31,966 bases of DNA, from positions 1 to 31,966 of IMG/VR virus record IMGVR_UViG_3300013010_000005; one strand, written 5' to 3'. This DNA is from a virus. Every line of letters starts with the position of its first letter. Positions within the stretch are counted from its first letter, which is position 1. Of this stretch, positions 1 through 31,966 are shown piece by piece. The notes beneath the pieces were generated by a model, which was not told where the DNA came from, made no database searches, and saw only the letters and a list, made by a program, of their open reading frames with translations. A program made the position numbers and the translations under genes.

Positions 1-299
1 CATTAGAAGCAGGTTATGTTACTGAAGAAGCATTTGCAAGTAAAGTTAGTGAAATGGAAGCTGAATTAGCATCTATCAAAGCTATGGTTCAAGAGCAAAT
101 GAGTAGTTTAGTTAAAGAGAAAGAAGAGTTATCTTCTAAGGTGGAAAAACTTTCATCTGACCTAGCATCAGAACCTGCTGCTGAACCAATCAAACACGAC
201 CCAGAATCAACTGGAGATAAAAAACAAGTATTTAGTTATGGGAAAAACAGACCTACTAATACTTTAGATAGAGTATTTAATAGATTAAACAATAAATAA
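1..299 (+). CDS. Putative capsid scaffolding protein, 3' part
   Basis: This is the C-terminal part of a 167-residue protein whose start is at 31639, joined through the 123-base end overlap; codons here are read from base 3. It holds a Glu/Lys/Ser-rich heptad-like stretch that should form a coiled coil, then a short basic tail (YGKNRPTNTLDRVF) before the stop. An acidic, coiled-coil protein directly before the major capsid gene and shortly after the protease is the normal place and make-up of a scaffold that fills the prohead and is then removed. The basic C-terminal tail would be the natural capsid-contacting end, by analogy with other scaffolds. No motif proves this role. The next ATG follows after 11 bases. 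Confidence 0.65.
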   Translation, partial: LEAGYVTEEAFASKVSEMEAELASIKAMVQEQMSSLVKEKEELSSKVEKLSSDLASEPAAEPIKHDPESTGDKKQVFSYGKNRPTNTLDRVFNRLNNK

Positions 300-310
300 A
301 TAAAAAAGAA

Positions 311-1306
311 ATGGCTACAACTACTTCAATCACAACAACTTACGCAGGAGAAGCGGCAGGACAATATATCGCTGCAGCTTTACTTGAAGCTAACACTATC
401 GCTCAAGGAGGGATTACCGTTAAGCCTAACGTAAAATTCAAGGAAGTTATAAAGAAAGTGTCTGTTGACGATATCGTTAAAGATGCAACTTGTGACTTTG
501 ATCCAACATCAACTTTAACTCTTACAGAAGCTATTCTTCAGCCTGAAGATCAGCAAGTTAACTTACAGTTATGTAAGAAAGACTTCGCATCTGACTGGGA
601 AGCTGTACAAATGGGTTACTCTAGTTTCGATTCATTACCTCCTTCATTCGCTGACTTCATCATCGGACATATCGCTGCTAAAGTAGCAGAGCGTACTGAG
701 AAGTCAATCTGGGAAGGTTCTACTGCTACAAATGGACAATTTGATGGTCTAGTTACAAAAATTTCTGCTGATGCAGGATTACCTGCTGCACAAGAAGTTG
801 CAGGAGTAGCTATCACTTCTTCAAATGTCGTTGCTGAGCTTGGGAAATTAGTTGATGCAATCCCTTCTACACTTTACGGAAAAGATGATTTACACTTATA
901 TGTTTCTCAAAACATTGCTCGTGCATACATCCGTAGTTTAGGTGGATTCGCTGCTATCACTCAACAAAATGCTGCTGCTGACGAAAACGTTGGAATCGCA
1001 GGTGTTGGTGGAAATGGAATCAACTCTCAAGGAACAATGTGGTACAATGGAGGAGGTTTATCTTTCGACGGTGTAAAAATCTTTGTTGCTAACGGATTAT
1101 CAGATAACAAAGCTGTAGCTGTAGAGAAGAGTAATATCTTCTTTGGAACTGGATTATTATCAGACCTTAATGAGGTTAAATTATTAGATATGGCTGACCT
1201 TGATGGTTCACAAAATGCTCGTCTAGTAATGCGTTTTTCTGCAGGTGTACAATATGCTCAGATTTCTGACATAACTACTTACGGAATTACAAACTCTGCT
1301 AACTAA
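311..1306 (+). CDS. Major capsid protein
   Basis: A 331-residue protein that probably forms the icosahedral shell with the HK97 fold. What shows it: length typical of the family, position right after the scaffold and upstream of portal and adaptor, and a careful, strongly biased codon choice (many GCT, GGT/GGA, AAC, ATC codons) unlike the neighbouring low-expression genes. The sequence has no early charged delta domain, as expected when a separate scaffold is present. It contains no transmembrane segment and only two cysteines. The start is preceded by an A-rich leader without a Shine-Dalgarno site, as usual in Bacteroidota. A strong terminator follows. I recognise it by context and composition rather than by a catalytic motif. 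Confidence 0.8.
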   Translation: MATTTSITTTYAGEAAGQYIAAALLEANTIAQGGITVKPNVKFKEVIKKVSVDDIVKDATCDFDPTSTLTLTEAILQPEDQQVNLQLCKKDFASDWEAVQMGYSSFDSLPPSFADFIIGHIAAKVAERTEKSIWEGSTATNGQFDGLVTKISADAGLPAAQEVAGVAITSSNVVAELGKLVDAIPSTLYGKDDLHLYVSQNIARAYIRSLGGFAAITQQNAAADENVGIAGVGGNGINSQGTMWYNGGGLSFDGVKIFVANGLSDNKAVAVEKSNIFFGTGLLSDLNEVKLLDMADLDGSQNARLVMRFSAGVQYAQISDITTYGITNSAN

Positions 1307-1324
1307 GAATAATTAATAATTAAT

Positions 1325-1362
1325 AAAAAGGGGTGGGTGGAATATCTACCTACCCTTTTTTT
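1325..1362 (+). terminator. Rho-independent terminator after the capsid gene
   Basis: A hairpin with arms around GGGTGGGTGG and CTACCTACCC (partly G-U paired), loop AATAT, A-run before and seven T's after. No promoter is visible before the next gene, so it probably reduces rather than ends transcription. Confidence 0.85.
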
Positions 1363-1380
1363 ATATAAAAACTAAAAACT

Positions 1381-1953
1381 ATGGCTTGTAATTTAACTAG
1401 ATCTCGTGCCGAAGCGTGTAAAGATACGGTGGCAGGGATTAAAAAAATATACTTTGCAGATTTCGGTGACTTAGGTGCTATCACCTTAACGAATGACGAA
1501 GTAACAAATTTAACTGGAGTAGGAGGAGATTTAGATCTTCACACTTATGAACTGAAAGGAAATAACTCATTTGAAACTACAGTTAATGCATCTCGTGAGA
1601 ATGGTACTGTATTCTACGAGCAAGTTCTTAATATTACATTAAAGAAGTTAACTAAAGAAGATAACAAGGAGTTAAAGTTATTAGCTGCAGGTAGACCTCA
1701 CATTTTTATTGTTGACCAAAATGACAATGTATTCTTAATGGGTAAAGAAAATGGTGCTGACGTAACAGCAGGTACTGTTTCTACTGGAAATGCTTTAGGT
1801 GACTTTAACGGTTATAACTTAACTTTTACTGCACAAGAAGTTTCTCCTCCAAACTTTGTTGAGACTGCAGGTAGCGGAACTGCTAACTTCCCTGTAGATG
1901 CTATGGCAGGTTTAGATGGAACAGTTACTATTGGAACTCCAGTTGCTGTATAA
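1381..1953 (+). CDS. Probable major tail tube protein
   Basis: A 190-residue soluble protein without membrane segments. It sits directly behind the capsid gene, shares the capsid gene's highly expressed codon style, and has its own strong terminator. The second half is rich in Thr, Gly, Asn and Val in short alternating stretches, consistent with a beta-sandwich such as a tail tube subunit. The N-terminus (MACNLTRSRAEACKD) has two cysteines, which I recall in homologues from flavobacterial phages. A second abundant virion protein next to the capsid is most often the tail tube in siphophages, but a head decoration protein is the main alternative. Confidence 0.6.
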   Translation: MACNLTRSRAEACKDTVAGIKKIYFADFGDLGAITLTNDEVTNLTGVGGDLDLHTYELKGNNSFETTVNASRENGTVFYEQVLNITLKKLTKEDNKELKLLAAGRPHIFIVDQNDNVFLMGKENGADVTAGTVSTGNALGDFNGYNLTFTAQEVSPPNFVETAGSGTANFPVDAMAGLDGTVTIGTPVAV

Positions 1954-1975
1954 TATACATCTTGATTAATTATTG

Positions 1976-2007
1976 AAAGGGTAGTTTTTATAGCTACCCT
2001 TTTTTTT
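1976..2007 (+). terminator. Rho-independent terminator after the tail tube gene
   Basis: Perfect arms AAAGGGTAG and CTACCCTTT separated by a nine-base loop, followed by T's to 2007. It isolates the capsid and tube genes from the less expressed portal operon. Confidence 0.9.
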
Positions 2008-2052
2008 ATTATCTTTACTGAAAACAAAACGATACATATTTATTACTTTGGT

Positions 2053-2388
2053 ATGGAGGTATTAACAACATCTACTGGAACTCAAAATATAAAGATAGTG
2101 CCTAGAAAAGATTCTAGCAACCCTATTTTTGAGCTTACAGATAAATCAAAAAGAACTACGTCTACTGTTTCAGTTACTAAAACGACAGAGGGAGAGTATA
2201 TGAAGCTATCTGGTGCATTTTCTCTAAGAGAAGGTGAATCATATAGTTTTAAAGTTAAAAATGGATCAGAAGTGATTTATAGAGGTTTAATTTTCTGTAC
2301 CGATCAAACAGATTTAGATAAGTATTATGTCAATAAAGATGAATATATTATGGACGATACTTACGATAATGATTATATATTTGCGTAA
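2053..2388 (+). CDS. Unknown protein before the portal
   Basis: A 111-residue acidic protein that I do not recognise. It has alternating polar and hydrophobic residues in the first 85 positions (beta-rich in appearance) and a very acidic Tyr/Asp-rich end (about residues 88-109). Its stop overlaps the portal start (TAATG), so the two are translationally coupled, which suggests a virion or assembly role linked to the portal. A TATCTTTA box at 2010-2017 resembles the -7 boxes elsewhere in this genome but has no clear -33 partner. Confidence 0.6.
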   Translation: MEVLTTSTGTQNIKIVPRKDSSNPIFELTDKSKRTTSTVSVTKTTEGEYMKLSGAFSLREGESYSFKVKNGSEVIYRGLIFCTDQTDLDKYYVNKDEYIMDDTYDNDYIFA

Positions 2389-3617
2389 TGGCTAGAAAAA
2401 GTCCAAGTAATAAACAAGTTAAAAAAGTTAAGGATAGTATTCACGTTCTAAACTTAACATCTTATTCATCTCCTCAGGTTGTTGAGGATGCTAGAAATGA
2501 TTGGATTGCCTATGGTGATGATAACAATTACTTTCAATACTTAATAGATAGGTATAATGGTTCTCCTACAAATAATGCTGCTATAAATGGCATAGCTGAA
2601 ATGATTTATGGTAGAGGGCTAGATGCTGTTGATAGTGAAGAGAAGTCTTCAGAGTATACTGAGATGAGAAACTTATTTAAGAAGCACTGTATTAAGAAAG
2701 TTTGTTATGACTACAAGATGATGGGTCAGGCAGCTATTCAAGTTATATATAGTAAAGATCGTTCTCGTATTGTTCAGGTAGAGCATATGCCAATCGAAAC
2801 GCTAAGAGCTGAGAAGTCTAAAGACGGAGAGATTAAAGGTTATTTCTATCATCCAGATTGGTCTGAATTAAAAAGAAATGAAACACCTAAACGTATTTCA
2901 GCATTCGGAACGAGTAAAGATTCTATAGAGATATTATACATTAGACCTTATAGAGCAGGATTTTATTACTATTCTCCTGTTGATTATCAAGGAGGTTTGC
3001 AGTATTCTGAGCTTGAAGAGGAAATTGCCAACTATCATATAAATAATATACAAAATGGATTGCAACCAAGTATGCTCATCAACTTCAATAACGGCACTCC
3101 AGATAAAGAACAGCGTGATGAGATTGAAAGAGCTATATATGAAAAGTTTAGTGGGAGTTCAAATGCAGGGAAATTTATCTTGGCTTTTAACGACAGTAAA
3201 GAACTTTCTGCAACTATAGAGCCAGTAATATTAAACGATGCTCACCAACAATATCAGTTTTTATCTGATGAGAGTATGAGAAAAGTGATGGTATCTCACC
3301 GAATTGTATCTCCAATGTTGGTTGGAATAAAAGACAACTCTGGTTTAGGTAACAATGCAGATGAATTACAAACAGCTTCGTTGTTAATGGACAATACTGT
3401 TATTAGACCAATGCAAGTTACGATTATAGATGAATTAGAAAGAATATTAGAGTATAATGATATAGATTTAGATTTGTATTTTAAGACATTACAGCCACTT
3501 GAATTTACTGATTTAACTAATGCTATTACTGATCAGGAGATAGAGAAGGAAACAGGTGTTAAAAAGACTACTGAAGAGTCTGACGAAGATATAGTAGAAG
3601 AACAAATAGAAGAATAA
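2388..3617 (+). CDS. Portal protein
   Basis: A 409-residue protein forming the dodecameric ring at the capsid vertex through which DNA passes, and which binds terminase and adaptor. The portal pattern is visible: an N-terminal segment with WIAYGDDNNYFQYLIDRY, a conserved helix region around residues 60-75 (NAAINGIAEMIYG), a long middle with alternating strands, a region near 290-325 (SDESMRKVMVSHRIVSP) typical of the stem and clip-to-wing transition in this group, and an acidic C-terminus. Length is close to that of other portals in small siphophages. One-base overlaps couple it to the gene on each side. Identification is by family resemblance and context. Confidence 0.85.
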   Translation: MARKSPSNKQVKKVKDSIHVLNLTSYSSPQVVEDARNDWIAYGDDNNYFQYLIDRYNGSPTNNAAINGIAEMIYGRGLDAVDSEEKSSEYTEMRNLFKKHCIKKVCYDYKMMGQAAIQVIYSKDRSRIVQVEHMPIETLRAEKSKDGEIKGYFYHPDWSELKRNETPKRISAFGTSKDSIEILYIRPYRAGFYYYSPVDYQGGLQYSELEEEIANYHINNIQNGLQPSMLINFNNGTPDKEQRDEIERAIYEKFSGSSNAGKFILAFNDSKELSATIEPVILNDAHQQYQFLSDESMRKVMVSHRIVSPMLVGIKDNSGLGNNADELQTASLLMDNTVIRPMQVTIIDELERILEYNDIDLDLYFKTLQPLEFTDLTNAITDQEIEKETGVKKTTEESDEDIVEEQIEE

Positions 3618-4120
3618 TGGCTACAGCACTATTTATAACAAGAAAAGACTTAGTAAAAAATACTGCACTTAGTGGTAGTGTTGATACTGACAAATTTATT
3701 CAATTCATAAAATTGGCACAAGAGATACACGTTCGTAATTTCTTAGGTACAGATTTGTATGATAAAATAAGTTCGGACATTGAATCTAATAACCTTTCTG
3801 GAGATTATCTAGCACTAAAAAATGATTACATTGTGCCTATGTTAATTCATTACGCAATGGCAGAATACTTACCTTTTGCTTCATATACTATATCTAATAG
3901 CGGTGTTCATAAGCATAGTAGTGAAAATAGTCAAAATGCAGAAAAAAGAGAGGTAGATCATCTTGTTGCTAAAGAAAGAGATTACGCTGAGTACTACTCT
4001 AATAAGTTTATAGACTATATGAACTATAACGCTTCTAGCAAGTTCCCAGAGTACTACTCTAATAATAACGAAGATATATATCCAGATAAAGATACAATTT
4101 ACACAAGTTGGGTTTTATAG
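3617..4120 (+). CDS. Head-tail adaptor (connector)-like protein
   Basis: A 167-residue, mainly helical protein placed right after the portal, the usual place of the adaptor that docks below the portal (HK97 gp6 or SPP1 gp15 type). Visible features: an N-terminal ITRKDLVKNTALSG start, several amphipathic helices (QFIKLAQEIHVRNFLG near residues 29-44) and a Tyr/Asn-rich end with two EYYSN(K/N) segments. Similar proteins are known from Bacteroides and flavobacterial phages and prophages. The gene ends with tandem stops TAG TGA. The function is inferred from position and fold class. Confidence 0.65.
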   Translation: MATALFITRKDLVKNTALSGSVDTDKFIQFIKLAQEIHVRNFLGTDLYDKISSDIESNNLSGDYLALKNDYIVPMLIHYAMAEYLPFASYTISNSGVHKHSSENSQNAEKREVDHLVAKERDYAEYYSNKFIDYMNYNASSKFPEYYSNNNEDIYPDKDTIYTSWVL

Positions 4121-4236
4121 TGAGAGAGAGAAAAAAAATAGGTCAATATAGACCAAAACAAAAGAACGAAGTTAAACTTTCTAGTTATATTAGAAAGAAA
4201 TATAATGAGTTGGGGAAAAATATACGAAACGACTAA
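4120..4236 (+). CDS. Small basic protein, GTG start
   Basis: A 38-codon frame that starts with GTG overlapping the previous TAG (TAGTG) and ends inside the next small gene. The product is strongly basic (RERKKIGQYRPKQKN, then SSYIRKKYNELGKN). I do not recognise it. The tight overlap on both sides argues that it is translated. A basic tail-like peptide could bind DNA or the adaptor, but nothing shows this directly. Confidence 0.5.
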   Translation: MRERKKIGQYRPKQKNEVKLSSYIRKKYNELGKNIRND

Positions 4237-4366
4237 TTGGGGTCAGATAGAATCTTTCATTCATATAGGTTTTAACAAGGCTGCTGCCTTAGCTACCGTA
4301 GCTGTAACGATAATAATAGATAGTGTTAATATATTAATAGATAGCATAACAAATAGAATAAACTAA
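4205..4366 (+). CDS. Small membrane-associated protein (MSWGKIYET type)
   Basis: A 53-residue protein starting MSWGKIYETTNWGQ. A hydrophobic stretch (about residues 27-46, AALATVAVTIIIDSVNILID) could span the membrane. Proteins with a similar MSWGxIY start occur in marine phage genomes near structural genes; their role is unknown. The start overlaps the end of the GTG gene by 32 bases, and the next gene begins one base after its stop. Confidence 0.6.
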   Translation: MSWGKIYETTNWGQIESFIHIGFNKAAALATVAVTIIIDSVNILIDSITNRIN

Positions 4367-4367
4367 A

Positions 4368-5213
4368 ATGGCAACAAATCAACAAAACATTAATCTCGGT
4401 TCGGCAGACAATGCTAATGATGGAGATGTATTAAGAGCAGCTTTCAGAAAAGTAAGAAAGATGTTCGCTGAGATATATGGAGATACTGATGCGGAAAATC
4501 TAACCGATTCTGAATCAGTACCTTCAACTAACTTTGATACTCATATTACTGAAAAGATCCAAGATGTTGTTGGTAGTATGGTTACTGGAAACACAGAGAA
4601 TAATATAACTGTTACATACGATGATAGTGATGGTACTTTAGATTTTGATGTTGCAGCAGACATTACAGATGTAAATGCAGGTAGCGGTTTAACCGGAACT
4701 AATGAAGATGGTGGATCTGCCACTTTAAATGTAGGTGCAGGTGATGGTATAACTGTAAATGCAGATGAAGTTGAAGTTGCTGTGGATGATACTACTATAG
4801 AACTTTCTGCTAGTGATGGTACTGGTACTATAAGAATTAAGGATAACGCAGTAACTCACGATAAACTAGAAAATAGATATACTGCAAAAGCTACAAGTAG
4901 TGCAACAGGAAGTCAAAACTTAGATGCTTCAACTGCAAGTACTTTCCTACTAACAGGTAACATAACTACTGCTACTCTAACAATACAAAATATGAAGTTA
5001 GGTCAATCTATTGACATCGTATTATCTGGTACTTTAACAAGTGCAGTAATAACTTTAGCAGATGACTTTACAACCTCAACTATAAGTAAAGTAGGAGGAG
5101 ATTTAGATACAGCAGAAACAAACATCATACAAGTTATTTGTTTAGACGATACGGATAGTGCTGCTAAATTAGTATATAGTATAAATAAATATGTAACAGA
5201 TACGACACCATAA
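4368..5213 (+). CDS. Tail fibre or receptor-binding-like structural protein
   Basis: A 281-residue protein. The N-terminus (NINLGSADNANDGDVLRAAF) matches a segment that recurs at the start of many marine phage fibre proteins and usually attaches the fibre to the virion. The middle is Gly/Asp/Thr-rich with repeated short beta strands (ITDVNAGSGLTGTNEDGG, GDGITVNADEVEV), as in beta-helical or trimeric fibres. The C-terminal part (about 170-281) holds GSQNLDAST, a motif that also occurs in the protein at 31110. The next two genes look like a fibre chaperone and a lectin-fold protein, which supports a host-contact role. Confidence 0.65.
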   Translation: MATNQQNINLGSADNANDGDVLRAAFRKVRKMFAEIYGDTDAENLTDSESVPSTNFDTHITEKIQDVVGSMVTGNTENNITVTYDDSDGTLDFDVAADITDVNAGSGLTGTNEDGGSATLNVGAGDGITVNADEVEVAVDDTTIELSASDGTGTIRIKDNAVTHDKLENRYTAKATSSATGSQNLDASTASTFLLTGNITTATLTIQNMKLGQSIDIVLSGTLTSAVITLADDFTTSTISKVGGDLDTAETNIIQVICLDDTDSAAKLVYSINKYVTDTTP

Positions 5214-5214
5214 T

Positions 5215-5679
5215 ATGAAGGCAAAAAATTATAACGGAACGATAAAAACATTTAGTACTGTACCTAAATCATACGGTAATGTTATAGCAGGGTTTGATTT
5301 GCTATCTGATAGTGATTTAGAAGGACACGGGTTTTACGATGTAGTAACACCTTCTTATAATTATTTAACACAAGAACTAGGAGCAATCTATTGGGATAGT
5401 GCTAACAGTCAATTTACATATCCTGTAAATAACAAAACTTGGAGCGAAACATTAACAGAGCTAAAAGCACAAAGAGTTAAAGATGCTAAAAATTTAGCAA
5501 ACGACAAATTACAACAAACAGACTGGATTATAGTAAGAGACCAAGAATTAGGAAACACAACTAGCCAAAGTATTTTAGATGACAGAGCAGCATTAAGAAC
5601 TGCCTGCTCTACTCACGAAACAGCTATAAATACTAAAACCACAAAGGCGCAAGTAATATCGTATAACATAACTTATTAA
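5215..5679 (+). CDS. Tail fibre assembly chaperone-like protein
   Basis: A 154-residue protein. The C-terminal half carries a helix followed by LQQTDWIIVRDQELG and an Arg-rich helix (ILDDRAALRTACSTHE), the pattern seen in small phage tail-fibre assembly proteins, where a TDW-xxR-D/E segment follows a coiled helix. The N-terminal half (to about residue 75) is a separate globular region. It starts two bases after the fibre gene stop and precedes the LamG protein. It probably assists folding of one of them or forms part of the fibre tip. I am confident of the family resemblance, less so of the exact role. Confidence 0.55.
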   Translation: MKAKNYNGTIKTFSTVPKSYGNVIAGFDLLSDSDLEGHGFYDVVTPSYNYLTQELGAIYWDSANSQFTYPVNNKTWSETLTELKAQRVKDAKNLANDKLQQTDWIIVRDQELGNTTSQSILDDRAALRTACSTHETAINTKTTKAQVISYNITY

Positions 5680-5682
5680 ATT

Positions 5683-6405
5683 ATGAGTTTTAATAAAAGA
5701 TTATTACAGCCACAAGCATCAGGAGGTGTAGCATTTCCTTCATCAACAGAAGGAAATATGTTAGCTCACTATAAATTTGATGATAGTGATGTAGATGAAA
5801 CGGGAAATTATAATGCTGAATCAAGTGATATTACCTATAGTACTGGTAGATTTGGTAAAGCAGGTAACTTTAATGGCGATAAAAGAGTAACATTAGGAGG
5901 GGGCTCTCCATTTGCTTTTGAGAATACGATTAAGGCTTTTAGTTTTTGGATTAAGCCTGATACCACTTCTAGTAGAATAAGTGCATTTACTATATCAAGA
6001 ACTACCAGTACGTCTTATTATTTTAATTTTACTTGGAATAATTCTAACTCAAAATTTGCAATACAATGTAGAGATGGTTCAAGTTCAAACCAGTTTACAG
6101 ATGAAGTTACAATTACACCGACTACAAACTGGGTTCATATTATTGTTCAAAGAGATGGTACAGAAAGAGAAATTTGGCTTAATGGAAGTAAAAAAACCAC
6201 AACTCAAGACAATCGAGGGTCTTCATCTAGTTCCAGCTGGATTAGTTATCCTTATTCCCCTTCAGTTGAGGTAAAAGGTGCTATTGGCATACATAGGTTT
6301 GGGAGTATTAATTATTCCGATGGTCTTATTGACCAATTTAGAATTTATGATAGAGACTTAACGTCTAGTGAGATTAGTGAATTATATAATGAATCCACCT
6401 ATTAA
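5683..6405 (+). CDS. LamG / concanavalin-A-like lectin-fold protein
   Basis: A 240-residue protein with a laminin-G-like jelly-roll domain over nearly its whole length. Diagnostic pieces: MLAHYKFDDSDVDETGNYN (about 25-43), GRFGKAGNFNGDKRVTL (about 57-73), FSFWIKPD (about 87-94), NWVHIIVQRDG (about 149-159), EIWLNGSK (about 163-170) and the closing IDQFRIYDRDLTSSEISELY. Such domains bind surface glycans and are common in receptor-binding proteins of phages of Bacteroidota. Position behind fibre-like and chaperone-like genes supports adsorption to the host surface. No enzymatic residues are evident, so binding rather than hydrolysis is the likelier role. Confidence 0.85.
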   Translation: MSFNKRLLQPQASGGVAFPSSTEGNMLAHYKFDDSDVDETGNYNAESSDITYSTGRFGKAGNFNGDKRVTLGGGSPFAFENTIKAFSFWIKPDTTSSRISAFTISRTTSTSYYFNFTWNNSNSKFAIQCRDGSSSNQFTDEVTITPTTNWVHIIVQRDGTEREIWLNGSKKTTTQDNRGSSSSSSWISYPYSPSVEVKGAIGIHRFGSINYSDGLIDQFRIYDRDLTSSEISELYNESTY

Positions 6406-6430
6406 AAGATGTATTTAACGGAATAGAAAA

Positions 6431-6577
6431 ATGATACAAGATTTAAAAATATATGCATTGAGTTTATTTAGCCTTTTAACAGGGTTTAGTGATATTAACC
6501 CCGCACTCCAATTTATTGTATTAGTGCTAACTATAATATACACGTCAATCAACATACATAAAACAAATAAAAAATGA
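6431..6577 (+). CDS. Small membrane protein, possible holin partner
   Basis: A 48-residue protein with a hydrophobic N-terminal helix (about residues 5-19) and a clear membrane segment (about 26-41, LQFIVLVLTIIYTSIN), ending in a basic tail HKTNKK. It overlaps the next membrane protein by four bases (ATGA). Its place directly before the endolysin and holin genes suggests a lysis role, such as a small holin or antiholin. That role is inferred from context. Confidence 0.6.
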   Translation: MIQDLKIYALSLFSLLTGFSDINPALQFIVLVLTIIYTSINIHKTNKK

Positions 6578-6942
6578 AGAAAAGGGATTTAATTCATTAT
6601 TGTGGAGCAGCTGGTATTTTCTTAATGGTAGTATTACTATTATTATATTTAGCTAATAATTCAATTCCTTCTGATAATAAAGATATATTTGTATCTATTA
6701 CAGGAATGATAGTTGGTAGTTTATCTGTAGTTATATACGCAATCATAGGGCGTAATCCTGATGAAGTGGCAAAATTACAGTCTAAAGTAGAGTCTCAGCA
6801 AAAGCATATAGATATGCTAGTACAGCAAAAAGATGCTTACGAAGCACAAATGATAGCTTTACAAGGAGATATTATAGACAAGTTATCTTTAGCAGGGACA
6901 GTCGCTTTTGATTCTATATTTGATTTAAAGAATAAAAAATAG
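6574..6942 (+). CDS. Two-span membrane protein with coiled coil, lysis cassette
   Basis: A 122-residue protein with two membrane segments (about residues 10-26 and 39-58) followed by a charged heptad-like helix (about 62-100, with QSKVESQQKHIDMLVQQKD) and a short end domain. This layout suits a holin or spanin-like protein anchored in the inner membrane. It is the last gene before a terminator, with the endolysin just beyond. I do not assign it to a named family; it could also be a superinfection-related membrane protein. Confidence 0.6.
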   Translation: MKKRDLIHYCGAAGIFLMVVLLLLYLANNSIPSDNKDIFVSITGMIVGSLSVVIYAIIGRNPDEVAKLQSKVESQQKHIDMLVQQKDAYEAQMIALQGDIIDKLSLAGTVAFDSIFDLKNKK

Positions 6943-6947
6943 ATAGT

Positions 6948-6969
6948 CGTTTAGTGTAAACGGTTTTTT
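6948..6969 (+). terminator. Rho-independent terminator
   Basis: Perfect arms CGTTTA and TAAACG around a three-base loop, then G and six T's. It closes the host-contact and small membrane protein unit. The T-run runs into the -33 box of the next promoter. Confidence 0.75.
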
Positions 6970-6995
6970 GTTTAAATAAATATATAGTATCTTAG
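6967..6995 (+). promoter_or_regulatory. Promoter for endolysin and holin
   Basis: TTTG at 6967-6970, 17 bases, then TATCTTAG at 6988-6995, a one-base variant of the Bacteroidota TAnnTTTG box. The endolysin ATG is 17 bases downstream of the box. The same TATCTTAG occurs before the gene at 20788. Confidence 0.5.
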
Positions 6996-7011
6996 TAAAA
7001 AAAACTTAAAT

Positions 7012-7365
7012 ATGTTACATTTTGATATATCCGAATTTGATTCCCCAGATGAAAAAGGTAGTGGTTCTCGTATGCAGCCTTCTACTTTGCAAATGCTCGA
7101 CAATGCACGTGAAATTTCAGGGATTCCCTTTAAAATCAACTCGGGATTCAGAACAAAGTCTCATAATGCGTATATCGGAGGAGCTAAATTATCATCACAC
7201 CTGTATGGATATGCGGTTGACATCCATTGTACCGATTCAAGAAGAAGAGCAATCATACTTGATGCACTCCGTGAGGCTGGATTTACAAGATTTGGAGTTG
7301 CAGACACCTTCATACATACGGATAACGACCCCGATAAAGACCAGAATGTTTTGTGGCTCTATTAG
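7012..7365 (+). CDS. Endolysin, peptidase M15 family
   Basis: A 117-residue zinc peptidase predicted to cut peptide cross-links in the cell wall during lysis. Family motifs are complete: SGFRT (residues 44-48), SSHLYGYAVD (61-70) supplying zinc ligands His63 and Asp70, and the closing FIHTDND with His102 as third ligand. This is the single-domain M15A form, without a cell-wall binding domain or signal peptide, so release through a holin is expected; a holin-type gene follows. A second 125-codon frame overlaps this gene but its product makes no sense and is left out. Confidence 0.92.
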   Translation: MLHFDISEFDSPDEKGSGSRMQPSTLQMLDNAREISGIPFKINSGFRTKSHNAYIGGAKLSSHLYGYAVDIHCTDSRRRAIILDALREAGFTRFGVADTFIHTDNDPDKDQNVLWLY

Positions 7366-7391
7366 TTGTACAGCGGGTAACACTTTAGAAT

Positions 7392-7808
7392 ATGAGTAAA
7401 AAGAAGTTTAAAGACACTAAGGTGGGTCAGTTTCTACTTGAAAAGATTCCAGATGTAGTTGGGTCTTTAGCAGGAGATACTCCCGTAGGAAACGTTATAA
7501 GGACTTTAATAGGCGGTTCTGAATTAAGTGAATCAGATAAACAAATAGCACTTAAAAAGCTAGAGCAAGAAATACACGAATTTGATGGCATAACTAAAAG
7601 ATGGGTTGCAGATTCCAGTTCTAGTAGTTGGTTAGCGCAAAATGTAAGACCGCTGACTCTAGTATTTTTAACAATAGCATTCGTAGCAGGATGGGTATAC
7701 CAGTTAGAAGAGTTGCAAGTAGTGAAAGAATTATTAACAATAGTTTTTATAGGTTACTTTGGTTCACGAGGTGCTGAGAAGATTATGGGTAACAATAAAC
7801 ACAAATGA
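7392..7808 (+). CDS. Holin, GTA / 3TM type
   Basis: A 138-residue membrane protein of the type called gene-transfer-agent holin. Features: an amphipathic N-terminal region, a helix ending in FDGITKRWVADSSSSSWLAQ followed by the family mark NVRPLT (about 85-90), then two membrane helices (about 90-105 and 113-125) and a basic tail. It should permeabilise the inner membrane at the end of infection and let out the M15 endolysin encoded just upstream. The order endolysin-holin under one promoter supports this. The related two-span protein at 6574 may act with it. Confidence 0.8.
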   Translation: MSKKKFKDTKVGQFLLEKIPDVVGSLAGDTPVGNVIRTLIGGSELSESDKQIALKKLEQEIHEFDGITKRWVADSSSSSWLAQNVRPLTLVFLTIAFVAGWVYQLEELQVVKELLTIVFIGYFGSRGAEKIMGNNKHK

Positions 7809-7852
7809 CAAAAAGATACTTTAAAAGGTACTTTGTAAGACCAATAAGATAA
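7805..7852 (+). CDS. Possible 15-residue basic peptide
   Basis: A frame of 15 codons that overlaps the holin stop by four bases (ATGA) and encodes MTKRYFKRYFVRPIR. The coupling overlap is the only sign of translation. It may be a chance frame. Confidence 0.2.
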   Translation: MTKRYFKRYFVRPIR

Positions 7853-7868
7853 CAATAAACATTTTTAT

Positions 7869-8105
7869 ATGAGAATAGTAACGTCAGAATTAGCTAAAAA
7901 AATTGCATTTGATTTTAATAAAACTATTAAAGAGCGTGTAGATGAATTGCTAAAAAGTGATTGTTCTAATTACACTAATTTAGGTTTAGATTCTAGTGAA
8001 GAAGAAAGAGTGTTAGTTCGTGAAACTAGTAAGGATATCTATAAAATAATAAATTTAATAGATGAAGAATCAGGCGAATTGTTAATAAAATCTATAGATA
8101 GTTGA
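7869..8105 (+). CDS. Unknown small acidic protein
   Basis: A 78-residue, mostly helical, acidic protein without membrane segments or recognisable motif (MRIVTSELAKKIAFDF start, EESGELLIKS end). It is the last gene of the lysis unit and is followed by operator-like repeats and a promoter. The position at the border of the replication block would suit an early regulator, but no DNA-binding motif is visible. Confidence 0.55.
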   Translation: MRIVTSELAKKIAFDFNKTIKERVDELLKSDCSNYTNLGLDSSEEERVLVRETSKDIYKIINLIDEESGELLIKSIDS

Positions 8106-8109
8106 TAAA

Positions 8110-8147
8110 TGTAAATTCAATAGGGTTGTAAATGTGAATTCAATAGG
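8110..8147 (+). repeat. Two copies of the TGTGAATTCAATAGG box (operator-like)
   Basis: TGTAAATTCAATAGGG at 8110-8125 and TGTGAATTCAATAGG at 8133-8147, 23 bases apart. The first lies just before the TTG of the promoter at 8126 and the second fills the spacer between its two boxes. The same box occurs four times at 18759-18828. Confidence 0.75.
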
Positions 8148-8156
8148 TTATATTTG
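8126..8156 (+). promoter_or_regulatory. Promoter overlapped by operator-like repeats
   Basis: TTG at 8126-8128, 20 bases, then TATATTTG at 8149-8156, an exact Bacteroidota -7 box. A repeat copy covers the spacer, so a bound protein would block or modulate it. Transcription would begin near 8161 and meet a strong terminator at 8205-8242. Confidence 0.6.
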
Positions 8157-8160
8157 TAGT

Positions 8161-8242
8161 AAATATATATTTCCCTTGTATATTTTCATACTTTGTTTTC
8201 TATCAAAGAGCAGTTTCTGAAAAGTTACTGCTCTTTTTTTTT
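8161..8242 (+). ncRNA. Possible short terminated transcript or attenuator leader
   Basis: The space between the promoter at 8126-8156 and the terminator at 8205-8242 is about 80 bases and holds no convincing reading frame. A transcript from that promoter would be a small RNA, or a leader that is attenuated before the ERF gene. There is no recognised RNA family here; the call rests on promoter and terminator alone. Confidence 0.3.
8205..8242 (+). terminator. Strong rho-independent terminator
   Basis: Ten-base perfect arms AAAGAGCAGT and ACTGCTCTTT around a 12-base loop, followed by a run of T's to 8242. It separates the lysis unit from the replication unit. Confidence 0.92.
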
Positions 8243-8251
8243 GCTTTTTTA

Positions 8252-8282
8252 TTTGCTAGTGTCATTTTTATGGTTATCTTTG
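8252..8282 (+). promoter_or_regulatory. Promoter of the replication unit, apparently leaderless
   Basis: TTTG at 8252-8255, 19 bases, then TATCTTTG at 8275-8282: an exact match to the Bacteroidota promoter. The ERF ATG starts only four bases after the box, about where transcription should start, so the mRNA probably has no 5' leader. Confidence 0.75.
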
Positions 8283-8286
8283 CCTT

Positions 8287-8838
8287 ATGAATTTACAAGA
8301 AAAACTGGTGAGTATTCAGGGGAGACTGAAAGCACCAAAGAATCAGAGAAACAATTTCGGTAAGTATAACTATCGTAGTTGTGAGGACATTTTAGAGGCT
8401 GTTAAGCCTTTATTAACAGAAAACGGTATAGCTCTTACTGTTAGTGATATTGTTGTTAATGACGGACTACATTATGTAGACGCTACTGCAACTATATCTG
8501 ACGGAAAATCATCTATATCCGTATCTGCACAAGCAGGTATTGATCCTAACCGTAAAGGGATGGATATTGCACAATCATTTGGTAGTAGTTCTTCGTACGC
8601 TCGTAAGTACGCTTTAAACGGTTTATTTTTAATAGACGACACCAAAGATGCCGATGCTACTAATACGCACGGAAATGACGCTAAAAACACCTCTACGGAG
8701 GAGTTAGAGTGGTTAAATGAGACAAGTCCTAAATTCAACGCTATAAAAGGAGCTATAAAAGAAGGTAGAGCTACAGTTGGAGATGTTAGGAAGAAATTTA
8801 AAGTAAGTAAAAAAGTAGAACAATTATTAATCAAGTAA
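8287..8838 (+). CDS. ERF-family single-strand annealing protein
   Basis: A 183-residue protein of the ERF family, which coats single-stranded DNA and anneals complementary strands during phage recombination and replication. Family signs: the N-terminal LQEKLVSIQGRLKAPKNQRN, then GKYNYRSCEDILEAVKPLL (about 25-43), an alternating beta core and the conserved QSFGSSSSYARKYALNGLF (about 95-113) ending in DDTKDAD. The C-terminal 45 residues are charged and more variable, ending in a small helical domain. It heads the replication block and starts almost at the predicted transcription start. A RecE-like exonuclease at 13586 is its probable partner. Confidence 0.9.
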   Translation: MNLQEKLVSIQGRLKAPKNQRNNFGKYNYRSCEDILEAVKPLLTENGIALTVSDIVVNDGLHYVDATATISDGKSSISVSAQAGIDPNRKGMDIAQSFGSSSSYARKYALNGLFLIDDTKDADATNTHGNDAKNTSTEELEWLNETSPKFNAIKGAIKEGRATVGDVRKKFKVSKKVEQLLIK

Positions 8839-8848
8839 AATTAGAATT

Positions 8849-9115
8849 ATGAGTCAAGACAGAAAATTTGTAGGAAGTGGTAAAGAAGTAGCAGGTTACG
8901 ATCTAGTAAATGTTACTCTAAAAAAAAGTGATTTAGATAACAACTATTTCAATTACAACGGACAAGAGTACATTAAACTTACAGTAGGTAAGAAGCGTGA
9001 AGCAGACCAATACGGTAAAACTCACGCAGTATGGTTAAATGAGTATAAGCCAGAAGGACAAGAGGAAAAAGCACAAGCTAAGCCTGTTTCTGGTGGTGAT
9101 GGATTGCCATTTTAA
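8849..9115 (+). CDS. Small SSB-like protein
   Basis: An 88-residue protein. The first 70 residues look like a compact beta domain rich in aromatic and basic residues (YDLVNVTLKKSDL, YFNYNGQEYIKLTVGKK), followed by a flexible Glu/Gln/Ala segment and the end GGDGLPF. That end resembles the acidic -DDLPF tip by which single-strand binding proteins recruit partners. Position between the annealing protein and the primase-helicase fits ssDNA binding. It is shorter than a standard SSB and I see no full OB-fold signature, so this is an inference from tail and context. Confidence 0.6.
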   Translation: MSQDRKFVGSGKEVAGYDLVNVTLKKSDLDNNYFNYNGQEYIKLTVGKKREADQYGKTHAVWLNEYKPEGQEEKAQAKPVSGGDGLPF

Positions 9116-9127
9116 TAACTATGTAAT

Positions 9128-9148
9128 AGGGGGGTTCGCCCCCCTTTT
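9128..9148 (+). terminator. Hairpin terminator with TTCG loop
   Basis: Six G's, loop TTCG, six C's, then TTTT. It is a very stable tetraloop hairpin with a short T-run, so it may also protect the upstream mRNA end. Confidence 0.85.
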
Positions 9149-9165
9149 ATTTAAAGAATTAGATT

Positions 9166-9468
9166 ATGAAAAGATTTGTACAAGTTAACTTAAACCTACC
9201 GAAAACAATAGGTATAGAGTTATCGTTAAGGGAGCAAGTTGTGTTAAGCCATATAACTGGTTTATCTCAGAAAAAGGGTTATTGTTATGCAAGTAATAAT
9301 ACAATCGTAAAAGATCTTAGTATACCATACAGAACGTTGTGCCGAGTGTTAGATAAATTAGAAGATTTAAATCTAATAAAGAGGCAAACTAAGTGGGCAG
9401 GTCATTACGGAAAAGAGAGAAAGATTTACGTTTCTCCTAGTGTCAAGGTGGCACAGTATAATAAATAG
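9166..9468 (+). CDS. Winged-helix DNA-binding protein
   Basis: A 100-residue protein with a helix-turn-helix of the kind found in phage replication initiators and regulators (HTH_36-like). Visible: LSLREQVVLSHITGL (about 19-33), CYASNNTIVKDLSIPYRTLC (about 39-58, turn and recognition helix), then VLDKLEDLNLIKRQTK and a beta wing to the end. Its position between the SSB-like protein and the primase-helicase suggests origin binding or helicase loading, or regulation of this block. The protein consists of little more than the DNA-binding domain. Confidence 0.75.
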   Translation: MKRFVQVNLNLPKTIGIELSLREQVVLSHITGLSQKKGYCYASNNTIVKDLSIPYRTLCRVLDKLEDLNLIKRQTKWAGHYGKERKIYVSPSVKVAQYNK

Positions 9469-9515
9469 TATTATACTAAATATAAAATATATAATAAATA
9501 GTTAATAAGGGAAAT

Positions 9516-11243
9516 ATGAGTTACGGGGAATTAGGTATAAAGTTAAAGGGAAATTATAATCAGCAAAAGACACAATGTCCAAAGTGCATTGAATTAGGCA
9601 AAGAGAACTATAAAGATGCTTGTCTTTCAGTCAACACTTCAACAGGTTTATATAATTGCCATAAGTGTGGATGGAGTGGAAAAGTAGGAACTACGATATC
9701 GAATGTTCAAAATGTAAAAATGAATTATAAAAAGCCACAAAGAACTAACTTAAAAAACATCACTAAAGAGGGAGTTAGTTTTCTTACTGATCGTGGCATA
9801 ACTGAAGATGTTATTCTTGCCAATAAAATAGTTTCATCTAAAGATAACAAGTCAATAGTTTTTCCATACTTCAAGAACGAAGAGATGATTAACTATAAAA
9901 CTAGAGGGATTGATGGCAAGAGATTTACTCAGTCAAGTGGTTCTATGCCTATAATATATAACTACGATAGATGTGTTGATAGTGAAACCATAATAATCTG
10001 TGAAGGTGAAATGGACTCATTGTCTTGGGAAGTGGCAGGTATAACATACCATACCTCTGTTAATATGGGTGCACCAAACAAAGATGACAAGAATATTGAT
10101 AAAAAGTTAGAATGTATCAGTAACTGTTATGAGGTGTTTGATAATGCTAAACAGGTGTATATTGCTACTGATGAAGATGAGAATGGTAGAATACTACAAA
10201 AGGAGCTTATTAGACGTTTTGGAGCAGAGAAGTCATTATTAGTCGATTTAAGCCCTTATAAAGACGCAAATGAAGTATTACTGAATGAAGGGATAGAAAG
10301 TCTAAGAAACCGCCTTAAAAGTGCCTCTAGTCCTCAGATAGAAGGTATATTCGAACTGAGTAGTGTTAAAGAGTCTATGTTGGATGGTTTTCATAATGGG
10401 CAAGAAAGAGGAACTACTACTCACGTTGAAGCTATAGATCCTGCTTGGACCTGGAGAAGTGGAGAGGTTAATATTTGGACTGGTTATCAAAATGAAGGAA
10501 AGTCTTTATTTGTTAATCAATTGGCAACTTTAAAAGCAGCTATAGACGGATGGAAGTTTGCTATTTTTAGTCCTGAGAACTTTCCGTTGAATGATTTCTT
10601 TAATGATATAATAGAAATGTATGTTGGTAAGAGTTCTGATCCTTATTACAAGAGTACTCAAATGGAAGAGAGTGAGTATTTAGAGGCTATGGATTTCTGT
10701 AATAAGCATTTCTTCTTGATATATCCAAAGAAAAATTTCACACTAGAATCTATATTTGAAAGGACTAAGTTTTTAGTTAAGACTAAAGGTATTCGTAGTT
10801 TGATTATTGATCCGTATAACACTATACAGCATAAACTAAAATCAGGTGAACGTGAAGATTTATATATATCTAGATTTATGAGTGAATTAAAAAGATTTGC
10901 CATAGAACAGAATATATCTATTCATTTAGTGGCACACCAAGTAACACCTCAGAAAGACGATAGTGGTAGGTATTATAAGCCAGATGTCAACCGTATAAAA
11001 GGTGGAGGTACATTTGCAGACAAAGCTGACAATGTAATGACTATCTGGAGACCAGAACGTGCTTTAGATTTTAGTGATAGGAATGTAGTATTTGCCTCAC
11101 AAAAGATTAAGAAACAAAAGTTAGTAGGGAGACCTCAGGAAGTTACAGGGATAGAATTTAACGTAAGAGAACATAGATACTATTATAATGGTGTTAATCC
11201 CTTTAAGAATTTAGATGAAATCCGTAAGAAAAATAAAAATTGA
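9516..11243 (+). CDS. Primase-helicase (TOPRIM plus DnaB-type)
   Basis: A 575-residue T7 gp4-like protein that should unwind DNA at the fork and make primers. Domains in order: zinc ribbon with Cys21, Cys24, Cys48 and Cys51; TOPRIM with ICEGEMDS (161-168, Glu164) and IATDEDENG (216-224); linker; RecA-type helicase from about 305 with a Walker A variant GYQNEGKS (323-330), Walker B IIDPYN (430-435), LVAHQ (471-475) and KGGGTFADKADN (495-506) typical of DnaB-family motifs. The combined protein explains the absence of separate primase and DnaB genes. It overlaps the RusA gene by 29 bases. No DNA polymerase is present, so host polymerase is probably used. Confidence 0.93.
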   Translation: MSYGELGIKLKGNYNQQKTQCPKCIELGKENYKDACLSVNTSTGLYNCHKCGWSGKVGTTISNVQNVKMNYKKPQRTNLKNITKEGVSFLTDRGITEDVILANKIVSSKDNKSIVFPYFKNEEMINYKTRGIDGKRFTQSSGSMPIIYNYDRCVDSETIIICEGEMDSLSWEVAGITYHTSVNMGAPNKDDKNIDKKLECISNCYEVFDNAKQVYIATDEDENGRILQKELIRRFGAEKSLLVDLSPYKDANEVLLNEGIESLRNRLKSASSPQIEGIFELSSVKESMLDGFHNGQERGTTTHVEAIDPAWTWRSGEVNIWTGYQNEGKSLFVNQLATLKAAIDGWKFAIFSPENFPLNDFFNDIIEMYVGKSSDPYYKSTQMEESEYLEAMDFCNKHFFLIYPKKNFTLESIFERTKFLVKTKGIRSLIIDPYNTIQHKLKSGEREDLYISRFMSELKRFAIEQNISIHLVAHQVTPQKDDSGRYYKPDVNRIKGGGTFADKADNVMTIWRPERALDFSDRNVVFASQKIKKQKLVGRPQEVTGIEFNVREHRYYYNGVNPFKNLDEIRKKNKN

Positions 11244-11607
11244 CCTACCACTTTATGTGTTTGTGTCTAAGATTAGAAAAAAATGGTTAACTTTGAATAG
11301 TTATAGAAATTGGCATTATAGCGTTTCTAATAACTGTAAGAAGAAGTTTAAAGAAGATATAAGGTCTAGTTTAGATTTTAAGTTAATTGGTCAAGTTCGT
11401 ATTGATTATGAATATTATGCACCAGATAAAAGGAAGAGAGATTTAATGAATGTTATATCTGTTATAGATAAGTTCTTTCAAGATGCACTAGTTGAAAGTG
11501 GTTGTATAGAAGCAGATGATGTCAGTATAGTTATAGAAGTGAATTCAAAGTTTATGGGAATAGATAGGGAGAATCCAAGATTAGAAGTAACCATAACAAA
11601 TATATAA
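11215..11607 (+). CDS. RusA-family Holliday junction resolvase
   Basis: A 130-residue endonuclease that resolves branched DNA. The family pattern is clear: N-terminal beta strand (KIKIDLPL), NSYRNWHY (28-35), then the acidic cluster RKRDLMNVISVIDKF with Asp76, Asn79 and Asp85, and GCIEADD with Asp101 and Asp102. These acidic residues bind the catalytic metal in RusA. It begins inside the end of the primase-helicase gene and its stop overlaps the next start, so it belongs to the same unit. Probable job: removing recombination intermediates before packaging. Confidence 0.9.
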   Translation: MKSVRKIKIDLPLYVFVSKIRKKWLTLNSYRNWHYSVSNNCKKKFKEDIRSSLDFKLIGQVRIDYEYYAPDKRKRDLMNVISVIDKFFQDALVESGCIEADDVSIVIEVNSKFMGIDRENPRLEVTITNI

Positions 11608-11765
11608 TGTATATACAGCTTTTTCCAATTTACGGTTTTAATGTCGGTATCAATTATTGGGATACAGATATGAGTGAGGATCATCCAGAAGGTGAACCTA
11701 AAGAATATTTAATTCAATTTATGTTTGGCATAATTGGAATATCTGTGCATTGGTGGAAAAATTAA
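11607..11765 (+). CDS. Unknown 52-residue protein
   Basis: A short protein with an aromatic N-terminus (MYIQLFPIYGFNVGINYW), an acidic middle (DMSEDHPEGEPKE) and a hydrophobic C-terminal part ending HWWKN that could associate with the membrane. It starts at the RusA stop (TAATG) and ends inside the start of the sigma-like gene. No family is recognised; the overlaps on both sides suggest it is translated. Confidence 0.6.
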   Translation: MYIQLFPIYGFNVGINYWDTDMSEDHPEGEPKEYLIQFMFGIIGISVHWWKN

Positions 11766-12292
11766 TAGATAAACTTTCGAAGAAACATAAAGACTGGGTT
11801 TATATGGCTATGTCTTTTGGAGTCAGTAGAGAATCTGCAAACGAAATTGTTCAGGAGATGTATATTCGTGTGACTAAGTATGTTAATGATCCAGAGAAAA
11901 TTATGTACAACGAAAAGGAATTAAACAATTACTATATATATGTAACATTGAGAAATTTATTCCTATCTAGATTTCATAGTGGCAAGAAAAGTAATCATTT
12001 ATCTTTAGATGAGGTTAATGAAGAATTAATATATACAAAGGAATATAATGAAGATTACGAAGATTCTTTTGACTTATTAATAAATAAAATAGAGGAAACT
12101 GTAGATTCTTGGTATTGGTATGATAAGAAACTATGGAATATTCATTTTAAGAATGAAATGAGTATGAGACGTATATCAAGGGAGACTAGAATAAGTTTAA
12201 GTTCAATATTTAATACATTAACTAATGGCAAAAAAAACGTCAGGGAAAGCTCCCAAAAAGAGTACAAAAGGTACAAAAACTCAAAAAACTAA
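11750..12292 (+). CDS. Sigma-70-family-like factor (ECF type)
   Basis: A protein of about 180 residues resembling the small sigma factors found in flavobacterial phages. Region 2 lies at about 14-75: KDWVYMAMSFGVSRESANEIVQEMYIRV, then YYIYVTLRNLFLSRF, the helix that normally contacts the -10 element. An acidic linker follows, then a region-4-like helix-turn-helix at about 122-165 (MSMRRISRETRISLSSIFNTL). It should redirect host RNA polymerase to phage promoters. The start is uncertain: TTG at 11750 or GTG at 11753; no ATG lies early enough to keep region 2 whole. It overlaps both neighbours. Confidence 0.75.
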   Translation: MVEKLIDKLSKKHKDWVYMAMSFGVSRESANEIVQEMYIRVTKYVNDPEKIMYNEKELNNYYIYVTLRNLFLSRFHSGKKSNHLSLDEVNEELIYTKEYNEDYEDSFDLLINKIEETVDSWYWYDKKLWNIHFKNEMSMRRISRETRISLSSIFNTLTNGKKNVRESSQKEYKRYKNSKN

Positions 12293-12647
12293 ATCTACAG
12301 GTCTTGGAGATTCCGTAGAGAAGGTTTTTAAAGCTACTGGAATAGACAAAGCAGCTAAGTGGTTGCTAGGTGAAGATTGCGGTTGTAGTGATCGTAGAGA
12401 GGTTTTAAATTCCATATTCCCCTACCAGAAACCTAATTGCTTAACAGAGGATGAACATAGCTACCTTTCAGATTACTTTAATACAAGTAGAACTAAGATA
12501 GATTCTATAATGCAAAAGGAGTTAGTTAAGATTTACAATAGAGTTTTTAATGATAATGCAAGAACAACTAACTGTACACCTTGCTTTGTAAATAATATCC
12601 ATAAAAAACTAGAACGAGTATTTAAAGAATATCAAGATGAGCGATAG
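12225..12647 (+). CDS. Conserved Cys-containing protein of unknown function
   Basis: A 140-residue protein with a lysine-rich, disordered N-terminus (residues 1-25), a helix (GLGDSVEKVFKATGIDKAAK), then the motif GEDCGCSDRRE (about 50-60), FPYQKPNCLTEDE (about 66-78) and a CTPC pair near 119-122. I recall this GEDCGC-FPY-CLT-E/D-E pattern from many phages of Bacteroidota, always without assigned function. The cysteines could bind zinc. It starts 68 bases before the end of the sigma-like gene, an unusually long overlap, which suggests coupled expression and perhaps a related role in transcription. Confidence 0.75.
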   Translation: MAKKTSGKAPKKSTKGTKTQKTKSTGLGDSVEKVFKATGIDKAAKWLLGEDCGCSDRREVLNSIFPYQKPNCLTEDEHSYLSDYFNTSRTKIDSIMQKELVKIYNRVFNDNARTTNCTPCFVNNIHKKLERVFKEYQDER

Positions 12648-12918
12648 TGTTACTAAATATTACGAGAGTCAAGGTTATTTCACAAACCATACTGGTAGTA
12701 AAACAATAGATCCTATGCAGGTTAGTATAGAGACGGATATAATTGTACAGGAGGTTAAGCAGATGTATGAGGAGCGAAGTCAAATAGGTATAGAGAAGTA
12801 TGGAACGACTCTAGAGAATAGCGATCAAGATACATTGGAATTTATCCAACATCTTCAAGAGGAATTGATGGATGCTACCTTATATCTACAGAAACTTAAA
12901 CATTTAATAAAAGAATAG
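12637..12918 (+). CDS. MazG-like / all-alpha NTP pyrophosphohydrolase-like protein
   Basis: A 93-residue helical protein. The segment EERSQIGIEKYGTTLEN (about 46-62) followed by a helix EFIQHLQEELMDATLYLQKL (about 68-87) matches small phage proteins related to MazG nucleotide pyrophosphohydrolases, where the EE-x-x-D cluster binds magnesium. It overlaps the previous gene by 11 bases. If active, it would remove unusual or excess nucleoside triphosphates. It is short for the family and only one acidic cluster is visible, so catalytic activity is uncertain. Confidence 0.6.
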   Translation: MSDSVTKYYESQGYFTNHTGSKTIDPMQVSIETDIIVQEVKQMYEERSQIGIEKYGTTLENSDQDTLEFIQHLQEELMDATLYLQKLKHLIKE

Positions 12919-12921
12919 ATT

Positions 12922-13080
12922 ATGCCAATCAAATTACAACCAAAGAAGTACGAAGAGAAAAAAGATTTTAACCGTAGATGTATGAATAATGCTTCTATGA
13001 TGGAGGATTATAAAGATAGAGATCAGAGGTTTACAGTATGCCAGACTTTATGGACTAAAAACTTTTCACCTAAAAAGTAG
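12922..13080 (+). CDS. Small basic protein with RFxxC-xxxW end
   Basis: A 52-residue protein (MPIKLQPKKYEEKKDFNRRC start, then DRDQRFTVCQTLW near the end). Two cysteines (20 and 40) sit in segments that resemble C-terminal pieces of some phage head-morphogenesis proteins, but I cannot assign a function. It is the last gene before a clear promoter. The codon pattern and the close spacing to the previous stop support translation. Confidence 0.6.
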   Translation: MPIKLQPKKYEEKKDFNRRCMNNASMMEDYKDRDQRFTVCQTLWTKNFSPKK

Positions 13081-13088
13081 GTTAATAT

Positions 13089-13119
13089 TTTGTGGATAAA
13101 ATTGTTTTTACTACATTTG
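13089..13119 (+). promoter_or_regulatory. Bacteroidota-type promoter
   Basis: TTTG at 13089-13092, 19 bases, then TACATTTG at 13112-13119, an exact consensus match. The ATG of the next gene is 17 bases downstream. It should drive the block from 13137 to at least 15003. Confidence 0.8.
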
Positions 13120-13136
13120 TTTAAAACAAAGATGAT

Positions 13137-13322
13137 ATGAATGCAATTTTTAAACTAGTAACAAATCTACCTAGACTGTTGCTTATATCAGTACTTCTGA
13201 TATTATTTTTTATTTTCGAGGGAATTATGTTATGTATTTACCTCGCTATACAGACTCCTTTTAGACACTTACTAAGGTTTCTTGAGAAGTCTATACGTTA
13301 TTTTATAAAAGAATTATCATAA
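13137..13322 (+). CDS. Small membrane protein
   Basis: A 61-residue protein with a long hydrophobic stretch (about residues 13-38, one long or two short spans) and an amphipathic basic C-terminal helix (PFRHLLRFLEKSIRYFIKEL). First gene behind a strong promoter, so an early host-takeover or membrane-modifying role is possible. No family is recognised. Confidence 0.65.
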   Translation: MNAIFKLVTNLPRLLLISVLLILFFIFEGIMLCIYLAIQTPFRHLLRFLEKSIRYFIKELS

Positions 13323-13462
13323 TGGGAGCAACAAAAAAATTATTTGAGAAACTTACTGATGAAGATTTTTTAGGACTAGAGGCTAGAGCTGAGCTACATT
13401 GGATGGAACAGGAATTCTACAATAGATATCCTAAAAGAAAAAATAAGAATGATAAGCAATAG
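13322..13462 (+). CDS. Unknown 46-residue protein
   Basis: A small charged helical protein (MGATKKLFEKLTDEDFLGLE, ending in a Lys/Asn-rich tail). It starts at the stop of the previous gene (TAATG) and overlaps the next start. Function unknown. Confidence 0.55.
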   Translation: MGATKKLFEKLTDEDFLGLEARAELHWMEQEFYNRYPKRKNKNDKQ

Positions 13463-13586
13463 AGATCAATTCAGTAAAGAGAGATACAGTTCTGATAAGG
13501 ACAAGTATCAAGGATGGCAAATAATGAATGGAGAAGTTTTACCTTTAATGAATCCAGAATATTTAACTAGAAAAAATCTTTGGTAA
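13449..13586 (+). CDS. Unknown 45-residue protein
   Basis: A small polar protein (MISNRDQFSKERYSSDKDKY, ending LTRKNLW). It overlaps the previous gene by 14 bases and the next start by one base (TAATG), so the three genes are translationally chained. No family is recognised. Confidence 0.55.
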   Translation: MISNRDQFSKERYSSDKDKYQGWQIMNGEVLPLMNPEYLTRKNLW

Positions 13587-14356
13587 TGATAATAACGTTT
13601 GATAATAAGGTTTGGAATCAAGAAGAATTACTAGATAAGATGGTTGATGATAATTTTTATTACAATTATCTAGGAAAGAATTGTTTATCTAGTAGTATAG
13701 TTACTAAGTTATTGGAGTCTCCTAGAGCTTATGAGGTGTCACTACTTCCTAGTAATAAGAGTACTACTGCATTAGATTTTGGATGGTTATTTCACACAGC
13801 TATACTAGAACCAGATGTATATGAGGATCAGGTGTTTGTAGATGTGGCAAGTAAAAATACAAAGGCGTTTAAAGAAGCTAAGCAGGAATTTGGAAGAGTC
13901 TTTACTAAATCCGATAGATGGAAGGTGGAACGTTTAGCTGATGCTTTTTATAATAATTCTAAAGCAGTAGAATTACTTAAAGATACTAAACAAGAAGTAC
14001 CTGCTATTTCAGATATAAATGGAATACCTTTTAGAGGTAAAGCTGATATACTTGGAGATGGATATGTTGCCGATATTAAGACTACAACTGGAATAGGAGG
14101 TTTTAAGTATTCAGCAGATAAGTGGAATTATGATAGTCAATGTTATATATATTGCCAATTATTTAATATTAAGCCAGAAGACTTTTGGTTCATAGCTATC
14201 GACAAAGAGACATATACTGTAGGTATATATAATTGTAGTGAAGAATTTTATAATCGAGGTAAGTATAAGGTTGATCGTGCTAGTTCAATCTACAAGAAAT
14301 ATTTTATCGATAAAGAAGAGGATGTGGGGGAATATTTTATAGAAGCAATATTATAA
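13586..14356 (+). CDS. RecE-like PD-(D/E)XK exonuclease
   Basis: A 256-residue nuclease of the RecE / lambda-exonuclease-like group, expected to resect double-stranded ends and hand single strands to the ERF protein. Motifs: SSSIVTKLLESPRAYEV (35-51), LDFGWLFHTAILEP (63-76, with His70), Glu137, GIPFRGKADIL with Asp154, and VADIKTT with Asp163 and Lys165, the D-xK core. The C-terminal Tyr-rich part (YDSQCYIYCQLF) is the typical QxxxY helix. ATG at 13586 is chosen because it overlaps the previous stop (TAATG); an in-frame TTG six bases upstream is less likely. Exonuclease and annealing gene are about 5 kb apart, not adjacent as in lambda. Confidence 0.87.
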   Translation: MIITFDNKVWNQEELLDKMVDDNFYYNYLGKNCLSSSIVTKLLESPRAYEVSLLPSNKSTTALDFGWLFHTAILEPDVYEDQVFVDVASKNTKAFKEAKQEFGRVFTKSDRWKVERLADAFYNNSKAVELLKDTKQEVPAISDINGIPFRGKADILGDGYVADIKTTTGIGGFKYSADKWNYDSQCYIYCQLFNIKPEDFWFIAIDKETYTVGIYNCSEEFYNRGKYKVDRASSIYKKYFIDKEEDVGEYFIEAIL

Positions 14357-14357
14357 A

Positions 14358-14567
14358 ATGTATTACACTAAAAAAGAATGCTATACTGATACTTTACTCT
14401 CATTAAAATTAGGGGTAATAAATGAAGAGGACTTAAAAGATCTTCTTAATTATTACAGAGACAACGAGCATTATGAATGTTGCTCTGGTTTAGTAGAGGC
14501 ATACGCACAATATAAAAAAGAAAAAAAACAGATAAAGGATGAAGAGTCAAGTTTTAAAGGAGATTAG
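14358..14567 (+). CDS. Unknown 69-residue protein
   Basis: A helical acidic protein (ECYTDTLLSLKLGVINEEDL, then a CC pair near residue 41 and a charged tail). It starts one base after the exonuclease stop and overlaps the next gene by 29 bases. No family is recognised. The cysteines are not arranged as a metal site. Confidence 0.55.
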   Translation: MYYTKKECYTDTLLSLKLGVINEEDLKDLLNYYRDNEHYECCSGLVEAYAQYKKEKKQIKDEESSFKGD

Positions 14568-15003
14568 AGATTTAGTAGAAGGTGAATTTGGTTTTGATAT
14601 AAGTATAGATTCAAGACAAAGAAAATTTGTTTCAGCTAGAGCTGTTTATTATAAATTAGTTCACGATAAAACAAACGCAACGATAACAGAAATATCTAGA
14701 TCATTAAATAGGCATCACGCAACGGTGCTTCACGGTTTTAAGTTATTCGAAACATTTAGTGTTAATAGTGAGTATTTTAAATATGAATTATCTGTATATA
14801 ATGCTATTGAAAAAGAATTAACTAAAAACCCTATAAAGGAATCTACTATATTAGAATCTATCCAAGAGGAAAGAAGGTCTATTTTAGAAGAGAAAAACTT
14901 TATATTAGATAAGTATAATACTTTAAAGGATAAGCATAATAACTTACTGAGGTATATGAGTAAGTATGAGAAAAATTTAGTAGAGAGATACGAAGAATTA
15001 TAA
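14539..15003 (+). CDS. DnaA-domain-IV-like DNA-binding protein with coiled coil
   Basis: A 154-residue protein. Residues 30-68 match the DNA-binding domain of DnaA: VSARAVYYKL, then TEISRSLNRHHATVLHG with the HATVLHG signature that contacts the DnaA box. There is no ATPase domain. Residues about 105-150 form a charged coiled coil (EERRSILEEKNFILDKY). Phage proteins with only domain IV could mark the phage origin, compete with host DnaA, or regulate transcription; the coiled coil suggests dimers that bind paired sites. It overlaps the gene upstream by 29 bases. Confidence 0.8.
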   Translation: MKSQVLKEIRDLVEGEFGFDISIDSRQRKFVSARAVYYKLVHDKTNATITEISRSLNRHHATVLHGFKLFETFSVNSEYFKYELSVYNAIEKELTKNPIKESTILESIQEERRSILEEKNFILDKYNTLKDKHNNLLRYMSKYEKNLVERYEEL

Positions 15004-15005
15004 AA

Positions 15006-15068
15006 GTGAATAATATGTTTTATGTATTTGGTAGTTTAATATTAGCAATGATGTTATTATTAGAATAG
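15006..15068 (+). CDS. Possible 20-residue membrane peptide
   Basis: A frame from GTG 15006 (or ATG 15015) encoding a nearly wholly hydrophobic peptide (MFYVFGSLILAMMLLLE). It exactly fills the gap between two genes, ending one base before the next ATG. The hydrophobicity may reflect T-rich codons, so translation is unproven. Confidence 0.3.
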   Translation: MNNMFYVFGSLILAMMLLLE

Positions 15069-15069
15069 T

Positions 15070-15444
15070 ATGGAAGAAGATAAGCCGAAAAAAGTAGATG
15101 GTCGTAAAAATAATGGAGCTGTTAAAGGTATTTCCAGAGGTGCAGGTAGACCTAGAAAAATAAATGATAAAGATACCAATAGGCTAACACTAGCAGCACT
15201 AAGGAAAGTGTTTGGTAGTGAAGAGAAAATGTGGCAAGAGGTCGCTAAATTAGCTAAGGGAGGTTCCTCTAAGCATTGGGATTACCTAATGAATTATAGG
15301 TATGGTAAACCTAAAGAGATGCAACAGATAGACGTTAATACTAAAGTAAATATACCTGTGATTAGTTTCGCAAAACCAAAAGAAGATCTAATAGATATAA
15401 CACCAGAGAATGAAAGAATCGACCCTCCTAAAAATGAAGAGTGA
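15070..15444 (+). CDS. Probable terminase small subunit
   Basis: A 124-residue protein with a basic, disordered start holding GAGRPRK (25-31, AT-hook-like), then helices LTLAALRKVFGSEEKMWQEV and SSKHWDYLMNYRYGKPKE, and an acidic, Pro-rich tail. Small, helical DNA-binding proteins with a YGKPKE segment upstream of the large subunit are commonly the packaging-site recognition subunit. The large subunit gene lies about 0.9 kb downstream with nucleases between. The assignment is by position and pattern; a general transcription regulator is the alternative. Confidence 0.6.
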   Translation: MEEDKPKKVDGRKNNGAVKGISRGAGRPRKINDKDTNRLTLAALRKVFGSEEKMWQEVAKLAKGGSSKHWDYLMNYRYGKPKEMQQIDVNTKVNIPVISFAKPKEDLIDITPENERIDPPKNEE

Positions 15445-15547
15445 TATACAAAAATTACAGCAAGTAGTTGTAGTTGCACTCCATAAGATAGAAAAGCTAG
15501 AAGCTAAAAATATAGAGGTAGTAGATCCAGAAGAGGTTATTAATTAA
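15434..15547 (+). CDS. Unknown 37-residue protein
   Basis: A short helical protein (MKSDIQKLQQVVVVALHKIE) with an acidic end. It overlaps the previous gene by 11 bases and abuts the next ATG exactly. Possibly a small coiled-coil partner; function unknown. Confidence 0.5.
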   Translation: MKSDIQKLQQVVVVALHKIEKLEAKNIEVVDPEEVIN

Positions 15548-15928
15548 ATGAATGAAGAGTCTCTATTTAATTACTTAAAGTCTAATCACTATCCAGACTT
15601 GATTATGTCTGATAATCCTATGAGTAGATGGGATTGTCATTCAGTTTGTACAGGTCATTTAATAGAACTAAAGAGTAGGAATACTCATTACGATTCACTT
15701 ATAATAGAATTTAAGAAGTGGAATGCTTTACTTGATAGGTGTAGTGATTATGAATCTATTCCTATGTATATAAATTCAACTCCTAAGGGTGTATATAGAT
15801 TTAATCTTAGGCAACAAGATATAGTTTGGGAGAACAAAGAATTAAGACATACTACTAATTTTGGTGAGGATAACAAGATATTAAAAAAAATAGGATTACT
15901 TTACATTTCTAATTCAGAGAAGCTATGA
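15548..15928 (+). CDS. Putative PD-(D/E)XK-type endonuclease
   Basis: A 126-residue protein. A nuclease-like core can be read: Asp29 in SRWDCHS, a beta strand LIELKSR giving Glu40-x-Lys42, and a helix with HYDSLIIEFKKWNAL (about 47-61). This is the D...ExK order of small restriction-like nucleases. It sits just before a second nuclease of the same broad fold and the large terminase. It could process DNA for packaging or degrade host DNA. The family is not certain; only the core residues are convincing. Confidence 0.6.
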   Translation: MNEESLFNYLKSNHYPDLIMSDNPMSRWDCHSVCTGHLIELKSRNTHYDSLIIEFKKWNALLDRCSDYESIPMYINSTPKGVYRFNLRQQDIVWENKELRHTTNFGEDNKILKKIGLLYISNSEKL

Positions 15929-16308
15929 TGGATAGCAATAGTAAAGGTGCTTATGCTGAATATTTGTTTGCCTGTGAGTGTTTAACTAGAGGTTATTTTC
16001 CATCATTTCCAATATTAGACTCTTCAGTATATGATCTGTTAGTCGACTTAGGTAGTAAGATTATCAAGGTTCAAGTTAAGTATAGTGCTAAGACTCCTAC
16101 GGATCAAATTGCTATCAATGTTCCTGTTCTTAATGGGAATAAAAATAATTATACTTTAGATTTAGTAGATTACTTTGCTATCTATAGCGAACACTTTGGT
16201 GGATTCTTTATTATAAAAAATGTTGGAAATATGAAATCTGTTAGACTGAATTCAGCAGAAGGTAGTAAATACGCAGGTGAATTTAATAATTTTGACTTCA
16301 ATGAATGA
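15925..16308 (+). CDS. PD-(D/E)XK endonuclease, group I intron endonuclease-like
   Basis: A 127-residue protein with the full core of small PD-(D/E)XK nucleases: GAYAEYLF with Glu12, VYDLLVD with Asp37, and the strand KVQVKYS with Gln50-x-Lys52. The arrangement resembles intron-associated endonucleases of this fold and Holliday junction resolvases. No intron is visible in this genome, so a free-standing role is likely: site cutting near packaging, or resolution of branches before packaging. It overlaps the previous gene by four bases and the terminase start by eight. Confidence 0.75.
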   Translation: MMDSNSKGAYAEYLFACECLTRGYFPSFPILDSSVYDLLVDLGSKIIKVQVKYSAKTPTDQIAINVPVLNGNKNNYTLDLVDYFAIYSEHFGGFFIIKNVGNMKSVRLNSAEGSKYAGEFNNFDFNE

Positions 16309-17512
16309 GATAAAAATACACGATAAATATCAACCTCTTTTCAATTCAGAAAGTAGGTACTTTGTCATAACAGGAGGTCGTGGTTCTGGTAAATCATTTG
16401 CAGTTACAATATTTCTAGCATTACTTACTTATGAGCGTAATAATAGAACCTTATTTACTCGTTACACTATGAGTTCAGCCGGTATGTCTATTATACCAGA
16501 ATTCCTAGAGAAATTAGGTTTAATGGGGGTGCAGGAAAACTTTGAGATAACTAAGGTTGATATAAAGAATAGAGCTACTGAAAGCTCTATATACTTTTCT
16601 GGTATTAAGACAGCTTCAGGTGATCAGACAGCAAAACTAAAATCTATTAGTGGAGTCAATACGTTTGTATTAGATGAAGCAGAAGAGTTACTTAATGAAG
16701 AGAACTTTGATAAGATTGATTTCTCTATACGATCTAAGGATGCTAAGAATAGGTGTTTGTTAATTCTAAACCCTACTACAAAGGAACATTGGATTTACCA
16801 AAGGTTCTTTCAAAATAGAGGTATTCCTGATGGATTTAATGGTACTGTAGGAGATGTAACTTATATCCACACAACCTACCTTGATAATATAGATAATCTT
16901 TCTGATTCATTTGTATCTCAGATCGAGGATATGAAGATTCGTAGACCAGAGAAATATCAGCACCAGATTTTAGGTGGATGGTTACAAAAAGCAGAAGGTA
17001 CTGTCTTTAATAATTGGCAAATAGGAAAATTCAATGAGGATATGCCTATGAGGTGTTTCGGATTGGATATAGGATTTTCTAGGGATGAGACTGTTCTTAC
17101 TGAAGTTGCAGTAGATAAACAAAGGAAGATTATATGGGTAAAGGAACACTTTTATAAAAAAGGTTTGGTAACCTCTAATATATATGATTTATGTTTGAGA
17201 CACGCAGGTAAAGAGCTTATTGTGATGGATAGTAGTGAGCCTCGTTTACTATCAGAACTAAACACTAGAGGTCTCAATGTGACACCTTGTGTAAAGAAAA
17301 AAGGTAGTATCATAGCAGGTATATCTCTTATGCAGGATTACAATATAAATGTAGATGGAGAGAATATAGTCAAAGAATTCAACAACTATGTATGGGATTT
17401 AAAGGGTGTAAAACCAAGAGATAGTTGGAATCACGGAATTGATAGTTGTCGCTATGCTATTGAGTATCTGCTAGTTAGAACAAATCCAAAAGGAATGTAT
17501 GTGATTAGGTAG
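16301..17512 (+). CDS. Terminase large subunit
   Basis: A 403-residue packaging motor. The ATPase half shows Walker A GGRGSGKS (25-32) and Walker B VLDEAEE (123-129); the nuclease half shows Asp256 (GLDIGFS), Asp310 (VMDSSEP) and Asp381 (GIDSCRYA), the RNase-H-like triad that cuts concatemers. Start chosen at ATG 16301, eight bases before the previous stop; an in-frame GTG at 16277 would add eight residues without family support. The gene ends with TAG and is followed by a terminator. Packaging strategy cannot be read from the sequence, but a circular map with no fixed ends suits headful packaging. Confidence 0.95.
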   Translation: MNEIKIHDKYQPLFNSESRYFVITGGRGSGKSFAVTIFLALLTYERNNRTLFTRYTMSSAGMSIIPEFLEKLGLMGVQENFEITKVDIKNRATESSIYFSGIKTASGDQTAKLKSISGVNTFVLDEAEELLNEENFDKIDFSIRSKDAKNRCLLILNPTTKEHWIYQRFFQNRGIPDGFNGTVGDVTYIHTTYLDNIDNLSDSFVSQIEDMKIRRPEKYQHQILGGWLQKAEGTVFNNWQIGKFNEDMPMRCFGLDIGFSRDETVLTEVAVDKQRKIIWVKEHFYKKGLVTSNIYDLCLRHAGKELIVMDSSEPRLLSELNTRGLNVTPCVKKKGSIIAGISLMQDYNINVDGENIVKEFNNYVWDLKGVKPRDSWNHGIDSCRYAIEYLLVRTNPKGMYVIR

Positions 17513-17591
17513 GGCAATATTTTTTATATCCATATATTATATATATATTGTAATAAATTTAATAATAGTTTTTTTTAATTTAGTTTCATTT

Positions 17592-17625
17592 ACCCTCTAG
17601 TTTTAAACCTTCTAGAGGGTTTTTT
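17592..17625 (+). terminator. Rho-independent terminator after terminase
   Basis: Perfect arms ACCCTCTAG and CTAGAGGGT with an 11-base loop, then six T's. It ends the long early/packaging unit. The rest of the gap 17513-17708 holds AT-rich sequence and the next promoter. Confidence 0.92.
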
Positions 17626-17656
17626 GTGTTTTAATGTTAACTATTTGTTAATAATG

Positions 17657-17687
17657 TTGCATAGTTTTAAAAAGGGTTATATATTTG
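17657..17687 (+). promoter_or_regulatory. Bacteroidota-type promoter
   Basis: TTG at 17657-17659, 20 bases, then TATATTTG at 17680-17687, an exact consensus -7 box. The next ATG is 21 bases downstream, behind an A-rich leader. Confidence 0.75.
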
Positions 17688-17708
17688 TCTTAATAAAAAA
17701 CAAATGAT

Positions 17709-17981
17709 ATGAAAACAATGACACCAGAAAGAGTACAAGAACTGTTGGAATTTTCCAATTCAATGAATCTTTATGATTTAGAATTCCTCCTAAATGTTAA
17801 TGCAGATAAAATATCTGTGCCGATAGGATTTGATGATTATGTAACATCACACACGGGTAGACAGGCTCACATTAACGGAGCTATGATCGACCTAGCAACT
17901 ACTGAATTCTTAGATCTATGTGATAAAAAGAGAGACGAGATAGAGAATAATGAGATTGATAACCTTTTAAACGAAGAATAA
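17709..17981 (+). CDS. Unknown 90-residue protein
   Basis: An acidic soluble protein (MTPERVQELLEFSNSMNLYD start, GRQAHINGAMIDLATTEFLD middle, Asn/Glu-rich end). No family is recognised. It is the first gene of a small accessory unit with its own promoter, which suggests early expression and a host-interaction role, but this is inference. Confidence 0.6.
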   Translation: MKTMTPERVQELLEFSNSMNLYDLEFLLNVNADKISVPIGFDDYVTSHTGRQAHINGAMIDLATTEFLDLCDKKRDEIENNEIDNLLNEE

Positions 17982-17983
17982 TT

Positions 17984-18259
17984 ATGAGAGAATTACTTTA
18001 CAACACAATAGCAGAACTAACTAAATCAGGCAAACTATTCTCAGCTAATTTTAATAAAGCTAATGGAGAAGAAAGAACAATGGTGTGCCGAGTAGGTGTA
18101 CAGAAAGACTTAAAAGGCAAAGGTCTTGGTTACGACCCTCGTAAGGTGCATAATCTTATTGTATGGGATATGAATGCCAATGGTTATAGAACGATCAAGA
18201 CAGACCGTTTAAACTGGATACAGATAGAAGGTAGTAAGTATAATTTTAACGAGATATAA
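17984..18259 (+). CDS. SH3-like beta-barrel protein (DUF2693-like)
   Basis: A 91-residue protein with the pattern of small SH3-like barrel proteins common in phages and plasmids of Bacteroidota: NKANGEERTMVCRVGVQKDL, then YDPRKVHNLIVWDMNANGYR and DRLNWIQIEG. The same pattern (modifying arginine-methionine strand, VWD, YRxI, DR) also occurs in small T4-type phage proteins of unknown role. It follows the previous gene by two bases and overlaps the next start by one. The fold call is fairly safe; function is unknown. Confidence 0.65.
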   Translation: MRELLYNTIAELTKSGKLFSANFNKANGEERTMVCRVGVQKDLKGKGLGYDPRKVHNLIVWDMNANGYRTIKTDRLNWIQIEGSKYNFNEI

Positions 18260-18393
18260 TGGTAACAAAAAGAACAATAAAAGTAGACTTAGCGTTCAAT
18301 TGGAAGGATAATACTACAACGTATATAAGGTCAAAAGATGGTGTAGTTAAGACTGTGCCTACAGATTCAATAATAATAGAACAAAACAGATAA
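18259..18393 (+). CDS. Unknown 44-residue protein
   Basis: A small protein (MVTKRTIKVDLAFNWKDNTT, then KDGVVKTVPTDSIIIEQ) with a strand-like pattern. It starts at the previous stop (TAATG). Function unknown; possibly a small beta protein related to its neighbour. Confidence 0.5.
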   Translation: MVTKRTIKVDLAFNWKDNTTTYIRSKDGVVKTVPTDSIIIEQNR

Positions 18394-18395
18394 CA

Positions 18396-18578
18396 ATGAA
18401 ACACAATGGAAAAGGTAGGAACGGTTTAAAGAAACTGAACGAAGCAGAGGAGTTTCCTAGAGATTTCTGGAACTACTCAGTTAATCCTATAACTGGTTTT
18501 TTCTACACCATAAGGTCTGATGAGGCTCGTAGAAGCAAAAGTAAATACTTTAAAACACATAACGAATTACAACAATGA
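18396..18578 (+). CDS. Unknown 60-residue basic protein
   Basis: A basic protein (MKHNGKGRNGLKKLNEAEEF, then FYTIRSDEARRSKSKYFKTH). No membrane segment or known motif. It overlaps the next start by four bases (ATGA). A nucleic-acid-binding role would suit the charge, without further support. Confidence 0.5.
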   Translation: MKHNGKGRNGLKKLNEAEEFPRDFWNYSVNPITGFFYTIRSDEARRSKSKYFKTHNELQQ

Positions 18579-18757
18579 AAAGATTAATAGATAAATTGGA
18601 AGAAGTTAGAGACAGTCTTTACGATACAATGTATGATATTGAAAACGAAAAGGATGTAAATGAAGGTGAAGAAAAACATTACTGGATCAGACTTAATAGT
18701 GATCAATTAAATACAGTCTATAATTTATTAGGAGATGAGATAAGGAATCTTCAGTAA
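18575..18757 (+). CDS. Unknown 60-residue acidic protein
   Basis: An acidic helical protein (MKRLIDKLEEVRDSLYDTMY, ending LLGDEIRNLQ). Coupled to the basic gene before it, so the two might form a pair. The stop lies two bases before the first copy of the GTGAATTCAATA repeats. No toxin or antitoxin motif is visible. Confidence 0.5.
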   Translation: MKRLIDKLEEVRDSLYDTMYDIENEKDVNEGEEKHYWIRLNSDQLNTVYNLLGDEIRNLQ

Positions 18758-18758
18758 A

Positions 18759-18828
18759 TGTGAATTCAATACCCTTGTGAATTCAATAGGGTAAAATGTG
18801 AATTCAATAGGTATAAATTCAATACCCC
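18759..18828 (+). repeat. Four copies of the GTGAATTCAATA box
   Basis: Copies at 18759-18774, 18776-18791, 18797-18811 and a diverged one with core AAATTCAATA at 18815-18824. Each is followed by GGG or CCC, so neighbours can also pair with each other. The same box occurs twice at 8110-8147. The last copy merges into the terminator. Confidence 0.8.
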
Positions 18829-18856
18829 TTCAGTCTTTCTGTTGGGGTTTTCTTTT
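18824..18856 (+). terminator. Rho-independent terminator
   Basis: Arms ACCCC-TT-CAG and CTG-TT-GGGGT with an internal mismatch and five-base loop, followed by a T-rich run. It ends the accessory unit before the GP88 cassette. Confidence 0.75.
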
Positions 18857-18881
18857 GCTTATTTGTTATGTATGCATAATA

Positions 18882-18983
18882 TTTTTATGCGGTTTTTTTG
18901 CATTAAATCGCATTTTGTATCTTTAATCTTTATATGGTTAAAATGTTAAAGTTTTGTTAAAATGCATTTTTTATGCGGTTTTT
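18882..18983 (+). repeat. Direct repeat TTTTTATGCGGTTTTT
   Basis: Exact copies at 18882-18897 and 18968-18983, 86 bases apart, bracketing a T-rich stretch that holds a promoter candidate. The related GCGGTTTTTTTTATGC string occurs in the terminator at 20478-20510 that closes the same cassette. Confidence 0.6.
18897..18925 (+). promoter_or_regulatory. Candidate promoter of the GP88 cassette
   Basis: TTTG at 18897-18900, 17 bases, then TATCTTTA at 18918-18925, one base off consensus. A second -7-like box TATGTTTG at 18998-19005 is nearer the gene but its TTG partner is only 13 bases away. Which is used cannot be decided from sequence. Confidence 0.4.
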
Positions 18984-19037
18984 GTTATTTCGTTTTATAT
19001 GTTTGTGGAGCAATTAAGCAACTAAAAAAAACAAATT

Positions 19038-19151
19038 ATGAAAAAAACAATTGAAACCATTAGCGAAAAATTAACAATACCCTTTTGTGTATTATTCTTT
19101 TTATATTTAATGTATCAACTAGCTAAATTACTAATTAACTCAAACATATAA
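19038..19151 (+). CDS. 37-residue single-span membrane protein
   Basis: A short protein with one clear membrane helix (about residues 14-33, IPFCVLFFLYLMYQLAKLLI) after a polar start MKKTIETISEKLT. It is the first gene of the cassette and ends five bases before the GP88 gene. Function unknown. Confidence 0.55.
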   Translation: MKKTIETISEKLTIPFCVLFFLYLMYQLAKLLINSNI

Positions 19152-19156
19152 ATACT

Positions 19157-19762
19157 ATGGAACTATTAACACAAAACAGTAAATTAAAAAAGACTAGTAA
19201 AGAATTAGGAAAAAGAGTTTTTAACTTTGGTATAACGGCCTATAAAACTTCAACAGGTAAAACTGTTTGTCCTTTTGCAAAAGACTGTATAAAATACTGT
19301 TATGCAAAAAAGGGCGCGTATTCCTGGAGCAATGTTAAACCCGCTTTTGAAAAACGCTATAATATCACAAAACAAGATGATTTTGCCTATTTAATGATTG
19401 AACAGGTAAAACGAAAAAAGGCTAACTACATACGAATTCACGATAGCGGGGATTTTTACAGTAAAAAGTATCTTGATAAGTGGTTAACAGTTGCAAAAGA
19501 ATTGCCAAACGTTAAATTTTACGCTTATACCAAAAGCCACGATTTTTTTAGAGGTTTACACTTACCTAGTAATTTCGATATAATTTTTAGTGAGGGTTCA
19601 AAACTAGATCACAAAATTAACAAAGATACAGAGAGACACGCCTCAATTTTTAAGACAAAAAAAGAATTAGAAGAAGCCGGATATACGGACGCATCAAAAC
19701 TTGATTTGTATGCAACAAAGTTTTTTACCACTAACAATAAAATAGGATTAATTTATCACTAA
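19157..19762 (+). CDS. GP88-family protein
   Basis: A 201-residue protein of the GP88 family, named after a mycobacteriophage gene and found scattered in many phages with unknown function. The family signature is present: CPFAKDCIKYCYAKKGAY with Cys38, Cys44 and Cys48, then NYIRIHDSGDFYSKKYLDKW (from residue 90), an AYTKSHDF segment near 123-130 and an IIFSEGS turn. The three clustered cysteines suggest a metal or iron-sulphur site. The C-terminus ends at KIGLIYH; some relatives I recall continue with another Cys-rich segment, so this may be a short form. Codon use is more A-rich and includes CGA, CGC and GCG, unlike the neighbouring phage genes. Confidence 0.75.
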   Translation: MELLTQNSKLKKTSKELGKRVFNFGITAYKTSTGKTVCPFAKDCIKYCYAKKGAYSWSNVKPAFEKRYNITKQDDFAYLMIEQVKRKKANYIRIHDSGDFYSKKYLDKWLTVAKELPNVKFYAYTKSHDFFRGLHLPSNFDIIFSEGSKLDHKINKDTERHASIFKTKKELEEAGYTDASKLDLYATKFFTTNNKIGLIYH

Positions 19763-19773
19763 AAAACAATATT

Positions 19774-20079
19774 ATGGAGACATTAACAATAACAATAGGT
19801 ATAGCAAAAATTTGCGACTATTATGGAAAAAAAATATATCAGGACTTTATAAGGTTTGACAATGAACAGGAAATTTATGTACATAGCTTAAAAGGATTGG
19901 ATGAAATTTACATTAATGAAGATGAGGAAGAGATAACCGATATATTGGAAACCTTTAATATTAAAACAGTATGCAAAGAAAATTTATCTCATAATATTAT
20001 ATTAAACTTTAAAACAATCCCTACAAAAGAAACAATTATACAAGCAATTAAAAAAAACAAATTAGATGAAGTACTATAA
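19774..20079 (+). CDS. Unknown 101-residue acidic protein
   Basis: An acidic protein with a beta-like first half (METLTITIGIAKICDYYGKK) and an acidic middle (YINEDEEEITDILE). No family is recognised. It lies in the A-rich cassette behind the GP88 gene and overlaps the next gene by 14 bases. Confidence 0.5.
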   Translation: METLTITIGIAKICDYYGKKIYQDFIRFDNEQEIYVHSLKGLDEIYINEDEEEITDILETFNIKTVCKENLSHNIILNFKTIPTKETIIQAIKKNKLDEVL

Positions 20080-20302
20080 ATTAAGCGAACGCAAAGAAAT
20101 TATTAGAAAATACGCTGTGTTAATTTTCACAAGTGGCAACTATTTCGAGCAAATAGAATTTTTAAAACAATACAACGAAAAAAGGTTCTTACATTGGGAT
20201 TTTAACAAGATTATAAATATACTAGAAGATCACCAAAACCAAAACGAAATTGATGAAAGTATAAAAAGAATAAAAGAATTAAATAAAATAATATCAAAAT
20301 AG
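20066..20302 (+). CDS. Unknown 78-residue basic helical protein
   Basis: A basic helical protein (MKYYKLSERKEIIRKYAVLI, then NKIINILEDHQNQNEID). Similar in size and texture to the next small gene: both have a (F/Y)xSG(N/D)xFExx segment, SGNYFEQIEFLKQY here and SGDEFENNFDLITL there, so they may be related. Function unknown. Confidence 0.5.
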   Translation: MKYYKLSERKEIIRKYAVLIFTSGNYFEQIEFLKQYNEKRFLHWDFNKIINILEDHQNQNEIDESIKRIKELNKIISK

Positions 20303-20309
20303 TAAAACA

Positions 20310-20453
20310 ATGAAACGAGATAAAATAATAAACGAAATATTATATTTTTCAGGTGATGAGTTCGAAAATAATTTCGACTTAATAACATTGGCAAAAGAAA
20401 ATAAAAAACAATTAGTCGAAAGGTTGGAATATATAAAAACATATAAAAAATAA
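20310..20453 (+). CDS. Unknown 47-residue protein
   Basis: A small charged protein (MKRDKIINEILYFSGDEFEN, ending in a Lys-rich helix). It starts seven bases after the previous gene, with which it shares a short SG-FE pattern, and it is the last gene before a terminator. Function unknown. Confidence 0.45.
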   Translation: MKRDKIINEILYFSGDEFENNFDLITLAKENKKQLVERLEYIKTYKK

Positions 20454-20477
20454 ACTTTATACACTACTAATTAATTT

Positions 20478-20505
20478 AAACCGCTTAATTTAGGCGGTTT
20501 TTTTT
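20478..20505 (+). terminator. Rho-independent terminator closing the cassette
   Basis: Arms AAACCGC and GCGGTTT with a nine-base AT-rich loop, then T's to 20505. It ends the GP88 cassette. Confidence 0.88.
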
Positions 20506-20787
20506 ATGCTTTATTTTTATACTTATATTGATAATCAACGGGTTAAGATTAAAAAAAGGTTGGATTGGTACGTTCGTGTCTCATTTGAGCCAATTTAAAA
20601 CATATTTCAGACCACTTAAGCGAATTTTAATAGTAACATACTACAGAATTGTTAAACACTCTTAAATAAGCTTATTTAAAAGATACTCTGACAAGTAAAA
20701 GACGGTTATGTGATATTAACCTACTCTCTAAATATGTTGTAATCTCCTAGTGCCAACTATCTAAATAAAAATTATTATCTTAGCGGT
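20506..20787. other. Non-coding stretch with palindrome and promoter-like box
   Basis: No convincing gene on either strand. It contains a perfect 18-base palindrome TTAAATAAGCTTATTTAA at 20662-20679, a CTCCTAGTGCC motif at 20744-20754 shared with the leader of the tail genes, and a TATCTTAG box at 20776-20783 just before the next ATG. Confidence 0.6.
20776..20783 (+). promoter_or_regulatory. Candidate -7 box TATCTTAG
   Basis: The same octamer as at the endolysin promoter. The ATG at 20788 lies four bases beyond, the same spacing as at the ERF gene, so the transcript may again be leaderless. No TTG lies at the expected -33 place; a GTGCC motif ends 21 bases upstream instead. Confidence 0.35.
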
Positions 20788-21030
20788 ATGAAAGTAATAA
20801 AAAACTATTTCAGAGAGGATCAGTTAATAGCTATGAATTGGTGTATTAAGCGAGGTATAAAGATATTTCCTAAATCTTCACATTATAAATCATCGGAATG
20901 CAATATAGAGGTTTGGAATAATGGTACTAAGACTATTTCAGAGGAGAAGTATGCAAAAGATGATGTAGCGACTAAAATTTATGAGTTGTATTGTCATTTT
21001 TATGACTACAATAATTCAAATATCTCTTAG
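20788..21030 (+). CDS. Unknown 80-residue protein
   Basis: A soluble protein (MKVIKNYFREDQLIAMNWCI start, KIYELYCHFYDYNNSN end) with mixed helix and strand character. No family is recognised. It stands alone between two non-coding stretches that share sequence motifs, directly before the tail unit leader, so a regulatory role is conceivable. Its stop codon lies inside a CTCTTAGTGCC motif copy. Confidence 0.55.
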   Translation: MKVIKNYFREDQLIAMNWCIKRGIKIFPKSSHYKSSECNIEVWNNGTKTISEEKYAKDDVATKIYELYCHFYDYNNSNIS

Positions 21031-21044
21031 TGCCTATATGGCAC
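21030..21044. promoter_or_regulatory. Inverted repeat GTGCC-TATAT-GGCAC
   Basis: Perfect five-base arms around a five-base AT centre, an operator-like dyad. It ends 21 bases before the TATATTTG box at 21066, where a -33 element would normally be. Confidence 0.5.
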
Positions 21045-21065
21045 AGTAAATATAAATAGTTATTA

Positions 21066-21073
21066 TATATTTG
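21066..21073 (+). promoter_or_regulatory. Candidate -7 box TATATTTG before the tail unit
   Basis: An exact -7 match without a TTG at the -33 place. The dyad at 21030-21044 is correctly placed for an activator that replaces it. The tail chaperone ATG is 177 bases downstream, leaving a long leader. Confidence 0.45.
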
Positions 21074-21088
21074 TACTATTAATAGTAT

Positions 21089-21164
21089 TAGTACTATTAG
21101 TAGTACTATATAGAACTATTTATATATAGTACTATCTGTAGTACTATATAGAACTATTCAAACA
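21089..21164. repeat. Two tandem 38-base AT-rich repeats in the tail leader
   Basis: Copies at 21089-21126 and 21127-21164. The first 32 bases differ at only two positions; both contain TAGTACTATATAGAACTATT. Further AACTATTT elements follow at about 21168 and 21184. They lie in the leader of the tail unit and hold no gene. Confidence 0.8.
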
Positions 21165-21250
21165 TTAAACTATTTAAATATAGTAACTATTTAGTATGAA
21201 GTGCCAAAACGCACCAAAGGTACAATTAACGATATAAAAATTACTTTAAT

Positions 21251-21931
21251 ATGGCAACAATAACCTTATCCGTACCAACATCTCTAGATGACATTCAACT
21301 ATGGCAATACCAAGAGTATTTACAAGTTGCAGATAATCCAAATACTGAATATGTCAATAAGAAGCTCATAGAGCTGTTCTGTGGCGTTGATATGGACGAA
21401 GTGGACTCTATACCCCTAGTAGAGGTAGAAAAGGTCTTAGAAGTGCTTAAAATCGCTTTTGAGGAGGAAAGAGAGTTAATGAAGCATTTTACGTTGCGAG
21501 ATGTTGAGTTTGGTTTTATACCTAAACTAGATAATATTTCTCTTGGTGAGTTCATTGATCTGGAGAATACTATTACTGATTGGCAAGAAATCCATAAAGC
21601 TATGGCGGTGCTATATCGACCTGTTAACTTTAAGAAAGGTGATAAATATACAATAGCACCTTATTCTCCAAATGAAGAGATAGAAGAAATAATGAAAGAA
21701 ATGCCTCTTAGTGCCACAATGAGTGCTATGGTTTTTTTTTATCGTTTAGGGATTCAGTTGTCGAAGGCTACCCTGAAATATACACAGATGGCTCTGGAGA
21801 AAGAGGACAATATTCATCTTCAGAAAACTTTGGAGCATAGTGGGGATGGTATCAATCTATTTATGGAATCGCTAAAGGAGACTTACTTAAATTTGACGAA
21901 GTTACAGCACAACCTCTCCATAAATGTTTAA
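21251..21931 (+). CDS. Tail assembly chaperone, normal-frame product
   Basis: A 226-residue, acidic, helical protein, first gene of the tail unit, in the place of lambda gpG. It should coat the tape measure protein during tail assembly. The sequence has a conserved-looking N-terminal domain (about 1-150), then a helical end (KATLKYTQMALEKED and SGDGINLFMESLKE). Near codon 161 it runs over nine T's (21732-21740) in phase GTT TTT TTT TAT, an ideal -1 slip site. The -1 frame beyond is open for 33 codons, meets one TAG, and then continues for 52 more. The tape measure gene lies about 6 kb downstream, farther than usual. Confidence 0.8.
   Translation: MATITLSVPTSLDDIQLWQYQEYLQVADNPNTEYVNKKLIELFCGVDMDEVDSIPLVEVEKVLEVLKIAFEEERELMKHFTLRDVEFGFIPKLDNISLGEFIDLENTITDWQEIHKAMAVLYRPVNFKKGDKYTIAPYSPNEEIEEIMKEMPLSATMSAMVFFYRLGIQLSKATLKYTQMALEKEDNIHLQKTLEHSGDGINLFMESLKETYLNLTKLQHNLSINV
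21732..21740 (+). other. Putative -1 frameshift slip site (nine T's)
   Basis: The phase is GTT TTT TTT TAT, so both ribosomal site tRNAs can re-pair perfectly after a one-base backward slip (heptamer T TTT TTT). The -1 frame is free of stops from 21712 to 21837. Tail assembly chaperone genes commonly use such a slip. Confidence 0.6.
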
Positions 21932-21999
21932 CATACTTAGTATTCGAAAAAGATAAAAATGAGTTAGAAGCTCAAATGATAAAAAACCAATATAAATGA
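21739..21999 (+). CDS. Frameshifted extension of the tail chaperone, interrupted by TAG
   Basis: The -1 frame from the slip site. It reads 33 codons (LSFRDSVVEG to SSSENFGA), a TAG at 21838-21840, then 52 codons starting WGWYQSIYGIAKGD and ending at TGA 21997-21999. The second part resembles the C-terminal extension of tail chaperones in flavobacterial siphophages as I remember it, where the residue before WGWYQ is usually lysine; one base change would turn AAG into TAG. This extension would recruit the tape measure. The end overlaps the next start (ATGA), as for a genuine gene. How the TAG is passed, if it is, is unknown. A canonical slip heptamer A AAT TTG at 21889-21895 would bypass the TAG but lose most of the conserved part. 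Confidence 0.55.
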
Positions 22000-22487
22000 A
22001 AACATACTACGAATTAGTAAATTATATCTATAACTATCTAAATGGTAACAAATCTATAAATACAGTTACTATAGGAGATATAATGGATATTGATCTGGCG
22101 AACCAAACAATATTTCCTCTTGCCCATATTAACGTACAGTCCGTTACATTTGATGAGTATATAGTTACTTTTAATATAAATATAGTTGCTATGGATATTG
22201 TTGATGAAGCTAAGGAAGATAAGTTATCATTGGCAAAACCACATCTAGGACTTGATAACAAACAAGACATTTTAAATACAATGCTAACGGTTATAAATGG
22301 ATTGCAAAGCTCCCTTAGAAGAGGAGGTCTTAATGATGCAAATGTAGAGATAGATACTCCTGCTAGTGCCAATCTATTTGAGGATAGGTTTGAGAATCTT
22401 CTTACTGGTTGGTCTATGGATTTAACGATTAATATGCCTAATAATGATATGGGGTTAATTAATGCTGATGGAACATCTGACTGCTAA
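21996..22487 (+). CDS. Tail terminator / completion-like protein
   Basis: A 163-residue protein with the order expected of a tail terminator: an N-terminal helix (YYELVNYIYNYLNGN), a beta core (INVQSVTFDEYIVTFNINIVAMD) and a long helix with QDILNTMLTVINGLQSSL, followed by more strands ending in WSMDLTINMP. It overlaps the chaperone extension by four bases and couples to an HK97 gp10-like protein. In siphophages these two finish the tail end and neck. The fold guess is from the helix-strand pattern and position; no signature motif is present. Confidence 0.55.
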   Translation: MKTYYELVNYIYNYLNGNKSINTVTIGDIMDIDLANQTIFPLAHINVQSVTFDEYIVTFNINIVAMDIVDEAKEDKLSLAKPHLGLDNKQDILNTMLTVINGLQSSLRRGGLNDANVEIDTPASANLFEDRFENLLTGWSMDLTINMPNNDMGLINADGTSDC

Positions 22488-23056
22488 TGGTAAATAAGTT
22501 CTCAAATACAAAAGCCTATATGAACAGCTTCTCTGAGAAGTTAGTTAAGGCTTTACGCTTAGAACTTAGGAATGCTAAACAGCGACAGAGTAAGTACGGT
22601 GCTTTTACAGCTCCAATAGAAAACTCAGGTTCATTGGCAAACTCTATAGATAGATTATATAAAGCTAATCAGGATGGATTCTCATTTAACATAGAGGGTA
22701 ATGCTTACGGTAAGGTTTTAGATGAAGGTTCTGATGTCGGAATGCCAGATGTAAATGTTTCTGATATAGCGGACTGGATTCGAAGAAAACCTGTTATGTT
22801 GCGTGATTTAAGAACAGGATCAGTAATTGGTGGAGTTCCAGAAAGTAGAGTACAATCACTAGCCAATGTTATTACTAAGAAGATACAAGCAAGGGGAGTT
22901 TACAAAGCTAGTTTCATATCTGAGGCAATAGAGAAGATGGTTGGTCAACTACAAGATATTTCAGATCCGATAGTTAAAGATATGGCACTAAACATAGATG
23001 AGATATTGATATCAGCAGGATATACTAAAAAAGGAGATAATTTTATTATAAAGTAA
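22487..23056 (+). CDS. HK97 gp10-like neck / tail completion protein
   Basis: A 189-residue protein of the gp10-like type that joins head and tail. The typical central pattern is present: TAPIENSGSLANSIDRLYKA (about 40-59), a strand FSFNIEGNAYGKVLDEGSDV (about 64-83), then SDIADWIRRKPVM and an Ala/Ile-rich helix KKIQARGVYKASFISEAIEK before an acidic helix and a basic end. One-base overlaps (TAATG) with both neighbours. Being in the tail block and not beside the portal is usual in this phage group as far as I recall. Confidence 0.7.
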   Translation: MVNKFSNTKAYMNSFSEKLVKALRLELRNAKQRQSKYGAFTAPIENSGSLANSIDRLYKANQDGFSFNIEGNAYGKVLDEGSDVGMPDVNVSDIADWIRRKPVMLRDLRTGSVIGGVPESRVQSLANVITKKIQARGVYKASFISEAIEKMVGQLQDISDPIVKDMALNIDEILISAGYTKKGDNFIIK

Positions 23057-24183
23057 TGGCAATAAAAAACATAAAGAAAATAAATGTAAGAAGTCCATAC
23101 TATGTAGAAGTAGGGAATGCTTATGAAATTTCAGCGTTGGATGATGATATAACACCTCCAGATCCAGATCCACCAACAGAACCAGTTGTTCCTGTTTATG
23201 ATATGGATTGTGGAACTACTTATTCACACGGAAGCAATACTGGTATCTATAAGACTAGGTATAAAATGCTCGGATCTCAGTATGGTAATTTTACTTTTAC
23301 TGTCGATGAAGTGAAAGTACCTATGAAGATAAGAATTTATAATGAAGGAGCTGTTCCCGGTGATTTTTATACCGTAGGTAGAGATGAGTATGCATCCTTA
23401 TGGCTTGACGCTACTGGTGAGTCTCCTAGCACTTTAACACCTAAGACTAATGGAAGTTATCCAGTTATAAGTAAAACTTTAACATACGATTACACTCAAT
23501 TAGAATCAGATACCTACGGAACGAATTTGATAATGGAAATTCAGTTGCCTATAAGACCTTTAGGTTTTACATATAATTTATCTTGTCAAGATATGGTAGG
23601 TATAGAATCTCCTACTGTAAGTGGATATGTTAACGTTCTAACCATAGAACATAGAGCCCCTGCTACAGTAAGTCAGTTTACTGTGAATGTAGATGGAACG
23701 AGTTATGATCTATCTACGAATAAATCTATTGGTGATGGTATTAGACTTATATATGATGATCAGATTCCATTAATTGCACCAGAGTCAAATATTTTCCCAT
23801 ATCCTCAAACTGGAAATTTATATAAAAAAGCTCATAATACTTGGAGTTATACTGGTATGACGTTAACACATAAGTCTCACTTGGATTTTGGGCAATTAAA
23901 CCAAGAAATTTCTGTCACAGTACCTAGAGGAGTAGGAATTCTTAACTTAACCTTCAGAATGGCTAAGAGACCTGTTTCAATTATAAATGGAGTTCGTACG
24001 TTACTACCTAGTGTATTAGGAGAAACTGCCCATATATATTTTGAACAATATGATTACTCAGACACTTCTAGTGCTGTATTTACTTTTGATTCAATTCAAC
24101 TTAGAGTTATGGGGAATCAAACAATAAAAAGAAATGGAGAAACTTATGTATCTAAAGTGTCTTCATTAACTAATACACAATAA
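23056..24183 (+). CDS. Tail structural protein with Pro-rich linker
   Basis: A 375-residue beta-rich protein. A short basic N-terminus (MAIKNIKKINVRSPYYVEVG) is followed by an acidic Pro-rich linker (TPPDPDPPTEPVVP, about residues 33-46) and a long region of alternating strands with many Thr, Ser, Tyr and Gly. The N-terminal segment recurs in tail genes of phages of Bacteroidota and may anchor the protein, with the remainder displayed. The likely role is a tail-tip or tail-surface protein. I do not recognise a named domain; immunoglobulin-like folds are possible. Confidence 0.55.
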   Translation: MAIKNIKKINVRSPYYVEVGNAYEISALDDDITPPDPDPPTEPVVPVYDMDCGTTYSHGSNTGIYKTRYKMLGSQYGNFTFTVDEVKVPMKIRIYNEGAVPGDFYTVGRDEYASLWLDATGESPSTLTPKTNGSYPVISKTLTYDYTQLESDTYGTNLIMEIQLPIRPLGFTYNLSCQDMVGIESPTVSGYVNVLTIEHRAPATVSQFTVNVDGTSYDLSTNKSIGDGIRLIYDDQIPLIAPESNIFPYPQTGNLYKKAHNTWSYTGMTLTHKSHLDFGQLNQEISVTVPRGVGILNLTFRMAKRPVSIINGVRTLLPSVLGETAHIYFEQYDYSDTSSAVFTFDSIQLRVMGNQTIKRNGETYVSKVSSLTNTQ

Positions 24184-24186
24184 ATT

Positions 24187-25302
24187 ATGGAAGAATTAGT
24201 AAGTGCAAGATTGAGCTTATATATCTGGGGAGGCAGTATAAATGCAGTTCCTGAAGAACCGCAATATGAGTTAAGTAAAACAAAACTAAGTACAGAAGAT
24301 ATAATAACATTTGAAATATCTGAACTAGTTAAGGATTATGTAGATATAGAATTTAATGGAGATTATAATAATATAGTTCAAACCAAATGGGCTAAATGGA
24401 TAGTAGTTAGAACTTATTCTGATGATTCTACAGATACATTTACTCAACACGCTATAGCTTTTAGGGGTTATGGTAATATATCTGATGGTATAAATCCAGA
24501 ACTCTCTAAAGATGTTATGATTTCTAATACAACAGTAAGCAACTTGTGTGGAGAATTTATGACTTTACCTGTATATTCACTTAATGAAGAAGGAGTTACT
24601 AATGTATCTTATATTCAAGGGTCATCTGAATTAGAATCTATTGTAACTGGTAGTTCTGAAAGATACACTATAGCTCAAAATGTACATTTAAATCCTCCGC
24701 AAACAGATATTTTAACTATAGATAAAACTTTTGATGTGGCATCCTCTACTGATAGTACTATAGACTCAACATTATTAGCTGAAGGTGCTGACCAAGTAGT
24801 GATTACTTCTTCTGACGGAACAACTAAAACTATAAAAATACAATGTATAGAAGAATGTAAAAACACACCTAACAAGGTTTCTTTTATTAATAAGTTTGGT
24901 GTTATGCAAGATATTTGGTTTTTTGCTAAAAGGAAAGACTCTTTCTCTAGTAAAAGTGAATCTTATAAAAAATCTATACTAAACATAAACTCTTCTATAT
25001 CTTATGATGTATCTTCCCATCAAAACGTAGTTTTAGAAAATCAGGGTAAAGAAAAGATAGTAATGAATACTGGTTTTGTAGATGAATCTTATAATGAAGT
25101 TATAAAAGAAATGTTAGTTTCTGAATATGTTTATATATCTCACTCTTCAAGAAGAAGTCCTACAGACCCTTCATTCCCTCTAGCGATTCCTGTTTCAGTA
25201 ATAACTAATTCTTTACAAATAAAAACAAGAAAGAATGATAAATTAATAGAATATACACTTGAATTTGAAGCAGATTCTGACTTTATACAAAGCGTAAGAT
25301 AA
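24187..25302 (+). CDS. Tail-tip structural protein
   Basis: A 371-residue protein. The first 110 residues (LVSARLSLYIWGGS, then DIITFEISELVKDYVDIEFNG and WAKWIVVRTYSD) look like a beta domain that recurs in Bacteroidota phage genes just before the large hub-like protein. The middle contains TSSDGTTKTIKIQCIEECKN, and the end (GFVDESYNEVIKEMLVSEYV) resembles distal tail components that pack side by side. It ends with the stop base immediately before the next ATG. Probable distal-tail or baseplate component; the exact analogue is unknown. Confidence 0.55.
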   Translation: MEELVSARLSLYIWGGSINAVPEEPQYELSKTKLSTEDIITFEISELVKDYVDIEFNGDYNNIVQTKWAKWIVVRTYSDDSTDTFTQHAIAFRGYGNISDGINPELSKDVMISNTTVSNLCGEFMTLPVYSLNEEGVTNVSYIQGSSELESIVTGSSERYTIAQNVHLNPPQTDILTIDKTFDVASSTDSTIDSTLLAEGADQVVITSSDGTTKTIKIQCIEECKNTPNKVSFINKFGVMQDIWFFAKRKDSFSSKSESYKKSILNINSSISYDVSSHQNVVLENQGKEKIVMNTGFVDESYNEVIKEMLVSEYVYISHSSRRSPTDPSFPLAIPVSVITNSLQIKTRKNDKLIEYTLEFEADSDFIQSVR

Positions 25303-27654
25303 ATGAGACAGGTACAATTATATATAAAAGACGAAAGAATAGACTTGTTTGATGATGAGAGTATAGAAATTAAATCATCAATTCAAGACGCTAGAGATAT
25401 AAGTAAAGTTTTTACTGATTATAGTCAAACCTTTTCAATACCTGCATCATCTTCAAATAATAAAATATTTAAACACTTCTATAACCATAATATAGATGGA
25501 GGTTTTGATGGTAGAGTTCGTCACGAAGCTAAAATATATATAAACACTCTTCTCTTTAAGAAAGGTAAAATATTTCTTGAGGGTGTTGATATGAAGAATA
25601 ACGTTGCCCATACATATCGGATTAAATTCTATGGAAATACAGTTTCTTTGAAAGATAAATTTAAAGACAATAAGTTAAGTTCTTTAGATTTATCTAGTTT
25701 TGACTATGAATTCTCACACGACAATATTGAAAATATATTCTTATCAACAGGTAAAACTGTTAATGGAGATGATTCAGCTTTAATATTTCCGCTTATAACA
25801 AGTAAAAAGAGGTTGTTTTATAACTCTAGTTTATCAAGCACCTCTAACCAAAACTTTAGTGGTAATTTATACGCACCTGCTTCGTTACCTACAGATACTG
25901 ACGACTTAAAGTTATACGCTTTAAGAGGAGTTAATGAGAGTGATTTAAAACCCGCTATAAAAATCTACCATATAATAAAAGCTATTGAGAGTAAGTTTGA
26001 CTTAGTTCTTATACCTGATGATAATGCAGGAACTAAAGACTTCCTATCTATTCAGAATGAGGCTATTTCTAACTTGTATTTATGGATAAGTAATTCTTCT
26101 GGTAGTATTGTTAATAATGAAGGTGAGGACAACTACTTTTATACTGGGATACCTACGGTCTTCGGTAATCACGCTCAATCGGATGAAGACTTCGTTTGGT
26201 TGTCAGAAAGTAATGGAGAATTTACTATAAAAGGAGGTGGAAAGGATGGTTTTTCTAACAATATAGAAAATTCATATTGGGCATATGACTTTGACTTCAA
26301 AATACACGTTAACCCTACACCTACATATTCTCATATAAACTGGATGGTTAAACTAGTTAATAAAGATACTGGTAGATATCAAGTTATAAAAGGCACTGGA
26401 AGCAAGAAAGCATTAGTAACTATACCTTTTGGTTTAGACGAGGATCAAGTATATTACATAGAATTTTCTTCTGAAGCTGCTATGTCAGAAACTGAAATCA
26501 TCTTTGAGGCAAGAGAGGATAATGGAGAGATTCTTTGGTGGAATCAATCTTCGGATTTTGAAATGTATACTACTAAGTTTGGTTCTAATGCAGGTTTTGA
26601 CACTAACCAAAAGAAAATAACTATCAAGAATGAACTTCCTGATATGAAAATTATAGACTTCATTACTGGTTTGTTTAAGATGTTTAATCTTACAGCATAT
26701 GTTATTGACGATGAAACAGATTCTGAGTATGGAACTGATTCAAATGGAGTTGCTAATGTTATAAAAATAACTACTTTGGATGATTATTATGCAGATGCTA
26801 TTAACAATCAGAGTAAAGGAACAATAGATGTAACTAAATATATAGATGTAAGTTCTAATGCTGTAAATACTTCATTACCATTTTCAGAGATTATGTTTTC
26901 TTACGAAGAGAATGATACTGTAATAAAAAAGAATCATTTAGATACTTTTGGTAAATCTTTTGGAGACTCTAGTATTTCTTTAGCAGAAGAGTATCCTGAT
27001 ACAGACCTCTTCTTTGGAGAGAGTTATGAGGTTGAACTTCCTTTTACTATACTTAAATATGAAAGAATAGAAGGTACTAACCTTCAGTGGGGGTATGCAG
27101 CAGGAGGTGACTTTGATACAAAAGATGGAGACTTTTCAGACAGCTCTAATCCTGTAATGCCAGAAGGTGATTATAGTTCTGAAAATATAAAGCCATTATT
27201 ATTTTATGGGGTAAGAGAAACAACTGACACTCCTTTTATATTTGGAAGTTATTCAGGGACTCAGGCAGGTATAATTACAAGCCAATACTACAGACCATCT
27301 AACACAAATGAAACGGTTGTAGTTGATGGAGGTGGTGCTTTCACTACTGCTCCAAGTTATGCTTTAACTTTTGATGCTGAGATCGATGAGTTTGTTTTAA
27401 ATGATTTTGGTAGAAGCACAAATTCCTTATTCAATAAGTTCTATAAGAATTACATAAAAAGTGTTTTTGATAAAAATAAGAGGATATTTAAATTCAACGC
27501 ATATCTACCTCCTAGCGTATTGGTTAATTATAAATTAAACGATCAACTAAAGGTACACGATGTGGTGTATCGTATTAATTCTATAACTACAAACCTTACT
27601 ACAGGTAAAACAGAATTAGAACTAATTAACCTAACTTCAGACGAAATAATATAA
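25303..27654 (+). CDS. Large tail hub-like protein
   Basis: A 783-residue protein, the largest here. The N-terminus holds SIQDARDISKVFTDYSQTFSIPASSSNNKIF, a pattern I associate with the tail hub or baseplate gene of many phages of Bacteroidota. A middle region (about 280-430) is beta-rich with aromatic residues (NSYWAYDFDFKIHVNP), and the last third (about 440-780) returns to a conserved hub-like pattern (ELPDMKIIDFITGLFKMFNL, then VNYKLNDQLKVHDVVYRINS at the end). The variable centre could carry the host-recognition domain. It probably closes the tail tube and contacts the tape measure. Confidence 0.65.
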   Translation: MRQVQLYIKDERIDLFDDESIEIKSSIQDARDISKVFTDYSQTFSIPASSSNNKIFKHFYNHNIDGGFDGRVRHEAKIYINTLLFKKGKIFLEGVDMKNNVAHTYRIKFYGNTVSLKDKFKDNKLSSLDLSSFDYEFSHDNIENIFLSTGKTVNGDDSALIFPLITSKKRLFYNSSLSSTSNQNFSGNLYAPASLPTDTDDLKLYALRGVNESDLKPAIKIYHIIKAIESKFDLVLIPDDNAGTKDFLSIQNEAISNLYLWISNSSGSIVNNEGEDNYFYTGIPTVFGNHAQSDEDFVWLSESNGEFTIKGGGKDGFSNNIENSYWAYDFDFKIHVNPTPTYSHINWMVKLVNKDTGRYQVIKGTGSKKALVTIPFGLDEDQVYYIEFSSEAAMSETEIIFEAREDNGEILWWNQSSDFEMYTTKFGSNAGFDTNQKKITIKNELPDMKIIDFITGLFKMFNLTAYVIDDETDSEYGTDSNGVANVIKITTLDDYYADAINNQSKGTIDVTKYIDVSSNAVNTSLPFSEIMFSYEENDTVIKKNHLDTFGKSFGDSSISLAEEYPDTDLFFGESYEVELPFTILKYERIEGTNLQWGYAAGGDFDTKDGDFSDSSNPVMPEGDYSSENIKPLLFYGVRETTDTPFIFGSYSGTQAGIITSQYYRPSNTNETVVVDGGGAFTTAPSYALTFDAEIDEFVLNDFGRSTNSLFNKFYKNYIKSVFDKNKRIFKFNAYLPPSVLVNYKLNDQLKVHDVVYRINSITTNLTTGKTELELINLTSDEII

Positions 27655-27803
27655 TGGTAAAACAAATTATAGAGTTACTAAATATTGATGACTGGTACGG
27701 AGTATCAGAAGAGGTTGATATTGCCAAAGGAAAATACAAAGCTATAGGTACTGTAGAAGATATGAAAAAACAACTAAAGAGATACTACTATGGCACAAAA
27801 TAA
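27654..27803 (+). CDS. Unknown 49-residue protein before the tape measure
   Basis: A small charged protein (MVKQIIELLNIDDWYGVSEE, ending in a basic Tyr-rich tail). It starts at the hub stop (TAATG) and overlaps the tape measure start by 14 bases. Possibly a tape-measure-linked assembly factor; no family is recognised. Confidence 0.6.
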   Translation: MVKQIIELLNIDDWYGVSEEVDIAKGKYKAIGTVEDMKKQLKRYYYGTK

Positions 27804-29967
27804 AAAAGTATTTGTAGATATAAGAGTGTCCGATAAGGGGGCTAGTGCTACTATAAAAAAAACAGATCAAGCGGTACAAGGTCTTGCAAACTCTACTAAA
27901 AGCCTTAATAAAGCTAGTAAACAAAATAGAGCGCAATCAGGACTAAGTAATGCTATACTTATAGAATCTGGTAGGGTTGCTTCTGATGCTGCTTATGGTA
28001 TTCAAGGTGTAGCAAACAACTTAGGTCGTTTAATTGAACTTGGTCAGGAATTTGCCAGAACCAATAAAGGAGGTGGAATGGCAGGTGCTTTAAAGCAGTT
28101 GAAGGGTTCTTTCTTAGGTTTAGGTGGTGTTATAATAGGTGTTCAGTTATTACTAAGTTTTTTACCTAAAATAACTAAAGCGTTTCAAAATTGGTTAGCT
28201 GAAGTTACTGCAGTTACTAAAGCATTAAGAGAGGCTACTAATGTATATGGTTCTCAAATAGGAGCTCTTGAGACATATATTAGTTTTGTTAATGACTCTA
28301 ATGTATCTGACGATCAGAGGAGAATAGCTATTTCTAAAATAAACGATGAATTCAGTGACCTTAATATAGTTATAGATGAGAATACGGGATTAACAGATGA
28401 GCAAAAAATTGCTGTTGATAAGTATATAGATACATTAAAAAGACAGGCGGAATCTCAAGCCTTAGTTTCTGCTATACAGGAGAAGTATAAGGAGTCGTTC
28501 TTAAATTCATCAGAATCTGTAGCTGAAAATCTAGTTACTTGGGATAGTTTTGTTGGGGCTTTAAAAGGTATTGGTGTTGCAGGATCTATAGCTACTGGAG
28601 CTATTAGCGGTGCAGGTAAGGCAATAGGTGATGATAGTAAGGAGATACAAGAAGATATAGGTCTACTATTAGAAAAGTTAAAACAAGTTGGATTATTTAA
28701 TAATGACTCCGAGTCTGAAAATGGTTTAAAAGCTTCTGGTATAAGGAGAATAAAAGTATTTAAAGAAGTATTTAATGACCTTGAAAAGTTAGAAGAGAGG
28801 TATAGAAAAAGAGCTATAGACAGGTCTTTAATGACTGAAAGGGAAAAGATAGCTGTTGACGAGGAAAACAATCTTCGTGATCTAAATAGACGTACCAAGC
28901 AATTTGAAGAAAGAGAAAGGCTTCGACTAAAGAACTACATTAAACAAATAAATGAAGACCGACAGAAAGAGTTAGATAAAATAAAGGGTAAAGATAAAGA
29001 TGGTAAGAAATCTTTAGCTATAGATAAGAAATATAATGATGCCCTTAAGGATGCTAACGCTACTTTTAATAAGGAAATTATTGATTCTAAAAGAAAGGCT
29101 GCTGATGTAGAGGTTCAAATAAAAGAAGAAACTAACACCAAGATATTAAAGTTAGATAGAAAAGAAAGAGAGAGGGCTAGAAAAGAATTAGAACGTCAAA
29201 TAGTTATAGATAGAGATATAGCCAAGTCTAGGTCTTTGAATGACATAAGAGAGCTTACTCTTGTTGAGGGTCAGAAATCTAAAACTGTATTAGAGGGGTT
29301 ATTAGGTCTTAAGCGAAGCGAACTAACACTTCAAAGAGATTTAGTTAATGAGAAGAAAAGTATATCAGATACAGAAGTTAGACGTTTAGAAGGTTTACTT
29401 GATAATGATGAGTTAGTAGGGTTAGAGAGAAGTAAATTAGAAAAACAATTAGTTGAGGAACAAAGAAACAACACTTCTATTAAGATTACTTTAGCTGACG
29501 CAGAAGCTAAAGCTAAGGTTCAGGCTCTTGACGTTACTTCAAGTGCAATGAATTCATTTGCTAAATTAGTAGGTGAAAACTCTAAAGCAGGTAAAGCTCT
29601 ATCTATAGCCGCAACATTAATATCAACATACTCATCAGCACAAAAAGCATACGAGTCTCAATTTATGCCTATACCTACAGCTGATTCTCCTGTAAGAGGT
29701 ACTATAGCTGCAGCAGCAGCGGTAGCGAGTGGTTTAGCAAATGTTAAAACTATAATGAAAGTAGATTCCAAAGGAGAGACTACTGCATCAGCAAAACCTA
29801 GTATTCAGGCACCGAGTTTTAATGTAGTTGGAACTTCATCTACAAATCAACTAGCTCAGGCAGTATCAGGAAAAATAAATGAGCCATTAAAAGCATACGT
29901 TGTGGGTAAAGAAATAACAAATCAACAAGAATTAGATAGAAATACAATTTCAACAGCAGGACTATAA
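27790..29967 (+). CDS. Tape measure protein
   Basis: A 725-residue protein that sets tail length and is threaded through the tube. Features: an N-terminal region with AAYGIQGVANNLGRLIELG (about 68-86), a membrane-prone segment (about 107-125, GSFLGLGGVIIGVQLLLSF), a long charged coiled-coil region (about 315-580, rich in Lys, Glu and Arg), and an Ala-rich hydrophobic stretch (about 600-655) before a flexible end. At about 1.5 angstrom per residue the tail would be roughly 100 nm, which suits a siphophage. It comes after the hub-like gene, the reverse of the lambda order. Confidence 0.88.
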   Translation: MAQNKKVFVDIRVSDKGASATIKKTDQAVQGLANSTKSLNKASKQNRAQSGLSNAILIESGRVASDAAYGIQGVANNLGRLIELGQEFARTNKGGGMAGALKQLKGSFLGLGGVIIGVQLLLSFLPKITKAFQNWLAEVTAVTKALREATNVYGSQIGALETYISFVNDSNVSDDQRRIAISKINDEFSDLNIVIDENTGLTDEQKIAVDKYIDTLKRQAESQALVSAIQEKYKESFLNSSESVAENLVTWDSFVGALKGIGVAGSIATGAISGAGKAIGDDSKEIQEDIGLLLEKLKQVGLFNNDSESENGLKASGIRRIKVFKEVFNDLEKLEERYRKRAIDRSLMTEREKIAVDEENNLRDLNRRTKQFEERERLRLKNYIKQINEDRQKELDKIKGKDKDGKKSLAIDKKYNDALKDANATFNKEIIDSKRKAADVEVQIKEETNTKILKLDRKERERARKELERQIVIDRDIAKSRSLNDIRELTLVEGQKSKTVLEGLLGLKRSELTLQRDLVNEKKSISDTEVRRLEGLLDNDELVGLERSKLEKQLVEEQRNNTSIKITLADAEAKAKVQALDVTSSAMNSFAKLVGENSKAGKALSIAATLISTYSSAQKAYESQFMPIPTADSPVRGTIAAAAAVASGLANVKTIMKVDSKGETTASAKPSIQAPSFNVVGTSSTNQLAQAVSGKINEPLKAYVVGKEITNQQELDRNTISTAGL

Positions 29968-29984
29968 TAATTTAAAATAAGATT

Positions 29985-30908
29985 ATGAGAATAATAGAAT
30001 TACTAATTGACGAAGAAGCAGACTTTTCTGGAATTGAAGCAATTTCAATCGTAGATAGACCTGCTATTGAAGAAAACTTTATTGCTTTATCTAAAGAGCA
30101 TAAGGTTGAACTAGCAGAGGTAGATAATGAGAAACGTATCCTTATGGGTGCTGCTTTAATACCTAACAAGAACATTTACCGTACTAACGGAGAAGAGGAA
30201 TATTATATATACTTTTCAGATGAAACAGTTAGACAGGCATCTCAGTTATTCTTAATGAGAGGTAATCAGAATCAATCTACACTAGAACACGAGGCAAAGC
30301 TACACGGACTATCTGTAGTAGAGTCTTGGATTATAGAAGATGATATTCACGATAAGTCTCGTAAATTTGGTATGGACTTGCCAGTAGGAACTTGGATGGT
30401 TTCTATGAAGGTAAATAACGATGAGGTTTGGGAGAACTATGTGAAGACTGGTTTAGTTTCTGGTTTTTCTATAGAAGGGTACTTTACGGATAAGATTGAA
30501 ATGAGTGAAGATGATGAATTGAATAGTCCAGAAGCTATCTCATTACTAGAAGAGATTGCCGATGAATTAGAATCTAAGGCACTTAAATTGGCTTCGTATA
30601 GCGACTATCCAGATTCGGTCTCAAACAATGCTAAGAAAGCTTTAAAATGGGCAGAAGAGAATGGTTGGGGTTCTTGTGGTACTTCAGTAGGTAAGCGTAG
30701 AGCATCTCAATTAGCAAATAGAGAACCTATAAGCGAGTCTACTATAAAAAGGATGTACAGTTACCTATCACGTCATAAAGGTGACTTAGACAGCTCTAAA
30801 GGTTATTCTGATGGATGTGGCAAGTTAATGTACGACTCTTGGGGAGGTAAGTCAGCTTTAAGTTGGTCAGAATCTAAAATAAAATCTATAGAGAATGATA
30901 AATCGTAA
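29985..30908 (+). CDS. XkdF-like prohead protease with C-terminal extra domain
   Basis: A 307-residue protein. Residues 1-170 match the XkdF-type serine protease group (peptidase S78_2): IEAISIVDRPAIEENFIAL (17-35), STLEHE with His102, VVESWII (111-117), GTWMVSMKV (135-143) and GLVSGFSIEGYF with Ser159 and Ser162. It should trim scaffold and capsid in the prohead. After an acidic linker, residues about 200-305 form a separate Cys-containing domain (WGSCGTSVGKRRASQLA, GCGKLMYDSWGGKSALSW) that also occurs alone or fused in phages of Bacteroidota; its role is unknown. The scaffold and capsid genes follow within about 1.2 kb. Confidence 0.82.
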   Translation: MRIIELLIDEEADFSGIEAISIVDRPAIEENFIALSKEHKVELAEVDNEKRILMGAALIPNKNIYRTNGEEEYYIYFSDETVRQASQLFLMRGNQNQSTLEHEAKLHGLSVVESWIIEDDIHDKSRKFGMDLPVGTWMVSMKVNNDEVWENYVKTGLVSGFSIEGYFTDKIEMSEDDELNSPEAISLLEEIADELESKALKLASYSDYPDSVSNNAKKALKWAEENGWGSCGTSVGKRRASQLANREPISESTIKRMYSYLSRHKGDLDSSKGYSDGCGKLMYDSWGGKSALSWSESKIKSIENDKS

Positions 30909-31110
30909 GAGTCAATATAAAAGTAAGTCAAGTCCTAAAGGTGGCAAAAGAGGTTGTTTGTGTGCAAATGGAAAAACATACTCATCTAAATGCTGTAATG
31001 GGAGTTTACAGGCTCAAGGAATAGGTAATATAACTAGATATAATTTCTTTCTGTATACAGAAGATGGAAAGAAAATAGTGCAAGAAAATAACAATAAACT
31101 ATATCAATAA
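30895..31110 (+). CDS. Small Cys-rich conserved protein
   Basis: A 71-residue basic protein with GGKRGCLCANGKTYSSKCC followed by NGSLQAQGIGN. Four cysteines in this arrangement (CxC...CC) suggest a disulphide or metal site. Proteins with this pattern are frequent next to capsid or tail genes in phages of Bacteroidota, function unknown. It overlaps the protease gene by 14 bases and the next start by one base. Confidence 0.65.
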   Translation: MINRKSQYKSKSSPKGGKRGCLCANGKTYSSKCCNGSLQAQGIGNITRYNFFLYTEDGKKIVQENNNKLYQ

Positions 31111-31583
31111 TGTCAGATAAAAAAATAAGTGAATTAACAGCAGTAACGTCTGCAAACATAACAGGTGGTGAAGATTTTCCTATAGTACAATCAGGTACTA
31201 CTAAAAAAACATCGTTAAATGATGTTCAGAATTTTATCACTAATCATTTAGAACCAACTACTTTAACTGTTGGAGATGGAGATACTATTGATTTAGGGGA
31301 TGTTATTTATGATGAAGCTGAGTTGATTGTTTTAAGTTGGACTGGTGGGAATGGTACTGCTACAATTATTTTACCTGATGTAACATTGGCAAAAAATCTT
31401 AATAGAACTAAGAGAATTATAACAGATTCAACTTTTCATAATTCTACTCACGCTCAATTGACTCCTTCAGGTTCTCAAAATTTAGATGGAGCTAACAGTT
31501 CCTTTGATTTAAATAGAGATTATGAAGGTATAAAGGTTTGGGGAAATGGAACTGAATGGTTCGTAATACAACAAAAAGCATAA
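31110..31583 (+). CDS. Fibre-like or decoration structural protein
   Basis: A 157-residue protein. The N-terminus (MSDKKISELTAVTSANITGG, then FPIVQSGTTKKTSLND) is a well-known virion attachment segment of phage fibre proteins. The remainder is beta-rich and ends with PSGSQNLDGANSSFDLN and KVWGNGTEWFVI. The GSQNLD motif is shared with the fibre-like protein at 4368, so the two may have a common fold. Placement between the protease and the scaffold suggests a head fibre or head decoration rather than a tail fibre, but this is inference. Confidence 0.6.
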   Translation: MSDKKISELTAVTSANITGGEDFPIVQSGTTKKTSLNDVQNFITNHLEPTTLTVGDGDTIDLGDVIYDEAELIVLSWTGGNGTATIILPDVTLAKNLNRTKRIITDSTFHNSTHAQLTPSGSQNLDGANSSFDLNRDYEGIKVWGNGTEWFVIQQKA

Positions 31584-31604
31584 AAATAGAACACTTTATT
31601 AACC

Positions 31605-31622
31605 TATAGTTACTTAACTATA
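31605..31622. promoter_or_regulatory. Inverted repeat TATAGTTA-CT-TAACTATA
   Basis: A perfect eight-base dyad 16 bases before the scaffold ATG, with no T-run, so not a terminator. The AACTAT core recurs in the leader of the tail unit (21113, 21152, 21168, 21184), suggesting a shared late-gene element. Confidence 0.45.
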
Positions 31623-31638
31623 AATATTTATCAAAATT

Positions 31639-31966
31639 ATGGAAAGTCCAAAAGCAACATCATTACTGAATGAGATTCTACAGAAGTTGTCTTTGCTTAC
31701 TAAAGAAGAAGCTGCAGAAGAAGTAGTTCTTTCAGAAGAGGTAGAGGCTGTTGAAGAAGAAGCTCAAGAAGTAGCTGAAGCTACAGAAGAGTTAGCAGAA
31801 GCACCAGAAGAGTACACCGAAGAGGTGGTAGAAGAAGAGGCTGCATTAGAAGCAGGTTATGTTACTGAAGAAGCATTTGCAAGTAAAGTTAGTGAAATGG
31901 AAGCTGAATTAGCATCTATCAAAGCTATGGTTCAAGAGCAAATGAGTAGTTTAGTTAAAGAGAAAG
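31639..31966 (+). CDS. Putative capsid scaffolding protein, 5' part
   Basis: This is the start of the scaffold gene that continues at the window start; the last 123 bases repeat bases 1-123. Across the circle it encodes 167 residues. This part gives a helical start (MESPKATSLLNEILQKLSLL), then about 45 residues dominated by Glu, Val and Ala (EEVEAVEEEAQEVAEATEEL), giving a very acidic helix. The codons in this run are imperfect repeats of GAAGAAG-type units, which is a likely site for length variation. Acidic helical scaffolds of this size are usual ahead of HK97-fold capsid genes. Confidence 0.65.
   Translation, partial: MESPKATSLLNEILQKLSLLTKEEAAEEVVLSEEVEAVEEEAQEVAEATEELAEAPEEYTEEVVEEEAALEAGYVTEEAFASKVSEMEAELASIKAMVQEQMSSLVKEK
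31844..31966 (+). repeat. 123-base terminal direct repeat (copy of 1-123)
   Basis: Bases 31844-31966 are identical to bases 1-123. It lies inside the scaffold gene and preserves the reading frame, so the molecule is circular or circularly permuted, with the overlap most likely produced at assembly. Confidence 0.95.

Follow-up and report, generated by a model that had tools for sequence, protein, structure and literature searches.

An in-frame TAG, private to one genome, in the conserved -1 frame extension of a putative phage tail assembly chaperone gene

A gene in the window examined here (the whole stretch of viral DNA that was analysed, 31,966 bases) appears to be expressed by a conventional -1 frameshift of the lambda G/GT type, and the TAG codon that interrupts its conserved C-terminal extension is very probably either a nonsense change peculiar to this genome or an error of the consensus. 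The zero-frame protein of 226 aa would come from most ribosomes, and the smaller share that slips by -1 on T TTT TTT would add an extension of 86 codons; in the window genome a slipped ribosome would be expected to yield a product of 196 residues as opposed to 249. The TAG most likely arose either recently, by a single-base change of an ancestral AAG into a nonsense codon, or as an artefact of the population or its consensus, and would play no part in the mechanism. Chaperone function, the ribosomal nature of the slip and termination at the TAG are the parts of this account that we infer. The features concerned are the following.

21251..21931, + strand: putative tail assembly chaperone (gpG-like), zero-frame product of 226 aa, PHROG 32199 (ORF and homology)
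21732..21740, + strand: T9 slip site, with the heptamer T TTT TTT in phase at 21733-21739 (sequence and relatives)
21739..21837, + strand: linker of 33 codons read in the -1 frame once the slip has occurred, LSFRDSVVEG...NFGA (open in all relatives)
21775..21849, + strand: short stretch, TAG included, in which the window lineage has diverged (75-base block comparison)
21838..21840, + strand: in-frame TAG, private to the window genome, with a Lys, Gln or Arg codon in relatives (sequence and relatives)
21841..21999, + strand: conserved C-terminal extension, 52 codons (WGWYQSIY...) plus TGA (relatives)

Direct reading of the sequence places the run of nine T's in the phase GTT TTT TTT TAT within the zero-frame ORF, just as the first-pass annotation had it, with the in-phase slippery heptamer lying towards the 3' end of this first ORF and kept in relatives. 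The zero-frame protein matches phrog_32199 with E 3.9e-22 and has homologues at 37-89% identity, with 38 homologous loci in IMG/VR at 38-89%. Among the 185 distinct IMG/VR sequences compared, the window included, three are cut by contig ends before the T-run, and T9 or T10 is found in all 182 that retain its position. The phase NTT TTT TTT T recurs in nearly all of 183 sequences, and elsewhere in the same genes TTC makes up 27% of Phe codons, a count taken over related and thus not independent sequences. Since the residues directly after the run (LSFRD/LRFRE) are conserved, the natural slip would be at the T-run itself. Need this slip be ribosomal? The frame could alternatively be changed by transcriptional slippage that places an extra U in the mRNA, which we regard as unlikely: the run always has nine or ten T's, more than the heptamer that suffices for ribosomes, and RNAalifold found no conserved downstream stem, but the ninth T is also required for the -1 codon after the slip, so that the length of the run is no independent evidence, and known tail chaperones rely on ribosomal slippage (PMC5009743).

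The -1 frame from 21712 to 21999 reads CHNECYGFFLSFRDSVVEGYPEIYTDGSGERGQYSSSENFGA, then a stop, then WGWYQSIYGIAKGDLL...IKNQYK and the terminal stop, and the TAG at 21838-21840 is its sole internal one. The earlier description of a single interruption followed by a continuation in WGWYQ was therefore correct; the continuation comprises 52 codons, and its TGA (21997-21999) overlaps the ATG of the next ORF at 21996. Beyond the TAG the extension remains uninterrupted and is conserved over its full length, with 96% identity to one relative (L002), and at least 594 out of 600 candidate stretches were confirmed as relatives of the 52-aa extension, the best 80 of these 594 being 62-96% identical to it. 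Conserved as it is across at least 590 viral contigs, the -1 frame is far beyond chance, and the conservation past the T-run on which the first-pass proposal depended is borne out. Among genome contigs, one Bacteroidetes MAG carries T9 together with AAG; GenBank phages yielded no near relative by DNA and none for the extension.

What, then, occupies the position of the TAG in relatives? Across the 185 sequences the codon before WGWY is AAA in 82, AAG in 55, CAA in 21, CGA in 19 and AGG in two, with GAA, CAG, AAC, AGA, AAT and TAG occurring once each, i.e. a Lys, Gln or Arg codon in nearly all relatives and a sense codon in the other 184. A stop between the T-run and WGWY is likewise confined to the window, and a regular expression applied to all loci retrieved 190 sequences with TAG in one. 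IMG/VR scans for TAR before WGWYQSIY, for TAG before a looser motif and for TGA before WGWY returned no other contig, although they may leave out records very near the window and thus sister records of the same population. The TAG is accordingly unique to the window among the sequences compared. The lysine that the first-pass annotation had named at this position is indeed the prevailing residue (AAA and AAG, as counted above); its remark that AAG is one base from TAG applies to L005 and 54 others, but the two nearest relatives have AAA, two substitutions away, which also speaks against the preferred explanation of a private nonsense change.

Judged by its gene ends, TAG is a normal stop elsewhere in the window genome, where 11 of the 50 genes end in it, the large terminase gene included, and relatives have an ORF end at most of these positions. 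No tRNA gene, and hence no suppressor tRNA, was found in the 31,966-base window. Genome-wide reassignment of TAG (genetic code 15), or its recoding in late genes as in some crAss-like phages, is accordingly barely conceivable here. Such reassignment is known in phages of gut bacteria, as two reports indicate (PMC9523058, PMC10607447), but the window has a lone in-frame TAG in a conserved frame besides its TAG-ended genes and the missing suppressor, and genome-wide recoding was rejected as contradicted by gene ends that match those of relatives. As a separate observation, the gene at 12637-12918 ends in TAG and the next one (ATG at 12922; region 12637-13080) lies in the same frame; the nearest relative has the same two ORFs, and they look like ordinary neighbouring genes.

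Whether the TAG belongs to the phage or to its assembly can be approached through the rest of the contig. The sense-strand ORFs of the nearest contigs (L241 and L242/L243) that align with the window are all stop-free, stops occurring only in aligned antisense ORFs, and since comparable sense-strand genes are free of stops, no conserved frame other than that of the TAG at 21838-21840 shows a nonsense codon. General poor quality of the contig was set aside, there being no other stop in comparable sense-strand genes. The codon lies in a locally divergent stretch: over 21775-21849 the window differs by 23% from both nearest relatives, L002 and L003, which differ from each other by 3%, and adjacent 75-base blocks differ by 1-4%. 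This part of the linker may possibly be a small recombinant patch or a fast-changing (hypervariable) loop. A donor was sought, and L247 gave the only pattern match, yet it is a distant relative with AAA and was rejected.

A special case of the preferred explanation, to which we attach a tentative, minority probability, is that the assembly or its consensus is wrong here, or that a minority allele was recorded in a polymorphic patch. A TAG inside a 75-base segment that is 23% divergent between flanks that differ by a few percent is what strain mixing or local recombination gives; against this, comparable genes of the contig contain no other stop and the 123-base end overlap closes the contig. 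Loss of the T domain is lethal in lambda, and a true nonsense codon in a T-like domain, for which one would expect the same outcome, would be odd in an assembled consensus; this counts against the preferred explanation, as does a contig that is otherwise clean, which speaks against gross assembly error. As to the record itself, the identical ends (1-123 and 31844-31966) suggest that its 31,966 bases probably represent a complete circle of about 31.84 kb, and a gene that runs across the junction (31639-31966 and 3-299) has an intact homologue in L243.

The substitutions beyond the TAG bear on its age. In the -1 frame of 21841-21995, parsimony assigns five changes to the window branch: four are synonymous and the fifth replaces E by D, whereas 71-82% nonsynonymous changes would be expected under neutrality (P about 0.005-0.026, depending on the transition/transversion ratio, with only five changes to count, two of which, the nonsynonymous one and one of the synonymous, are placed ambiguously by the outgroups). 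When this stretch is read in the overlapping zero frame, the window and L002 differ by four nonsynonymous and no synonymous changes. Since these zero-frame differences are all nonsynonymous, the -1 frame would have been the constrained one, and the ratio of four synonymous changes to one conservative replacement after the TAG suggests that the extension stayed useful through most of the period after the split. The extension thus appears to have been under selection until recently, which fits a very recent TAG and an old but decoded TAG alike.

Could the TAG, then, be decoded? The first-pass annotation had raised the prospect of a chaperone that needs both a frameshift and readthrough, i.e. a two-step control in which the -1 slip is followed by UAG readthrough (with insertion of Gln, Lys or Tyr) to give a rarer full-length extension. 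We consider this quite improbable, even though the extension beyond the TAG is intact and conserved, its substitutions appear filtered in the -1 frame and Gln is naturally tolerated before WGWY (CAA or CAG in 22 of the 185 sequences). The TAG occurs in one contig only, without a stop conserved along with the downstream frame in relatives, and the window offers no suppressor tRNA; no pairs were predicted by RNAalifold in the aligned linker, and folding of the window's own linker is unremarkable (z -0.5). The base after the TAG is T, and a T after the stop favours termination in E. coli. Moreover, two low frequencies multiplied would leave very little GT-like protein. With a TAG that is private, is a normal stop elsewhere and has no suppressor tRNA to read it, the proposal finds no support. 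The stricter version, in which the TAG is fixed in the lineage and the essential extension is reached only through frameshift plus amber readthrough, by a host suppressor or a permissive context, seems marginally less probable still. If true, readthrough after the frameshift would constitute a second, multiplicative step of ratio control; the TAG would matter only if it is both fixed and decoded.

Another way of bypassing the TAG would be a later slip site, or reinitiation, downstream of it. With the zero frame open to 21931, ribosomes could in principle slip after 21840. Reading of 21841-21931, however, revealed neither an in-phase X XXY YYZ heptamer nor, in the -1 frame, any ATG, GTG or TTG codon, and the conserved LSFRD/LRFRE just behind the T-run places the natural slip there, leaving a later start of the extension very improbable. 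Of the options listed in the first-pass annotation, polymorphism, assembly error and an inactive extension fit best, and those of readthrough and a later slip site, for which no site was seen, are unsupported.

The identity of the gene rests on less direct grounds. The zero-frame protein has no match in Pfam, and its structure model (pLDDT 83) has none in the PDB; the model resembles many unnamed phage proteins, including proteins of P12024S and Flavobacterium phage 6H, and one weak match (E 0.02) is named tail assembly chaperone. The gene opens a series of late genes that continues to a tape-measure-like ORF of 725 aa (27790-29967); five genes separate the two, none of them with a functional family name. 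Taken together, the frameshift architecture and the gene position, from which the assignment is drawn, suggest that the gene probably encodes a tail assembly chaperone, in a group of marine flavobacterial phages. Of the tail chaperone frameshift first proposed, the frameshift and the conserved extension are strongly supported, and the chaperone identity is suggested by architecture, position and the one weak structural match. A limited search of the open-access literature found no prior description of a frameshift in these phages.

How does this gene compare with known systems? Phages with a reassigned TAG (genetic code 15) share with it an in-frame TAG in a structural-module gene; unlike them, the window has a single such codon, otherwise uses TAG as a normal terminator and carries no suppressor tRNA. 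Another parallel is the tail assembly chaperone frameshift of the lambda G/GT type, reportedly described by Xu, Hendrix and Duda in 2004 and reviewed in PMC5009743. The lambda -1 product bears the domain responsible for binding the tail tube protein (PMC5009743). As in lambda, a -1 slip in the window would occur towards the end of an upstream gene of a putative tail module and add a conserved C-terminal -1 extension, and the gene may likewise lie upstream of the tape measure gene. Unlike lambda, whose slip site is G GGA AAG, the window has a T9/T10 slip site, a TAG in the extension and no detectable Pfam relation.

The organisation recurs in the Nonlabens (Persicivirga) phages P12024L and P12024S (Inhavirus), whose genes 40/41 and 38/39 share the T9 and a -1 frame FFLSFRERL...LKWGWY (WSWY in P12024S), with the sense codon AAA (Lys) before WGWY/WSWY where the window has TAG. 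The zero-frame protein is 31% identical to its P12024L counterpart and the terminase 52% identical, and the similarity between the window and Nonlabens phage extensions is too low for BLASTP. The annotation of both phages treats the halves as two distinct hypothetical proteins, the second of which begins at an ATG that overlaps the stop of the first. Each of the two loci (L239, JQ823123.1 23946-24640; L240, JQ823122.1 23136-23830) nevertheless has the appearance of a single gene whose halves are connected by a -1 slip on T9, and as the second ORF has its own ATG, reinitiation is a further possibility there. The P12024L halves score as PHROGs 32199 and 38404, and two PHROG families of unknown function would thereby be linked as halves of one frameshifted gene, whose T9/T10 slip site is conserved throughout a large and mostly uncultured set of phages.
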